Source of the DNA: Phenylobacterium sp.
GTDB lineage: Bacteria; Pseudomonadota; Alphaproteobacteria; Caulobacterales; Caulobacteraceae
Length of the DNA: 64,000 nucleotides
Assembly: GCA_017991675.1 (NCBI GenBank)
Contig: JAGOQB010000002.1
Span: 1 to 64,000 of the forward strand
Direction: 5' to 3'
Below the pieces are notes generated by a model. The model was given only the letters and a program-made list of their open reading frames with translations. It was not told the origin of the DNA and ran no database searches. A program made the translations under genes and the position numbers. Each line of letters opens with the position of its first letter. Position 1 is the first letter of the stretch. Of the stretch, positions 1 to 64,000 are shown piece after piece.

Positions 1-2
1 GG

Positions 3-176
3 GAGCGGAAGAAGGTCGAGATGCTGTTTGCCCATCTCAAACGGATCCTGAAGCTCGACCGCTTGCGGCTCCGCGGTCCCCAGGGCGCTCGAGACGAGTT
101 CCACCTCGCCGCCACAGCCCAGAACCTGCGCAAACTGGCCAAGCTCATCCCGCCGCCAAGCCCGGCAACGGCCTGA
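3..176 (+). CDS. Transposase C-terminal fragment (DDE type, IS remnant at window edge)
   Basis: The reading frame is open from the window edge and ends at the TGA at 174-176, giving 57 residues. It contains KKVEMLFAHLKRILKLDRLR followed by an AATAQNLRKLAKL stretch, which is the usual C-terminal end of DDE transposases of the IS1182/IS5-like groups: the last catalytic Glu region and the terminal helix that follows it. The N-terminal part lies outside the window, so I cannot tell whether the element is intact. Codon use is similar to its neighbours. I did not identify a terminal inverted repeat; the stretch after the stop up to about 240 may hold the element's right end. The family assignment rests on pattern recognition of the short tail only. 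Confidence 0.7.
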   Translation, partial: ERKKVEMLFAHLKRILKLDRLRLRGPQGARDEFHLAATAQNLRKLAKLIPPPSPATA

Positions 177-644
177 AGAGGCTCAGCAGCCTCTGGCGTC
201 CGCTACCTGTCCCGCCTGAGATCCGACTTCTTCAACGCAATCAGCCCTTAGCGAACGCACCGCCAGCACCATGTCCGTCGCCTCTTCCCCGTCGCCGTGC
301 TCGACCACCTAGACCGGAGGCCCTGAGCTTGAATCCGGCGAGCGGCCACTCGCCTTGTCCGAGGAGGACCGGCCCGCGGACATGGTGCATCCCGTTGACG
401 GCGCCGGCCACGGTCTTGGCCTTTTCCGGCAGACGAGGGAAACCGCCTTAGACCTCGCGGCCATTCATTCCGAACCGCTTCGGCGCTCAGACCGCCGCCA
501 GCGTTCGATCCAGCTAGACATCACCACCTCCGCGCGTATTCACGTCATCGCAACCGATGCGGCAACACTATCCCCGACGGCTCACGGTCGAGCCATGACG
601 ATCCGTCGGGCGCCGCCCGGGGGCCTGTTCAGGGGGACGATACT
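177..644. other. Non-coding stretch between IS remnant and GT87 gene
   Basis: I see no convincing gene here. An open frame at 355-705 has no recognisable protein features and overlaps the next gene in another frame. The first 60 or so bases probably include the outer end of the IS remnant. The last bases before the next gene contain AGGGGGA about 7 nt upstream of its GTG, a good ribosome binding site. Confidence 0.5.
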
Positions 645-1910
645 GTGGCGCGCACGGCGGTCGGGGAGAGTATTGGCCGCAGCAGGCCGCTGCTCCTGGT
701 CTTGATCCTGGTCAGTTGCCTGGCCGCGGGCGTCGCGGCCGTAAGCTTCCAGGCGCCTGAGCTGCTCGGAAAGCCGAAGGTGCTGACCGATTTCGACGCC
801 TTCCATATCGCGGGCCGACTGGCGCGCGAGGGCCGGGTGTCGGAGGCCTATCACGCGGTGTCGATGGTGGCCGCCCAGAAGGAGATGACCGGCACGGTCG
901 CCTTCATGCCCTGGACCTACCCGCCCCCGTTCACGCTGGCGATGGAAGGCCTGGCGCCCCTGCCGATCGGCGTGGCGTACCTGTTGTTCGCGACGGCGAG
1001 CTGCGCCTTCTACCTGTGGGTGTTGCAACGTATAGCCGGCCCCTGGCTGCCGGGGGTGGCCGTGGCCGTCGCCCCGGCGATCATTCTCAACCTGAGGACG
1101 GGGCAGAACGCCTTTCTGATCGCGGGCCTGATCGGCGCCTTCCTGCTGGCGTTTCGCGACCACCGGCGGCTGGCCGGGCTTCCGCTCGGGCTGCTCATCA
1201 TCAAGCCGCATCTCGCCCTGGGCGTCGGCCTGCTCGCCCTGATGCACCGGCGATGGTCGGCGGTGGTCATCGCCGGGGCGGTCGCCCTGACCCTGCTGGC
1301 GATCTCCACGGCGGTCTACGGCCCGTCGATCTGGACCGATTTCCATGGGGCCGTGGGCGAGGCCGGGCGCTACCTGGCGGCGGGGTATTATCCGCTATTT
1401 CGCATGAACTCGATCTATGCCGCCGCCCACAGCCTCGGCGCCGCGCCCGCGGCGGCCATGGCGCTCCAGGCGGCGAGCGCGATCGTTGCGCTGGGGATCC
1501 TGGGCCTGGCCTGCGTCAAGGGCGTGGCGTTCAACCGCCTGGCCGCTCTGGCCTGCGCGGCGAGCGTTTGCGTGAGCCCGTACGGCTACGACTATGACCT
1601 GACGGTGCTCGGGGTGGGGATCGCCTTCATCTACCCCGAGATCGTTGCGCGCAGCGGAGATCGGCGGTTCCTGGCGTGGTTTGCATTGATGTGGCTGGCT
1701 TGCGGCTACGGAATAAGCTGGGGGATCGCAACGAGCGACGTCAGCTCAAGCGGCGGGCCGCCTGAATACACGACGGGAATTTCCCTCACCGCGCCGCTGC
1801 TGTGGCTGCTGTTCTGGCTGACCTATCGCATCCTCACCCGACCGCAGGCGGCGGCCGAGGGCGAGCAAGGCGAGAACCGCCCCCTGCCCGCCAGGCGCGA
1901 GCCGGCCTAG
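645..1910 (+). CDS. GT87 (DUF2029) family membrane glycosyltransferase
   Basis: This is a polytopic membrane protein of 421 residues of the glycosyltransferase 87 / DUF2029 family, which uses polyprenyl-phosphate sugars as donors on the outer face of the inner membrane. It has an N-terminal membrane anchor (about residues 15-35), then a DFDAFHIAG segment carrying the acidic pair typical of the GT-C fold, a WTYPPPF segment near 90-97, a TGQNAFLIAGL segment, an IKPHLAL segment and repeated hydrophobic helices to about 395. The start is GTG at 645, supported by AGGGGGA about 7 nt upstream. It converges tail to tail with the LytTR gene, overlapping it by four bases. The acceptor cannot be read from the sequence, and no other cell-envelope sugar genes adjoin it. 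Confidence 0.85.
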   Translation: MARTAVGESIGRSRPLLLVLILVSCLAAGVAAVSFQAPELLGKPKVLTDFDAFHIAGRLAREGRVSEAYHAVSMVAAQKEMTGTVAFMPWTYPPPFTLAMEGLAPLPIGVAYLLFATASCAFYLWVLQRIAGPWLPGVAVAVAPAIILNLRTGQNAFLIAGLIGAFLLAFRDHRRLAGLPLGLLIIKPHLALGVGLLALMHRRWSAVVIAGAVALTLLAISTAVYGPSIWTDFHGAVGEAGRYLAAGYYPLFRMNSIYAAAHSLGAAPAAAMALQAASAIVALGILGLACVKGVAFNRLAALACAASVCVSPYGYDYDLTVLGVGIAFIYPEIVARSGDRRFLAWFALMWLACGYGISWGIATSDVSSSGGPPEYTTGISLTAPLLWLLFWLTYRILTRPQAAAEGEQGENRPLPARREPA

Positions 1911-2668
1911 GCGCCGGGCGCCTCGAGGCCTGAGCGGACGGCGGCGAGGTAGGTTCGCCCCACCGGCACGGTCAAGCCGCCGGTCAGCTCGATGAGCGTC
2001 TGGTGACGGTCGCGGCGCAGGCCGGCGACTTCGCCCCGCGCCACCCACCAGCCCCTGTGGGCCTGAAAGCCGAGCTGCGGCGGCAGGATCTGCACCGCTT
2101 CGCTCAGCCGCATGTGAATGAGCGCCGAACCGCGGCGGGTGTGGACCATCAGGTAGTGGTCCTGCGCCTCGAGGGCGAGCAGGTCGCGCCCCAGCCGGTC
2201 AGGAACGCGCGCGAAGAACTGGTCGGTGTTCAGGTCTTCCGCAGGGCCCTCTGGGCTGGGCAGGAACGGCCAGACCACGATGCCGGCGATGACCAGCTGG
2301 ACCGCCGCAACGGAGAGATAGAGCGACACCAGCGCCCCGGGCGGCGTCGAGCGTCCGAAAATCAACTGCAGCGTCCAGGCCACGACGAACATCATCGGCA
2401 GCGTCGAGACCAGACCCACGACGACGACCGCGGCGACCTTCGGCAGGCGCGCGAACACCGGCGCCGGACGCAGGATCTGCAGGGTGGCGAGCGCCAGCCC
2501 GTAACCCGCCGCCACCAGGCAGAACCAGTAGGCGTAGCGTTGCGGCGCCTTCAGCGACTGAAACGAGCCGAACGGCCCGGCGAACCCCAGGAAAATCGCC
2601 AGCGCGATCGCTCCGTAGAGACTGGCGAAGCGCGGCGAGGTCCAGGGTCGAAGGGAGATCGTCGGCAT
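1907..2668 (-). CDS. Membrane-anchored LytTR-family transcriptional regulator
   Basis: The protein has 253 residues. The N-terminal half has four hydrophobic helices (about residues 10-30, 40-62, 70-97 and 105-128). The C-terminal half is a LytTR DNA-binding domain, recognisable by [18 protein letters not shown], a HMRLSEAV helix and the closing [10 protein letters not shown]...[12 protein letters not shown]. LytTR domains bind paired direct repeats; membrane-fused versions usually respond to envelope signals without a receiver domain. I chose the ATG at 2668, since the longer open frame upstream has no family features. It is divergent from the IorA/IorB-like genes with about 105 bp between starts, so it may control them and itself. 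The signal it senses is unknown. Confidence 0.85.
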
Positions 2669-2773
2669 CGTGCGGCGTTGGCGAAAACCGAATGCTATTC
2701 GCGGAAACCGGCGTTGTCGAGCCGGCCGAACCTGCGTTTCACGGACCCATTCCGTCGCAGATTTCCGGACGCC

Positions 2774-3244
2774 ATGACATTCGCCCTTCGCATCAACGGC
2801 CAGGCCCGACAGGTCGACGCCGCGCCCGATCAACCGCTGTTGTGGGTGTTGCGCGAGCAACTAGGCCTCAAGGGGACGAAGTACGGTTGCGGCGTCGGCG
2901 CGTGCGGGGCCTGCACGGTTCATCTGGACGGCCAGGCGGTTCGTTCCTGCGTCACCCCGGTCGGCGCGGTCGGCGCGGCCGCGGTCACCACGATCGAGGG
3001 GCTCGCGGCGAAGGACGCGCTGCACCCGGTGCAGCGGGCCTGGATCGAGGTGGATGTCGCCCAGTGCGGCTACTGCCAGGCCGGCCAGATCATGGCGGTC
3101 GCCAGCCTGCTCGCCGAGACGCCGGCGCCGTCCGACGATGAGATCGACGCGGCGCTCACCAACCTCTGCCGGTGCGGGACCTATACGCGCATCCGCACCG
3201 CGATCCGCCGGGCGGCCGAGCTGATCAGGCAGGGCGCGGCATGA
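2774..3244 (+). CDS. (2Fe-2S) subunit of a molybdenum hydroxylase (isoquinoline 1-oxidoreductase alpha-like)
   Basis: This is the 156-residue small subunit of a xanthine-oxidase-family hydroxylase; it passes electrons from the molybdopterin subunit. A plant-type 2Fe-2S domain lies at the N terminus ([15 protein letters not shown], with a further Cys at RSC). A second, helical 2Fe-2S domain follows with CGYCQAGQ and [12 protein letters not shown]. The length is normal for two-subunit IorA/IorB or aldehyde dehydrogenase-type enzymes that lack a separate FAD subunit. The stop overlaps the next start in an ATGA junction, so the two subunits are translationally coupled. No c-type cytochrome gene, the usual electron acceptor of this class, is adjacent. 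Confidence 0.93.
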
Positions 3245-5550
3245 GCGCGGCGAGGTCGACGACCTCCCGGCGCGAGCTGCTGAAGGCGGCGGCCGGGGCT
3301 GGGGCCCTGCTGGTGTTCGCGCGCCCGCAGGCCGGCCGCGCGGCGGCGCGTTTCGCGGGCGAGATCGGCCCCTTCGTCCGCATCGCGGCGGACGGCGCGG
3401 TGACCATCGGCTGCCACGTCGGAGAGATGGGCCAGGGCGTCTCGACTTCGCTGCCGATGCTGATCGCCGAGGAGCTGGACGTGCCGTTCGAGACGGTTTC
3501 GATCCAGGCGATGCCGCTGCATCTGGCGCGCAACGCCCGGGGCCAGGCGCGCTCGTACCTCGGCGCCGGCCAGAGCACCGCCGGCGGCTCGAACAGCGTC
3601 CGGGTCGGCTTCATGCCCCTGCGGCAGGCCGGGGCGCGGGCCCGGCGGATGATCCTCGACGCGGCGGCCGAAGGCTGGCGGGTCCCGGTGGAGGAGCTTG
3701 CGACCAAGGACGGCGTCGTCCGGCATGCGGCTTCCGGCCGAGCCGCGACCTACGGCGAACTCGCCGCTGCGGCGGCCAAGCGGCCCGAGCCTGCCGGCGA
3801 GATCGCCCTCAAGGCGCCGGAGCGGTTCGCCATCGTCGGCAAGCCGCAGCGCCACCTGGATGCAGGCCGGATCGTCCGCGGCGAGCCGCTGTTCGGGATC
3901 GACGCGGAGATGCCGGGCATGCTGCACGCCGTCGTCGCCCGCTGCCCCTATCTCGGCGGCAAGGTCGCCAGCCTGGACGAGGAGCACGGCCGCAGGCTTC
4001 CGGGCGTCGTGGCGCTGGTCCCGATCCAGGCGGCCGATGCGCCGGCGCCGCCCCTGGCTCCGCAGGGCACGCCGCTGGCGGCGGGCGTGGCGGTGGTGGC
4101 CACCTCCTTCTGGGCGGCGCTGCAGGCTCGCGAGGCGCTGAAGATCACCTGGAGCCGGGGCGCCGACGAAAGCTCCGCGCGCGCCTATGCCGAGACCTGG
4201 GCGAGACTGGAAGCCACGCCCGGCGACCTGGTCCGCAAGGACGGGGATTTCGCCAGCCTGCCGCGAATGCGCACGATCAGCGCCCGGTACGAGGCCGCCA
4301 TGGTCGCCCACGCCTGCATGGAGCCGCCGAACGCCATCGTGGCGGTCGATCCCGACGGGACGCGCGCCCGGGCGATCCTCGCCACTCAAAGTCCCGACGC
4401 CGCCGCAGCCACCATCGCCGCGGTGACTGGCGTCGACCCGCTGCAGATCGACGTCACCCTGGCGCGCATGGGCGGCGGCTTTGGCCGCAAGTACGACCAG
4501 GACATGGTCGCAGAGGCGGCGCTCATCGCCAACGCCGTGAAGCGGCCTGTCAAGCTGGTCTGGACCCGTGAGGACGACCTGCAGCACGATCTCTACCGGC
4601 CCGGCGCCTGCCACATCCTCGATGCGGCGCTGACGCCAGAGGGCGACATCCTGGGTTGGCGGCACCGCCTGGCGACCCATTCGCGGGTGGCCGGCGCCGC
4701 GGGAAGTCCGCCGCCACGGCTGACCGAGTACTATCCCGACGGCTTTCCGGCCGGCCATGTCCCGAACATGCTGGTCGAATACCACCTGCTGCCCTCGGCG
4801 GCGCCGCGCGGCGCCTGGCGCGGGCCCGGCCACGTCGTCAACGCCTTCGCGATCGAGTGCTTCCTTGACGAGATCGCGGTCGCCACGAACCGCGATCCGG
4901 TCGCGCTGCGCCTGGAGATGATCGGGACCGGCGGCCCGCGCAGCTACATGTACCTGCCCCAGATGCCGCGCCAGACCTTCGACACCGCACGCTACGCGGC
5001 CGTCATCCGACGGGCGGCCGAGGCGGCCGGATGGGGCACGCCGCTGCCCAAGGGCCGCGGGCGCGGATTCGCCGCGCACTTCACGTTCGAGAGCTATGTC
5101 GCCCAGGTCGTCGAGGTCAGCGTCGAAGGCGGCCGCCTGCGCGTCGACCGGGTCACGGCGGCGGTCGACGCCGGCCTGATCGTCAATCCGAACGGCGCGC
5201 GCGCCCAGATCGAGGGCGCGATCAACGACGGCCTGTCGGCGGCGCTGGGCCAGGCGATCACCGTGCGCGACGGCCAGATCGAGCAGCGCAACTTCAACGA
5301 CTACGAGATGCTGCGCATCGACGGCGCCGCCCGGCGCATCGAGGTGAGCTTCATCGAGTCGCGCGAACCGCCCAACGGCCTTGGCGAGCCCGGCGTGCCG
5401 CCGCTCGCGCCGGCCCTGGCCAACGCGATCTTCGCCGCGACCGGGGTGCGCATCCGCCAGACGCCCATGCTGCCGGTCCTGGGGCCCCTGCTCGCCGCGA
5501 ACCGGCAGGGTCGAAGCAGCCCGGAGGGCGCGCATGTCGTCGGAAGCTAA
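3241..5550 (+). CDS. Molybdopterin subunit of a xanthine dehydrogenase family enzyme (isoquinoline 1-oxidoreductase beta-like)
   Basis: The catalytic subunit has 769 residues. The N terminus has a Tat-type signal ([20 protein letters not shown]), so the folded complex is probably exported with its small partner. Cofactor-binding signatures are present: [11 protein letters not shown] near residue 415, RGAWRGPGH near 522, and [12 protein letters not shown] near 717, in which the Glu is the general base of the family. Substrates of this family are aromatic N-heterocycles or aldehydes; the sequence does not decide which. It is coupled to the preceding small subunit (ATGA overlap) and itself overlaps the following regulator gene by 17 bases, so all three are probably one transcript. 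Confidence 0.93.
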
Positions 5551-6442
5551 CTGGAGCCTGCGCCTGCTCGGGGAATGCGGACTGAGCGCCGCGGACGGCG
5601 CGCCGATCCCCCTCTCCACCCGCAAGTCGCTGGCCATTCTGGCCTATCTGGCCCGTCAGCCTGAGCGGCGGGCCACGCGAGAGCGGCTAGCTGCGCTGCT
5701 CTGGGAGGACGCCGCCCCCACGCAGGCGCGGCTCAATCTTCGCAAGGCCCTCTCCTCCCTGCGCCATGAAACCCGGCTTCCCAATGCGCCGGCCGCCGTG
5801 CTCATCGAGGCGAACAACGACGCCGTCTGGCTGACCCCTGGCGCGCTCGCCAGCGACGCCGAGACCCTGGAGGCGGCCCTACCCGCGCTTCCCGACGCCG
5901 CCGCGGTCGCCGAGCTCTATGTCGGAGACTTCCTCTCCGACCTGGTTCTCCGCGCCGCCCCGGCCTTCGAGGCCTGGGCCCAGATCGAACGACAGCGGCT
6001 GCGGGAAATGGCCATCGCATCGCTGATGGCGCACATGGAGCAGGCGTTTCAGCCGGGGACGTCCCCCGAGGCGGGCGTCGTCGCAGCGATGCGGGTCCTG
6101 GCCCTGGATCCGCTGCAGGAGCGCGCACACCGCGCCTTGATGCGGCTTTACGTGCGCCAGGGAAGGCCGGCCGCGGCGCTGAAGCAGTTCCACACCCTGT
6201 CCGAGTTGCTGGCCCGAGAGCTCCACACCACGCCGGAGGCGGAGTCCCGCGATCTCTTCCGCGCAATCGCCAATGCGCGCCACACGCGTGGGCAAGAGCG
6301 CGCGGGGTCTGAACACGCCAGCGCCCCGCCCCGCCCCGTTCAAGCCGCGCCCAGGGGCCGAACCTCGATCGCTGCGGCCGCCATGTTCGGGCTGGCGGCC
6401 GTGGTCGGCGGCTGGGCCTATCTCAACCGCTCTCCGGCGTAA
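5534..6442 (+). CDS. BTAD/SARP-type regulator with C-terminal membrane anchor
   Basis: The protein has 302 residues. Residues about 1-95 form an OmpR-like winged helix of the SARP/AfsR kind ([14 protein letters not shown], then [20 protein letters not shown]). Residues about 125-260 form a bacterial transcriptional activation (BTAD) helical-repeat domain ([39 protein letters not shown]). After a Pro-rich linker, a single hydrophobic helix (about 277-296) ends the protein. A DNA-binding domain facing the cytoplasm on a short tail anchor is less common than the soluble form. The start ATG at 5534 lies inside the end of the molybdopterin subunit gene, suggesting coupled translation; it may report on the oxidoreductase or its substrate. 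That link is inference. Confidence 0.85.
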
Positions 6443-6458
6443 GTCCCCGCCTGGCCGT

Positions 6459-7994
6459 TCAGCCGAAGCCTGAGCCCAGCGGGGGCGCAAACTTGCGCAG
6501 CAGGTCCTGTTTGAACAGCTTGCCGGTGTCGTGGCGGGGGAGCTCGGCCTCGAAGACCAGGCGCTTGGGGGTCTTCACCGGGCCGAGCCGGGCGCGGACG
6601 AAGCCGAGCAGCGCCTCGGCGGTCGAGGCGTCGGCCGCCACGCCGGACACCAGTTCGACCACCGCCATGGCCGCCTGGCCGAGGTCCTCGCTGGGGGCCC
6701 CGATGACGGCGGCGTCGCGCACCGAGGGGTGCTCGAGCAGCACGGCCTCGATCTCCTGCGGATAGATGTTCACGCCGCCGGAGATGATCGTGAAGTGCCG
6801 CCGGTCGGTCAGGTAGAGATAGCCGTCGACGTCGAGGTAACCGATGTCGCCGTAGGTCCGCCAGCCTTGCGGGCTCTGCGCCCCGGCGGTCTTGGCCGGA
6901 TCGCGCCAGTACTCGAAGCCGTTATCGCCCGAGAAGTAGATGTCGCCGACCGCCCCGGCCGGCAGCACGCCGCCGTCCGGTCCCAGCACGTGGGCGTTCG
7001 CCGCGCGGCCGACCGAGCCGGGGTGAGCCAGCCACTCCTGCGAGCTGATCCGCACGAAGCCGACGCCCTCGCTGCCGGAATAGTATTCGTCCAGGATCGG
7101 GCCCCACCAGTCGATCATCGCCCGCTTCACATGCTGCGGGCACGGGGCCGCGCCATGAATGGCGTACCGCTGCGAGGAGAGGTCGGCCGCCTGGCGGACG
7201 GACGCGGGAAGCCGAAGCATCCGATGGAACATCGTCGGCACCCACAGGCCGTGGGTGCACTGGTGGGCCTGCAGGTCCACGAGCGCCTCACCCGCATCGA
7301 ACCGCTCAGGCAGGACGACCGTCGCGCCGCTGTGCAGCGCGGCGGTGACGTAGCGATGCGGGGCGGCGTGATAGAGCGGGCTGGGCGAGTAGAGCACCGA
7401 ACCCTCGCCCAGGCCGTAGCCGCGGGCGACGCCCACCGTGGCCGGGTCGGCCGCGTCGAAGGCGCGGTCCGGCAACGGTTTGCGCACCCCCTTCGGGCGG
7501 CCGGTGGTCCCCGAGCTGTAGAGCATGACCGCGCCGCAGGACGGCTGATCGGGCAGGGTCGCCGGCTGCCCGGCGGTCAGGGCCGCCCAGTCCGCAACGC
7601 CGTCCAGCGCCAGATCAAGACCGAACACCGGAGCGGAGAGCCCCCTCAGGGAAGTCTCCGCCGTCAGCGCGAAGCAGCCGTCCGAGATCACCAGCGCCTG
7701 GGCCTGGGAGTCGGCGACCACGTAGGCCAGATCGTCCGCCGACATCTTGGTCGACAGCAGCACATAGTAGAGCCCGATCCGCTGGGCGCCGAGGACGGCG
7801 GCCAGCCATTCGGGACGGTTGGTGATCGACAGGGCGATGCAGTCGCCGCGCCGCAGGCCGATCGCGCGCATCGCATGCGCCGCGCGATTGGCCGCCGCGT
7901 CCAGGTCGGCGAAGCTCAACGCCTGGCCCGAGCCCGGAAAGATCGCCGCGACGGCGTCGGGCCTGGCCCGCGCGACCTTGCTCAGATGCGACAC
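6459..7994 (-). CDS. AMP-dependent acyl-CoA synthetase/ligase
   Basis: This is an adenylate-forming enzyme of about 511 residues that activates a carboxylic acid to its CoA thioester. Seen in the sequence: an AMP-binding P-loop-like motif YSSGTTGRPKGVRK, YYSGSEGVGF in the A5 position, the hinge region GDIGYLDVDGYLYLTDR, GGVNIYPQEIE, and the C-terminal catalytic Lys segment ELPRHDTGKLFKQDLLRK. I chose the GTG at 7994 because GGAGGG stands just upstream; an ATG at 8027 in the same frame would instead overlap the end of the upstream gene by 8 bases. It follows the nitronate monooxygenase gene closely and is probably in the same operon. The acyl substrate is not predictable. Confidence 0.88.
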   Translation of the reverse strand: MSHLSKVARARPDAVAAIFPGSGQALSFADLDAAANRAAHAMRAIGLRRGDCIALSITNRPEWLAAVLGAQRIGLYYVLLSTKMSADDLAYVVADSQAQALVISDGCFALTAETSLRGLSAPVFGLDLALDGVADWAALTAGQPATLPDQPSCGAVMLYSSGTTGRPKGVRKPLPDRAFDAADPATVGVARGYGLGEGSVLYSPSPLYHAAPHRYVTAALHSGATVVLPERFDAGEALVDLQAHQCTHGLWVPTMFHRMLRLPASVRQAADLSSQRYAIHGAAPCPQHVKRAMIDWWGPILDEYYSGSEGVGFVRISSQEWLAHPGSVGRAANAHVLGPDGGVLPAGAVGDIYFSGDNGFEYWRDPAKTAGAQSPQGWRTYGDIGYLDVDGYLYLTDRRHFTIISGGVNIYPQEIEAVLLEHPSVRDAAVIGAPSEDLGQAAMAVVELVSGVAADASTAEALLGFVRARLGPVKTPKRLVFEAELPRHDTGKLFKQDLLRKFAPPLGSGFG

Positions 7995-8019
7995 GTGGCG
8001 CCCTCCCTGCCCCGCGTCC

Positions 8020-8997
8020 TCATGCAAACGCCCGCGTGTTCAGCCCGGCCAGGGCGGCGCGATATTCCGCCTCGAGGCGATCGACGATCTCGCCGACCGT
8101 CTCGACGTCCTTGATCGATCCGCAGCCATGCCCCGCGCCGCGGATATCCCGCCAGACCTTCACCTCGCCGTCGGCGCCGCGCTTATACTTGGCGGTGGCC
8201 TCGCTGTAGGCTGGCAGGTTGTTCACGTCGAGACCGGCGTTGGCGAGCGTCACCTTCAGGTAGTTGCCGTAAATGCCGGTGAAGATGTTCGTGTAGATGA
8301 TGTCGTCGGCGTCGCTTTGCAGGATCTCGGTCTTGTGCTCCGGCGAGGTGGCCGATTCCGCCGCAGCCAGGAACCGGGTGCCCAGATAGGCCATGTCCGC
8401 GCCCATCGCCTGGGCGGCCAGGACGTCAGAGCCGGTGCTCATCGCCCCCGACAGCAGGATGGTCCCGTCGAAGAATTCGCGCACCTGGTTGACCAGGGCG
8501 AAGGGGCTGCGGTCGCCGCCCTGCCCGCCGGCGCCGGCGGCCACCAGGATCAGCCCGTCGACCCCGGCCTGCGCGGCCTTGCGCGCATGGCGAAGATTGG
8601 TCACGTCGTGGAACACCAGGCCCTGGTAGCCGTGGACCTCCTGGATGATCTCGGCCGGCGGCGCGCGCAGGCTGGTGATGATCAGCGGGACCTGTTCGCG
8701 CACGATGGTGGCGAGGTCGGCCTGCCAGCGGTCGTTGAGCGGGCTCATGACCTGGTTGACCGCGAAGGGCGCGACAGGCCCGGCGGCGTCTTCGGCCTCG
8801 GCGGCGGCGAGCCGCTCGCGGATTTCGACGATCCAGTCGGTCAGTTCGGCCTGCGGCCGGGCGTTGAGCGCCGGGAACGAGCCGACGACCCCGGCCTTGC
8901 ACTGGGCGACCACGAGGTCGCGGCTCGACGCGATGAACATCGGCGCGCCGATCACCGGAAGGCGAAGCTTGTCGTTGAACTGAACGGGAATTCCCAC
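8020..8997 (-). CDS. Nitronate monooxygenase family (FMN-dependent) enzyme
   Basis: The protein has 325 residues and a TIM-barrel FMN-binding fold of the NMO / 2-nitropropane dioxygenase family. The N terminus LPVIGAPMFIAS is typical, as are VVGSFPALN, the phosphate-binding LILVAAGAGGQGG segment and LLSGAMSTGSDVLAAQAMGADMAYLGTRFLAAAES. These enzymes oxidise alkyl nitronates such as the toxin propionate 3-nitronate; several relatives have other roles. It is the first gene of a two-gene unit with the acyl-CoA ligase, and the LysR gene is divergent from it with a strong operator between them. A role in degrading a nitro- or propionate-type compound is inference. Confidence 0.9.
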   Translation of the reverse strand: MGIPVQFNDKLRLPVIGAPMFIASSRDLVVAQCKAGVVGSFPALNARPQAELTDWIVEIRERLAAAEAEDAAGPVAPFAVNQVMSPLNDRWQADLATIVREQVPLIITSLRAPPAEIIQEVHGYQGLVFHDVTNLRHARKAAQAGVDGLILVAAGAGGQGGDRSPFALVNQVREFFDGTILLSGAMSTGSDVLAAQAMGADMAYLGTRFLAAAESATSPEHKTEILQSDADDIIYTNIFTGIYGNYLKVTLANAGLDVNNLPAYSEATAKYKRGADGEVKVWRDIRGAGHGCGSIKDVETVGEIVDRLEAEYRAALAGLNTRAFA

Positions 8998-9082
8998 ACC
9001 GGCCTCTTTTCGAATTGCTGGTTTCGCTGGCCGCGGACACTGAGACCCTGGCGGGGTGTGGACAAACGAGATCGCTCCGGGG

Positions 9083-9103
9083 CAGATGAACGAAATTCAT
9101 CTG
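9083..9103. promoter_or_regulatory. LysR-type operator (T-N11-A dyad)
   Basis: A perfect inverted repeat, CAGATGAA-N5-TTCATCTG, lies in the divergent region and ends 10 bp before the LysR start. It contains AT-N11-AT, the classic LysR box. The position suggests autorepression of the LysR gene and control of the nitronate monooxygenase/ligase operon. Confidence 0.75.
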
Positions 9104-9113
9104 AGCCGCGTCG

Positions 9114-9986
9114 ATGCCCCCGCCTTTCCATCTGATCCTGACCATCGAAGCGGTGACCCGGCTGGGCAGCTTCAAGCTGGCGGCCGACGAGCTGCTGGTC
9201 ACCGCCTCGGCCGTCAGCCATCGGGTGCGCAAGCTGGAGGCCATGCTCGGCCATCGGCTGTTCGAACGGCTCGGCCAGGGCGTGCGGCCGACCGAGGGCG
9301 CGCTGCGGCTGGCCGCGATCGTCGGCCGGGCCAAGGGCGAGGTCGACCGAGCCTGGCGCGAGCTGGCGGCCGAGACCGCGCAGGCCAGCGTGCGAGTGTC
9401 GTGCCTGGCCGCCTTCGCCGGCAACTATCTGCTGGACGACGTCTCCGACCTGCAGCAGCGGTTCCCGCAGATCGAGCTCAACCTGGCCACCGCGTTCTTC
9501 AGGGGCTCGCCGCGCGAGCTGCTGCACGACGTGGTCATCAGCTGCGGGCCCGATCCCGGCCCGGAATGGACGACGCGGCCGTTGCTGCCGCTGGAGATGC
9601 GGGCGGTGATGGCGCCGGGCTCGGCGGCTGGCTTCATCGTCGGGAACCGGTTGAAGGGCCCGCTGCTCAGCTATGGCGGCGACAGCACGAGCTGGCCGAC
9701 GATCGCCGCGATCCTGGGGCTGGAGCTTCACGGCGCGGCCAAGGTCATCACTCTGGACTCGGTCGAGGCGGCCTGTACCGCCGCCGAGCGCGGGGTCGGG
9801 CTCGCCCTCGCCCCGGTCGCCACCGCCCAGCGGCTGGCCCAGGCCGGGCGCGTGGACCTGGTGGGGCCGCCGATCCGCTCGGGCCTGACCTACTGGATCG
9901 CGGTCAAGCGGGACCTGCACGACTCGCCGGTGATCGAGCGGTTTCGTCGCTGGCTGACGGCGCGGCTGAGCGAGACCGCGAGCTAG
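9114..9986 (+). CDS. LysR family transcriptional regulator
   Basis: The protein has 290 residues. An N-terminal winged HTH (about 1-62: FHLILTIEAVTRLGSFKLAA, SAVSHRVRKLEAMLG, LFERLGQGVRPTEGALRL) is followed by a periplasmic-binding-protein-like effector domain. It resembles the GcvA-type subgroup. It is divergent from the nitronate monooxygenase and acyl-CoA ligase genes and has a perfect T-N11-A dyad in the shared upstream region, so it very likely controls them. Its end overlaps the stop of the convergent MFS gene by four bases. The effector is unknown. Confidence 0.92.
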   Translation: MPPPFHLILTIEAVTRLGSFKLAADELLVTASAVSHRVRKLEAMLGHRLFERLGQGVRPTEGALRLAAIVGRAKGEVDRAWRELAAETAQASVRVSCLAAFAGNYLLDDVSDLQQRFPQIELNLATAFFRGSPRELLHDVVISCGPDPGPEWTTRPLLPLEMRAVMAPGSAAGFIVGNRLKGPLLSYGGDSTSWPTIAAILGLELHGAAKVITLDSVEAACTAAERGVGLALAPVATAQRLAQAGRVDLVGPPIRSGLTYWIAVKRDLHDSPVIERFRRWLTARLSETAS

Positions 9987-11197
9987 GTCCTCGCCTGCGC
10001 CGGCCGGCCGAGCGCCGCGCCGCCGGCGCGAACCGCCAGGGCGAGCGCCGCGAGGATCGCCAGGGCGGCGGCGATCACCGCGGCCGGCCAGCCGAGCAGC
10101 GAGACGGTGGGGCCGCCGGCCGCGGCCCCGAGGCTGCCGCCGACGAAGTAGATGACCATGTAGGTGCTGTTCATCTGGGCCGGCCGCGCCGGATCCATGG
10201 TGAGCACCCGGCGCTGGTTGGCGACCTGGGCGGCGAAGAGGCCGGCGTCGAACAGCGCCAGGGCGGCCAGCAGCAGCGGCGCAGAGCCAAGCGCCGGCCA
10301 CATGGCCAGGGTGCAGACCAGCGCCGTCAGCAGGCCCGCCAGGACGATGGGGCGGCTTCCGAACCGGTCGGCGATGCGCCCTGCGAGCGGGGTGACCAGC
10401 ATGCCGGCGATCCCCGCCAGCGAGTAGAGGCCGACCACCGTCGGCGACAGGCCGTGCGGCGGCAGGGAGAGCGCCAGCGAGACCCCGACCCAGATCAGGC
10501 TGAAGGCGAAGAACCACAGCCCGCCGGCCACCGCCGAGGCCGACAGGTCCGGCCGCGCGCGCAGCAGTCCCGGCGTCGACAGCAGCCCCGACAGCCACGA
10601 TCCGGGCGCGCGAATGACGCTGCGCGGCAGCACGGAGCGTCCGACCATGGCGCAGGCCAGGCAGGCGGCGGCCACGAGCAGCAGCATCGCGCGCCAGCCG
10701 ACCAGGTCGGTGAGGCCGCCGCCGATCAATCGGCCCAGCAGGATCCCCGCCGAGATGCCGGCGGTGACGACGCCGAGGGCCATGCCCTGGCGGTCGGCCG
10801 GCGCGTGCTTGGCGGCCAGGGTGCTCATCTGCGCGCCGGTGCTGGCGCAGATCCCCGAGAGCAGCAGACCCGCCCCGAAGAGGGCGACCGAGGTCGCCGC
10901 AGCAGTCAGGAGCAGCGCCCCGGCCAGAGCCGCGAGCTGGGCGGGAAACAGCACTTGGGGGCGAACCCGGTCGACCAGAGGAACCAGCAGCGCCAGTCCC
11001 AGCAGGTAGCCGACGATCGGCAGCCCCGCGGCGGCGCTGGTCGCGGCCAGCGAGGCCCCCAGGTCCGCGGCGATGACGCCGAGCTCAGGCTGTACGGTGT
11101 AGCTGGTCGAGGTCGCCACGGCGGCCGCAAGCGCCAGGAAAAGAGTCGTCCCTGCGCCGAGATGATCTTGTGAAGCGTCGTTCGTTGATTGGGTCAT
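9983..11197 (-). CDS. MFS transporter
   Basis: This is a 404-residue inner-membrane protein with about 12 hydrophobic helices. The family loop between helices 2 and 3 appears as PLVDRVRPQVLFPAQ, and the equivalent in the second half is GRIADRFGSRPIVLAG. It resembles the drug/sugar efflux permease groups often annotated as arabinose-efflux-like permeases. It is transcribed towards the LysR gene and stands alone; the next gene on the same strand ends 72 bp upstream. The substrate is not predictable. Confidence 0.88.
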   Translation of the reverse strand: MTQSTNDASQDHLGAGTTLFLALAAAVATSTSYTVQPELGVIAADLGASLAATSAAAGLPIVGYLLGLALLVPLVDRVRPQVLFPAQLAALAGALLLTAAATSVALFGAGLLLSGICASTGAQMSTLAAKHAPADRQGMALGVVTAGISAGILLGRLIGGGLTDLVGWRAMLLLVAAACLACAMVGRSVLPRSVIRAPGSWLSGLLSTPGLLRARPDLSASAVAGGLWFFAFSLIWVGVSLALSLPPHGLSPTVVGLYSLAGIAGMLVTPLAGRIADRFGSRPIVLAGLLTALVCTLAMWPALGSAPLLLAALALFDAGLFAAQVANQRRVLTMDPARPAQMNSTYMVIYFVGGSLGAAAGGPTVSLLGWPAAVIAAALAILAALALAVRAGGAALGRPAQART

Positions 11198-11269
11198 GGC
11201 CGCAGAGTTGGCGACCGCGCGCCCGGCGTCTGGCGCAATCCGGACCCGAACCGACGGCGCGGAGGGCGT

Positions 11270-11911
11270 CTACCGCGCCAGGACGACGTGGGTGGCGTGC
11301 TCACCGAGCTGGTGCTCGGTGACGCGGAAGCCGAGAGCCGGCAGGTCGATGCCGGCGAGCAGCGCCTCGCCCTGGCCGAGCACGACCGGCGACAGGGCCA
11401 AGTGCATCTCGTCGATTGCGCCGGCGCGCAGGTACTGACGCACCGTCTCGACTCCGCCGCCGATCTTGACGTCGAGGTCGCCGGCCGCCGCCCGCGCCTG
11501 CTCCAGCGCCGCCTCGATCCCGTCGGTGACGAAAATGAAGGTCGTGCCGCCGGCCATCTCGATCGGGTCGCGCCGGTGGTGGGTGAGAACGAAGGTCGGG
11601 GCGTGATAGGGCGGATCATCGCCCCACCAGCCCGTCCAGGTCTCGTCCGGCCAGGGCCCACGGACCGGACCGAACATGTTGCGTCCCAGGATGAAGGCGC
11701 CGAAGCCGCGCATGGCGCGGTCGGCATATGCCTGATCGACGCCCTCGGAGCCGCCCGGCTGGCCGATCATCGACTGGAAGAAGCGGGTCCCGAACAGCCA
11801 CTGGTGCACTTCGTCCCCGCGCCGGCCGAGGGGATGGTCCAGGCTCTGGCCAGGGCCGGCGCCGAAGCCGTCGAGCGAGATTGAAAAGCCCCCTACGCGC
11901 ACCCGTGACAT
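11270..11911 (-). CDS. Dihydrofolate reductase family protein (RibD C-terminal-like)
   Basis: This is a 213-residue single-domain protein of the RibD_C / DHFR-like fold. It begins VRVGGFSISLDG, a typical opening of this family, and has MRGFGAFILGRNMFGPVRG, VLTHHRRDPIEMAGGTTFIF, AGDLDVKIGGGVETVRQYL and GAIDEMHLALSPVVLGQGEAL. These proteins are NADPH-dependent reductases of unknown substrate. I chose the ATG at 11911 because GGAGG lies about 6 nt upstream; a longer frame from 11944 lacks support. It is distinct from FolA. Confidence 0.87.
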   Translation of the reverse strand: MSRVRVGGFSISLDGFGAGPGQSLDHPLGRRGDEVHQWLFGTRFFQSMIGQPGGSEGVDQAYADRAMRGFGAFILGRNMFGPVRGPWPDETWTGWWGDDPPYHAPTFVLTHHRRDPIEMAGGTTFIFVTDGIEAALEQARAAAGDLDVKIGGGVETVRQYLRAGAIDEMHLALSPVVLGQGEALLAGIDLPALGFRVTEHQLGEHATHVVLAR

Positions 11912-12000
11912 CGCCGCCTCCGCCGTTCCGCCGTCCGCCGACATGGCGGGGCCATCCTAGGACACAGGACAGCGGCGTGTCCCGACAGGCCGCCCAGCGC

Positions 12001-12012
12001 TATGCTGGCCCC
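12001..12012 (+). promoter_or_regulatory. Candidate -10 element (TATGCT) giving a leaderless pncA transcript
   Basis: TATGCT at 12001-12006 is followed by only six bases before the ATG of the nicotinamidase gene, and no Shine-Dalgarno sequence fits between. The spacing equals that of the two SOS promoters in this window, but here there is no LexA box and the -35 is weak. Confidence 0.35.
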
Positions 12013-12642
12013 ATGAGCACCGCGAGACTGCAAACCGCGCCAGGCGACGTCCTGGTCGTCATCGACCCGCAGGTGGACTTCTGCCCCGGCGGGGCGCTGG
12101 CGGTGGCCGGCGGCGATGAGATCATGCCGCTGATCAACCAGGTCGCGGCGCGGTTCGAGCATGTGGTGATCACCCAGGACTGGCATCCGCGCGACCAGAT
12201 CTCGTTCGCCTCGAACCATCCGGGGGCCGCGCCGTTCAGCGTCGTCGAGGTCGCCTATGGGCCCCAGACCCTGTGGCCGGACCATTGCGTGCAGGGCAGT
12301 CCCGGCGCGCAGTTGCATCCGGCGCTGGACGCGCCGCACGCCGAGCTGATCCTGCGCAAGGGGTACAACCGCGCCGTCGACAGCTATTCGGCGTTCTTCG
12401 AGAACGACAAGACCACGGCCACCGGCCTCTCCGGCTATCTGCGCCAGCGCGGGTTCAAGCGCTGCGTCTTCGTCGGCCTGGCGCTGGATTTCTGCGTCCG
12501 CTACTCGGCGCAGGATGCGATCACCGAGGGGTTCGAGGCGGTGGTGATCCCGCAGGCGTGCCGGGCCATCGACCTGGACGGATCGGCGGCCGCGGCGATG
12601 GCCTCGTTCGCGGCCCTGGGCGTCGCCCTCGCCGCCCCCTAG
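12013..12642 (+). CDS. pncA: Nicotinamidase/pyrazinamidase
   Basis: The 209-residue isochorismatase-fold amidase converts nicotinamide to nicotinate in NAD salvage. The catalytic triad is visible: Asp in VVIDPQVDFCPGG, Lys in LILRKGYNRAVDSYSAF, and the nucleophilic Cys in FVGLALDFCVRYSA. The metal-binding segment TQDWHPRDQISFASNHPG is also present. The length matches bacterial PncA. The start ATG is only seven bases past a TATGCT hexamer and has no ribosome binding site, so a leaderless transcript is possible. The gene converges with the MpaB-like gene, with four bases between stops. Confidence 0.95.
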   Translation: MSTARLQTAPGDVLVVIDPQVDFCPGGALAVAGGDEIMPLINQVAARFEHVVITQDWHPRDQISFASNHPGAAPFSVVEVAYGPQTLWPDHCVQGSPGAQLHPALDAPHAELILRKGYNRAVDSYSAFFENDKTTATGLSGYLRQRGFKRCVFVGLALDFCVRYSAQDAITEGFEAVVIPQACRAIDLDGSAAAAMASFAALGVALAAP

Positions 12643-12646
12643 AGCC

Positions 12647-13543
12647 TCAGGGCCGCCGGCCCATCCGCGCATAGGCCTGGCGCGGGATCGGCCCAGGCGC
12701 CAGCCGCGCGGCGCGGCCGAGCGCCGACAGCGTGATCCTGGCCGCGGCCAGGCGCGTCGGATGGGGCGTCAGGCCCAGTTGGGCGCCGAGGCCCGGCGGC
12801 AGCAGGTCGATGCTGGCCTCGACCACCAGCGGCTGCAGGGCGCGGCCGAGCGCGCCCATCGGCGAGGTGCGGCGCACGATGCCGAGGAACTCGTCGATGA
12901 TCGGGTGGTGCACGAGGCTGGGCCGCATGGCCTGCATCGCCTCGGCGACGGCCGCGGCCGAAGCCGCCGGACGCTGCGCGCCGAACGCGCGGCCGACGGC
13001 GCCGCCCTCGGCGTAGTAGCGGTCCTGGTCGGCGCGGCTGATCTGCGGGTCGACATAGCGCCGATAGGCGTTGAGGAAGCCGTAGGCGGCGGTCAGGTGC
13101 ACCCAGTCGGCCAGGTCCGGGTCGAGGGCGTGGTAGTCCTGGCCCTCGGGCGTGCGGCCGCGGACTTTTTCGTGCATGCGCGTGACCATGGCGATCCGGG
13201 CCTGCGCCTCGGCGGTCGCCGCGTAGGTGGTGATCATCGTCGCCTCGCCGGTGCGGCGCATGCGGGTCAGCGGGTCGCGGGCGAAGATCGAGTGCTCCCA
13301 CACGCCGGTGCGGACCCGCGGCTCGGCCAGTTCGAGGATCACCGCCGCCACCCCGCCGATCGCCAGGGCGATGGGGTTGGCGTGCACGCGCCAGGCGACC
13401 GAGTCGGGGCCATAGAGGCCCGGGTCGCCCTGGGGCTGCGAATAGTCGATCCGCGAGGGCCCGAAGATCCGCCGGTCGAGCGCCCCCGCCAGGCCGGCGC
13501 CGGGCGCGTCCAGCCCCGCCCGTGTGGAAGTGTCGTGAGCCAT
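12647..13543 (-). CDS. Oxygenase MpaB family protein (DUF2236)
   Basis: The 298-residue protein of the DUF2236 / MpaB-like family (ER-bound or latex-clearing-protein-like heme oxygenases) has the family order: [87 protein letters not shown]. The conserved His and Arg residues in these segments are the likely heme environment. Bacterial members have mostly unknown substrates. It stands alone between pncA (convergent) and the sterol-desaturase-like gene, with a gap of about 75 bp on the same strand. Confidence 0.85.
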
Positions 13544-13619
13544 CTCGCCTCGCGTCCGCCTGGCCCCAGCCTAGCGAAGGGCTAAACGGTCGAACAACCT
13601 GACGGTTCTGCCAGGGTGG

Positions 13620-14521
<902 letters not shown>

Positions 14522-14525
<4 letters not shown>

Positions 14526-14929
14526 GCGGCGCGGCGGTCTTCGTCCGGGCCCGGGGCCGGCGGCCAGTTCTGCAGCGCCAGCCGCGCCAGCGGCGCGGCG
14601 ACGTCGGACAGGTCGAGCCGCACGACCCCGTCACGGAACGAGGACGCCACCGCCTGGGTCCAGGGGATATGGCGGGCGACATAGCCGTCGCCGACCTCGC
14701 ACAACACCAAGGCGGCCGCGCCGGACTTGGCCAGGGCGCCGCGGCCGTCGACCGCCACCCAGACGCGCTCGATCGGGCGGCCGGGGAATTCCTGCGCCAG
14801 CAGGTCGAGGGCCCTGGCGTCGGTCAGGGGCGTCATCGGCTTGGCGATCTTGGCCCAGGCGGCCAGCCCGACCAGCAGGGCGATCGCGCCCGCCGACGCA
14901 GCGAACTGCACGAAGAATGCTTGCGACAC
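14522..14929 (-). CDS. Small membrane-anchored protein of unknown function, coupled to the hydroxylase gene
   Basis: The 135-residue protein has one N-terminal hydrophobic helix (FFVQFAASAGAIALLVGLAA) and a soluble domain with ALDLLAQEFPGRPIERVWVAVDGRGALAK and a Pro-rich tail. I recognise no family. The start is GTG at 14929, preceded by GGAGG about 7 nt upstream. Its stop overlaps the start of the sterol-desaturase-like gene, so it may be an accessory subunit or redox-partner anchor of that enzyme; that is inference from linkage only. Confidence 0.75.
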
Positions 14930-14990
14930 TTACGGTCCTCCCCGCCGGCAGGGTCCGCCCGCCGAACGTGACCGTCAAGTGACAGCCTAT

Positions 14991-15650
14991 CTAGGCGCGT
15001 GGCTTCGCAAGCAGCGGCGGCGCCCCGGCCGCGGCGCGGCGGCGCAGGACCTGGCGGGCGACGAGGCCCATGATGATCAGGCCCGTGAGGGTGATGGCGG
15101 CGATGGTGACCAGGTGCGCCTCGCCTAGGGCTTCGAGCTCGGCCAGGCCCTTGGCGGCGAAATAGCCAGGCGCGAGGATGGCCAGAACCCAGATCGCCGC
15201 CGACACGGCGTTGGCCAGCTGAAAGGTGCGGCGGCGCATCTGCAGCAGCCCGGCGACCAGCGGCACGAAGGCGCGCAGCGGGCCGAAGAACCGGCCGATA
15301 AAGATCGAGGCCGCGCCGTAGCGGCGGTTGAACAGCCGCGTGCGGGCGACCTTGCGGCGATGGCCGCGGAACATCGGATGGCGCAAGGCGCGCGGGCCGA
15401 GCCGGCGGCCGAGCTCGAACGAGACCGCATCGCCGATGATCGCGCCGGCGACGCACCAGAGCACGACCTCGACCGGATCGAGCACGCCCGCGGCGATCAG
15501 GCCGCCGGCCATCACCATCAGGGCGGTGGCCGGGATGAAGGCGCCGATCAGAACCAGCGATTCCAGCAGCGTGACGACGCCCAGCACAAGGCCGGCCCAG
15601 GCGGCGTGCCGGGCGATGAAATCTGCGAGATTCTGAATGAACGCTTCCAT
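14991..15650 (-). CDS. DedA family membrane protein
   Basis: The 219-residue inner-membrane protein has the DedA/SNARE-associated domain: an N-terminal helix with ESLVLIGAFIPATALMV, then a region with GAIIGDAVSFELGRRLG, and the family signature FGPLRAFVPLVAG preceded by IFIGRFF, followed by two terminal helices. DedA proteins act in membrane lipid homeostasis, including undecaprenyl-phosphate or phospholipid flipping. No ribosome binding site is obvious. It is followed on the same strand by the small membrane protein and the hydroxylase, with a gap of 61 bp. Confidence 0.9.
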   Translation of the reverse strand: MEAFIQNLADFIARHAAWAGLVLGVVTLLESLVLIGAFIPATALMVMAGGLIAAGVLDPVEVVLWCVAGAIIGDAVSFELGRRLGPRALRHPMFRGHRRKVARTRLFNRRYGAASIFIGRFFGPLRAFVPLVAGLLQMRRRTFQLANAVSAAIWVLAILAPGYFAAKGLAELEALGEAHLVTIAAITLTGLIIMGLVARQVLRRRAAAGAPPLLAKPRA

Positions 15651-15767
15651 GGGAGGAGCCCGATATGGGCCTGCTCGGGCCCCTGCGCGAGGGGGCGCAA
15701 GGCCGCGGCCGGCAAGTTTTTCGGCTTGTGGCGCGGATGCCGCAGATGACGGCGCCCGATGTCATAT

Positions 15768-15799
15768 GTTCTTGTTTTGTTCGCCGCGTGCGGTATGCT
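15768..15799 (+). promoter_or_regulatory. SOS promoter: LexA box GTTC-N7-GTTC with -10 TATGCT
   Basis: GTTCTTGTTTTGTTC at 15768-15782 is a perfect match to the alphaproteobacterial LexA consensus. It covers a -35-like TTGTTT at 15772-15777, followed after 16 bp by TATGCT at 15794-15799. The ATG at 15806 is seven bases beyond the -10, predicting a leaderless transcript. The same arrangement recurs at 54599-54630. Confidence 0.85.
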
Positions 15800-15805
15800 G
15801 GCCTG

Positions 15806-16478
15806 ATGCATGAAACCATCGAGACAGGGCCCCCGCGCAACCGCCCGGCGCGGCCGTTCTGCGAGGCCACCGCCGCGCAGATCTGCAGCCGCGTCGCCGC
15901 CGGCGAGAGCCTGCGGGCGATCTGCAAGCCGCGCGACATGCCGGGCGCGGCGACGGCCGGCGTTCGGGACGGCGCTGCGGCAGGCCCAGGCCGCAGCGCA
16001 GGCCGGGCGGCGGGACGCCTATCGCGCCAAGGCGGCCGACCGGGCCTGGAAGCGCGCCCGCCCCTGGGCGCGGCCGGATGCGTACCGGGCAGAGGTCGGC
16101 GAGGAGATCTGCCGCCGGCTGGCCAGCGGCCGCAGCCTGCTGGAGATCTGCGGCGAGGACGACATGCCGGTCACCGGCACGGTCTATGAGTGGCTGCGCG
16201 CGCACGATGACTTCGCCGCCATGTACCGGCAGGCCCGCCGGATGCAGGCCGAGATGCTGGCGGACCTGGCCTGGGCCATCGCCAGCGAGGCCCGCGAGGA
16301 CGGGGTCAAGGTCGCGCGGCTGCAGTTCGACGTGTTGCGCTGGCGCGCCGCGCGGCTGGCGCCCAAGTCCTATCGCGAGGAGGACGAGCCCCGCGAAGGC
16401 GGCCTCGAGGTCTATCTGCAGGACTTCACCAGCGGGGCGATCCTGGCCGGGCCGATCTGGTCGGGTCCGGGCGCCTAG
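15806..16478 (+). pseudogene. SOS-controlled terminase-small-subunit-like gene, broken by a frameshifting deletion
   Basis: The frame from the ATG at 15806 begins with a unit FCEATAAQICSRVAAGESLR...DMPGAAT, then loses sense at about 15953. From about 15962 the downstream frame resumes with AFGTALRQAQAAAQAGRRDA and continues into a second, complete unit (YRAEVGEEICRRLASGRSLL, DDMPVTGTVYEWLRAHDDFA, MYRQARRMQAEMLADLAWAI) that resembles Sf6-like phage terminase small subunits, including the closing RLAPKSY. Aligning unit 1 to unit 2 shows that about eight residues are missing, so a deletion of 3n+2 bases fits. A second ATG at 15810 is in the downstream frame, so a protein with a nonsense N terminus and intact second domain could still be made. 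No other phage genes are nearby. Confidence 0.7.
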
Positions 16479-16769
16479 CCCCCTGCCCTCGCCTCCCCGT
16501 GTCGCGCTCGTAGACGCGCCTTCAGTGAAACTTCACGCAGTTTTCTGGGTTTCTGGGGTGGCGAAACGTCGCGGGAGCACTATCTCTGCTCGCATCGGAA
16601 ACGAGCCAGCGAGCGACGCATATGTGTCGATGTCATCTTAAACAGGGCCGAATGCCGGCCTGACCTCGCCCAGCGGGGGCCATGCAATGGCCGCCTGCAT
16701 GCTCGATCGTGACGCCTAGTAGGGGCGTTACGAACCCCGAAAATTCAGTAGCGTAAAAAAGGAGCTCAC
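16479..16769 (+). other. Intergenic region with several inverted repeats; possible structured leader
   Basis: There is no open reading frame of note. Four short dyads stand in a row: GTGAA/TTCAC near 16525, GGCC-type arms near 16647-16665, GGCCAT/ATGGCC near 16678-16692, and CGTGACGCC/GGCGTTACG at 16708-16732 with one wobble position. They end about 37 bp before the following small gene. This could be its structured 5' leader or a small RNA; I recognise no known RNA family. Confidence 0.4.
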
Positions 16770-16988
16770 ATGGCTCTGCAAATTCTTGTTTCGCCCGCCG
16801 GTGAAGGCTGGGCCGTTCGTTCCGAAGCCTTCGACAACGAACTAATCTTCGAGGCCGGGGGACGCGCCGAAGCCGCCGCCCGGGCCCTGGCCGACCGCTA
16901 TGCGCGCTCGGGAAGCGCCGCCGAGGTGAGCATCTTCCTGCGCAACGGCGACCTGGCCGGACGCTTTCTGCATAGCGCCGCCGCCTGA
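16770..16988 (+). CDS. Small conserved hypothetical protein (DUF2188-like)
   Basis: The 72-residue protein has the layout of DUF2188 proteins: an opening strand, then GEGWAVRSEAFDNELIFEAG, an Ala-rich helix (RAEAAARALADRYARSG) and a final strand AEVSIFLRNGDLAGRFLH. AGGAG lies seven bases before the ATG, so translation is well supported. It is a likely small cytosolic protein. Function is unknown; the similarity to DUF2188 is weak and was judged by eye. Confidence 0.75.
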   Translation: MALQILVSPAGEGWAVRSEAFDNELIFEAGGRAEAAARALADRYARSGSAAEVSIFLRNGDLAGRFLHSAAA

Positions 16989-17017
16989 CGGCGGCACGAA
17001 AAGCAAGCGACCATGAA

Positions 17018-17049
17018 AAAGGGCCGCCCCCGCAAGGAGGCGGCCCTTT
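17018..17049. terminator. Bidirectional rho-independent terminator
   Basis: The arms AAAGGGCCGCC and GGCGGCCCTTT pair perfectly around a 9-base loop between the convergent small gene and the outer-membrane gene. The minus strand has the longer T run, so it serves best for the outer-membrane gene. Confidence 0.85.
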
Positions 17050-17071
17050 CCATTCGGGCTAGATGCGCAGG

Positions 17072-17599
17072 TTAGAACTTGCGCACGTAGCCGACCGACC
17101 AGACGTCGGCCTTGCCGGCGTCGTCCTCGAAATCGTGACGGGTGTAGTCGGCGCGCAGGCCGTTCTTGTCGTCGAGGAAGTACTGACCGCCGACGCCGTA
17201 GTTCCAGCTATTGCCGTCGGCCTTGGCGATCGCGCCGGGGACCGAGACCTTGCCCTCGCTCTTGCCGTAGCCGACGCGGGCGTAGAGGTCGGCGTTCGGG
17301 GCCACCGGCAGGAAGCCGACGCCGTAGATGGCGGCCGAGTTCTTCAGCTCCGCCTTGCCGTTGACGCCGCCGATCGAGACGTCGTCCTTCTTCACGCCGA
17401 AGCCGAGTTCGCCCTCGACACCGAGATATTGGTTGAAGCGGGCGCCCAGCCGACCCTGGATCGCGCCGACGTCGGCGCCTTCCAGATCGTGGTGGCTGTA
17501 GCCGACCGAGCCGTAGCCGGTGACGGCCTGGGCGTTGGCGGCGACGGGAACCATGGCGACAGCGGCGACGGCGGCGATGAGAGAGATGGACTTGTTCAT
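17072..17599 (-). CDS. Outer-membrane beta-barrel protein (porin-family, 8-strand type)
   Basis: The 175-residue protein has a Sec signal peptide (residues 1-23, cleavage after VAANA) followed by alternating amphipathic strands: YGSVGYSHHDLE, QGRLGARFNQYLGVEGELGFG, AAIYGVGFLPVAP, LYARVGYGKSEG, WNYGVGGQYFLD, GLRADYTRHDF. It ends VWSVGYVRKF, with the terminal Phe that the BAM machinery recognises. The size fits an 8-stranded OmpA/OmpX-like barrel without a C-terminal peptidoglycan domain. Its leader contains a perfect 7-bp stem, and a strong terminator follows. The role is probably structural or in adhesion. Confidence 0.87.
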   Translation of the reverse strand: MNKSISLIAAVAAVAMVPVAANAQAVTGYGSVGYSHHDLEGADVGAIQGRLGARFNQYLGVEGELGFGVKKDDVSIGGVNGKAELKNSAAIYGVGFLPVAPNADLYARVGYGKSEGKVSVPGAIAKADGNSWNYGVGGQYFLDDKNGLRADYTRHDFEDDAGKADVWSVGYVRKF

Positions 17600-17620
17600 G
17601 TTCTTGTACTCCGTACTAAA

Positions 17621-17642
17621 GCGTGGCCATCCCCAGCCACGC
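17621..17642 (-). promoter_or_regulatory. Leader hairpin upstream of the outer-membrane barrel gene
   Basis: A perfect stem, GCGTGGC/GCCACGC with an 8-base loop, lies 22 bases upstream of the start codon and just 5' of the ribosome binding site CGGAG. It could stabilise the mRNA or be an sRNA/operator target; no known element is recognised. Confidence 0.4.
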
Positions 17643-17816
17643 GGGCTTGGTCGCGCTCAAACGGGGCGAGAAAGGGCCCCTCAGGGGACAATCAGAAGAC
17701 GAATTGTGTCTGTTGCCTTGCGGCCACATCGCCGGCTGACGCCGTAAGCGAACGTGCTATCACTGCGTCCCGAAGCTCCCCGTTCGACGAGAGGAGCGGT
17801 CGTCGGAGACAGCGTT

Positions 17817-18932
17817 TTGCATCAAGCCGTGATCGCGGCCACGGGCCTCTACACCCCGCCGCACAGCCTCTCGAACACCGAGCTGGTCGAGACTTTCAAC
17901 ACCTATGTCGAGCGGTTCAACGCCGCCAACGCCGAGGCCATCGCCGCCGGCGAAGTCGACGCCCTGACCCCATCGTCGGCCGAGTTCATCGAGAAGGCCT
18001 CGGGCATCAAGTCGCGCTTCGTCATCGACAAGAGCGGGCTGGTCGATCCGGACCTGATGCGGCCGATCATCCCGGAACGCCCGAACGACCAGATCTCGGT
18101 GCTGGCCGAGATCGCGGTCGAGGCGGCCAAGCAGGCCATCGAACGCTGGGGCAAGGACGTCAGCCAGATCGGCGCGGTGATCTGCGCGGCCTCGAACATG
18201 CAGCGCGCCTATCCGGCCATGGCCATCGAGGTGCAGCAGGCGCTGGGCATCGAGGGCTTCGCCTTCGACATGAACGTCGCCTGCTCGTCGGCCACCTTCG
18301 GGATCAAGACCGCCGCCGACTTCGTCGGCTCGGGTTCGGCCCGCGCGGTGCTGATGGTCAATCCGGAGGTCTGCTCGGGCCACCTGAACTTCCGCGACCG
18401 CGACAGCCACTTCATCTTCGGCGACGTCGCCACCGCGGTGATCGTCGAGCGCGCGGAAGACGCCGTCGGCGGCTGGGATATCCTGGGCACGCGGCTGAAG
18501 ACCCAGTTCTCGAACAACATCCGCAACAACTTCGGCTTCCTGAATCGCGCCGCGCCCGAGGGCGTCGGCCAGGCCGACAAGCTGTTCGTGCAGGAAGGCC
18601 GCAAGGTGTTCCGCGAGGTCGTGCCGATGGTCTCGGAGATGATCGTCGCCCACGCCGGCGACCTGGGCATCGACCCGACCGGCCTGAAGCGCATGTGGCT
18701 GCACCAGGCCAACATCAACATGAACGAACTGATCGGCAAGCGGGTGCTGGGACGCGAACCTGCACCGGGCGAGAACGTTATCATCCTAGATGAATATGCG
18801 AACACCTCCTCGGCCGGTTCGATCATCGCCTTCCACAAGGCCAATGAGGACTTCCAGAGCGGCGAGACGGGCCTGATCTGCTCGTTCGGCGCCGGGTATT
18901 CGGCTGGCACGGTGTTCGTCCGCAAACGCTGA
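17817..18932 (+). CDS. Beta-ketoacyl-ACP synthase III (FabH-like, long form)
   Basis: This is a thiolase-fold condensing enzyme of about 371 residues. The catalytic Cys is in FDMNVACSSATFGI, the His in MWLHQANINMN and the Asn in DEYANTSSAGSI. It is some 50 residues longer than canonical FabH, with an insert near residues 30-60. The start is uncertain: the frame has no ATG in the right place. I favour TTG at 17817, seven bases after GGAG; GTG at 17754 is the alternative. Role: initiating condensation in fatty acid or a related lipid synthesis. It stands alone, divergent from the barrel gene, with no other fab genes nearby, so it may serve a specialised lipid. Confidence 0.88.
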   Translation: MHQAVIAATGLYTPPHSLSNTELVETFNTYVERFNAANAEAIAAGEVDALTPSSAEFIEKASGIKSRFVIDKSGLVDPDLMRPIIPERPNDQISVLAEIAVEAAKQAIERWGKDVSQIGAVICAASNMQRAYPAMAIEVQQALGIEGFAFDMNVACSSATFGIKTAADFVGSGSARAVLMVNPEVCSGHLNFRDRDSHFIFGDVATAVIVERAEDAVGGWDILGTRLKTQFSNNIRNNFGFLNRAAPEGVGQADKLFVQEGRKVFREVVPMVSEMIVAHAGDLGIDPTGLKRMWLHQANINMNELIGKRVLGREPAPGENVIILDEYANTSSAGSIIAFHKANEDFQSGETGLICSFGAGYSAGTVFVRKR

Positions 18933-19007
18933 CGCGGCGCCGTGCCGCGTCGGCCTCCGGGGATCTGAAGGTTAAGCTCAGCCTCAGTTCCCCGGGGGAG
19001 TACCGAG

Positions 19008-19229
19008 ATGGCCTATGACGACGTTCCCGGCGGCGATCCGCGCGGCCGGTGGTGCCCGAAGTGCAAGCTGCCGATCCGCCCAGGCGAGCCGACCACCCAC
19101 ATGCATTTCCGCGAGGACCCGGACGGCGTCCGGGGTCTGAGCGGCCCCTGGCACGGCGAATGCGCCCGCCCCTACTGGGACACCATCACGCCGGCGCTGG
19201 AAAAGCTGAAGCGCAGCTTCGGCGGCTAG
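19008..19229 (+). CDS. Small conserved hypothetical protein with a zinc-ribbon-like CxxC
   Basis: The 73-residue protein has WCPKCKLPIRPGEPTTHMHF, then GPWHGECARPYW. CxxC plus HxxxC can form a single zinc site. GGGGGAG is located about 8 nt upstream of the ATG. Such short proteins occur widely in Alphaproteobacteria without an assigned function. Its stop overlaps the stop of the GrpB-like gene on the other strand. Confidence 0.78.
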   Translation: MAYDDVPGGDPRGRWCPKCKLPIRPGEPTTHMHFREDPDGVRGLSGPWHGECARPYWDTITPALEKLKRSFGG

Positions 19230-19747
19230 AGGTCGAGCACCTTCGCCACGAAGGCGCTCTTGCCGGCGGTGTAGGCGGCGCGGTCGTCAGGATACTTCTC
19301 GGCGAGTTCCAGCTTGAGCGCCTCGTAGGCCCGGGCCTTGGCCGGGTCGGCGCGCAGACTGTCGCGAAAGGCCAAGCATTCGCGCCAAGCCTCGCTGCCA
19401 TGTTCGACGAAATGCGCCAGGTGCGTGCGCGCCGTCCCCTTGCCGTACACGTGATGCTGGGGAACGCCCGCATGCGCGGCGAAATCGTAGCCGAGTTGCT
19501 CCATGGCCGCGGCGCAATCCAGCGCATCGTCGAGCCGCCGCACGCCGATCAACAGGTCGATGACCGGCTTGGCCTTGATGCCGGGGATCGAGGTGCTGCC
19601 GTAGTGCTCGATCGCCACCACGACCGCGCCGAGACGTCCCGCGATGCGGCCGGCCTCTTCCTCGAAGAGCTGCGTCCATTGCGGTGAGGGTTCGGTCAGA
19701 AAGACCTTGCCGGGCAGGAGACCGGGAAGCGGGTTAGTGTAGCTCAT
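19226..19747 (-). CDS. GrpB family protein (UPF0157)
   Basis: The 173-residue protein of the nucleotidyltransferase-like GrpB family begins with PSPQWTQLFEEEAGRIAGRL and carries the family signature EHYGSTSIPGIKAKPVIDLL, followed by HVYGKGTARTHLAHFVEHG and the closing region YEALKLELAEKYPDDRAAYT. Often fused to CoaE in other phyla, it stands alone here and its cellular role is not established. Its start overlaps the end of the M48 protease gene by 14 bases, so the two are probably co-transcribed. Confidence 0.92.
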   Translation of the reverse strand: MSYTNPLPGLLPGKVFLTEPSPQWTQLFEEEAGRIAGRLGAVVVAIEHYGSTSIPGIKAKPVIDLLIGVRRLDDALDCAAAMEQLGYDFAAHAGVPQHHVYGKGTARTHLAHFVEHGSEAWRECLAFRDSLRADPAKARAYEALKLELAEKYPDDRAAYTAGKSAFVAKVLDL

Positions 19748-20924
19748 CGACCTTCATCTGCGCTGCTTTCCAGTCCATGGCCATGCGGATTCGGCTGCCG
19801 ACCGCCGGATGGTCGTAGAACAGCACCTCCTCCAGCTTTGACGGCGTAGCCGCACGGTACTCGATGGTCTTGACCAGCGCCTTGGCCAGACCGTCCGGTT
19901 CGTTGACGTGCTCCAGCGAATAGCGATCCGCCGCCACCTCGAAGTAGCGGAGCGCCCCGTAGACGGGCGTGGCCGGCAGGGCGAGGACGGCGATGATGAT
20001 GCCGATGACCGGGAAGCCGGCGGGATCGGCCAGCCCCTGCACGCCCTTGGCGCCGGTCCAGCGCAGCACCGGGGAGAACAATCGGTCGACCAGGAAGAAG
20101 GCGACCATCCCCATCAGCCCAAGCGCCCCGGCCAGCCAGAACATGTCCTTGCGGACGTAGTGGCCCATCTCGTGGCCGACGACGGCCTTCACCTCAGCCA
20201 GATCCGCCCCCTTGGCGAACATCACGTCGCTCATGGCGATGCGGGCGGTGCCGAACAGGCCCGAGACATTGGCCGTATAGCGGTTCGACTGCTTGGAGCC
20301 GTCATAGACGTAGATCCTGTCGTGCGGGACGCCGTTGGCCTTGGCCATCTCCACGATCGCGTCGCGGATCGGGCCGGGAGGCGCTTCGCGATAGGTGTTG
20401 AACAGCGGCTCGACGAAGACCGGGCCAAGGACCAGCAGGACGACAAAGGCGAGCGAGACCAGGCCGCCGCCCCACGCCCACCAGGTGCGCGGGGCGCGGC
20501 GGATCAGCCCGTAGAGCAGCGACACCAGGACCACCGTGAGAACGACGGAAATCACCGCGGTCAGGGCGAACTCGCCCAGGAAGCCAGGCAGTTCGCGGCT
20601 GGTGAGCCCGTAGGCCTTCTCGCGCCACCATTGGGAATAGATGGTCCAGGGCAGGCCAAGGACGGTCTCGATCACCGCGTCCAGGCCGAGCACGGCGGCG
20701 GCGGCCAGCCATGGCCGGGCCTTTCGGCTCTCGATGGCGCGGCGGACGCTGACCAGCACGCCCGAGCGCAGCACGATCCAGGCGGTCAGGACGGCGACGA
20801 GCGCGCCCCACAGCAGCAGCCAATGGCCGCCCTGGGTATAGGCGACCGCCTTGGCGTGAGCCTCGGGCGGCACCTGCGCCAGATAGGCGGCGGTCGCGGC
20901 GGCGGGGTCGAATTCCTGGGCCAT
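19734..20924 (-). CDS. M48 family metallopeptidase (Ste24/CAAX protease type)
   Basis: The 396-residue membrane zinc protease has the catalytic motif AVVGHEMGHYVRKDMFW and the downstream zinc ligand in RYFEVAADRYSLEH. Hydrophobic segments flank the catalytic domain (about residues 28-50, 62-85, 105-130, 140-165, 290-320). Bacterial relatives degrade or mature membrane and envelope proteins. I chose the ATG at 20924, preceded by GAGGG; a GTG at 20942 is possible. It overlaps the downstream GrpB-like gene. Confidence 0.9.
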   Translation of the reverse strand: MAQEFDPAAATAAYLAQVPPEAHAKAVAYTQGGHWLLLWGALVAVLTAWIVLRSGVLVSVRRAIESRKARPWLAAAAVLGLDAVIETVLGLPWTIYSQWWREKAYGLTSRELPGFLGEFALTAVISVVLTVVLVSLLYGLIRRAPRTWWAWGGGLVSLAFVVLLVLGPVFVEPLFNTYREAPPGPIRDAIVEMAKANGVPHDRIYVYDGSKQSNRYTANVSGLFGTARIAMSDVMFAKGADLAEVKAVVGHEMGHYVRKDMFWLAGALGLMGMVAFFLVDRLFSPVLRWTGAKGVQGLADPAGFPVIGIIIAVLALPATPVYGALRYFEVAADRYSLEHVNEPDGLAKALVKTIEYRAATPSKLEEVLFYDHPAVGSRIRMAMDWKAAQMKVDELH

Positions 20925-20990
20925 GTCCTCATCCCTCGCCACGAGATGGCCAGAGACCAGCCGGCTTGTCAGGTGAAATGTCGACCCGGC

Positions 20991-21425
20991 TCAGAGGTGC
21001 TCGACCGCGCAGCCGAGGTCTTCGCAGATGCGGTCGGCGAGGATCTTGCGGTGGCAGCCGCGGTGGTCGGCCTCGAAGCAGAGCAGCGCGATCTTGCGCT
21101 CGGCCGCCAGTTCCTTGGCGGCGGCCAGCTCCAGCTGGGCGGCGGGCTCGGTCAGATGATCCTCGAAGATCGCGGTCATCTCGGCGATGCGGCCCTTGCG
21201 GGCGGCCTCGCGGCCCGGCTTGGGGGTGCCGAGCTGGCGCAGGTGGACATAGCCGATCCCCGCCTCCGCCAGGCTGGCGGCCAGCACGGTCTTGGAGAAC
21301 CCTGCGCGGCGCGAGGCGGCCACCGCCCGCACATCGACCAGCAGGTCGACGCCGGCGGCTTTCAGGCGGTCGATGACCGCCGCCTGGGTGGCGGCTTCGT
21401 AGCCGATGGTGGCCAGCGGCTTCAT
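20991..21425 (-). CDS. DUF488 family protein
   Basis: The 144-residue protein of the DUF488 family shows ATIGYEAATQAAVIDRLKAA at the N terminus, LLVDVRAVAASRRAGFSK, YVHLRQLGTPKPGRE, and the Cys/His-rich ALLCFEADHRGCHRKILAD near the C terminus, which matches the conserved C-x(n)-H-C-H-R pattern. Biochemical function is unknown. It follows the MscS gene with a gap of one base and is likely co-translated. Confidence 0.9.
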   Translation of the reverse strand: MKPLATIGYEAATQAAVIDRLKAAGVDLLVDVRAVAASRRAGFSKTVLAASLAEAGIGYVHLRQLGTPKPGREAARKGRIAEMTAIFEDHLTEPAAQLELAAAKELAAERKIALLCFEADHRGCHRKILADRICEDLGCAVEHL

Positions 21426-21426
21426 C

Positions 21427-22458
21427 TCAGCGTCCCTTCGGCTTGCGGGCCTCTTCGGCGGCGTCCTGCTCGGCCCCGCGCGCCAGGTCCTCGGCTGCGT
21501 CATTGGTGCTGGCCCGGGCCAGATCCGGCCGCAGGCCCGCGGGGTGGCCGGCCAGGCCCAGGGTCTGGAGGGCGTCCTCGCCCTCCTCGCCGAACACCGA
21601 GCGGACGCGCACCTCGCGCTGGGCCAGCGGGATCTCGAAGCCGCCCGAGCGCAGCGCGTCCTCGATCGCCCAGGTGTAGGCCGCATGGGTGGCGTTGGGC
21701 CGCTTGACCGCCTCCAGCGCCGGCCAGACGACGAGTTCGAAGGACAGGCCGCTCTCGCCGAAGCCGATCAGCCAGACCTGGGTCTTGCGGACCGAGGTGT
21801 CCTTCAGGGTGAAGGGCACGGCGTGGGCCGCGCGCAGCACCGCCTCGCGCACCGCCTCCTTGTCGACGCCGTAGGCGACGCGGAACGGGATGTGCATCCG
21901 CCGCGCGCCGTTCTGATGGGTCCAGTTGGTGACCGGCTGCTCGATCAGCCGCGAATTGGGGATCAAGACGTCGAGGTCGTCGTTGTTGCGGATGCGGGTG
22001 GCGCGGGGACCGATCTCGGCGACGACGCCGCGCTCGCCGGTCTGCAGCTCGATGTAGTCGCCGATGCGGATCAGCTTGTCGAACAGCAGCACCAGGCCGG
22101 AGATGAACTCCTTGACGATGCCCTGCATGCCAAAGCCGAGGCCGACGCCGAGCGCCCCGGCGAACAGGGTGAAGGACGACAGGTCGAGGCCGAGCGTCGA
22201 GAACGCGGCGATGATCCCGAAGATCACCAGGCCGTAGGTGCTGAGCTTCTCGAAGATGTAGATCGACGGCGCGGCGTCGGTGTCGACCCGGCCGCGGATG
22301 CGGCGGATGGCGCCGGCGGCGATGCGGCCGGCGATCACCGAGGCGAAGACGATGAAGATCGCCGCCGCCAGCCCCCCCACGGTGATCTCCGTCTTGCCCA
22401 GGCGGACAAGCTCGAAGGCCAGGAAGGCCTGCAGGTCGGCGGCGATCTCGCTGTTCAT
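21427..22458 (-). CDS. Mechanosensitive ion channel MscS family protein
   Basis: The 343-residue inner-membrane channel has three membrane helices (about residues 25-50, 68-90, 95-125). The last is the pore-lining TM3, with the Gly/Ala pattern LFAGALGVGLGFGMQGIVKEFISG. The beta domain follows with IRIGDYIELQTGERGVVAEIGPRATRIRN and LIPNSRLIEQPVTNW, then the alpha/beta tail. It provides protection against hypo-osmotic shock. The C terminus is extended by about 50 polar residues with an Ala/Glu-rich stretch. It sits between an M49-like peptidase (2-base gap) and DUF488, probably a three-gene unit. Confidence 0.93.
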   Translation of the reverse strand: MNSEIAADLQAFLAFELVRLGKTEITVGGLAAAIFIVFASVIAGRIAAGAIRRIRGRVDTDAAPSIYIFEKLSTYGLVIFGIIAAFSTLGLDLSSFTLFAGALGVGLGFGMQGIVKEFISGLVLLFDKLIRIGDYIELQTGERGVVAEIGPRATRIRNNDDLDVLIPNSRLIEQPVTNWTHQNGARRMHIPFRVAYGVDKEAVREAVLRAAHAVPFTLKDTSVRKTQVWLIGFGESGLSFELVVWPALEAVKRPNATHAAYTWAIEDALRSGGFEIPLAQREVRVRSVFGEEGEDALQTLGLAGHPAGLRPDLARASTNDAAEDLARGAEQDAAEEARKPKGR

Positions 22459-22460
22459 GC

Positions 22461-23954
<1,494 letters not shown>

Positions 23955-24005
23955 GTCAGTGATTTAGCTCCGAGAAGCCGCCTGCAAGGCGGCGTTTGCC
24001 GGAAC

Positions 24006-24314
24006 CTAGCGGGGGGGCTCCCCGTCGTCGAGGACGGTCAGCCGCCGCACGGTCAGTTCGTCGATCTCCAGGCGCTTGATCCGGGCCCGGCCGACCGAGA
24101 CGCGGCCGACGGCCAGCTTGCCGATCGCTAGCACCCCGACCGCGAAGGCCCCAAAGGCGATGGCCCCCAGCGCCAGGCTGCCCATCGCCCCCAGGCCGAC
24201 GGCGCCGGCCGGCGTCGCGCGCGGGCCGACATAGACCGGATGGGCGCGCACGCGACGCGGCGCGGCCTCCGCGACGGCGACGGGGGTGCGGCGGGCCCGC
24301 AGTTCCAAGGCCAT
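24006..24314 (-). CDS. Small protein with pentad repeats, function unknown
   Basis: The 102-residue protein has about ten consecutive five-residue repeats from about residue 48: ALGAI AFGAF AVGVL AIGKL and on, with Gly at position 3 in the first half, then charged units such as RIKRL, EIDEL, TVRRL. Such periodicity predicts a regular right-handed beta helix or a glycine-packed membrane hairpin. The N terminus is Arg/Pro rich. It lies between the M49-like peptidase and GNAT genes. It is not a standard A(D/N)LxX pentapeptide protein; no family was recognised. Confidence 0.7.
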   Translation of the reverse strand: MALELRARRTPVAVAEAAPRRVRAHPVYVGPRATPAGAVGLGAMGSLALGAIAFGAFAVGVLAIGKLAVGRVSVGRARIKRLEIDELTVRRLTVLDDGEPPR

Positions 24315-24366
24315 GTCTGTCTCCCTACGGCTTGGGACGAGCCTAACCCCGCACGCGCCCGCTGCG

Positions 24367-25047
24367 CTAGCTGCGCGTCAGGGTGGTCATCACCAGCTCG
24401 CGGCGGAAGTCGAAGCCCAGCGCCTGGTAGAGCGCGATGGCGCCGGTGTTGTGCGCGTAGGAATGCAGGAACGGGATCTCGCCCCGCGCGCGGATGCGGG
24501 CGGCGACCTCGATCATCAGGCCGGCGGCGTAGCCGCGGCCGCGATAGGCCGGGTCGGTGCAGACGCCGCTGACCTCGGTATAGCCGGCCGGCTGCATGCG
24601 CTCGCCGGCCATGGCCACCAGCTTGCCGTCCGCCTTGACCCCGACGAAGCGGCCGAGTTCGTGGGTGCGCGCGAAGAACGGGCCCGGCGCGGTCTCAGTC
24701 GCCAGGGCGAGCATCTGCGGGGCGTCGGCCTCGCTCAGCACCTCGATGGCGAAGGCGGGCTCGCCGACCGGATTCGGGGCTTCGGCGACCATCTGCCAGC
24801 AGAGCGCCTGGCTGCGGACCGTCAGGCCCGGCGCCGGCGGCGGCGGCCCCTCCTCCACCAGCGCCACGTCGCCATGGGCGGCGACCAGGGCGGCCAGGTC
24901 GGCCAGGCGCTCGGGCGAAGCGTCCGGCAGCGCCGCGAACAGCCCGAAGTCGGGGCCGAAGCGGACCGCCGCGCCGTGCCTCCGCACTAGGTGGGACTGG
25001 CGGTCGGTCAGGGCCGACCAGACCGGGCGATCGAGCGGATGGGACAT
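24367..25047 (-). CDS. GNAT family N-acetyltransferase (FR47-like)
   Basis: The 226-residue protein has a GNAT fold in its C-terminal half. The acetyl-CoA binding motif A is GVCTDPAYRGRGYAAGLMIE, followed by FLHSYAHNTGAIALYQALGF (motif B). The N-terminal 100 residues are typical of FR47-like members. I chose the ATG at 25047 because the longer frame upstream runs into the cupin promoter. It is divergent from the cupin gene, with a perfect operator-like dyad between. The substrate is unknown. Confidence 0.88.
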   Translation of the reverse strand: MSHPLDRPVWSALTDRQSHLVRRHGAAVRFGPDFGLFAALPDASPERLADLAALVAAHGDVALVEEGPPPPAPGLTVRSQALCWQMVAEAPNPVGEPAFAIEVLSEADAPQMLALATETAPGPFFARTHELGRFVGVKADGKLVAMAGERMQPAGYTEVSGVCTDPAYRGRGYAAGLMIEVAARIRARGEIPFLHSYAHNTGAIALYQALGFDFRRELVMTTLTRS

Positions 25048-25093
25048 GGCGGCTGCATACCCCCGCCCGCGCCCGGCGTCATGGCGAGCGATG

Positions 25094-25108
25094 GATAACG
25101 ATGTTATC
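25094..25108. promoter_or_regulatory. Perfect operator-like dyad GATAAC-N3-GTTATC
   Basis: GATAACGATGTTATC has 6-bp perfect arms and lies 47 bp upstream of the GNAT start and 31 bp upstream of the cupin start. It is AT-rich in a GC-rich region and is a likely regulator site for one or both genes; the regulator is unknown. Confidence 0.55.
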
Positions 25109-25139
25109 TTTTGGGCTTGATAAGAGGAGCGCGCCGACC

Positions 25140-25586
25140 ATGGCCGAGCCAATCATTGTCAAGCTGACCGACGGAGTGCGCCCGCTGAACGTCGTGGGCG
25201 AGCAGATCACCGTGCTCGCCAGCGGCGATCGCACCGGGAGCTACGAGGTCTTTCACCAGATCGGTCCCGAAGGCAGCGGTCCGCCGCCGCACAGCCATCC
25301 CTGGGACGAGGCGTTCTATGTGGTCGCCGGAGAGATCGCCTTCGGCGTCGGCGAGCAGGAGCTGGTCGCCCATGCGGGCGCCTTCGTCCACCTGCCGGCC
25401 GGGACCACCCACTGGTTCCGGTTCGGCAAGGGCGGCGGCGAAATGGTCTCGCTGACCTCGCGCGAGGGCGCCTCGCACATGTTCGCCGACTTCGACCGCG
25501 AGATCTCGCCGACCGCGCCGGAACTGGACAAGCTGATCGAGCTGGGCCGGCCCTATGGACTGACGGTGGCGGTTCCGGCGGGATAG
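25140..25586 (+). CDS. Cupin domain-containing protein
   Basis: The 148-residue single cupin has metal-binding motif 1 PPPHSHPWDEAFYVVAGEIAF (two His, one Glu) and motif 2 HLPAGTTHWFRF (His). GAGGAG stands about 9 nt upstream of the ATG. Single-domain cupins include dioxygenases, isomerases and sensors; the substrate is not predictable. It is followed by the DUF2277 gene after 32 bp, probably co-transcribed. Confidence 0.88.
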   Translation: MAEPIIVKLTDGVRPLNVVGEQITVLASGDRTGSYEVFHQIGPEGSGPPPHSHPWDEAFYVVAGEIAFGVGEQELVAHAGAFVHLPAGTTHWFRFGKGGGEMVSLTSREGASHMFADFDREISPTAPELDKLIELGRPYGLTVAVPAG

Positions 25587-25618
25587 GCGAACCGCCGAGG
25601 ACAAGGAGACGCCGGGCC

Positions 25619-25900
25619 ATGTGCCGCAACATCAAGACGCTGTTCAATTTCGACCCGCCGGCCACCGACGAGGAAATCCGCGACGCGGCGCTGCAGTTCG
25701 TCCGCAAGCTGTCGGGCTTCAACGCCCCCTCGAAGGCGAACCGGCAAGCCTTCGACGCCGCCGTCGACGAGGTCGCCGCGGCCGCCGGCCGGCTGTTCGA
25801 GGGACTGGAAACCTCTGCGCAGCCCAAGGACCGCGAGGAAGAGGCCGCCAAGGCCAAGGCGCGCTCGGCCGAGCGTTTCGGCGTCAGGCAGCCCGCATAG
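25619..25900 (+). CDS. DUF2277 domain-containing protein
   Basis: The 93-residue protein begins MCRNIKTLFNFDPPATDEEI, the invariant opening of DUF2277, followed by ALQFVRKLSGFNAPSKANRQ and a helical acidic tail. Function is unknown. AAGGAG is present upstream of the ATG. It sits downstream of the cupin gene and converges with the TonB receptor gene. Confidence 0.95.
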   Translation: MCRNIKTLFNFDPPATDEEIRDAALQFVRKLSGFNAPSKANRQAFDAAVDEVAAAAGRLFEGLETSAQPKDREEEAAKAKARSAERFGVRQPA

Positions 25901-25935
25901 TCGAGGGGCGGCGGACCAGCCGCCGCCCCTGCCCG

Positions 25936-28230
<2,295 letters not shown>

Positions 28231-28360
28231 GACTGTGTAAAATTCCCCCAATATCTTGCCGCCGGGCCAGTGGGCGCGGCGGTAGTCGTCAAAAGTTCGA
28301 TCGTGAGCCGGGCCGGCGCCGCCGAGGCGGCGCGCGAGATCGCCAGGCTGTTGCTGAAGC

Positions 28361-28385
28361 GGCCGCTCCCACGCGGAGAGCGGCC
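28361..28385 (-). terminator. Hairpin downstream of the M20 peptidase gene
   Basis: The perfect arms GGCCGCTC and GAGCGGCC are separated by 9 bases, 12 bases past the M20 stop. There is no T run, so this could be a weak terminator or an mRNA-stabilising hairpin rather than a strong stop before the TonB receptor gene. Confidence 0.45.
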
Positions 28386-28396
28386 GGGGCCGTCGG

Positions 28397-29938
28397 CTAT
28401 TTCATTTCCGCCAGGGCGTAGAGGAACTGCGCCTGGGCCATGGCGGCGTCGACGTAGCCGGCCACCTTCGGATTGGCGGAGTCGATGACGATGAACTCGT
28501 CCGGCGCATGCGCCCCCGAGCCGAAGCCGACGCCGAAGTGGATCGCCGGCTTGGCCACCGGCGGCTGGGTGAACAGCGAGCCGGGCCAGGAGCCGGGGCT
28601 GCGCGGCGACAGCGTCACCGGAATGCCCATCTTCTTGTAGGCGCCGAGCGCGGCCTGGACGACGCGAGCATCCTCGGCGGTCTCGGTGGGATCATAGCCG
28701 CCCGAGACGTTGATCTGCACGTCCTGGAAGCCGCGCTTGTCGAGGTGCTCGCGCAGCTGGCGGACGGTGTCGGCGTAGGTCTGGTTCGGGACCATGCGGA
28801 TCTCGAGCTTGGCCTCGGCGCGGCTGGGCAGGATGCTCTTGCCGCCCGGTCCGGTGTAACCGCCGACCAGGCCCTGCAGGTTGATCGTCGGCTGCGAGAG
28901 CAGCCGCTCGATCGACTTCTCGTAGCTGAGGTTGTCGATCCACGCCTTGTTGCCGTAGGCCTGCTTGATCGCGGCCTCGTTGGTCTTCTGGGCGAGCTGG
29001 GCGATCAGCTCCTTTTCGCGCGCCGACAGCGGCCGGACCTTGTCCATGAAGCCGTCGAGCGTCGGGGTGTTGCCGTCGGCGCTGGTCAGGGTGGCCAGGG
29101 CCTGGACCAGACGCCAGATCGGGCTGTCGATGCGGGCTTTCTCGGACGAGTGGATGTCGGTCTTCGGACCGATGCCGGTCTTGGCGCCGTCGACGATCAG
29201 CTGCAGCTCGACCGGCCCCTTGGCGCCGAGGGTGAAGGAGACTTCGCCGGTGGTGCGGTCCTGGGCCGGGCCGGGCACGTAGATGCCCTCGCACTTCTGC
29301 AGGACGGGCAGGACCTTCGGGTGGGTGGCGATCTGGCGGAAGTGCGGCGAGGCGATCTCCTCCTCGCCTTCGCAGATCAGGGCGATGTTGACCGGCGGCT
29401 TCTTGCCCGCTGCGCGCATGGCCCGCAGGGCGTTGAGCAGCGCGATCTGGCCGCCCTTGGAGTTGGTGGCGCCGCGGCCCATCATCACCGTGCCGAACGG
29501 CGCCTTCTCGACCAGGCGGCCTTCGAGCGGCGGGCTCGACCATTCCTTGGGGTCGAACTGCTTCACGTCGTACATGAAGTAGACGCCGATCCAGCGCGGG
29601 GCGCCGACGTCCAGGGTGGCGAACACGCCGGCGACGCCGTCGGTCGGGATGATCTCGACGGTCTTGAAGCCGGCGTCCTTGGCGATCTTGGCCATGTAGG
29701 CCGGCCCTTCGGCGACGTTCAGGCCTTCGGCGGCGACGGTCGGAAGCGCGATCCACTCCTGAAGCCGCTTGATGGCGTCGGCCTTGTCGGCCTCGACGGC
29801 CTTGCGGATCGCCGCAAGGTCGGCGCTGGCGGCGGCGGCCACGCCGGGGGTCAGGAACGCACCGGCCGCGGCGGCGGCGGCGGCGCCGGCCATCAAGCTG
29901 CGGCGGTCAGTCGAAGGGCGGTCGTACTGGTCGGACAT
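28397..29938 (-). CDS. Tat-exported M20 family metallopeptidase with non-canonical metal ligands
   Basis: The 513-residue protein has a Tat signal (TDRRSLMAGAAAAAAAGAFL). The M20 fold is clear: EEEIASPHF carries the catalytic and metal Glu pair, and GVGFGSGAHAPDEF carries the C-terminal His. Two conserved metal positions differ: the usual HxD reads MYD in GVYFMYDVKQFDPKEWSSPP, and the bridging Asp in GRGxxDxKG is Asn in GRGATNSKGGQ. I believe a subfamily with these changes exists, so the enzyme may be active with one metal or have another role. The length is normal and no frameshift is seen. It lies upstream of a TonB receptor. Confidence 0.85.
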   Translation of the reverse strand: MSDQYDRPSTDRRSLMAGAAAAAAAGAFLTPGVAAAASADLAAIRKAVEADKADAIKRLQEWIALPTVAAEGLNVAEGPAYMAKIAKDAGFKTVEIIPTDGVAGVFATLDVGAPRWIGVYFMYDVKQFDPKEWSSPPLEGRLVEKAPFGTVMMGRGATNSKGGQIALLNALRAMRAAGKKPPVNIALICEGEEEIASPHFRQIATHPKVLPVLQKCEGIYVPGPAQDRTTGEVSFTLGAKGPVELQLIVDGAKTGIGPKTDIHSSEKARIDSPIWRLVQALATLTSADGNTPTLDGFMDKVRPLSAREKELIAQLAQKTNEAAIKQAYGNKAWIDNLSYEKSIERLLSQPTINLQGLVGGYTGPGGKSILPSRAEAKLEIRMVPNQTYADTVRQLREHLDKRGFQDVQINVSGGYDPTETAEDARVVQAALGAYKKMGIPVTLSPRSPGSWPGSLFTQPPVAKPAIHFGVGFGSGAHAPDEFIVIDSANPKVAGYVDAAMAQAQFLYALAEMK

Positions 29939-30217
29939 TTTTACTCCCGGTGAGCGGCGCTCGTCTTACTGTCTTGCGCGAGCCGCAAGCTCGCGATGGC
30001 GAAGCTTAGAGCCCCGCGACAGTGGCGCTACAGAGAAGTTTCCGACCTGCCAAGTGATCTGGGTGGCCTGACGCCTACAGAAGCGCCCGACTGTTGCCGA
30101 GAGACTGCATTATTCTTGGCCGAAACCAGAAAGTTTCAAATGTAACCATAGAAACAACATGCCCGGCTTTTGACCGCACAGCGCAAGGACATGCCCCAGG
30201 GCCGGACTCAAACGAAA
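29939..30217. other. Intergenic region upstream of the M20 peptidase gene
   Basis: There is no gene here. The part nearest 29939 should hold the promoter and ribosome binding site of the minus-strand peptidase gene (ACCGGGAGT precedes its ATG). The rest, up to the P450 terminator at 30218, shows no strong repeat or RNA signature. Confidence 0.5.
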
Positions 30218-30246
30218 GGGGCCGAGCGCTCCAGACGCTCGGCCCC
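30218..30246 (-). terminator. Rho-independent terminator of the P450 gene
   Basis: The arms GGGGCCGAGCG and CGCTCGGCCCC pair perfectly around 7 bases and are followed on the minus strand by TTTCGTTT, 50 bases past the P450 stop. Confidence 0.85.
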
Positions 30247-30295
30247 AATCTCCCCGCGCCGTCATGAAGCCGGCGCGCCCCTCCCCGTCTCCGGG

Positions 30296-31582
30296 TTAGA
30301 CTCGATGCGGAATGATGACCGGCAGGGTCTCGAACCCGTGCACGAAGGCCGACCAGTTCAGGGTCGGTTCGCCGACGACCTTGATCTCCGGGAAGCGCTT
30401 GAGGATCTCTTCCCAGATGATGGTCAGCTGCATCTCGGCGACGCGGTTGCCCACGCAGCGGTGGACGCCGAAGCCGAAGGACATGTGCTGGCGCGGCCGC
30501 TCGCGGTCGATGATGTAGTCGTTCGGGCGATCGACCATCTCTTCGTCGCGGTTGCCAGAGATGTACCACATGGCGACGCGGTCGCCCTTCTTGATGGTCT
30601 TGCCGCCGAGCTCGACGTCGCGCGTGGCCACGCGGGCCATGTGGGCGAGCGGCGTCTGCCAGCGGATCGTCTCCGACACCATCGACAGCACCAAGTCCGG
30701 ATTGGCGCGCAGCTTGGCGTACTGATCCGGGTTCTTGTTCAGCGAGTAGACGCTGCTGGAAATGGTGTTGCGGGTGGTGTCGTTGCCGCCGACGATCAGC
30801 AGGATGACGTTGCCCTGATAGGTGGCCAGCTCCATGTCGCGGGTGGCCGGATTGTGCGCCAGCATCGAGATCAGGTCGCCGGCCGGCTCGGCGTTGACGC
30901 GCTGGTCCCACAGCTCCTGGAATGCGGAGAAGCACTCCATCATCGCCTGGCCCTTGTGCTCCCAGCTCTGCACCGGCCCGTGGCCCGGCTGGTTGGTGAC
31001 CATGTCCGACCAGTAGGTCAGCTTGCGGCGGTCCTCGAACGGGAAGTCGAACAGGGTGGCCAGGGTCATGGCCGTCAGTTCCTTGGAGACCAGGTCGACC
31101 CAGTCGAACTCCTTGCCGATCGGCAGCGAGTCGAGGATCTGGCCGGCGCGCTCGCGCACCAGCGGGGCCATGTTGTGCAGGTTCGAGGGGGCCACCGTCG
31201 GGCTCACCGCCTTGCGCGCATGGCTGTGCTGGGGCTCGTCCATGGTGATGAAGCCGGCGCCGCCGCGGCGGCGCACGCCCATGACCTTTTCCTGCTCGGC
31301 CATCGCCACCTGATTGATCAGGGTGATGCCCTCGGCCGAGGAGAAGGACTCATGGTCGGTGTCGACCGCCATGATGTCGTTCCACTTGGTGATCGACCAA
31401 TAGGGGCCGTACTCGCTGTCCGGCGTGAAATGGACGGGGTCTTCACGGCGCAGGCGCTCGAACACCGGCCAGATGGTGTCGTCGTAGAAGCGCGACACCT
31501 TGGCGGGGTTGAGCTGCTCCAGCGGCATGGCGGCGATTTCGGCGGCCGCATCGGCAGCGGTAATCTTGGCGGAGATATTCAT
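30296..31582 (-). CDS. Cytochrome P450 (CYP153-like alkane/fatty-acid hydroxylase)
   Basis: The 428-residue soluble bacterial P450 has the I-helix LLIVGGNDTTRNTISSS, the K-helix ETIRWQTPLAHMAR with ExxR, and the heme-ligand loop FGFGVHRCVGNR. Segments such as VFERLRREDPVHF, GPYWSITKWNDIMAVDTDHE and MWYISGNRDEE match the CYP153 family of terminal alkane/fatty-acid hydroxylases. I chose the ATG at 31582 because GGAAGGA precedes it. It would need a ferredoxin and reductase, and neither is nearby. It is divergent from a VOC gene with a dyad between. Subfamily assignment is from memory of motifs. Confidence 0.9.
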   Translation of the reverse strand: MNISAKITAADAAAEIAAMPLEQLNPAKVSRFYDDTIWPVFERLRREDPVHFTPDSEYGPYWSITKWNDIMAVDTDHESFSSAEGITLINQVAMAEQEKVMGVRRRGGAGFITMDEPQHSHARKAVSPTVAPSNLHNMAPLVRERAGQILDSLPIGKEFDWVDLVSKELTAMTLATLFDFPFEDRRKLTYWSDMVTNQPGHGPVQSWEHKGQAMMECFSAFQELWDQRVNAEPAGDLISMLAHNPATRDMELATYQGNVILLIVGGNDTTRNTISSSVYSLNKNPDQYAKLRANPDLVLSMVSETIRWQTPLAHMARVATRDVELGGKTIKKGDRVAMWYISGNRDEEMVDRPNDYIIDRERPRQHMSFGFGVHRCVGNRVAEMQLTIIWEEILKRFPEIKVVGEPTLNWSAFVHGFETLPVIIPHRV

Positions 31583-31680
31583 GGCTTCCTTCCCAAGTCG
31601 CCCGCCCTCTTTTGCTCTCCCCGGCGACATCGCCGCCGGGTCTGCGGACTTTCCGGAAGGTTGAGCGCAGACCGGCCCTA

Positions 31681-31697
31681 TGTCAACGGCGATTGAC
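31681..31697. promoter_or_regulatory. Dyad with back-to-back -35-like hexamers between the P450 and VOC genes
   Basis: TTGACA on the minus strand (31681-31686) and TTGACT on the plus strand (31693-31698) face away from each other across a GTCAA-N6-TTGAC dyad. A regulator bound here would affect both promoters. The -10 elements are weak, so confidence is low. Confidence 0.35.
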
Positions 31698-31781
31698 TTA
31701 GCAATCGGGCGCACGCGGCGAACGCAGCGGGCGCGCGCACGTTATGAACGGACGCCCGAGGCGGGCGACCAGGGGAACGCC

Positions 31782-32255
31782 ATGGCCAAGAACACGATCT
31801 GCATCTGGTACGACACCGAGGCCGAAGCGGCCGCGCGCTTCTATGCGCAGACCTTTCCCGACAGCGCCGTGAGCGCGGTGCGCCGCGCGCCCGGCGACTA
31901 TCCGTCCGGCAAGGAAGGCGACGTGCTGACCGTCGAGTTCACCGTCGCGGGCGTTGCCTGCATCGGCCTGAACGGCGGCCCGACCTTCAAACAGGACGAG
32001 GCGTTCTCGTTCCAGATCGCCACCGACGACCAGGCTGAAACCGACCGCTACTGGAACGCCATCGTCGGCGCCGGCGGCACGGAAAGCGCGTGCGGCTGGT
32101 GCAAGGACCGCTGGGGCGTGTCCTGGCAGATCACCCCGCGGACCCTGACCGAGGCGATGGCCGCCGGCGGCGCGGAGGCCAAGCGCGCGTTCGACGCGAT
32201 GATGACCATGGGCAAGATCGACGTCGCAGCGATCGACGCGGCCCGGCGCGGCTGA
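31782..32255 (+). CDS. VOC family protein (PhnB/DUF1338-like glyoxalase fold)
   Basis: The 157-residue single-domain protein begins KNTICIWYDTEAEAAARFYA, with SAVSAVRRAPGDYP, VEFTVAGVACIGLNGGP, EAFSFQIATDDQAETDRYWN and CGWCKDRWGVSWQITP. This is the layout of PhnB-type 3-demethylubiquinone methyltransferase-like VOC proteins. GGGGAA is located upstream of the ATG. Members are often of unknown activity; metal-dependent isomerase or dioxygenase roles are possible. Confidence 0.9.
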   Translation: MAKNTICIWYDTEAEAAARFYAQTFPDSAVSAVRRAPGDYPSGKEGDVLTVEFTVAGVACIGLNGGPTFKQDEAFSFQIATDDQAETDRYWNAIVGAGGTESACGWCKDRWGVSWQITPRTLTEAMAAGGAEAKRAFDAMMTMGKIDVAAIDAARRG

Positions 32256-32259
32256 GCCC

Positions 32260-32706
32260 TCAGCCCGGTCTCGCCGCGCCCGCGGGCGGTCCGGAGATCC
32301 AGGCGGAATAGGCCGGACGCGCCGACTGGGCGGCGAGCGCCAGCGTCGTTCGGTCAAGGACGGCCATGAACGCGGCGACGGCCTCGGCCAGGATGCTGCT
32401 GGTCTCGCAGCCGAGCCGCAGCTGGCAGTTGGCGCAATCGGCCATCCGCATGCCCGGCTCCAGGGCGCGCACGACGTCGCCCACCGTCATCTCCGACGGC
32501 GAACGGGCGAGCTCGACCCCGCCGTTGCGGCCGCGCAGGCTGCGGATGAAGCCGGCCCGGACCAGCGCCTGGGCGACCTTGGCCACGTGATTGTACGACA
32601 GCTGCTGCTCGGCCGCGAAGCTGGGCAGCGAGATCGGGCCGCCGCCCGTCCGGGTCAGGACGATGAGAAGGCGCAGGCCGAAATCGGTGTGCTGGGTGAG
32701 CTGCAT
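32260..32706 (-). CDS. Rrf2 family transcriptional regulator, NsrR-like
   Basis: The 148-residue Rrf2 winged-helix protein begins MQLTQHTDFGLRLLIVLTRT and has LSYNHVAKVAQALVRAGFIR, SLRGRNGGVELAR and the iron-sulfur ligand region DCANCQLRLGC. Three Cys in C-x2-C-x5-C could hold a 2Fe-2S or 4Fe-4S cluster. NsrR, the nitric oxide sensor, has the closest layout. It is divergent from a globin gene with 85 bp between starts, the usual arrangement for NsrR and its NO-detoxifying target. I chose the ATG at 32706 by family start. Confidence 0.88.
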   Translation of the reverse strand: MQLTQHTDFGLRLLIVLTRTGGGPISLPSFAAEQQLSYNHVAKVAQALVRAGFIRSLRGRNGGVELARSPSEMTVGDVVRALEPGMRMADCANCQLRLGCETSSILAEAVAAFMAVLDRTTLALAAQSARPAYSAWISGPPAGAARPG

Positions 32707-32729
32707 GCCAGGATCTATGTGGAAAACGC

Positions 32730-32746
32730 GCTTGCGATAATCAAGC
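32730..32746. promoter_or_regulatory. Candidate Rrf2/NsrR operator between the regulator and globin genes
   Basis: GCTTG-N7-CAAGC, a perfect 5-bp-arm dyad, lies just upstream of a TATAAT (32751-32756) that would serve as the -10 of the globin gene. It does not match the textbook NsrR box, so assignment rests on position. Confidence 0.45.
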
Positions 32747-32791
32747 AACTATAATACCGGCTTTTTATATACCGCTTTAATGGAGACTCGA

Positions 32792-33241
32792 ATGCGCGTC
32801 GCTTCCGCCCAGGCCATGGCCATCGTCAAGTCCACCGCTCCCGCCCTTCAGAAGCATGGCCTGGAGATCACGACGGCGATGTACGCCCGGCTGTTCCAAG
32901 ATGCGGAAATCGCCGCGATGTTCGATCGCGCGGCCCAGGAAAGCGGCGAACAGCCGCGGCGGCTGGCCGGCGCCATCCTCGCCTACGCCAAGAATATCGA
33001 CCACCTGGAGAACCTCGGCCCGGCCGTGCAGGTCATGGTCGCGCGCCACGTCGACACCGGCGTGAAGCCGGAACACTACCCGCACGTCGCCAACGCGCTG
33101 CTGCCGGCGATCCGCGAGGTGCTGGGCGCCGACGTCGCCACCGACGAGGTGCTGTCGGCCTGGGGCGAAGCCTATTGGATGCTGGCCGACATCCTGATCG
33201 CGGCCGAGGCTCAGGCCTACGAGGACGCCGAGGCGGCCTGA
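32792..33241 (+). CDS. Single-domain globin (flavohemoglobin globin-domain type)
   Basis: The 149-residue globin has MRVASAQAMAIVKSTAPALQ as helix A, ITTAMYARLFQDAEIAAMF as helices B-C, the proximal His in VMVARHVDTGVKPEHYP, and LSAWGEAYWMLADILI as helix H. It lacks the FAD/NAD reductase domain of Hmp, so it needs another reductase for NO dioxygenation, or it carries oxygen. I chose the ATG at 32792 for the GGAG seven bases upstream. The gene is probably controlled by the divergent NsrR-like regulator. Confidence 0.9.
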   Translation: MRVASAQAMAIVKSTAPALQKHGLEITTAMYARLFQDAEIAAMFDRAAQESGEQPRRLAGAILAYAKNIDHLENLGPAVQVMVARHVDTGVKPEHYPHVANALLPAIREVLGADVATDEVLSAWGEAYWMLADILIAAEAQAYEDAEAA

Positions 33242-33268
33242 GGCCGGGGTGTCGCGCCGCGCGGCTTG

Positions 33269-33276
33269 GTGTACAC
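33269..33276. promoter_or_regulatory. Short dyad GTGTACAC at the TetR start
   Basis: An 8-bp perfect palindrome, GTGTACAC, ends 8 bases before the TetR ATG. It is a possible autoregulatory operator, but short enough to be chance. Confidence 0.3.
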
Positions 33277-33284
33277 AACGCTCG

Positions 33285-33863
33285 ATGACAGAGACGCTGG
33301 TACGCCAAGGCCCCCGCCGGCGCGACGCCGAAGCCACCCGCGCGGCCATACTGAAGGCGGCGAAGAAGCAGTTCGCGCGCACCGGCTATGACTGCACGCT
33401 GCGCGACATCGCCGGCGAGGCGGGCGCGGACGTGGCGCTGGTCAAACGCTACTTCGGCGGCAAGGAGGCGCTGTTCGTCGAGGCGCTGAAGGACTCCTTC
33501 CAGGCCAATGAGCAACTGGACTGGAACCGGGCGACCTTCGCCGGGGAGATGGCCCGGATGCTGGCCGGCAGCCCGCACGCCGACGAGGCGCGGACCCAGC
33601 GGTTCCAGTTCCTGCTGCGGGCGGCGACCTCGCCGGCCACCGCGCCGTTCCTCAACACCCTGGTGCAGGAGCGGCTGATGGCGCCGATCCGCAACTGGAT
33701 GGGCGGGGCCGACGCTGAGGCCCGCGCCCGGGTGCTGGCCGGCGTCTATATCGGTTTCCTGGTGGAGCGCCTGATCCGCGGCGAGGCGCTGGAAGGCCGT
33801 GAGCGCGAGGTTTTCGTCGCGGGCGTCACGGCGGTGTTCAACACCCTGATCGCCGAGGACTAA
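33285..33863 (+). CDS. TetR/AcrR family transcriptional regulator
   Basis: The 192-residue protein has an N-terminal HTH (RAAILKAAKKQFARTGYDCT, LRDIAGEAGADVALVKRYFG, GKEALFVEAL) and a C-terminal helical ligand domain of the TetR_C type with FQFLLRAATSPATAPFLNTL. It follows the globin gene by 43 bp on the same strand, and a short palindrome overlaps its leader. Target genes are unknown; the adjacent NUDIX gene converges with it. Confidence 0.93.
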   Translation: MTETLVRQGPRRRDAEATRAAILKAAKKQFARTGYDCTLRDIAGEAGADVALVKRYFGGKEALFVEALKDSFQANEQLDWNRATFAGEMARMLAGSPHADEARTQRFQFLLRAATSPATAPFLNTLVQERLMAPIRNWMGGADAEARARVLAGVYIGFLVERLIRGEALEGREREVFVAGVTAVFNTLIAED

Positions 33864-33868
33864 GCCGC

Positions 33869-34495
33869 TCAGCGCCAGGCGAAGACCGGCTGGTCGAGGT
33901 CGGCGACGCGGGTGACGCGGCCGGCGACGATCTCGCGCAGTTGATAGATCAGCGCCGCGGTGGGCGCGTGGATGTGGTGCCCGCCGAGATTCAGCCGGAT
34001 CAGCGGCCGCTCGCTCTCAGGGATGGTCTCGAAGGCCACCGCATCGTCGCCGGCGATCTGGTCGAGCCGGAAGCGGTGGACGGACGCCACCTCGTCCGGA
34101 TTGGGAACCAGGGCGCGGGCGTCGTCCAGCCAGGTCACGACCGGCGCGATCGCATAGCCCGAGCGGCTGGCGTAGTCGTCGAGCACCCCCAGGATGCTCG
34201 ACGGCGCCAGCTCGACGCCGAGCTCCTCGTGCAGTTCGCGCAGCGCCGCCTGCTGCAAGGTCTCGCCATCGTCGCAGCGCCCTCCCGGCAGGGCCCATTG
34301 GCCGGCATGGGCGCGCAAGCTCGCCGAGCGCCGGGTCAGCAGGAAGGCCGTCTCCCCCGAGCCGTCGCCGGCGTCCACCAGGGTGATCGCCACCGCCGCG
34401 TGCTTGAGCTGGGGCCCCTCGTAGGCCAGACGCGGAAACGCCTGGCAGCGGGCGGCCAGTTCGGCCCGGAAGGCGGTGGTGAACGGATAGCTCAT
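33869..34495 (-). CDS. NUDIX hydrolase, CoA pyrophosphatase type
   Basis: The 208-residue protein has a full Nudix box, GGRCDDGETLQQAALRELHEELGVEL, and the upstream NUPF-type pattern LTRRSASLRAHAGQWALPGG characteristic of NudL-like CoA pyrophosphatases. These cleave CoA and its derivatives to phosphopantetheine and 3',5'-ADP. It precedes the GST gene on the opposite side of a very short gap (8 bp), probably in one unit with it, GST first. Confidence 0.93.
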   Translation of the reverse strand: MSYPFTTAFRAELAARCQAFPRLAYEGPQLKHAAVAITLVDAGDGSGETAFLLTRRSASLRAHAGQWALPGGRCDDGETLQQAALRELHEELGVELAPSSILGVLDDYASRSGYAIAPVVTWLDDARALVPNPDEVASVHRFRLDQIAGDDAVAFETIPESERPLIRLNLGGHHIHAPTAALIYQLREIVAGRVTRVADLDQPVFAWR

Positions 34496-34503
34496 GCCCC
34501 GCC

Positions 34504-35370
34504 CTACTCCACCGATTGCAGCTTGTCCTGGGTCTTGGTGTCGAAATCGGCGGCGTCGTGGCGTTCGGCGAGCTGGGTCGACGCCTCGCCCCAGGTGCGA
34601 TTGACCATGCGGCCGCGCTGGACGGCCGGGCGTTCGGCGATCTGGTCGGCCCAGCGCAGAACGTTCTTGTACTCGTGCACGGCCAGGAACTCGCCGGCCT
34701 CGTAGAGCACGCCCTTGGCCAGGCCCCCGTACCAGGGCCAGATGGCGATGTCGGCGATCGTGTACTCGGCGCCGGCGATATACTCGCTCTCGCCCAGCCG
34801 GCGGTCGAGGACGTCGAGCTGGCGCTTGGTCTCCATGGCGAAGCGGTCGATGGCGTATTCGATCTTGGTCGGGGCGTAGGCGTAGAAGTGGCCGAAGCCG
34901 CCGCCGAGATAGGGCGCGCTGCCCATCTGCCAGAACAACCAGGACATGGTCTCGGCGCGCGCCGCCGGGTCAGTCGGCAGCAGGGCGCCGAACTTCTCGG
35001 CCAGGTGGACCAGGATCGCGCCGGACTCGAAGACCCGGATCGGGGTCGGCCCGCTGCGGTCGAGCAGCGCCGGGATCTTGGAGTTGGGATTGATGTCGAC
35101 GAAGCCGCTGCCGAACTGGTCGCCAGCGCCGATGTTGATCAACCAGGCGTCGTACTCGGCGCCCTGGTGGCCAAGGGCCAGCAGCTCCTCGAGCATCACC
35201 GTGGCCTTGACCCCGTTGGGGGTGGCCAGGGAGTAGAGCTGCAGCGGATGGCGCCCGACCGGCAGCTCCTTGTCGTGGGTCGGGCCGGCGATCGGACGAT
35301 TGATGCTGGCGAAGCGCCCGCCGTTTTCCTTGTTCCAGGTCCAGACCTTCGGCGGCGTGTAGTCGGTCAT
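34504..35370 (-). CDS. yghU: Glutathione S-transferase, YghU type
   Basis: The 288-residue protein is the same length as E. coli YghU and has the family N terminus (TPPKVWTWNKENGGRFASIN, THDKELPVGRHPLQLYS) ahead of a thioredoxin-like domain and an all-helical domain ending with GLAKGVLYEAGEFLAV. YghU/GSTA-type enzymes are disulfide-bond reductases that bind two glutathiones. I chose the ATG at 35370 because GGAG stands just upstream and it gives the family length; a longer frame to 35436 exists. Confidence 0.92.
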   Translation of the reverse strand: MTDYTPPKVWTWNKENGGRFASINRPIAGPTHDKELPVGRHPLQLYSLATPNGVKATVMLEELLALGHQGAEYDAWLINIGAGDQFGSGFVDINPNSKIPALLDRSGPTPIRVFESGAILVHLAEKFGALLPTDPAARAETMSWLFWQMGSAPYLGGGFGHFYAYAPTKIEYAIDRFAMETKRQLDVLDRRLGESEYIAGAEYTIADIAIWPWYGGLAKGVLYEAGEFLAVHEYKNVLRWADQIAERPAVQRGRMVNRTWGEASTQLAERHDAADFDTKTQDKLQSVE

Positions 35371-35468
35371 CAGCGGGCTCCAGGCGTGCGGGCGGGCGCC
35401 CGCGAATTGCGGCTTGTTCGGTTCAAGGTGGGGCATGGCGCGCCCCACGCCAAGGGCGCAACGTCCCG

Positions 35469-36227
35469 CTAGTGCCCGAACGGATTGCGGGTCAGCGCCT
35501 CGCCGACGCTGGACAGCGCCGAGGCCCGGGCCCGCGCGATGGCGGTTTCGAGCCGCTCGATGTCGGCGCCGGGAATGACCTCGCCGGCCACGACGAAGGT
35601 CGGTGTCCCCTTCAAGTTGAGCTTCAGGGCCAGCTCGCGGGTGTCGGCGATCTGCTGGGCGATCGCTGGATCGTGGGCGGCGGCCTCGACCGCGCGCGCG
35701 TTGAGGCCCTGCTGGCCCAGGATGCGGTCGGTCCGGGCCGGGTTGAGGTCTTTCTGCGCCATCAGCGCGCGGTGCAGCGCCAGGCCCTTGGCCTTGCCCT
35801 GGGGCGTCAGGGCCGCGCGGGCCGCATAGTCCGAGGCGCTGCCGAACACGGGGTACTGCTTGAAGACGAAGCGAACGTCGCGGTTGGCCGCGATCAACCG
35901 CTCGACATCCGGCGCCACGGCGCGGCTGTAGGGACAGCGGTAGTCGAAGAACTGAACGACCGTCGCGCGGCCGTCGGGGTTGGCGACGAAGTCGCGCGCG
36001 TCGCGCTCCAGCGCCGGCTGGGCCTTGGCGAGCACGGCGCGGGCCTTGGCGGCCTTTTCGGCCTGAAGCTTGGCCGCGGCCTCGCGGATCACCTCAGGAT
36101 GCTCGAGCAGATAGGCCCGCAGGCGGCTCTCGAACGCCGGGTCGTTCTGGACCGGCGCCTTCTGCGGCCGATCACAGCCGGCCAGAGCCAGCAGGCCGAC
36201 GACGACCAGTAAACGCTTCAAGCTCAT
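35469..36227 (-). CDS. DsbA-family thioredoxin-fold lipoprotein with CPYS active site
   Basis: The 252-residue protein has a lipoprotein signal: KRLLVVVGLLALAGC with the lipobox LAGC. After an N-terminal helical region (RLRAYLLEHPEVIREAAAKL) comes the thioredoxin fold with QFFDYRCPYSRAVAPDVERL, and the cis-Pro loop LKGTPTFVVAG. The usual CxxC is CPYS: the second Cys is Ser, so the protein would be a monothiol. It resembles the periplasmic DsbA/DsbG-like proteins of Caulobacter that normally have CPYC or CGYC. It could be an isomerase, a trap or a redox-inert chaperone. I chose the ATG at 36227 for its signal. Confidence 0.88.
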   Translation of the reverse strand: MSLKRLLVVVGLLALAGCDRPQKAPVQNDPAFESRLRAYLLEHPEVIREAAAKLQAEKAAKARAVLAKAQPALERDARDFVANPDGRATVVQFFDYRCPYSRAVAPDVERLIAANRDVRFVFKQYPVFGSASDYAARAALTPQGKAKGLALHRALMAQKDLNPARTDRILGQQGLNARAVEAAAHDPAIAQQIADTRELALKLNLKGTPTFVVAGEVIPGADIERLETAIARARASALSSVGEALTRNPFGH

Positions 36228-36393
36228 CACGCCCGCCCCGTGGCCAGTCGCCAACATCCGCTCGCCAGGCCGAAACGAGGCCCTCCCAGATATTGACTTC
36301 GCGTTAAGGTAACCAGGATTGTAACCATTACTCTTAAGTTGAAATACATCGCGATACTGCAGTCTTCGCCCAGGAAATCGATGGGCGAAACAA

Positions 36394-37050
36394 GTGAAAC
36401 CGCGCCTCCTACATCCCGCTCTACTCGCCGCACTGGGGGCCGCCCTGTGCGCACCGACCACGGCGAGCGCCGGGCCGATGGAAGACGCGATCCTCGCCGA
36501 GATCAACTTCGCCCGCGCCTACCCCCAAGAATACGCCCGCCGCCTCGAGCGTGAACCGGTCACCCCCTGGGAGCAGGCCCTGATCGACGCCGGCGAGCCC
36601 GCCGACCATGCCGCCTATATCGAAGCGGTGCAGTTCCTCAAGCGCCAGCGTCCGCTGCCGCCGCTGCGGCCCGACGACAGCCTGGCCTCCGCGGCGCTGG
36701 AGCACGTGTCGATGCAAGGCCCGGTCGGAGCCATCGGCCACGCCAGCGCCGACGGCGAACGCTTCTACGACCGCGTGCGCCGGCATGGCGCCGCGCCGGC
36801 GATGGCCGCCGAGAACATCGCCTATGGCCCGCCCTCGCCCGAGGACGTGGTGCGCGCGTTGATCATCGACAGCGGCGTTCCGGACCGCGGCCACCGGACC
36901 AACATGTTCACCGCCGCCTTCAAGGTGGCCGGGGTCAGTTGCGGCCCGCACCGCGACTACGAAACCATGTGCGTGATGGACTTCAGCGCCGCCGCCTCGC
37001 CGCGCATCATCACCGCCCAGCTGGACAGAATACTCGCCGCTGACGAGTAA
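36394..37050 (+). CDS. CAP (SCP/PR1) domain secreted protein
   Basis: The 218-residue protein has a Sec signal peptide (PRLLHPALLAALGAALCAPTTASA). The CAP domain shows AILAEINFARAYPQEYARRL, SLASAALEHVSMQGPVGAIG, HASADGERFYDRVRRHG, AENIAYG and IIDSGVPDRGHRTNMFTAAF. The conserved CAP His and Glu residues lie in the HASADG, AENI and GHRTNMF motifs. The start is GTG at 36394; its ribosome binding site is weak. It is secreted or periplasmic, function unknown. Confidence 0.88.
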   Translation: MKPRLLHPALLAALGAALCAPTTASAGPMEDAILAEINFARAYPQEYARRLEREPVTPWEQALIDAGEPADHAAYIEAVQFLKRQRPLPPLRPDDSLASAALEHVSMQGPVGAIGHASADGERFYDRVRRHGAAPAMAAENIAYGPPSPEDVVRALIIDSGVPDRGHRTNMFTAAFKVAGVSCGPHRDYETMCVMDFSAAASPRIITAQLDRILAADE

Positions 37051-37311
37051 TCTTACCGCCGGTTCGAACCTGCGCACCTTCATGGCGATTCTCCTGCAGG
37101 GCGAAACTTGCGCGTGAGGCGCGATGCGTAGCAACGGCGCAACGTTAACGAGATTGCATGCTTTACAATTGATTACGCCGGTTTCCCCGAACGTCGTCAT
37201 ACTATATGGTGGAGTTTGAAAGGTTCGCCTCTAGATAGTGGTGAGCCGGCGCGGAAGCGCCTCATGGAGCGTCGTCGTCAGCGGCGCGCTCGTTAATCTG
37301 GGGGGTACGAC
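37051..37311. other. Intergenic region upstream of the PEPxxWA gene
   Basis: There is no gene here. GGCGC-GGAA-GCGCC at 37248-37261 is a perfect small hairpin with a stable GNRA-type loop, about 50 bases upstream of the next ATG, and GGGGGG gives its ribosome binding site. An AT-rich patch at 37140-37205 probably holds the promoter. Confidence 0.5.
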
Positions 37312-38154
37312 ATGGCGATCGCCAAATATGTCGTCGTCGGTGCGATTCTGAGTACGGCCGCCGCTACGCCGGCCGCCGCCGAAGACTGCTTCATCAAGGT
37401 CTCGCGACCCGCCGTCGCCAAGCCCGTGACGCCGAAGGCCGCCAAGCCGGCCCGCGCCGTGAAGCCCGCCAAGGCCAAGCCGGTCGCCAGCGTCCAAGCC
37501 CGCAAGCCGGTCGCCAAGCCGCGCACCACGGTGGCTGCGGCCAAGCCCGCCGCGCCGATGAAGAAGCTTCCGGAGTCGTCGTACACGATGCGCACGGCCT
37601 ATGTGCCGGCCCCGCCGTCGACCGAATGCGACACCAAGCCGTCGATCATGGCGGCCCTGCCGCCTGAAGCCCGTCCGCCGGCCCAGCGCCTGCTGGACGA
37701 AGTCGCCGGTCCGCCGGCCGAAATCGCCGACGCCTCGCCGCCGATGAGCCTGGCCGCCCTGCCGGTCGGCGGCGGCGGCGGCGGTTTCCCGTCGGTGTTC
37801 GGTCCGCGTGGAGGCGGCGGCGGCGGCGGCGGTTATGTCCCCCCGCCCGGCGAAGAGCCGACGCCTCCCGGCGAGGGCGAGCCCCCGACCACCAATCCGC
37901 CCGTCACGCCGCCCGGTCCGGGCGAGCCCCCGGTCGTGATTCCGCCCGGCCCCGGCGAGCCGCCGGTGGTGATCCCGCCTGGCCCCGACCCCAAGCCGCC
38001 CGGCCCCGATCCCAAGCCGCCCATCGATCCCGGCACGCCGAGCCCGATCCCGGAGCCCGGCACCTGGCTGATGATGATCGTCGGCTTCTTCGGCCTGGGC
38101 TCGATGGTGCGCCGCTCGCGCGCCGACGAGCGGGCCCGCGGCAAGGTCGCCTAA
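37312..38154 (+). CDS. PEPxxWA-CTERM-like sorting-tail protein, Pro/Ala/Gly rich
   Basis: The 280-residue exported protein has a signal peptide ending near AATPAAAED. A Lys/Ala/Pro-rich stretch (about residues 40-85) precedes a Gly-rich linker and a Pro-rich repeat region (PPGPGEPPVVI repeated, then PPGPDPK repeats). The tail is PIPEPGTWLMMIVGFFGLGS followed by basic residues: a PEP sorting signal, hydrophobic helix and Arg cluster, read by an exosortase-type enzyme. No exosortase gene is in the window. It is probably surface or matrix associated. A strong terminator follows. Confidence 0.85.
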   Translation: MAIAKYVVVGAILSTAAATPAAAEDCFIKVSRPAVAKPVTPKAAKPARAVKPAKAKPVASVQARKPVAKPRTTVAAAKPAAPMKKLPESSYTMRTAYVPAPPSTECDTKPSIMAALPPEARPPAQRLLDEVAGPPAEIADASPPMSLAALPVGGGGGGFPSVFGPRGGGGGGGGYVPPPGEEPTPPGEGEPPTTNPPVTPPGPGEPPVVIPPGPGEPPVVIPPGPDPKPPGPDPKPPIDPGTPSPIPEPGTWLMMIVGFFGLGSMVRRSRADERARGKVA

Positions 38155-38183
38155 GACCTTCCCGAGGCTGAGCCTGAAACAAG

Positions 38184-38219
38184 AAAGGCCGCGCTGATCG
38201 CGCGGCCTTTTTTTTTTTT
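38184..38219. terminator. Strong rho-independent terminator (PEPxxWA gene; also usable by ppdK)
   Basis: AAAGGCCGCG and CGCGGCCTTT pair around 7 bases and run into twelve T's. The opposite strand also ends in a short T run, so it can serve the convergent ppdK gene. Confidence 0.93.
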
Positions 38220-38273
38220 GCCTGAAGCGTTCCGGGCCCGACTTGCGGCGGGCCCGGTCGCAAGGAGTACGCC

Positions 38274-40970
<2,697 letters not shown>

Positions 40971-40983
40971 TCCTAAGGCCTCC

Positions 40984-43278
40984 TTAGCCCGTCACTTGCG
41001 AGAAGTCCGCGACCCGCTCCATGAGGTCGCGAACCTGCACGAGAAGACGCAGGCGGTTCTCACGTTCCGCCGCGTTTTCAGAGTTCACTAGCACCGCCTC
41101 GAAGAAGGCGTCGACCGGCGCGCGCAGTCCCGAGAGGGCACGCATCGCATCGGCGAAGTCTTCCTGCAGCAAGGCCTGCGCCACCGCCGGCTCGGCGGCC
41201 TGGAGGGCGGCGATCAAGGCCCCCTCCTCCTTCGGCGCGCCCGGCACGCCGACCGCAGGGCCAGCCGGCAGCTCGCCCTTCTTCTCCTCGGCCTTGAGGA
41301 TGTTGCCGGCGCGCTTGTAGCCGGCCAGCAGGTTCTGGCCGTCGGCGCCGTTCAGGAAATGGTCGAGCGCCTCGACGCGGGCGACGATGCGCACCAGGTC
41401 GTCGTCGCCCAGGGCGAAGACGGCGTCCACCAGATCATGACGCTTGCCCTGGTCGCGCAGGGCGACCTTGAGCCGGTCGGCCATGAAGCCCATGACCTCG
41501 TCGGCGACCACGTCATAGGGGCGGAACTGGTACTGGACCTCGCCTTCCGGCGGATCCCCGGCCGCGGCCGAGCGGTCGAAGCGGATGTCGAAGTCCTCGG
41601 TCGTCGAGACGACGTAGGGCACACCTTCAAGCAGCGCGTTCTCGAATTCCTCGACATAGGTCTCGAAGACTTCCGACGGCGAGCGGTAGGCCGGGCCGAG
41701 ATAGCCGGTGGTGCGGCGGGTCGAGACGTAGAGCGCACGGCCCGGATCGACGTAGCAGCGCAGCGACTTGTACCAGTCGGCGACCAGTTCGCGCACCGGG
41801 GCGCGGGCCTCCGAGCCCAGCAGAATGCGGATGATGCCGAGCGCGGCGCGGCGCAGGGCGTAGGGGTCGCGCGAGCCGGTCGGCTTTTCGTCGATGGCGA
41901 AGAAGGCGACCAGGGTGTCGAGCTTTTCGGCGATGGCCACGGCCATGGTCACCGGGGTGTCGGGCGCCTCGTCCTTGGCGCCGACCGGCCGGTAGTGGTC
42001 GCGGATGGCGTCGGCGACGACCGGGCTGATCTTTTCCTCGCGGGCGTAGTAGCCGCCCATCAGGCCCTGGAGCTCGGGGAACTCGCCGACCATGCCGGTC
42101 GCGAGGTCGGCCTTGGACAGGCGCGCGGCCAGCACCGCCTTGGGGACGTCGGCGCCGACGCGCGGGGCGATCGCCTTGGCCAGCAGTTCCAGCCGCTCGA
42201 CGCGCTCGGCCAGGGTGCCGAGCTTGGCGTGGAAGGTGACGCCCGACAGCTTGGCCAGCCGCTCCTCGAGGGTGACCTTGCGGTCCTCGTCCCAGAAGAA
42301 GCGCGCGTCGTTCAGGCGGGCGGAGAGCACCTTGGCGTTGCCGCGGGCGATTTCCTTGCCGCCGTCGGCCGCCTCGATGTTGGCGACGGTCAGGAAGTTC
42401 GGGGCCAGCTTGCGGCCCCCATTGCCGTTCCCACGGCTGGGATCGGAGACGGCGAAGTACTTCTGGTGCGTGCGCATCGAGGTGCGGATCACCTCCGGCG
42501 GCAGGTCCAGGAAGGCCGGGTCCATGTCGCCGAGCACCGGGGTCGGCCATTCGGCGAGGCCCGCGACCTCGTCCAGCAGGCCGTCGTCGTCGACCAGTTC
42601 CAGGTTGCGCGCAAAGCACAGGGTGCGCGCGCCGTCCATGATGCGATCCTTGCGCTCCTCGGGATCGAGGATCACGAAATGCGCGGCCAGCTTGTCGCGG
42701 TAGCTATCGAAGTCCTTCACCTTGAAGGGCTTGCCCGAGCCCATGAAGCGATGGCCCTCGGTGACGTCGCCGGCCTCGACGCCGTCGATGCTGAACGGCA
42801 CCACGGCGCCGTCGAACAGGAAGACGATCCGCTTCAGCGGCCGCACCCAACGCAGCGTGCCGCGGCCCCAGGTCATCGACTTGGGCCACGGGAAGTTGCG
42901 GATCACATGGTCGAGGATCTCGGCGGCGATCTCGGCGGTCGGGCGGCCCTTGCGGTGGATGTGGGCGAACCAGACCCCGTCCTTTTCCGTGAGCTGATCA
43001 CGGGTCAGGCCGGTCGATCGCAGGAAACCGTCGATGGCGGCGTCAGGGGCGCCGACGCGCGGGCCCTTGCGCTCCTCGTGACGGTCGCCCTGGGCCTCCG
43101 GCAGGCCTTCGGCCACCAGGGTCAGGCGGCGCGGGCCGGAAAAGGTCTTCAGGCCCTCCGGCAGCAGGCCCTGCTCGGCCAGCCGCTCGCGGAACATGCG
43201 GTCGAGGTCGCGCGCGGCCTGCACCTGCATGCGCGCGGGAATCTCTTCGGAGAACAGTTCGATCAGCAATTGCGGCAT
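40984..43278 (-). CDS. glyS: Glycyl-tRNA synthetase beta subunit
   Basis: The 764-residue subunit begins PQLLIELFSEEIPARMQVQA, the standard opening of bacterial GlyS. The HD-like and DALR anticodon domain regions include GEFPELQGLMGGYYA, DPYALRRAALGIIRILL and FFEAVLVNSENAAERENRLR. It binds tRNA-Gly with the alpha subunit in an alpha2-beta2 enzyme. The start is 2 bases after the glyQ stop, so translation is coupled. Confidence 0.98.
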   Translation of the reverse strand: MPQLLIELFSEEIPARMQVQAARDLDRMFRERLAEQGLLPEGLKTFSGPRRLTLVAEGLPEAQGDRHEERKGPRVGAPDAAIDGFLRSTGLTRDQLTEKDGVWFAHIHRKGRPTAEIAAEILDHVIRNFPWPKSMTWGRGTLRWVRPLKRIVFLFDGAVVPFSIDGVEAGDVTEGHRFMGSGKPFKVKDFDSYRDKLAAHFVILDPEERKDRIMDGARTLCFARNLELVDDDGLLDEVAGLAEWPTPVLGDMDPAFLDLPPEVIRTSMRTHQKYFAVSDPSRGNGNGGRKLAPNFLTVANIEAADGGKEIARGNAKVLSARLNDARFFWDEDRKVTLEERLAKLSGVTFHAKLGTLAERVERLELLAKAIAPRVGADVPKAVLAARLSKADLATGMVGEFPELQGLMGGYYAREEKISPVVADAIRDHYRPVGAKDEAPDTPVTMAVAIAEKLDTLVAFFAIDEKPTGSRDPYALRRAALGIIRILLGSEARAPVRELVADWYKSLRCYVDPGRALYVSTRRTTGYLGPAYRSPSEVFETYVEEFENALLEGVPYVVSTTEDFDIRFDRSAAAGDPPEGEVQYQFRPYDVVADEVMGFMADRLKVALRDQGKRHDLVDAVFALGDDDLVRIVARVEALDHFLNGADGQNLLAGYKRAGNILKAEEKKGELPAGPAVGVPGAPKEEGALIAALQAAEPAVAQALLQEDFADAMRALSGLRAPVDAFFEAVLVNSENAAERENRLRLLVQVRDLMERVADFSQVTG

Positions 43279-43280
43279 GG

Positions 43281-44210
43281 TCAGGCCTTCGCCACGTCGT
43301 CGGACTTCGCGGCGTTTCCGCCCTCGTTTTCAACCCAGGCTTCGGCGCACATCTTGGTCAGGTCGCGGATGCGGCCGATGTAGCTCTGGCGCTCGGCCAC
43401 GGCGATCGCGCCGCGGGCGTCCATCAGGTTGAACAGGTGGCTGGCCTTGAGCACGTGGTCGTAGGCCGGCAGCACGGTGCGCTGGCCCTGGGGCCCGCGG
43501 CCCTCCAGGATGCGCGGCACCTGCCGTTCCATGTCCTCGAACTGACGCTTCAGCGTGTCGACGTCGTAGAGGTGGAAGTTGACTTCCGACTGCTGGCGCT
43601 CGTTCTCGAGGAACACGTCGCCATAGGTCATCGGCAGCGGGCCGTCCGGATCGTTGAACGCCAGCTCGGTGAAGTGGTCGACGTTCTGCAGGTACATGGC
43701 CAGGCGCTCGAGCCCGTAGGTCAGCTCGCCGGCCACCGGCCAGACGTCGAGGCCGCCCACCTGCTGGAAGTAGGTGAACTGGGTGACTTCCATGCCGTCG
43801 CACCAGACCTCCCAGCCCAGTCCCCACGCGCCGACGGTGGGGTTTTCCCAGTCGTCCTCGACGAAGCGGATGTCGTGCAGGCGGGTGTCGAGGCCGATCG
43901 CCTCCAGGCTGCCCAGATAGAGCTCCTGCAGGTTCTCCGGGTTCGGCTTCAGGATCACCTGATACTGGTAGTAGTGCTGCAGCCGGTTGGGGTTCTCGCC
44001 ATAGCGGCCGTCGGCCGGGCGGCGCGAGGGCTGCACATAGGCCGCGCGCCAGGGCTTGGGCCCCAATGCGCGAAGCACCGTCGCCGGATGAAGCGTTCCC
44101 GCCCCCACCTCGACATCGTGGGGCTGCAGAATCACGCAGCCCTGGCGGCTCCAATAGTCATGCAGCTTCAGGATAAGACCCTGAAACGAAAGCGGCTTAT
44201 CGGCTGGCAT
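43281..44210 (-). CDS. glyQ: Glycyl-tRNA synthetase alpha subunit
   Basis: The 309-residue catalytic class II subunit has [93 protein letters not shown] and [13 protein letters not shown]: all typical GlyQ motifs. It is the first gene of the glyQ-glyS-ppdK unit. The start ATG is only about 22 bases after a T-run terminator, so the gene's promoter must overlap that terminator. Confidence 0.98.
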
Positions 44211-44231
44211 TGGTTGGGGTTTCGCAGGCGC

Positions 44232-44264
44232 AAAAAAAGTCGGCGGACCATAGGGCCCGCCGAC
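44232..44264 (-). terminator. Terminator between the small secreted gene and glyQ
   Basis: GTCGGCGG/CCGCCGAC pair with a 10-base loop, then seven T's on the minus strand. It ends the upstream minus-strand gene and also overlaps the glyQ promoter. Confidence 0.85.
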
Positions 44265-44275
44265 CTTCGCTTCAA
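44247..44275 (-). promoter_or_regulatory. glyQ promoter embedded in the terminator
   Basis: On the minus strand TTGAAG (44275-44270), a 17-base spacer and TATGGT (44252-44247) form a good sigma-70-like promoter. The -10 lies in the terminator loop and the likely start point near 44240 is inside the second stem arm. Confidence 0.5.
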
Positions 44276-44290
44276 GCGGAATGCCTTGTT

Positions 44291-44701
44291 CTAATTGCCG
44301 CGCGCGGCGGTGGCGCGGCCGGCCCGCGACAGCGGCTTGTACTTGGCGCGGTTCTCCGGCGTGTCGGCCACCGGCCCGTTGGTCGTGGCGTTCGCGCTGA
44401 CCGTCGCCGAGGCCGGAACCCCTTCGGCCGAGGCGTCGGGGCTGGCCGGCGGCATCGCCGCGGTGTCGTTGGCCGGCGGGTTCACGCTGGTGTCGGGCAT
44501 GGCCGGGGTGGCCGAGGCGTCCGCGCCGGGCGTGGTCATCGCCTTACCGGTCTCGTCCTTCATCTGATCGTGCATCTGGTCATGCATCTGGGCGGAGTCG
44601 GCGGGCTTGGATTTCTTGGCGCCCTCGCCCGCATGGGCGGCGCCGCCGATCAGCGCCAGGGCGGCCGCGGCCGTGAGCAGGGTTTTCATCGTCATCGTCA
44701 T
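44291..44701 (-). CDS. Small secreted Ala/Pro/Asp-rich protein, function unknown
   Basis: This is a 136-residue protein from the ATG at 44701. It has a signal peptide ([18 protein letters not shown]), a repeated MHDQMHDQM element and a low-complexity Ala/Thr/Pro/Asp-rich body. GGAGG stands just upstream of three in-frame ATGs spaced by six bases, so the exact start is uncertain by a few codons. Exported and probably disordered; no domain is recognised. A terminator follows. Confidence 0.7.
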
Positions 44702-44859
44702 CGCCTCCGAATGACGCGCCCTGGCCCCCACTACCAGGATGCGTCCCGTTCAAGCGTTCGGGGCGCGGCTTTTGTTCCGCTCCAAACCCCAGGTAGCCCG
44801 GCCACAATCGCCCGCTGGAGCGCCATTTAGCCTCAATTTTGGGCGCCACACCCCCGTTG

Positions 44860-44876
44860 TGCACAGCAATCGTGCC
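44860..44876. promoter_or_regulatory. NtrC-like binding site upstream of glnK
   Basis: TGCAC-N7-GTGCC matches the NtrC consensus TGCAC-N7-GTGCA at nine of ten positions and lies 165 bp upstream of glnK, a normal enhancer distance. I did not find a convincing sigma-54 element between. Confidence 0.5.
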
Positions 44877-44950
44877 GCACGCGCCTTTTCATTGATCAGA
44901 AGTTACCAGGCGCCGTTCCGCGCGCCGCACGCCGATAGCGTCGCCCTTAG

Positions 44951-45379
<429 letters not shown>

Positions 45380-45416
45380 CGCGCGCCGAACTCATCGGGA
45401 CAAGGGGATAACGACA

Positions 45417-46973
45417 ATGACGACACTGAGATTCAACAAGCTGACGGGCCTAGCGCTCGCCGCCGTGATCGCGGGCGGCTCGCTCGCCCCGGCGGCGTTC
45501 GCCCAGGAGGCCGCGCCCGCGCCCGCCGCCGCCGAGGCCGCCGCGCCGGCGGCGCCGGTCGCCGCAGCGCCCGGGGCCGAAGCCGCCGCCCCGGTCGCCG
45601 AGGCCGCCGCGGCCCCGGCCCCCGAAGCGGCCGCGCCGACCGTCGACAAGGGCGACACCACCTGGATGCTGGTTTCGACCGTCCTGGTGCTGCTGATGAT
45701 CATCCCGGGCCTGGCCCTGTTCTACGGCGGCCTGGTCCGCCAGAAGAACATGCTGTCGATGCTGATGCAGATCTCGACCGTGACCGTCATCGGCATGATC
45801 GCCTGGCTGTTCTACGGCTACAGCCTGGCCTTCACCGACGGCGGCAGCCTCGACACCTTCGTCGGCGGGGCCGGCCGGCTGTTCCTGAAGGACGTGACCC
45901 CGGCCAGCACGGTGGCCACCTTCTCGACCGGCGTCGCCATTCCCGAGCTGGTGTTCATCTGCTTCCAGATGACCTTCGCCTGCATCACCGCGGCCCTGGT
46001 CCTGGGCGGCGTCGCCGAGCGGATGAAGTTCGCCGCGGTGGTCGCCTTCGCGATCCTGTGGCCGCTGCTCTCCTACTACCCGATGGCGCACATGGTGTGG
46101 TGGTGGGCCGGTCCCGACGCGGTCGCGGCCAATCCGACGGCCCCGATCCAGTCCGGCCTGCTGTGGGGCTTCGGCGCCCTGGACTTCGCGGGCGGCACCG
46201 TGGTGCACATCAACGCCGGCATCGCGGCCCTGGTCGGCGCCCTGATCGTCGGCCCGCGCAAGGGCTTCGGCTCTGAAGCCATGCCGCCGCACTCCCTGAC
46301 CCTGACCCTGGTGGGCGCGGGCCTGCTGTGGGTGGGCTGGTTCGGCTTCAACGCCGGCTCCAACCTGGAAGCCAACGGCTACGCGGCCCTGGCCATGATC
46401 AACACCCTGGTCGCCACCGCCGCGGCGGGCATCTCCTGGGTCGCGGTCGAATGGCTGACCCGCGGCAAGGCCAGCATGCTGGGCCTGGCCTCCGGCCTGG
46501 TCGCCGGCCTGGTCGCCGTCACCCCGGCCGCCGGCTTCGCCGGCCCGGTGGGCGCGGTGATCCTCGGCCTCGTGGTCTCGCCGATCTGCGTGTTCTTCTG
46601 CTCGACCATCAAGAACGCCCTGAAGTACGACGACAGCCTGGACGCCTTCGGCATCCACGCGGTCGGCGGCATCGTCGGCGCCATCGCGACCGGCCTGCTG
46701 GTCAACCCGGCTTGGGGCGGCGCGGGCGTCGTCGACTACACGACCTGCGCTCTGGATGGCGACATCTCGACCTGCGACACCGCGGTCTACGTGATGAGCA
46801 CGCAGGTCCTGGCCCAGATCAAGGCGGTCCTAGTCGCCATCGGCTGGTCGGGCGTCATGTCCACGATCGTCTTCTTCGTGATCAAGTACACCATCGGCCT
46901 GCGGCCCTCGGTGGACAGCGAAGAGGAAGGCCTGGACATCACCGAGCACGGCGAGCGCGCCTACCACTCGTAG
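45417..46973 (+). CDS. amtB: Ammonium transporter
   Basis: The 518-residue channel has a signal peptide (TGLALAAVIAGGSLAPAAFA) and an unusually long Ala/Pro/Glu-rich periplasmic stretch (residues 35-80), then 11 membrane helices. Family motifs: WMLVSTVLVLLMIIPGLALF, FYGGLVRQKNMLSM, DFAGGTVVHINAGIAALVGA, WFGFNAGSNLEANG and the twin-His helix with FGIHAVGGIVGAI. GAYHS-like tail ends ERAYHS. It moves ammonium across the inner membrane, blocked by GlnK. RBS AAGGGGAT. A perfect palindromic terminator follows. Confidence 0.97.
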   Translation: MTTLRFNKLTGLALAAVIAGGSLAPAAFAQEAAPAPAAAEAAAPAAPVAAAPGAEAAAPVAEAAAAPAPEAAAPTVDKGDTTWMLVSTVLVLLMIIPGLALFYGGLVRQKNMLSMLMQISTVTVIGMIAWLFYGYSLAFTDGGSLDTFVGGAGRLFLKDVTPASTVATFSTGVAIPELVFICFQMTFACITAALVLGGVAERMKFAAVVAFAILWPLLSYYPMAHMVWWWAGPDAVAANPTAPIQSGLLWGFGALDFAGGTVVHINAGIAALVGALIVGPRKGFGSEAMPPHSLTLTLVGAGLLWVGWFGFNAGSNLEANGYAALAMINTLVATAAAGISWVAVEWLTRGKASMLGLASGLVAGLVAVTPAAGFAGPVGAVILGLVVSPICVFFCSTIKNALKYDDSLDAFGIHAVGGIVGAIATGLLVNPAWGGAGVVDYTTCALDGDISTCDTAVYVMSTQVLAQIKAVLVAIGWSGVMSTIVFFVIKYTIGLRPSVDSEEEGLDITEHGERAYHS

Positions 46974-47025
46974 GCGGCGCGGGGCGGAGGCCTGGGGAGA
47001 CCTCCGCCCGCCCTTTCCACCCGGA

Positions 47026-47063
47026 AACGAAAACGGGAGCCCGATCGGGCTCCCGTTTTCGTT
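47026..47063. terminator. Bidirectional rho-independent terminator
   Basis: A perfect 38-base palindrome with GGGAGCCCGATCGGGCTCCC at the centre and AACGAAAAC/GTTTTCGTT at the edges lies between convergent amtB and ispE. Each strand ends in a TTTT run. Confidence 0.92.
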
Positions 47064-47085
47064 GTGAGTCACCGCTGAGCGCTGA

Positions 47086-47973
47086 TCAGGCGTCGGGCCA
47101 GGGCCCGCCCAGGCGGCAGCGCACCGTCCACCAGTCGGGCCGCAGGCCGGCGACCCGCTCGGCCAGGGCGTCGGCCTCGATGTCGCTGGCGCAGATCGCA
47201 AAGCAGGTGGCGCCCGAACCGGACACGCGCGCCAGCAGGGTCTCCCGCTCGTCGGCCAACAGGGCCAGGACGTCGCCGATCGCCGGGGCCAGGCCGATGG
47301 CCGGGGCCTGCAGGTCGTTGCGCATGAAGCCGAGCCAGGCGGCCATTTCCTCAATGCTTTCGAAGGCGTCCGGCATCGGCGGCGGCGTCACGTCCCCGAA
47401 CTCGCCGAGCGCGTCGAAGGCCCGGTAGACCGCCGGGGTGGAGACCTCGACCCGCGGATTGACCAGCACCGCCTCGATCGGCGGCAGGACGGGCGCGGGC
47501 GACAGCTGCTCGCCCCTGCCCTGCGCCAGCACCGGCCGGCCCCAGAGACAGGCCGCGCCGTCGGCGCCCAGCGAGGCGGCGATGGCCTCGAGCTCCACAT
47601 CGTCGACCTGCACGCCCAGGGCCGTGCGCAGCAGGCGCAGCGCCGCGCCCGCGTCGCTGGAGCCGCCGCCCAGGCCCGCGGCCACCGGCAGCAGTTTTTC
47701 CAGCGAGAGCCCGACCAGGGGCTGAGGCCCCCGCGCGCGGGCCAACAAGGCCCGTGCGGCCCGCAGCACCAGGTTGTCGCCCTCGCCCGCCAGCATCCCG
47801 CCGAACGGACCGTGGACGCGCACGGAAAGGGCGTCGGCTTCGTGCAGCACCACCCGGTCGCCGACGTCGGCGAAGGCCATCAGGCTGCAGAGCGGGTGAT
47901 AGCCGTCGTCGCCCGGCGCGCCGACGTGCAGGAACAGGTTGATCTTCGCCGGGGCGAAGGCGATCGGGCTCAT
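47086..47973 (-). CDS. ispE: 4-diphosphocytidyl-2-C-methyl-D-erythritol kinase
   Basis: The 295-residue GHMP kinase of the non-mevalonate isoprenoid pathway phosphorylates CDP-ME at the 2-hydroxyl. Motif 1 is FAPAKINLFLHVGAPGDDGYHPL, motif 2 the ATP loop PVAAGLGGGSSDAGAALRLL, motif 3 VSGSGATCFAI near the end. It follows the TPR lipoprotein gene by 6 bp and is probably in one transcript with it. Confidence 0.96.
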   Translation of the reverse strand: MSPIAFAPAKINLFLHVGAPGDDGYHPLCSLMAFADVGDRVVLHEADALSVRVHGPFGGMLAGEGDNLVLRAARALLARARGPQPLVGLSLEKLLPVAAGLGGGSSDAGAALRLLRTALGVQVDDVELEAIAASLGADGAACLWGRPVLAQGRGEQLSPAPVLPPIEAVLVNPRVEVSTPAVYRAFDALGEFGDVTPPPMPDAFESIEEMAAWLGFMRNDLQAPAIGLAPAIGDVLALLADERETLLARVSGSGATCFAICASDIEADALAERVAGLRPDWWTVRCRLGGPWPDA

Positions 47974-47979
47974 GGCGCG

Positions 47980-49683
47980 CTACTGGCCGGCGATGCGCGG
48001 GGCGGCGGCCGGGCCTTTCGGGCCCTGGCCGGAGGCCAGCTTGGACTCCACGTCCGCCTTGATCTTCGCGTCGGGATCCAGGGTCAGCACGCGGCGCCAC
48101 TGGTATTCCGCCTCGATCCGGCGGCCGACGCGCCAGTAGGCGTCGCCGAGATGGTTGTTGATTTCCGGGTCGCCGGCTTCCAGCTCGACGGCCTGTTCCA
48201 ACAGGTCGACGGCCTTCTTGTAGTCGCCGAGCCGGTAGTGGGCCCAGCCGAGGGAATCGACCATCGCGCCGGACTGCGGGTTGGCGGCCACCGCCCGCTC
48301 GACCATTCCCAGGGCCTCGGCCAGCCGCTCGCCGCGGTCGATCCAGGTGTAGCCGAGATAGTTGAGCAGCTCGGGTTCGTCGGGCCGCAGCTCCAGCGCC
48401 GCCTGCAGGTCGCGTTCGCCCTGCGGCCAGTGGCCGGCGCGCTCGTAGGCCACGCCGCGCATGTAGAGCAGCCGCCAGTCCGGGGTGGAGCTGGCCTCGA
48501 TCAGGCCGCTCAGCACCTGAGCGGAGTCGTCGTAGCGTTCGTTGGCGCGCAGCAGGTCGGCGTAGGTGAGCTTGGCCTCGGCGTCGCCGCTGCCGGCCGC
48601 GTCCTGCGCCATCTTCAGGGCCACGTCGGACTGCTTGGCGTTCTGGTAGCTCCAGGCGAGCTTGCTGCGCGCGGCGCTGTAGTCGTTGGAACCGGGCTTG
48701 GGCCTGGCGTAGGCGGCGCGGGCGCCGTCGACGTCGCCCGCCGCCTCCATGATGTCGCCGACCATCAGCCAGGCGGTGTCGCGATTCGGATCCAGCCGCA
48801 GCGCCAGCCGCAGATAGGCCAGGCCGAGCTGTTCCTGCTTGGCCGCCAGCATGGTCGCGGCCGGGGCGACCAGCACCTGGGCCGCGCCCTGGCGCAGGTT
48901 CGGCGCGGCCGGGGCCGACTTGCCGGCCGCCGCGCGGGCGCGCGCGGCGATCAGGTTCTGATTGTTCGGCTGCAGGGCCAGGGAAGCGTCATAGAGCGCC
49001 ACGGCGTCGGGGCGCCGGTTCCGGCGCTCCAGAAAGGCGCCATAGGCCTGGACGGCGATGTCGCCGGGGGCGTCGCCGCCGGTCAGCGCCTTGTAGTCGG
49101 TCTCGGCCTCGTCGTAGCGGCGGGCGCGTTCATAGAGCCAGGCCTGGCCGAGTTGGCCGAAATAGTCGACGACGCGGTCGCCGCGCATCTCGGGCCGGAC
49201 CAGCGAACCTTCGGTGTCGCCGGCCATGGCCGCCGCCCACGGCGCCAGCAGCGCCGCCGCGCCGCGGTGCGGGAAGCCGATGACGTCGCCGGACAGCGCG
49301 GCCTGGGCTTCCTTGCCCTGTCCCTGGGCCATTAGCTCGACCGCCTTGACCAGTTGGCCGAGGCGCTTGGTGGCCTCGGAGGCGTCGACGCCGTCCGGCG
49401 CCAGCACGGCGGCCTTGGGAATGTCGCCGGCCAGCACCGCGGCGGTGAAAGCCCGGTCGCGCAGCAGGTCGCTGGAGCCGCCCTCGATCTCGGCGCGCTC
49501 GAAATAGGCGGCCGCTTCAGCGCCGGCGCCGTCGTTCAGCGCCCCCTGGCCGGCCAGGAACGCCCCGTAGGCCGAACCGCCCATGCCGTCGTCGGCCGGG
49601 GGCGTCCAAGCGACGTCCTGAGGCGCCGTGGCGCAGGCGGTGACCAGGAGCAGCGGAGCGAGGGCGACAAGCAGACGGCGCAT
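47980..49683 (-). CDS. Tetratricopeptide-repeat lipoprotein
   Basis: The 567-residue protein has a lipoprotein signal (RRLLVALAPLLLVTACATAP, with TAC as lipobox). It consists of TPR-like helix pairs along its length: residues 40-75, 120-190, 210-260, 290-360 and 370-545, the last with clear repeats such as PDEPELLNYLGYTWIDRGER and EINNHLGDAYWRVGRRIEAE. Such proteins are outer-membrane or periplasmic scaffolds. The operon with ispE is common in alphaproteobacteria. Confidence 0.93.
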   Translation of the reverse strand: MRRLLVALAPLLLVTACATAPQDVAWTPPADDGMGGSAYGAFLAGQGALNDGAGAEAAAYFERAEIEGGSSDLLRDRAFTAAVLAGDIPKAAVLAPDGVDASEATKRLGQLVKAVELMAQGQGKEAQAALSGDVIGFPHRGAAALLAPWAAAMAGDTEGSLVRPEMRGDRVVDYFGQLGQAWLYERARRYDEAETDYKALTGGDAPGDIAVQAYGAFLERRNRRPDAVALYDASLALQPNNQNLIAARARAAAGKSAPAAPNLRQGAAQVLVAPAATMLAAKQEQLGLAYLRLALRLDPNRDTAWLMVGDIMEAAGDVDGARAAYARPKPGSNDYSAARSKLAWSYQNAKQSDVALKMAQDAAGSGDAEAKLTYADLLRANERYDDSAQVLSGLIEASSTPDWRLLYMRGVAYERAGHWPQGERDLQAALELRPDEPELLNYLGYTWIDRGERLAEALGMVERAVAANPQSGAMVDSLGWAHYRLGDYKKAVDLLEQAVELEAGDPEINNHLGDAYWRVGRRIEAEYQWRRVLTLDPDAKIKADVESKLASGQGPKGPAAAPRIAGQ

Positions 49684-49778
49684 GCCGCGAACCTCGGCGC
49701 TTTCGGGGGCGAGTTCAAGGCACGGTCGACGAACTCAGGTGGAATCAGGGACTCAAAGAAAGAGAGGGCCCAAAGAAA

Positions 49779-49803
49779 GAAGGGGGCCGCGAGGGCCCCC
49801 TTC
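49779..49803 (-). terminator. Terminator after the ETF-ubiquinone oxidoreductase gene
   Basis: GAAGGGGGCC and GGCCCCCTTC pair around five bases, followed on the minus strand by TTTCTTT, five bases past the stop codon. Confidence 0.85.
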
Positions 49804-49807
49804 GGTC

Positions 49808-51496
49808 TTACATGTTCGGGTAGTTCGGCCCGTCGCCGCCCTGCGGCGTCGTCCAGTTGATGTTCTGCGACGGATCCTTGATGTCGCAGGTCTTGCAGTG
49901 GACGCAGTTCTGGAAGTTGATCTGGAACTTCGGATTGTTCCCCGCCTCGTCGTACAGCACCTCGTAGACGCCGGCCGGGCAGAACAGGCGCGCGGGTTCG
50001 CCGAACCGCGGCAGGTTCACGTTCACCGGGATGCTCGGATCCTTGAGCTTCAGGTGCGCGGGCTGGTTCTCGTCGTGGTTGGTCGAGGACAGGAACACCG
50101 ACGACAGCTTGTCGAAGCTGAACACGTTGTCCGGCTTTGGATAGACGATCGGCTTGTAGTCCTTGGCCAGGCCCGTCGCTTCCGCGTCAGTCTTACCGTG
50201 CTTCACCGTGCCCCACGGCGACCAACCGCCGAACATGTTGCCGATCATCGCATCGACGCCGCCGAGCACGAGGCCCGGAATGGTGCCGAACTTCGACCAC
50301 AGCGGCTTGAAGTTACGGACGGCCCACAGCTCCTTGTGAACCCACGACTTCTTGTAGGCGTCCTCGTAGCCGACCAGTTCGTCGCTGGCGCGGCCGCCCT
50401 GGATGGCCTCGAAGGCGGCCTCGGCGGCCATCATGCCGCTCTTGACCGCGTTGTGGCTGCCCTTGATGCGCGGAACGTTGACCATGCCGGCCGAGCAGCC
50501 GAGCAGCACGCCGCCCGGGAAGTAGAGCTGCGGCAGCGACTGGGAGCCGCCCTCGGTGATGGCGCGGGCGCCGTAGGCGACGCGCTTGCCGCCTTCCAGG
50601 TAGCCGCGGATGGTCGGGTGGGTCTTGAAGCGCTGGAACTCGTCGAACGGCGAGAGCCACGGGTTCTTGTAGTTCAGGTGCAAGACGAAGCCGATGGCCA
50701 CGTAGTTGTCCCCGAAATGGTACATGAACGAGCCGCCGCCGGTGGCGTTGTCGAGCGGCCAGCCGAAGGTGTGCTGGGTGAGGCCCGGCTCGAAGTTCTC
50801 GTCCGGAACCTGCCACAGCTCCTTGATGCCGATGCCGAACTTCTGGGCGTCGCGGCCGTTGGTGAGGCCGAAGCGAGCCTGCAGCTGCTTGGAGAGCGAA
50901 CCGCGGACGCCTTCGCCGATGAAGGTGTACTTGGCGTGCAGTTCGATGCCCGGCTGATAGTCGGGGCCCGGATTGCCGTCCTTGTCGATGCCGAACACGC
51001 CGGCGACGACGCCCTTCACCGAGCCGTCTTCGTTGTAGACGACTTCCGAGGCGGCCATGCCCGGATAGATCTCGACGCCGAGCGCCTCGGCGTGGGTCGC
51101 CAGGGCGCGGCAGACGTTGCCGAGCGAGGCGATGTAGTTGCCGTGGTTCAGCATCCACTTCGGGAAGGGCAGCCAGGAAATGTCCAGCTCGCCGTTCGGC
51201 CCCAGCATCACCCACTTGTCGCGGGTGACCTTGGTCTCCAGCGGGATGCCGAGTTCCTTCCAGTTGGGCAGCAGTTCGTTGATGCCCTTGGGATCGATCA
51301 CCGCGCCCGAGAGGATGTGGGCGCCGACTTCCGACCCCTTTTCGAGCACCGCCACCGAAATCTCGGTTCCGGCGGCCTCGGCCAGCTGCTTGAGGCGAAT
51401 GGCCGCCGACAGCCCAGCGGGCCCGGCGCCGACGATCACGACGTCGTATTCCATCGCTTCGCGTTCAATCGTATCAGTGGCGATGGTCTCGCTCAT
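49808..51496 (-). CDS. Electron transfer flavoprotein-ubiquinone oxidoreductase
   Basis: This 562-residue enzyme passes electrons from ETF to ubiquinone. N-terminal FAD-binding domain: YDVVIVGAGPAGLSAAIRLK. Further motifs include HILSGAVIDPKGINEL, GCSAGMVNVPRIKGSHNAVK and SGMMAAEAAFEAI. The C-terminal ferredoxin domain holds one 4Fe-4S cluster: CPAGVYEV, NCVHCKTCDIKDPSQNINW. Membrane-peripheral. Full length, so probably active in fatty-acid or amino-acid oxidation. I chose the ATG at 51496; the longer frame is not supported. ETF genes are not in this window. Confidence 0.96.
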   Translation of the reverse strand: MSETIATDTIEREAMEYDVVIVGAGPAGLSAAIRLKQLAEAAGTEISVAVLEKGSEVGAHILSGAVIDPKGINELLPNWKELGIPLETKVTRDKWVMLGPNGELDISWLPFPKWMLNHGNYIASLGNVCRALATHAEALGVEIYPGMAASEVVYNEDGSVKGVVAGVFGIDKDGNPGPDYQPGIELHAKYTFIGEGVRGSLSKQLQARFGLTNGRDAQKFGIGIKELWQVPDENFEPGLTQHTFGWPLDNATGGGSFMYHFGDNYVAIGFVLHLNYKNPWLSPFDEFQRFKTHPTIRGYLEGGKRVAYGARAITEGGSQSLPQLYFPGGVLLGCSAGMVNVPRIKGSHNAVKSGMMAAEAAFEAIQGGRASDELVGYEDAYKKSWVHKELWAVRNFKPLWSKFGTIPGLVLGGVDAMIGNMFGGWSPWGTVKHGKTDAEATGLAKDYKPIVYPKPDNVFSFDKLSSVFLSSTNHDENQPAHLKLKDPSIPVNVNLPRFGEPARLFCPAGVYEVLYDEAGNNPKFQINFQNCVHCKTCDIKDPSQNINWTTPQGGDGPNYPNM

Positions 51497-51623
51497 GATC
51501 CCCGTAACTCCCAAAAGGCCGCGGCGGGGTTCCCCTCCCCCTTGTTTCACGCGGCGTTGATCCGTCGGGCGACTTATCCGAAGCTTGTACAAGGGCGGTC
51601 AAGCGCGAACTCGGCTATAGACC

Positions 51624-51635
51624 CTCTTTAAAGAG
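51624..51635. promoter_or_regulatory. Perfect palindrome CTCTTTAAAGAG before the UDG gene
   Basis: A 12-bp perfect palindrome ends 4 bases before the ATG and includes the likely ribosome binding site AAAGAG. TATAGA at 51615-51620 is a plausible -10. It could be an operator or a hairpin that hides the ribosome binding site. Confidence 0.4.
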
Positions 51636-51639
51636 TACC

Positions 51640-52458
51640 ATGAGCCAAGCCGTGCCCTTCGATCGTGTCGCCGAAAGCCTGCTCGCCTTCTGGGCGGAAG
51701 CCGGCGTCGACGCCATGCTGCATGATACGCCCATTGATCGGATTGAGGCGGGCAAGTTCGTGCCGCCCAAGCCGCCGGAGAAGAAGCCGCTTGCCGCGCC
51801 GCCTCCGCCGGTCCGGGCTGGCGGGGGTTCGGACGTCGCCGCGGCGGCAGCGCAGGCGCGGCAGCTGGCCGCGGCTGCGCAGGACCTCGAGGCGCTGAAG
51901 GCGGCGATCGCGGGATTCGACGGCTGCTCGCTGAAATTTGAAGGCGCGCGCCAGGCGGTGTTCGCGCGCGGCGCGGCCGATGCGCCGCTGCTGGTGATCG
52001 GCGAAGGGCCCGGGGCCGAGGAAGACGCCCGCGGCGAGCCGTTCGTCGGCCGGGCCGGGCAGCTGCTGGACCGGATGCTGGCCGCCGCCGGCCTGAGCGG
52101 ACGGGTGTTCATCACCAATACGGTGTTCTGGCGCCCGCCCGGCAACCGCACGCCTTCGGCGCAGGAACAGGCTGTCTGCCAACCGTTTCTGGAGCGGGTG
52201 ATCGAGCTGGTCGCCCCCAAGATGCTGCTGCTGGTGGGGGCGCCGTCGGCCAAGTCGATGCTCAAGCGCGACGAGGGCATCCTGTCGCTGCGCGGACGCT
52301 GGTTCGAGTGGCGCTCGGAGAGCGGAAACCTTGAGCTGCCGGCCATGCCGACCCTGCATCCGGCCTTCCTGCTGCGCCAGCCGGCGGCCAAGAAGAAGGC
52401 CTGGAGCGACCTTCTGACCCTGACCGAACGGCTTGATCGCCCCGACCGTGACGCTTAA
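51640..52458 (+). CDS. Uracil-DNA glycosylase family 4-like protein with reduced cluster ligands
   Basis: The 272-residue protein has an Ala/Pro-rich N-terminal extension (residues 1-80), then the UDG core: LLVIGEGPGAEEDARGEPFV, FITNTVFWRPPGNRTPSAQE and PTLHPAFLLRQPAAKK. Family 4 enzymes carry a 4Fe-4S cluster on four Cys. Only two are kept here (DGC near residue 95 and AVCQPF near 177); the others read Phe (FDGC) and Trp (FWRPP). I recall alphaproteobacterial relatives with the same WRPPGNR, so it may be a coherent subfamily. Repair of deaminated cytosine is likely. Cluster content is uncertain. Confidence 0.88.
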   Translation: MSQAVPFDRVAESLLAFWAEAGVDAMLHDTPIDRIEAGKFVPPKPPEKKPLAAPPPPVRAGGGSDVAAAAAQARQLAAAAQDLEALKAAIAGFDGCSLKFEGARQAVFARGAADAPLLVIGEGPGAEEDARGEPFVGRAGQLLDRMLAAAGLSGRVFITNTVFWRPPGNRTPSAQEQAVCQPFLERVIELVAPKMLLLVGAPSAKSMLKRDEGILSLRGRWFEWRSESGNLELPAMPTLHPAFLLRQPAAKKKAWSDLLTLTERLDRPDRDA

Positions 52459-52524
52459 GACTTAGCCGTCACGAGAACTGAGGGTCACGTCGTCCGCGCG
52501 CAGAGGCGGCGACGTGGGGATCGC

Positions 52525-54117
52525 ATGCGGGCACGCACGGGCATGCGGATCGCGGTCTTGGCCATGATCTGCTCCGCCATCGCCGGAACGACGAACGCCG
52601 CGCCACAGGCCCTGAGCCCGTGGGACGCCAAGCGTTACGCCGCCGCGTTCGACGCCGTCGACCGCGGCGACTTCATCGACGCCGAGATGCAGAGCGCCGA
52701 GATCAAGGACCGCTCGCTGGCCGGCCACCTGTCGTTCCGCCAGCTGATGCATCCGGGCGGCCACGTCGCCAGCTATGACGACCTGGCCAAGTGGCTCGAC
52801 CAGTACAGCGACCTGCCCGGCGCCGAGCGGATCTACATGCTGGCCAGCAAGCGCAAGCCGGCGGTCGGCAAGCCGCTGAAGGCCCCCCTGCTGGCCGGCG
52901 CCGATTGGCGGCGCGTCGAGGTCACCGCCCAGGGGATTTCCGGCAAGGCCCCGGCCGACCGCACCCGCAAGGCGCGGGAAGCCTTCTATTCCGGCGACGT
53001 GCAGACCGCGATGGACCTGGCCCCCGCCGTCGGCGAGCGCTGGATCGCGGGCCTGGCCGCCTATCGCCTCAAGAACTACGCGGTCGCGCAGAGCTTCTTC
53101 AGCCAGGTCGCGCGCGACGAGCAGGAAGACCCGTGGCTGCGCTCGGGCGCGGCCTATTGGGCGGCGCGATCGCTGGAAGAGACCGGCGACACCACCCGCG
53201 CCCAGGGTTTCCTGAAGCTGGCCGCCCGCCACCCGACCACCTTCTACGGCATGATCGCCGAGCGCCGCGTGCGGCTGGAGGCGCTGGATCGCGTCTCGGA
53301 GGCCCCGCCCCCGCCGCTCGTCCGCGAGATCGTGCCGGCGGCGTTCGCCTCGGCCCCCAGCGCGCACCTGACCCCGTTCATCCGCGACGACGCCCGCGCC
53401 CACCGGGCCACCGCCCTGGCCCAGATCGGCATGCCGGTCGAGGCCGGGCTGGAGCTGCGCGCGGGCTTGGCCATGGCCAAGACCGAGGCCGAGCGCTCGC
53501 AGTGGATGGCGCTGATCCTGGCGCTGAACGCGCCGCTGACCTCAGACGCCGACGTCGCCGCCTCGCTGCCCGGCGCGCGCTCGTTCGCCGAGCCGGACTA
53601 TCCGACGCCGGTGCTGGAGCCGAAGTCCGGCTTCACCATCGATCGGGCGCTGGTCTATGCGATCGTGCGCCAGGAAAGCCGCTTCAACCCGCAGGCGGTC
53701 TCGCCGGCCGGGGCCGTCGGGCTGATGCAGGTGATGCCCGAGGCCGCCGCCAGGGCGGCCGGCGACGACAAGCTGAAGGCCGACATGAGCCCGATGTTCG
53801 ACCCGGCGTTCAACCTGCGGGTCGGCCAGGACTATGTGACCTGGCTGATGGAGCGCGGCGTCGGCTACGACATCCTGCGCACGGTGGCGGCCTATAATGG
53901 CGGGCCCGGCACCCTGCTGAAAACCGCCAAGATGGTCGGCGACGAGGCCGACAGCCTGATGCTGATCGAGAGCCTGCCCAGCCAGGAGACCCGCAACTAC
54001 GTCGAGAAGGTGATGGCGGGCTACTGGACCTATCGCAAGAAGTTCGGCCTCGACACCAAGACCCTCGACGCCGTGGCGCAGGGCGCCCGCTTCGTCGACG
54101 CCCGCCTCGACCGCTAG
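52525..54117 (+). CDS. Soluble lytic murein transglycosylase (Slt70-like)
   Basis: The 530-residue periplasmic protein has a signal peptide (MRIAVLAMICSAIAGTTNAA). A long superhelical domain of TPR-like helices (residues 35-350) precedes the GH23 catalytic domain: YAIVRQESRFNPQAVSPAGA with the catalytic Glu, VGLMQVMPEAA, and RTVAAYNGGPGTL. It cleaves peptidoglycan to 1,6-anhydromuropeptides. The ring-shaped U domain is shorter than in E. coli Slt. The gene converges with the GT2-like gene, four-base overlap. Confidence 0.92.
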   Translation: MRARTGMRIAVLAMICSAIAGTTNAAPQALSPWDAKRYAAAFDAVDRGDFIDAEMQSAEIKDRSLAGHLSFRQLMHPGGHVASYDDLAKWLDQYSDLPGAERIYMLASKRKPAVGKPLKAPLLAGADWRRVEVTAQGISGKAPADRTRKAREAFYSGDVQTAMDLAPAVGERWIAGLAAYRLKNYAVAQSFFSQVARDEQEDPWLRSGAAYWAARSLEETGDTTRAQGFLKLAARHPTTFYGMIAERRVRLEALDRVSEAPPPPLVREIVPAAFASAPSAHLTPFIRDDARAHRATALAQIGMPVEAGLELRAGLAMAKTEAERSQWMALILALNAPLTSDADVAASLPGARSFAEPDYPTPVLEPKSGFTIDRALVYAIVRQESRFNPQAVSPAGAVGLMQVMPEAAARAAGDDKLKADMSPMFDPAFNLRVGQDYVTWLMERGVGYDILRTVAAYNGGPGTLLKTAKMVGDEADSLMLIESLPSQETRNYVEKVMAGYWTYRKKFGLDTKTLDAVAQGARFVDARLDR

Positions 54118-54560
54118 CTGAGGATCGCTGCGCGGCCGACGCGGCGGCGCAGGGCCGCCAAGTCGCCGACGCCGTCCAGGCCCTGGACGCGCGCCAGGAC
54201 GCCGGCCAGCTTCGGCCCCGCCAGGCGTTCAAGCAGCCTCGGCTCCCGCGCCGCCAGCAGGGCCGGCCCGCCGCCGTCCTCCAGATGCCGCCGAACGCTT
54301 TCGTCCCAGCCCGGCCGCAGGCGCAGCGAAGCCGGCAGCGCCAGCACGTAGTCGCCCTTGGCGCGGCGCAGGGCCTCGGCCAGGCCGGCGACGACGTCCG
54401 CGCCGGCGTCCTCGCAGATCGCCGCCGTCGCCTGGCTCGGCCCGGCGTCGACGACGATCACCTCGCGCACCAGCCCATCGACCGCGGCCGGCACCAGCAC
54501 CGACAGCAGCGCGGCCAGGTCACGCTCGGATTGCGCGGTGGGAACGATGACGGAGATCAT
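54114..54560 (-). CDS. Short GT2-like glycosyltransferase-fold protein
   Basis: The 148-residue protein has MISVIVPTAQSERDLAALLS, then REVIVVDAGPSQATAAICED and GDYVLALPASLRLRPGWDES. These are the N-terminal Rossmann half of family-2 transferases, but the DxD is replaced and the acceptor half is missing, so the protein is about half the usual length. It may be a degenerate or a regulatory remnant. It is divergent from the SOS-controlled radical SAM gene, whose LexA box is 39 bases from this start. Confidence 0.7.
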   Translation of the reverse strand: MISVIVPTAQSERDLAALLSVLVPAAVDGLVREVIVVDAGPSQATAAICEDAGADVVAGLAEALRRAKGDYVLALPASLRLRPGWDESVRRHLEDGGGPALLAAREPRLLERLAGPKLAGVLARVQGLDGVGDLAALRRRVGRAAILS

Positions 54561-54598
54561 GGCTCCAAAGGTGTCGCTTCGACCCCCGCGTCAATATT

Positions 54599-54630
54599 GT
54601 TCTTGTTTTGTTCGCACTCGATTCTATGCT
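54599..54630 (+). promoter_or_regulatory. SOS promoter: LexA box GTTC-N7-GTTC with -10 TATGCT
   Basis: GTTCTTGTTTTGTTC at 54599-54613, identical to the box at 15768, overlaps the -35 TTGTTT; the 16-bp spacer leads to TATGCT at 54625-54630. The GTG start at 54637 is seven bases further, predicting a leaderless transcript. Confidence 0.85.
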
Positions 54631-54636
54631 CATGCG

Positions 54637-55722
54637 GTGAGCACCTTCACCCAGCAGATCACGGTTCGCGGCCGCGGCGCGCGGTCCAACGCCAGCGGGC
54701 GATTCGAGAGCCAGGCCCGCGAGGCGTTCGACGACGGCTGGACGCTCGAGGACGCCGAGCCCCAGCAGCTGAAGACCACGCTGAGCCCCGAGAAGGCCCG
54801 TACGATCATCAGCAAGAACGACAGCCCGGACGTCGGCTTCTCGCGCTCGATCAATCCCTATCGCGGCTGCGAACATGGCTGCATCTACTGCTACGCGCGG
54901 CCGGCCCACGCCTATATGGGCCTGTCGCCCGGGCTCGACTTCGAGAGCCAGCTGTTCTTCAAGCCCGACGCCCCGCGGCTGCTGGAAAAGGAGCTGTCCT
55001 CGCCGCGCTATAAGCCTGAGTTCATCCACATCGGCGGCAACACCGACCCGTACCAGCCAGTGGAGCGGACGACGCGGATCACGCGCGGGGTGCTGGAGGT
55101 GCTGGAGCGCTTCGGCCACCCCTGCTCGATCATCACCAAGTCGGCGCTGATCCTGCGCGACCTGGACGTCATCGGGGCGATGGGACGGCGCAATCTGTGC
55201 CGAGTGGCGATCTCGGTCACCAGCCTGGACCGCAAGCTGGCGCGCAGCATGGAGCCGCGGGCGGCGACGCCCGAACGCAGGATCGCGGCGATCAAGGCGC
55301 TGGCCGAGGCCGGCGTGCCGGTGGTGGTGATGTTCGCACCCGCCATCCCCAGCCTGAACGACCACGAGATGGAGGCGGTGCTGGAGCGGGCCGCCGAGGC
55401 CGGGGCCAAGGGAGCCGGCTATGTCGCCCTGCGGCTGCCGCGCGAGATCAAGGACCTGTTCCGCGAATGGCTGGAGACCGACCACCCCGACCGCGCCCGG
55501 CGGGTGATGTCGCTGGTCCGCCAGATGCGCGGCGGCCTCGACTACGATCCCGAATGGGGCAAGCGGATGCGCGGCGAAGGCCCGATCGCCGAACTGCTGT
55601 CGCAACGTTTCCATGCGGCCAAGAAACGGCTGGGACTGGACGCCAAGCTGCCCGCGCTCGACCTCTCGCAGTTCAGGGTTCCGGCCAAGGCCGGCGACCA
55701 GGGCGACCTGTTCGCCGGCTGA
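54637..55722 (+). CDS. Radical SAM protein, PA0069 family (SplB-related)
   Basis: The 361-residue protein has the radical SAM cluster motif CEHGCIYCYARPAHAY after YRGC, plus FSRSINPY, IHIGGNTDPYQPVE, GVLEVLERFGHPCSIITKSA and MFAPAIPSLNDHEM. It belongs to the PA0069/spore photoproduct lyase-related group; the reaction is unknown. The GTG at 54637 is chosen because the family N terminus (FTQQITVRGRGARSN) starts there and the -10 is seven bases upstream. A perfect LexA box covers the -35, implying DNA-damage induction. Confidence 0.88.
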   Translation: MSTFTQQITVRGRGARSNASGRFESQAREAFDDGWTLEDAEPQQLKTTLSPEKARTIISKNDSPDVGFSRSINPYRGCEHGCIYCYARPAHAYMGLSPGLDFESQLFFKPDAPRLLEKELSSPRYKPEFIHIGGNTDPYQPVERTTRITRGVLEVLERFGHPCSIITKSALILRDLDVIGAMGRRNLCRVAISVTSLDRKLARSMEPRAATPERRIAAIKALAEAGVPVVVMFAPAIPSLNDHEMEAVLERAAEAGAKGAGYVALRLPREIKDLFREWLETDHPDRARRVMSLVRQMRGGLDYDPEWGKRMRGEGPIAELLSQRFHAAKKRLGLDAKLPALDLSQFRVPAKAGDQGDLFAG

Positions 55723-55723
55723 G

Positions 55724-57010
55724 CTAGCGGCTGAACACCCCGACCAATTCCACGTGCGGCGACCAGAGGAACTGGTCGACCGGCAGCACGCGTTCCAGGG
55801 TGAATCCGGCGTCGACCAGGGTGCGGGCGTCGCGCACGAAGGTCGCCGGATTGCAGGAGACGGCGATGGCGCGGGCCACGCCCGAGCGGGCGATCTCGGC
55901 CGACTGCTCGGCCGCCCCGGCCCGCGGCGGGTCGAAGACCACGGTGTCGATGCGCTTCATCTCCTCGGCCAGCACCGGGCGGCGGGTCAGGTCGCGGGCC
56001 TCGGCGGTGACGCCGTGCAGGCCGGGCGCGGTCGCCACGGCGGCGTTGAGCGCCCGAATGGCGGGAGCGGCGCCGTCGGCGGCGAGCACCGGGGCGATCT
56101 GGGCCAGGGCGAAGGTGAAGGTCCCCACCCCGCAAAACAGGTCGGCGATCCGCTCGGCGCCGGCGGCGGCCTCGGCGGCCATGGCCACCATCGCAGCTTC
56201 AGCCTGGGGCGTGGCCTGCAGGAAAGCGCCCGCCGGCAGCGCCACCGTCGCCGGGCCCAACCGCACGGTCGGCTGGCGGGCCAGGTAGGCGACCTCGCCG
56301 TCGAGCGTGACACGCGCCAGGTCAGTTTCGGCGGCGACCTCGGCCATGCGCATGCGCGCATCGGCCGTGAGCCCGCCGCTCTTGCGCTCGACCCCGCTGA
56401 TGTCGACGTCGATCCCGGTGTCGGTCAGGGTCACGTGCAGGGTCGGGGCCGACTTCGGGTGCTCGAACAGCGGCGCGGCCAGGCGGCGCAGCGCCGGGAG
56501 CGCGGCCTCAAGCGCCGGGTCGGCGATCGGACAGGCGCTGATGTCGACCACGTCCCAGGATTTGCGGGTCTTGAAGCCCAGGCGCGCGGCGTCCTTCTTG
56601 CCCTGGCGGGCGTGCAGGGCCAGGCGGCGGCGGGTGTGCGGCCGGGCGGCGAAGGCCGGCAGGACCTGCGTCTCGATCCGCTCGCGGGCCAGGGTGCCGA
56701 TCAGCCGCTCGACCTTCCAGGCGAGATAAGCCTCGTGCTCCCAGTGCTGCAGGGCGCAGCCGCCGCAGACGCCGAAGTGCGGACACGGCGGGGCGACCCG
56801 CTGCAGGCTGGCCTCAAGAACGGCCTCGACCTCGCGCCGCTGCGGGCCGGCCGCCAGGCGCACGCGCTCGCCCGGCAGGGTGAACGGCGCATAGAGCGGG
56901 CCGGCCGCAATGCCGTCGCCTTCGCCGCCTACAGCCTCGATCAGAACCTCTACCGGCGGGCCGGAGGAGGCTTCGGTGGGTCGGGCCCGATGAGGCCGGG
57001 GACGTCGCAT
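55724..57010 (-). CDS. RNA (uracil-5-)-methyltransferase of the TrmA/RumA type
   Basis: The 428-residue protein has an N-terminal TRAM-like region, then the 4Fe-4S ligands CPHFGVCGGCALQHW with the fourth Cys in CPIADP, the AdoMet motif IADLFCGVGTFTFALA, and the catalytic Cys in RAIAVSCNPATFVRDA with DPPRAGAAEQ. It methylates U5 of 23S rRNA or tRNA; the exact site is not readable. The stop lies 2 bases from the radical SAM gene's stop. I chose the ATG at 57010. Confidence 0.92.
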   Translation of the reverse strand: MRRPRPHRARPTEASSGPPVEVLIEAVGGEGDGIAAGPLYAPFTLPGERVRLAAGPQRREVEAVLEASLQRVAPPCPHFGVCGGCALQHWEHEAYLAWKVERLIGTLARERIETQVLPAFAARPHTRRRLALHARQGKKDAARLGFKTRKSWDVVDISACPIADPALEAALPALRRLAAPLFEHPKSAPTLHVTLTDTGIDVDISGVERKSGGLTADARMRMAEVAAETDLARVTLDGEVAYLARQPTVRLGPATVALPAGAFLQATPQAEAAMVAMAAEAAAGAERIADLFCGVGTFTFALAQIAPVLAADGAAPAIRALNAAVATAPGLHGVTAEARDLTRRPVLAEEMKRIDTVVFDPPRAGAAEQSAEIARSGVARAIAVSCNPATFVRDARTLVDAGFTLERVLPVDQFLWSPHVELVGVFSR

Positions 57011-57072
57011 GCTCAAGTCTCGCTGATGGCGTCGACCCCGCAATCCCAAGCGGGACAAGGCGTCAACGAAGA

Positions 57073-57118
57073 TGAACGAACATGAACGGGCCGCTCAAGC
57101 ACCGTTCAGACTCGTTCA
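57073..57118. promoter_or_regulatory. Phased inverted-repeat array upstream of the glycine-zipper genes
   Basis: TGAACG at 57073 and 57083 and its inverse CGTTCA at 57103 and 57113 are all in 10-bp register, so four half sites face the same side of the helix in an inverted array. This looks like a cooperative binding site for an OmpR-type response regulator or similar. It lies between the divergent methyltransferase and glycine-zipper genes. Confidence 0.6.
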
Positions 57119-57184
57119 GCCAAGTTCCATAGCGCAGGCGGGGCCTCGGCGCCGCCTCCGAGTTCGAATGAAGGAAAAAGGCCG

Positions 57185-57643
57185 ATGAAACGCGCTCTTG
57201 CTCTCGCCGCCGCCGGGATGATCGCCGTGACCGCGCCCGTCGTGACGTTCCCGAGCATCGCGTCGGCGCAGTCCTACGACCCGTGTCGTGAGCAGCAGCG
57301 CCAAAGCGCCAACAAGGGCACCATCGTTGGCGGCGTGGTCGGCGCGCTGGCCGGCGGCGGCGTCGCCGCCAAGGGCGCCAAGACCGAAGGCGCGCTGCTC
57401 GGCGGCGCCGTCGGCGCGGTGGCCGGCCACCAGATCGGCAAGCGCAACAGCAAGTGCAGCAACTACCGCCCTGCCCCTGCGCCGCGCCCGGCCGCCTATC
57501 GCTCCAGCAACAACTACCAGCGCAGCAGCTACAGCCAACCCAGCAACTGCCGCTGGGTCCAGGACAACTACGGCGGCCGCAACCACAGCTACGAGGTCTG
57601 CCGGGGCCGTGACGGCGTCTGGCGTCCGAGCGGCCGCAGCTAA
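57185..57643 (+). CDS. Glycine-zipper 2TM-domain envelope protein (first of two)
   Basis: The 152-residue protein has a signal peptide (RALALAAAGMIAVTAPVVTF to IASAQ). The glycine zipper GTIVGGVVGALAGGGVAAKG and GALLGGAVGAVAGHQIGK form two short helices. The C-terminal part (residues 100-152) has Ser/Tyr/Asn-rich sequence with CRWVQDNYGG and YEVCRGRDGVW. It resembles periplasmic Rickettsia 17 kDa-antigen-type proteins. It is 45 bp upstream of a paralogue, and a phased inverted-repeat array lies in front. Confidence 0.87.
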   Translation: MKRALALAAAGMIAVTAPVVTFPSIASAQSYDPCREQQRQSANKGTIVGGVVGALAGGGVAAKGAKTEGALLGGAVGAVAGHQIGKRNSKCSNYRPAPAPRPAAYRSSNNYQRSSYSQPSNCRWVQDNYGGRNHSYEVCRGRDGVWRPSGRS

Positions 57644-57688
57644 CTCAACGACAACAAGCTCGCATCAGTCCCAAAGGGGTATCTTGCA

Positions 57689-58273
57689 ATGAACTTCCGT
57701 TCGACCTTCGCCAAGAGCGCGCTGGCTGGCGTGGCCGGCGTCATGGCGCTCGGCTCGGCCGCCGCCATCCCCACCTTCGCGGCCGCCCAGTCGGCGCCGT
57801 ATTACGGCAACAGCTACGGCAACACCTACTACGACCCCTGCCGTCGCGACTCGACCAACCGCGGCACGGTCGGCGCCCTGCTCGGCGGCGCGCTGGGCGC
57901 GGCCATCGGCTCCAACGCCGCGGCCCGCAACGCCCGCACCGAAGGCGCTCTGCTGGGCGGCGCGCTCGGCGCGCTGGGCGGCGCGGCGGTCGGCAAGAAC
58001 TCGGCGGCCTGCGGCGGCACGACCTATCGCGCCCCGCAAACCACCTACAACGGCTACTACGGTCAGCCCGCCGACAACGGCTACTACGCCCGCTCATACG
58101 ACGAGCGCCGCAACTACGACCGCGGCGAGCCCTATCGCGTGGTCGAGCGTCCGGCCGCCACCGACGGCTGCACCCTGGCCGAAAGCCCGATCTATCTGCC
58201 CGACGGCCGCACCCAGAAGCGCTTCGTCCGCGTCTGCCCCGACGCGAACGGGAACTTCCAGGTCGTCGACTAA
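57689..58273 (+). CDS. Glycine-zipper 2TM-domain envelope protein (second of two)
   Basis: The 194-residue paralogue of its neighbour has a signal peptide ending near TFAAAQ, then YYDPCRRDSTNRGTVGALLG and GALGAAIGSNAAARNARTEG, GALLGGALGALGGAAVGKNS. The C-terminal region is Tyr/Asp/Arg rich and ends TLAESPIYLPDGRTQKRFVR, VCPDANGNFQVVD. AAAGGGG precedes the ATG. Tandem duplication is clear because the YDPCR and TEGALLGGA motifs are shared in order. Confidence 0.87.
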   Translation: MNFRSTFAKSALAGVAGVMALGSAAAIPTFAAAQSAPYYGNSYGNTYYDPCRRDSTNRGTVGALLGGALGAAIGSNAAARNARTEGALLGGALGALGGAAVGKNSAACGGTTYRAPQTTYNGYYGQPADNGYYARSYDERRNYDRGEPYRVVERPAATDGCTLAESPIYLPDGRTQKRFVRVCPDANGNFQVVD

Positions 58274-58312
58274 GCCTCCCAAGGGGGAGCCCGTCGGCGT
58301 ACTCGACGGACT

Positions 58313-58347
58313 GAAGCCGCCCGCGCCCGCCCCGCGCGGGCGGCTTC
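58313..58347 (+). terminator. Terminator after the glycine-zipper pair
   Basis: GAAGCCGCCCGCG and CGCGGGCGGCTTC pair perfectly around nine bases. The T run afterwards is short (CACTTTTG). It lies 40 bases after the second stop. Confidence 0.7.
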
Positions 58348-58633
58348 TCACTTTTGCCCGCCCGCCCAGGTCCGCAGATCAATCGAATAGGTGGCGCGGG
58401 CGCACTCTTGGTAGGCGAGACCTAACCTCAGGTCGCCGACTTGAAGTTTCCGGGCAGGCCTGAAGGCCGATTTTTCCTTTACTTTTCAACAGACGAGGCA
58501 GCATCTGTCGCTGTCGATCCGGCGCGTTCGTCGCCCGGGTCCGCATCCAGTTCTTTTGCAGACGCAGAACCGCGCCGAGCAGCCGGCGAGCGTGTCCGTC
58601 GCCGGTCCGCGACGCGCCGCAAGGAAGCGGAAG

Positions 58634-58933
58634 ATGATCATTTTCTCCACACGCGCCCGGGTCGCAGGAGCGGTCCCGGAGGCCGTCGCATGGGCCGCGG
58701 AGATCGCGCAGGTCGTGACCAAGGCGAGCGGCGTCGCCATCGAGGTGGCGACCCGGGTCGGCGGCCACAACGACATCATCTGGGTCTCCCGGCTCGACAA
58801 CATGGCCGCCGTCGAGGCGCTCATGGAAAAGGTCCAGGGCGACCCGAACTATCATGCGGCGATCAAAAAGGCCCAGGAGAAGCAACTGTTCGACAGCCTC
58901 AGCGTCGAGCAGGCCTTCTGGCGCACGATCTGA
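58634..58933 (+). CDS. Small hypothetical protein, likely dimeric alpha/beta-barrel fold
   Basis: The 99-residue protein has strand-helix-strand pattern MIIFSTRARVAGAVPEAVAW, VAIEVATRVGGHNDIIWVSR and AVEALMEKVQGDPNYHAAIK, which is how NIPSNAP/ABM-like dimeric barrels look. AAGGAAG precedes the ATG at 58634. The 286-base gap before it has no gene and no strong element beyond the terminator. Function is unknown. Confidence 0.7.
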   Translation: MIIFSTRARVAGAVPEAVAWAAEIAQVVTKASGVAIEVATRVGGHNDIIWVSRLDNMAAVEALMEKVQGDPNYHAAIKKAQEKQLFDSLSVEQAFWRTI

Positions 58934-58942
58934 CGGGCGGCT

Positions 58943-59674
58943 TTAGGAACGGCACGCCCACAGCAGGTGCTCGCAATTGCCGTCGCCGCCGGCGATCGGA
59001 CTGTCGGCCGTGGCGCGGACGATCCAGCCCGAACGCTGCAGGAAGGCCGACACCTCTTCCAGCGCCCGGAGGCGCGCGGCTGCGTCCTTGACCAGCCCGC
59101 CCTTGCCGACGTGCTCGGGCCCGACCTCGAACTGCGGCTTGACCAGCGCGACCAGGTCGGCCCCGCCGGCGGCGAGGCCCAGGGCGGCCGGCAGCGCCTT
59201 GGCCAGGCCGATGAAGCTGACGTCGGTGACGATGAGGTCCGGCGCGACCGGGATCAGGTGCGGATCGAGGCTGCGGGCGTCGACGCCCTCCAGCCCAACC
59301 ACCCGCGGGTCGCCCGCCAGCTTGGGATGGAGCTGCCCGCGGCCGACGTCGACGGCGTAGACCCGCGCTGCGCCGCGTAACAGGCAGACCTCGGTGAAGC
59401 CGCCGGTCGAGGCCCCGACGTCGAGCACGGTGCGGCCCTCGACCTGGACCGGCCAGAGATCGAGGGCATGGACCAGTTTCAGCGCCCCACGCCCGACGTA
59501 GGGGTGCGCCGCGACGGCCGCGAGCGCCGCGTCCTCCTCGATCAGCTCCGAGGGTTTGGACAGCACGCGGCCGGCGACGCTGACGCCGCCGGCCTCGATG
59601 GCCGCCCTGGCCTTGGCGCGGCTGTCGAACAGGCCACGTTCGACCAGGACGACATCCGCGCGCTTCTTGCCCAA
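58943..59674 (-). CDS. tlyA: TlyA family rRNA (cytidine-2'-O)-methyltransferase
   Basis: The 243-residue protein has an N-terminal S4 RNA-binding domain (KKRADVVLVERGLFDSRAKA, VSVAGRVLSKPSELI) and an FtsJ-type methyltransferase domain (VEGRTVLDVGASTGGFTEVC, DLIVTDVSFIGLAKALPAAL, LVALVKPQFEVG). It methylates 16S and, in some bacteria, 23S rRNA. The frame has no ATG near the family start; TTG at 59674 precedes GKKRADVV. The gene starts 16 bases after the acyl-CoA ligase stop on the same strand, so probably co-transcribed with it. Confidence 0.92.
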   Translation of the reverse strand: MGKKRADVVLVERGLFDSRAKARAAIEAGGVSVAGRVLSKPSELIEEDAALAAVAAHPYVGRGALKLVHALDLWPVQVEGRTVLDVGASTGGFTEVCLLRGAARVYAVDVGRGQLHPKLAGDPRVVGLEGVDARSLDPHLIPVAPDLIVTDVSFIGLAKALPAALGLAAGGADLVALVKPQFEVGPEHVGKGGLVKDAAARLRALEEVSAFLQRSGWIVRATADSPIAGGDGNCEHLLWACRS

Positions 59675-59690
59675 GCCTTGTCCAGGCGGG

Positions 59691-61445
59691 TTAGGCCTGC
59701 TCCTCAACAAAGAGCTTCTTCAGCTCGTTCTTGAGAATCTTGCCGTTCGGGTTGCGAGGCAAGGTCTCGTGCCAGAACTTCACCTTCACCGGCACCTTAT
59801 AGGCTGCCAGGTGCTCGGCGACGTGGGCGCGGAGCTCCTCCTCGGTCGCCGAGGCCCCGGGCTTGAGGGTCACGACCGCGGCCGGCTCCTCGCCCAGGGT
59901 CCGGTGCGGGATGCCGACGATGGCCGCGTCCATCACCGCCGGGTGGTCGTAGAGAACGTTCTCGACCTCGATGCAGTAGATGTTCTCGCCGCCGCGGATC
60001 AGCATGTCCTTGGCCCGGTCGATGATGAAGCAGAAGCCTTCCTCGTCCAGGCGCGCCAGGTCGCCGGTCCGGACCCAGCCGTCGACGAAGGTCTGGGCCG
60101 TCGCTTCGGGCTTGTTCCAGTAGTTCTTCACGACCTGCGGGCCGCGGGCCCAGAGCTCGCCCACCTGGTTCGGCGCGAGCACGGTGACGCCGTCGGCCGG
60201 GTCACGGATCTCCAGGTCGCTGACCGGAACCGCCGGGCCGCAGCTGTCGGGACGATTGGCGTAGTCCTCGGCGCCGTGGGTGGTGACGGTGGCGCAGGTC
60301 TCGGTCATGCCCCAGCCGTTGCCGGGCGCCGACTTCGGGAAGGTTTCCTTGATCTTGCGGACCAGCTCCGGAGCCGAGGGCGCGCCGCCGTAGGAGACCG
60401 ATTCCAGCGAGGACAGATCGTAGTTGGCCCGGGCCGGATGCTCGATCAACTGCCAGGCGATGGTCGGCACGCCGCCGGCCGACTGGATCTTCTCGCGCTG
60501 GATCAGCTCGAAGGCGCGGATCACGTCCCACTTGTGCATCATCACCAGCTTGGCGCCGCCGGCCAGCGAGGCGTTCAGCACGGCCATGCAGCCGGTGACG
60601 TGGAAGAACGGAATCGAGATCAGCGACGAGCGCTGCGGCGCGTTGGGATCGGGCTCCGGCGGCTTCTCGCCGCGGCGCAGGAAGGCGCGCGCGCCGGCCA
60701 CCGCGCCGGCCATGATGTTCGAGTTGACCGCCCGCTGGGTGGCCAGGGCGCCCTTCGGCCGCCCCGTGGTGCCCGAGGTGTAGAAGATGGTGGCGTCGTC
60801 GTCGGGATGGATGTCGACCGCCGGCAGCGGCTGGTCGGGCAGGTTCGCCCATTCGTTGGCGCCGCCCAGCACGCTTTCCAGCGTGGTGACCTGGGGATGG
60901 GCGATCTCCTCGCGCGAGCGGCTGACATAGACGCGCACGAGGTCGGGGCAGTTGGGCAGGTGCTCGGTCAAGCGCTCGTAGCGCTCGGCGTCCATCAGCA
61001 CGACCTTGCTGCCGGAATCGGTCAGGCCGTATTCGAGCTCAGGCCCCGTCCACCAAGCGTTCAGCGGGGTGACGATCGCGCCCAGCGAGGCCGCGGCGTA
61101 GAACGCCACCACCCATTCGGGCAGGTTGCGCATGATGACGGCGACGCGGTCGCCCTTCTGCACGCCGTCGGCCTGCAGCTGCCGGGCCAGCGCGGACACC
61201 GCGCGGTAGAAGGCTTCGTAGGTGACGCGCTCGTCTTCGTAGACGAGGAAGGCCTTTTCGCCGTGGGCGCGGCCCAGCTCGACGATCGAGCGCAACGACG
61301 GCGGCAGGTTCTTCCAGGTCCGGGTCGGAATGCCGCGGATCTCCACGGTCTCCATCTCGGCCGGCGATCCAGGCGCGGTGATCAGCGCGTGGGCCTGGGC
61401 GATGGACATGGCGGGCCAACCAGCGGGCAGCGCAGCCTCGGACAT
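59691..61445 (-). CDS. Acyl-CoA synthetase (AMP-dependent, class I adenylate-forming)
   Basis: The 584-residue protein has FYTSGTTGRPKGALATQRAV as P-loop-like motif, NGWGMTETCATVTTHGAED as the A5 region, GWVRTGDLARLDEEGFCFII as A7-A8, IRGGENIYCIEVENVL, and the catalytic Lys end RNPNGKILKNELKKLF. It differs from the ligase at 6459 at most positions. Acid substrate unknown; medium- or long-chain acids are likely. Start ATG 61445. Followed by tlyA. Confidence 0.92.
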   Translation of the reverse strand: MSEAALPAGWPAMSIAQAHALITAPGSPAEMETVEIRGIPTRTWKNLPPSLRSIVELGRAHGEKAFLVYEDERVTYEAFYRAVSALARQLQADGVQKGDRVAVIMRNLPEWVVAFYAAASLGAIVTPLNAWWTGPELEYGLTDSGSKVVLMDAERYERLTEHLPNCPDLVRVYVSRSREEIAHPQVTTLESVLGGANEWANLPDQPLPAVDIHPDDDATIFYTSGTTGRPKGALATQRAVNSNIMAGAVAGARAFLRRGEKPPEPDPNAPQRSSLISIPFFHVTGCMAVLNASLAGGAKLVMMHKWDVIRAFELIQREKIQSAGGVPTIAWQLIEHPARANYDLSSLESVSYGGAPSAPELVRKIKETFPKSAPGNGWGMTETCATVTTHGAEDYANRPDSCGPAVPVSDLEIRDPADGVTVLAPNQVGELWARGPQVVKNYWNKPEATAQTFVDGWVRTGDLARLDEEGFCFIIDRAKDMLIRGGENIYCIEVENVLYDHPAVMDAAIVGIPHRTLGEEPAAVVTLKPGASATEEELRAHVAEHLAAYKVPVKVKFWHETLPRNPNGKILKNELKKLFVEEQA

Positions 61446-61621
61446 GGGCGTTCTCCTAATGCTCGCGCGGGCCTTAACGCGCCCGCGTCATCGTAGGTGA
61501 ACAAGCATAACCTAGCCGCCGAGGCAAACGTGCGTTTGACGCGGCGTCAGGTAATCGCACCAAAGCTGGACGAACGCCGCCCCGCCGACCATTCATCGAC
61601 GGAGCGGGGTAACGGGGTTGG

Positions 61622-64000
61622 CTAGACGACCGCCTCCAGCAAGCTGAGCGCATGCTCGAGCTTGGTCTTGGCGGCCTCGGATTCGGCCAGGCGTTCGCGA
61701 TTCTCCTCGACCACCTCTTCCTTGGCGTTGGCGACGAAGGCCGGATTGCCGAGCTTCTTCATCACGTGGGCGATGTCGGAGGCGTGGCCGGCGATCTCCT
61801 TGGCCAGGCGCGCGCGCTCGGCGGTCAGGTCGATGAACTCGGCCACCGGCAGGGCCAGGGTCGCGCCGTTGACGACGAAGGGGATGGCCCCCTGCGGCGC
61901 CTGCTCGACGAAGCTGACCTCGGCCACGCGCAGGGTCTGGGCGATGACCGCCGCGTTGGCGGCGAACACCGCGCGCTGGGCGTCGGTGGCGTCGACGACC
62001 AGCAGCGGCGGGCGGGCCGAGTGCGGGACGTTGAGCTCGGCCTTCACCGAGCGGCCCTCGCTGACCGCGGCGACGATCAGGCCGATCTCGGCGTCAGCGT
62101 CCGGGTCGATCAGGGTGTCGGCCAGCTGCGGCCAACGGGCGGTGATCAGCATGCCCTCGCCGCGCGCCGCGCCGAGGTCGGCGGTCTGGGCCCACAGCTC
62201 CTCGGTCAGGAACGGCATGACCGGGTGCAGCAGCTTGAGGATGACGTCGAGCGCCCAGGCGGCGGTGGCCTGGGTCTCGGCCTTCAGGGCCTCGTCGGTC
62301 CCGTTGAGCAGCGGCTTGGCCAGCTCGACGTACCAGTCGCAGAAGGTGTTCCAGATGAACCGGTAGAGGCCGTTGGCCGCGCCGTCGAAGCTGCAGCCCT
62401 CCAGCGACTTGCTGATCGCATGGGCGGTGCGCACCGTCTCGCCGACGATCCAGCGGTTCAGCACGCCCTTGACGTTGGCCGGATCGAAGCCTTCGGCCCG
62501 GGCGCAGCCGTTCACCTGGGCGAAGCGGGCGGCGTTCCAGAGCTTGGTGCCGAAGTTGCGGTAGCCCTCGATGCGCTGGCGCGACAGCTTGATGTCGCGG
62601 GCCTGGCCCGACATGGCGGTCAGGGTGAAGCGCAGGGCGTCGGCGCCGTAGTCGTCGACCAGCTCCAGCGGGTCCATGACGTTGCCCTTGGACTTGGACA
62701 TCTTCTTGCCCTCGGCGTCGCGGACCAGGGCGTTGATGAAGACGCGGTCGAAGGGCACCTCGCCCATGAAGTGGATGCCCATCATCATCATCCGGGCGAC
62801 CCAGAAGAAGATGATGTCAAAGCCGGTGACCAGGGTGCTGGTCGGGTAGAACCGTTCCAGGTCGCTGGTCTTTTCCGGCCAGCCCATGGTCGAGAACGGC
62901 CACAGGCCCGAGGAGAACCAGGTGTCGAGGACGTCCTCGTCCTGGCGCAGCGGCTCGTCGTGGCCATAGTGCTCGCGGGCCAGGGCCTTTGCGCCCTCCT
63001 CGCTCTCGGCGACGAAGATCTTGCCGTCCGGGCCGTACCAGGCCGGAATGCGGTGCCCCCACCAGAGCTGGCGCGAGATGCACCACGGCTCGATGTTCCG
63101 CATCCACTCGAAGTAGGTCTTTTCCCAGTGGCGGGGCTCGAAGACCGTGCGGCCTTCTTCGACTGCCTTGATCGCCGGCTCGGCCAGGACCTTGGCGTCG
63201 ACGTACCACTGGTCGGTCAGATAGGGCTCGATGACCACGCCCGAACGGTCGCCGTGCGGGACGGCGTGACGGGTCTTTTCGATCTCGCGCAGCAGGCCCA
63301 GTTCCTCGAAGGCGGCGACCACCTTCTTGCGCGCCTCGAAGCGGTCCAGGCCGCGATACTCGGCCGGCGCGTTCTCGTTGATCTTCGCGTCATCGGTGAA
63401 GATGTTGATCATCGGCAGGTTGTTGCGCTTGCCGACCTGGTAGTCGTTGAAGTCGTGGGCCGGGGTGATCTTCACCGCGCCCGAGCCCTTTTCCGGGTCG
63501 GCGTAGTCGTCGGCGATGATCGGGACCGGACGGTTCACGATCGGCAGGCGCACGGCGCGGCCGATCAGGCCCTGGTAGCGCTCGTCGCTCGGATGGACCG
63601 CCACGGCAGTGTCGCCGAGCATGGTCTCCGGGCGGGTGGTCGCCACGACGATCTCGCCGGAGCCGTCCTCGAGCGGATAGGCGAAGTGATAGAAGGCGCC
63701 GTCGACTTCCTTCTGCTCGACCTCGATGTCCGAGATCGCGGTCTGGAAGTGCGGATCCCAGTTCACCAGGCGCTTGTCGCGATAGATCAGGCCCTGCTTG
63801 TGCAGGGTGACGAACACCTTGCGGACCGCCTCGGACAGCCCCTCGTCGAGGGTGAAGCGTTCACGGCTCCAGTCGCAGGACGCGCCCAGGCGGCGCAGCT
63901 GGTTGGTGATGGTTCCGCCGCTCTGCGCCTTCCATTCCCAGACCTTGGCGATGAACTCCTCGCGGCCCATGTCGCGCCGGCCGATGTTGCCGGCCGCGGC
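61622..64000 (-). CDS. valS: Valyl-tRNA synthetase (5' end beyond window)
   Basis: The 793 codons visible are the C-terminal majority of ValS; the frame stays open to the edge and reads AAAGNIGRRDMGREEFIAKV, so the first residues of the enzyme, including the HIGH motif, lie outside. The editing domain includes DIEVEQKEVDGAFYHFAYPL and TTRPETMLGDTAVAVHPSDE, and the KMSKS loop is KKMSKSKGNVMDPLELVDDY. The tail has the family coiled coil ARLAKEIAGHASDIAHVMKK. It charges tRNA-Val and hydrolyses mischarged threonyl-tRNA. Confidence 0.98.
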   Translation of the reverse strand, partial: AAAGNIGRRDMGREEFIAKVWEWKAQSGGTITNQLRRLGASCDWSRERFTLDEGLSEAVRKVFVTLHKQGLIYRDKRLVNWDPHFQTAISDIEVEQKEVDGAFYHFAYPLEDGSGEIVVATTRPETMLGDTAVAVHPSDERYQGLIGRAVRLPIVNRPVPIIADDYADPEKGSGAVKITPAHDFNDYQVGKRNNLPMINIFTDDAKINENAPAEYRGLDRFEARKKVVAAFEELGLLREIEKTRHAVPHGDRSGVVIEPYLTDQWYVDAKVLAEPAIKAVEEGRTVFEPRHWEKTYFEWMRNIEPWCISRQLWWGHRIPAWYGPDGKIFVAESEEGAKALAREHYGHDEPLRQDEDVLDTWFSSGLWPFSTMGWPEKTSDLERFYPTSTLVTGFDIIFFWVARMMMMGIHFMGEVPFDRVFINALVRDAEGKKMSKSKGNVMDPLELVDDYGADALRFTLTAMSGQARDIKLSRQRIEGYRNFGTKLWNAARFAQVNGCARAEGFDPANVKGVLNRWIVGETVRTAHAISKSLEGCSFDGAANGLYRFIWNTFCDWYVELAKPLLNGTDEALKAETQATAAWALDVILKLLHPVMPFLTEELWAQTADLGAARGEGMLITARWPQLADTLIDPDADAEIGLIVAAVSEGRSVKAELNVPHSARPPLLVVDATDAQRAVFAANAAVIAQTLRVAEVSFVEQAPQGAIPFVVNGATLALPVAEFIDLTAERARLAKEIAGHASDIAHVMKKLGNPAFVANAKEEVVEENRERLAESEAAKTKLEHALSLLEAVV

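Follow-up and report, generated by a model that had tools for sequence, protein, structure and literature searches.

Two closely matching promoter-like arrangements have been identified in the window, by which is meant the whole 64,000-nucleotide stretch of Phenylobacterium sp. DNA that was analysed, each placed directly in front of a start codon on the + strand. The first begins with a LexA-type operator, GTTC-N7-GTTC, at 15768..15782 (GTTCTTGTTTTGTTC), a geometry shared with three orthologues of the gene behind it. The operator spacer, TTGTTTT, contains the proposed -35 element TTGTTT (15772-15777), and the -10 element, TATGCT, lies 16 bases downstream of that hexamer at 15794..15799. The second has an operator identical in all 15 bases at 54599..54613, which is kept at PA0069-family genes of relatives, with a proposed -35 TTGTTT inside it (54603-54608) and a -10 element TATGCT at 54625..54630 that agrees with a start-aligned profile of 119 relatives. 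The layout common to the two is GTTCTTGTTTTGTTC-N11-TATGCT-N6-start codon, the start codons lying at 15806 and 54637. Both operators are of the GTTC-N7-GTTC type of the alphaproteobacterial LexA regulon, and in both TTGTTT-N16-TATGCT has the 16-18 base -35/-10 spacing of a sigma-70-type promoter. The two sites differ in the 11-base stretch from operator to -10 and in the 6 bases beyond the -10. A preliminary description of this DNA had already pointed to the repeated geometry at 54599; the operator, TATGCT, the six bases after it and the start at 54637 are as it gave them, but the start codon there is GTG (54637-54639) and not ATG. The nearby ATG at 54632 was rejected as a start, being followed by TGA after two codons.

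In the available assembly of this genome (25 contigs, 3.03 Mb, 71% complete), GTTC-N7-GTTC-N(10-25)-TATGCT has two matches, both within the window, and the reversed control has none. Bare GTTC-N7-GTTC occurs 85 times, as against 46 for the reversed motif, so that by itself this motif says little and the evidence lies in the composite pattern. LexA itself is encoded in the genome (TIGR00498 profile match of 185.6 bits, cut-off 110.95). The lexA gene lies at C3:348100, and upstream of it, on the opposite strand, is a box (L455, C3:348044-348058), as autoregulation predicts.

The gene behind the second site (54637..55722, + strand, 361 aa, GTG start at the predicted +1) encodes a member of the PA0069-family/SplB-like radical SAM proteins (NF033668, PF04055). 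It scores 530.2 bits in a profile search against the curated NF033668 cut-off of 360, and its translation contains CEHGCIYC, in agreement with the CxxxCxxC cluster motif of radical SAM proteins. PA0069 is part of the Pseudomonas LexA regulon. SplB-like radical SAM photolyases have been described as previously implicated in SOS, and a leaderless promoter is not among the features described for SplB-like radical SAM proteins in the available text of that paper (PMC3765255).

The gene behind the first site (15806..16478, + strand, ATG at the predicted +1) is a frameshifted homologue of the Sf6-type terminase small subunit (PF20901, PHROG 1482). The frame from 15806 matches PF20901 positions 2-33, and the next frame holds the full match (positions 1-103); searched separately, both halves are over the gathering score (32.3 and 116 bits, cut-off 27), and the PHROG 1482 match agrees with the assignment. 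It is the ATG at 15806, and not the one at 15810, that is in frame with the N-terminal PF20901 match, and the latter was rejected as the start. Alignment with three relatives places 23 bases after about 15953 that they have and the window copy lacks (aligned as blocks of 12 and 11 in the case of L255). This leaves the assembled copy broken, through a deletion or an assembly error. The window copy, being frameshifted, is not an intact PF20901 terminase gene, and the full protein may not be made in this organism. In G123 and G168 the gene is an open frame starting MHET with the unit in front, and the G098 relative has the unit with one operator mismatch, so that it is present in all three relatives examined; their -10 counterparts, in the same place, are TAAGCT, TAAGCT and TATACT. 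A large terminase gene was not found among the neighbouring ORFs tested (a subset), which gave VTT-domain, fatty acid hydroxylase or M48 peptidase matches or no match, and any role of the 15806 homologue in a phage terminase is putative. As a separate observation, Phenylobacterium genomes are rich in PF20901-like paralogues, with up to 13 matches per genome and 32 of 80 genomes having any. Several of these paralogues (among L193, L194, L196, L197, L265 and L437) have an upstream GTTC-N7-GTTC box, and they are perhaps an SOS-controlled family of their own.

The preliminary description had proposed looking in relatives for a box followed by TATGCT and a start codon, and a relaxed form of this pattern is found across the family, the order and the class. 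The pattern searched, independently of gene identity, was GTTCTTGNNNTGTTC-N(10-12)-TANNNT-N(5-7)-RTG, with the reversed pattern as control and with samples for the three levels that overlap (genomes in common). In the family it has 77 matches, spread over 74 of 149 genomes, and it is found in 74 of 249 genomes of the order and in 41 of 289 genomes of the class; at each level the reversed pattern gave 0 among the matches listed. Outside the own genome there are 75 family places, 73 of which precede PA0069-family genes, at least one of these a partial copy; the other two lie at a terminase-like gene (L255) and at the gene for another protein, isochorismatase-like by eye (L165). At class level 31 of 43 places were examined (30 as loci, plus 54599): 27 match PA0069 by tblastn, 2 are the window's own sites, L381 is a contig-end fragment that is PA0069-like by eye, and L384 is something else. 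A genus search that left the operator spacer free and kept the -10 and start unchanged yielded 33 matches in 30 of 60 genomes, and 31 of these have TTG in the operator.

To lessen circularity, a further set was chosen by gene, from the 126 of the 149 family genomes that match NF033668. Once G070, G095 and G068 had been excluded for a missing gene start, 123 genomes with 124 copies remained; the pattern had found 74 of these copies (the window's included) and missed 50. Some damaged copies were retained, among them those of G049 (no box found) and G145 and one of the two in G008. Allowing up to one mismatch, a LexA box lies upstream of 123 of the 124 genes, the only boxless copy being a split gene (L314). 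Counting from the box's first base, 119 boxed genes have an in-frame start at a distance of 37-42 bases, with 3, 51, 51, 12, 1 and 1 genes at 37, 38, 39, 40, 41 and 42 bases, respectively; the four boxed genes that have none in this range are L301, L311, L312 and L174. The standard deviation of the box-to-start distance is 0.8 bases, whereas the distance from the box to the conserved core ranges over 44-116 with a standard deviation of 17.8: the N-terminus of the PA0069 proteins is variable and the box-to-codon unit is constant. Of the 123 boxed genes, 114 have an in-frame ATG or GTG at 38-40 bases; shuffling the interval 500 times gave 2.8 such genes on average and never more than 9. Among the boxed genes that the pattern missed the figure is 44 of 49. 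What had been called a fixed 39-base unit is thus better given as a distance, from the first base of the box to that of the start codon, of 38 bases at the window sites and mostly 38-40 in relatives. The start codons of the 119 are 106 ATG and 13 GTG, a count for the family set with other genera among them; in Phenylobacterium, GTG is the start at 25 of 28 PA0069 loci (L409-L436, pattern matches only), the window's included.

When the 119 genes are aligned on their start codons, T is found in 67% at -12, A in 80% at -11, T in 82% at -7 and C in 78% at -1, and a -10-like element spans -12 to -7 relative to the start codon. TANNNT begins at -12 in 75 of the 119 genes and at every other position from -30 to -3 in at most 10, figures to be read with the selection in mind, since 73 of the 119 came from a pattern requiring TANNNT nearby and 65 of the 75 are among them. 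In the 46 genes missed by the pattern an exact TANNNT stands at -12 in 10; most of the others depart at -12, where C is the commonest base, often having CA and not TA. The same 46 have A at -11 in 65%, T at -7 in 72% and C at -1 in 83%, preferences which argue that the -10 signal survives there in a weaker form. Of the 123 boxes, 116 have TTG as bases 5-7 of the operator, including 42 of the 49 that belong to genes missed by the pattern; among the other GTTC-N7-GTTC sites of the own genome with T at position 11 the figure is 3 of 33, and chance sites make up some share of these 33. From this TTG to the -10 the spacer is 16, 17 or 18 bases in 48, 51 and 11 of 114 genes (110 of 114). On the strength of the TTG, the spacing and the free-spacer search, the operator is taken to carry the -35. 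A -35 lying in the operator's spacer would explain the fixed length of the unit, the 38-40 bases from operator to start following from a 16-18 base spacer and a start codon at +1. The earlier proposal of a LexA-type operator overlapping the -35, with TATGCT as the -10, is thus borne out by the sequence and by conservation in relatives, and its leaderless transcripts at both sites stand as a prediction, the -10 position making the start codon +1.

As a control for other SOS genes, 28 uvrA loci over the cut-off were taken from 31 family genomes, the fragment loci L377 and L378 being excluded. All 28 have a LexA box (at most one mismatch), which in 26 lies 83-102 bases before the ATG; TANNNT is found at -12 in none of them and at -13 in 2. 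With the box so far from the ATG in 26 of 28, the fused unit is not simply the general appearance of SOS genes in this family. The exceptions are L375, where the ATG is farther away, and L373, where it is 39 bases from the box; the latter is possibly an independent fused unit, and it makes clear that the distance alone is not unique to the PA0069 unit. Shine-Dalgarno-like 4-mers precede 9 of 119 PA0069 genes and 4 of 28 uvrA genes, and their absence was rejected as evidence for leaderless mRNA since such motifs are rare in uvrA too. The gene recA was dropped as a control: it has an exact box in 2 of 30 cases, and one with at most one mismatch in 10 of 30, within 400 bases, which says little about leader length.

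The Caulobacter crescentus LexA (SOS) regulon has the same operator type as the window sites, its GTTCN7GTTC motif being reported for 47 genes in 31 units (PMC12700426). In that study CCNA_01391 is an early, SOS-induced gene with the LexA box GTTCttgttatGTTC, and ccna_02355 has the identical box but responds differently, ccna_01391 being the faster of the two. In transcript start data the primary start of CCNA_01391 has been called leaderless, and a motif starting TTAT at -32 was read as CtrA (PMC4287350). TTAT stands at position 8 of GTTCTTGTTATGTTC; set at -32, it makes the box begin at -39, as it does in PA0069 genes of Caulobacter relatives (L231, L235). The 15-mer GTTCTTGTTATGTTC has 17 occurrences in 16 of 22 sampled genomes of the genus taken as Caulobacter, 14 of them at PA0069 genes; the other three lie at an endonuclease-III-like gene, so identified by eye (L445), which is without the unit, and at two others. 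The C. vibrioides control genome is probably among the NF033668 matches, one of the 14 controls exceeding the cut-off. From these observations we infer that CCNA_01391 is the orthologue of the PA0069 gene and that the leaderless start of the latter has thus already been observed; with the reported start and this putative orthology together, leaderless transcription is counted as well supported. CC2272 we take to be CCNA_02355. The former has been listed as nth-like (PMC1839093).

The preferred reading, to which a probability of about 0.85 is given, is that each of the two sites is an SOS promoter with its three signals in one rigid unit and a predicted leaderless mRNA. The LexA operator GTTC-N7-GTTC would hold the -35, made up of TTG and the three bases that follow, in its spacer, the -10 would follow 16-18 bases later and the start codon would be +1. 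Bound LexA would cover the -35 and exclude RNA polymerase; on DNA damage, RecA-driven cleavage of LexA would free the promoter, and a leaderless mRNA would be made and translated without a Shine-Dalgarno sequence. At 54637 the unit would drive an intact radical SAM gene. LexA binding, the RNA start and translation at the two window sites are what we infer from the arrangement of these elements.

One alternative is that the RNA has a short leader, starting upstream through another -10 or a shifted start, and that the spacing is kept because LexA must sit near the gene. Four boxed genes do start elsewhere, two of them at 50 bases. However, the -10 profile lines up with the start codon at a distance fitting +1, in the pattern-missed set as well, no position but -12 in the range -30 to -3 has TANNNT beginning in more than 10 of 119 genes, and a leaderless start is reported for CCNA_01391 (PMC4287350), all of which makes a short leader improbable.

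The preliminary description had also offered a purpose, namely that a leaderless cassette exists so that SOS proteins can still be made when ordinary translation initiation is limited. Predicted leaderlessness is indeed kept across many genomes, and leaderless translation in E. coli is reported to be raised under oxidative stress (PMC9031893), but the leaderless mRNAs of Caulobacter are reported to match leadered ones roughly in translation efficiency during normal growth, without recourse to a stress-induced mechanism (PMC4117421). Furthermore, uvrA, which is LexA-boxed too, is leadered in 26 of 28 loci, and 13 of the 119 PA0069 copies start with GTG, a codon reported to initiate leaderless translation poorly in Caulobacter. 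A marked loss of efficiency is described for non-AUG leaderless starts in E. coli, and a similar one in Caulobacter (PMC9031893), so that a gene starting with GTG would be a poor emergency design. The emergency purpose is therefore not supported and is given even less credence than the short leader. In Phenylobacterium, GUG may either work as a start or set a low protein level. The MazF "stress ribosome" model is similar in that it ties leaderless mRNA to stress, but other laboratories were unable to reproduce it, according to PMC9031893, and nothing in the present data ties the genes considered here to it. That the two sites resemble each other by chance or through recent copying of one stretch is scarcely conceivable, for while their 15-base operators are identical, the sequences between operator and -10 and after the -10 differ, relatives retain each unit independently, in front of its own gene, and the reversed-pattern controls gave 0 among the matches listed.

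The proposed rigid SOS promoter unit consists of known parts in an arrangement that was not found described, the operator, leaderless mRNAs and the SOS regulon themselves being already known. No prior description of a fused LexA operator/-35/-10/start unit was found in the available text of the SOS and leaderless literature searched. The papers on the Caulobacter LexA regulon do not describe such a unit in the text available, and the word "leaderless" is absent from that of PMC12700426. Leaderless mRNAs number 375 in Caulobacter (PMC4117421) and 171 in Sinorhizobium (PMC3616915), in papers whose main texts, as available, do not mention LexA and draw no link to an SOS operator. The lexA and recX mRNAs of Mycobacterium tuberculosis are also leaderless, and are alike in being DNA-damage genes with leaderless mRNAs; that organism belongs to another phylum, however, and no operator-to-codon unit is described in the available text (PMC3062782).

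A broader proposal, which we put at somewhat less than an even chance, is that the operator, -35, -10 and start codon of the PA0069 genes are one evolutionary unit across the alphaproteobacteria, kept since LexA release alone sets expression, and that the embedded -35 may explain the difference between ccna_01391 and ccna_02355. If this is so, expression would proceed without a leader, a Shine-Dalgarno sequence or control through the 5' leader, and ccna_01391 would have the embedded-promoter unit, which ccna_02355, if it is the nth-like gene as at L445, would not; this would be a possible sequence-level reason for unequal promoters with identical LexA boxes. "LexA box near gene" would become a precise, testable architecture in which the 7-base spacer doubles as the -35 and polymerase geometry sets the length, and the unit could be used for placing start codons in a protein family. 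A widely conserved gene predicted to be leaderless, with natural GTG versions, would offer a system for studies of leaderless translation, and the Phenylobacterium GTG copies, if leaderless, would provide a naturally occurring test case for leaderless GUG initiation beyond the actinobacteria.

Some other LexA-box arrangements were noted along the way. A second architecture, GTTC-N7-GTTCTTG, with TTG directly after the box, is seen at many uvrA promoters (L349-L376) and also in the own genome at C11:209351, C11:218359, C20:40792 and C21:48232; the -35 may there lie just after the operator. Two proteins that are alike by eye and have no Pfam match (L026 and L028, at C6:302188 and C6:324489) are each encoded behind a LexA-like box. 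Two small cysteine-containing proteins, likewise alike by eye and with no Pfam match (L003 and L158, at C3:23309 and C25:84147), both lie behind one identical box, GTTCTGCTTTTGTTC.
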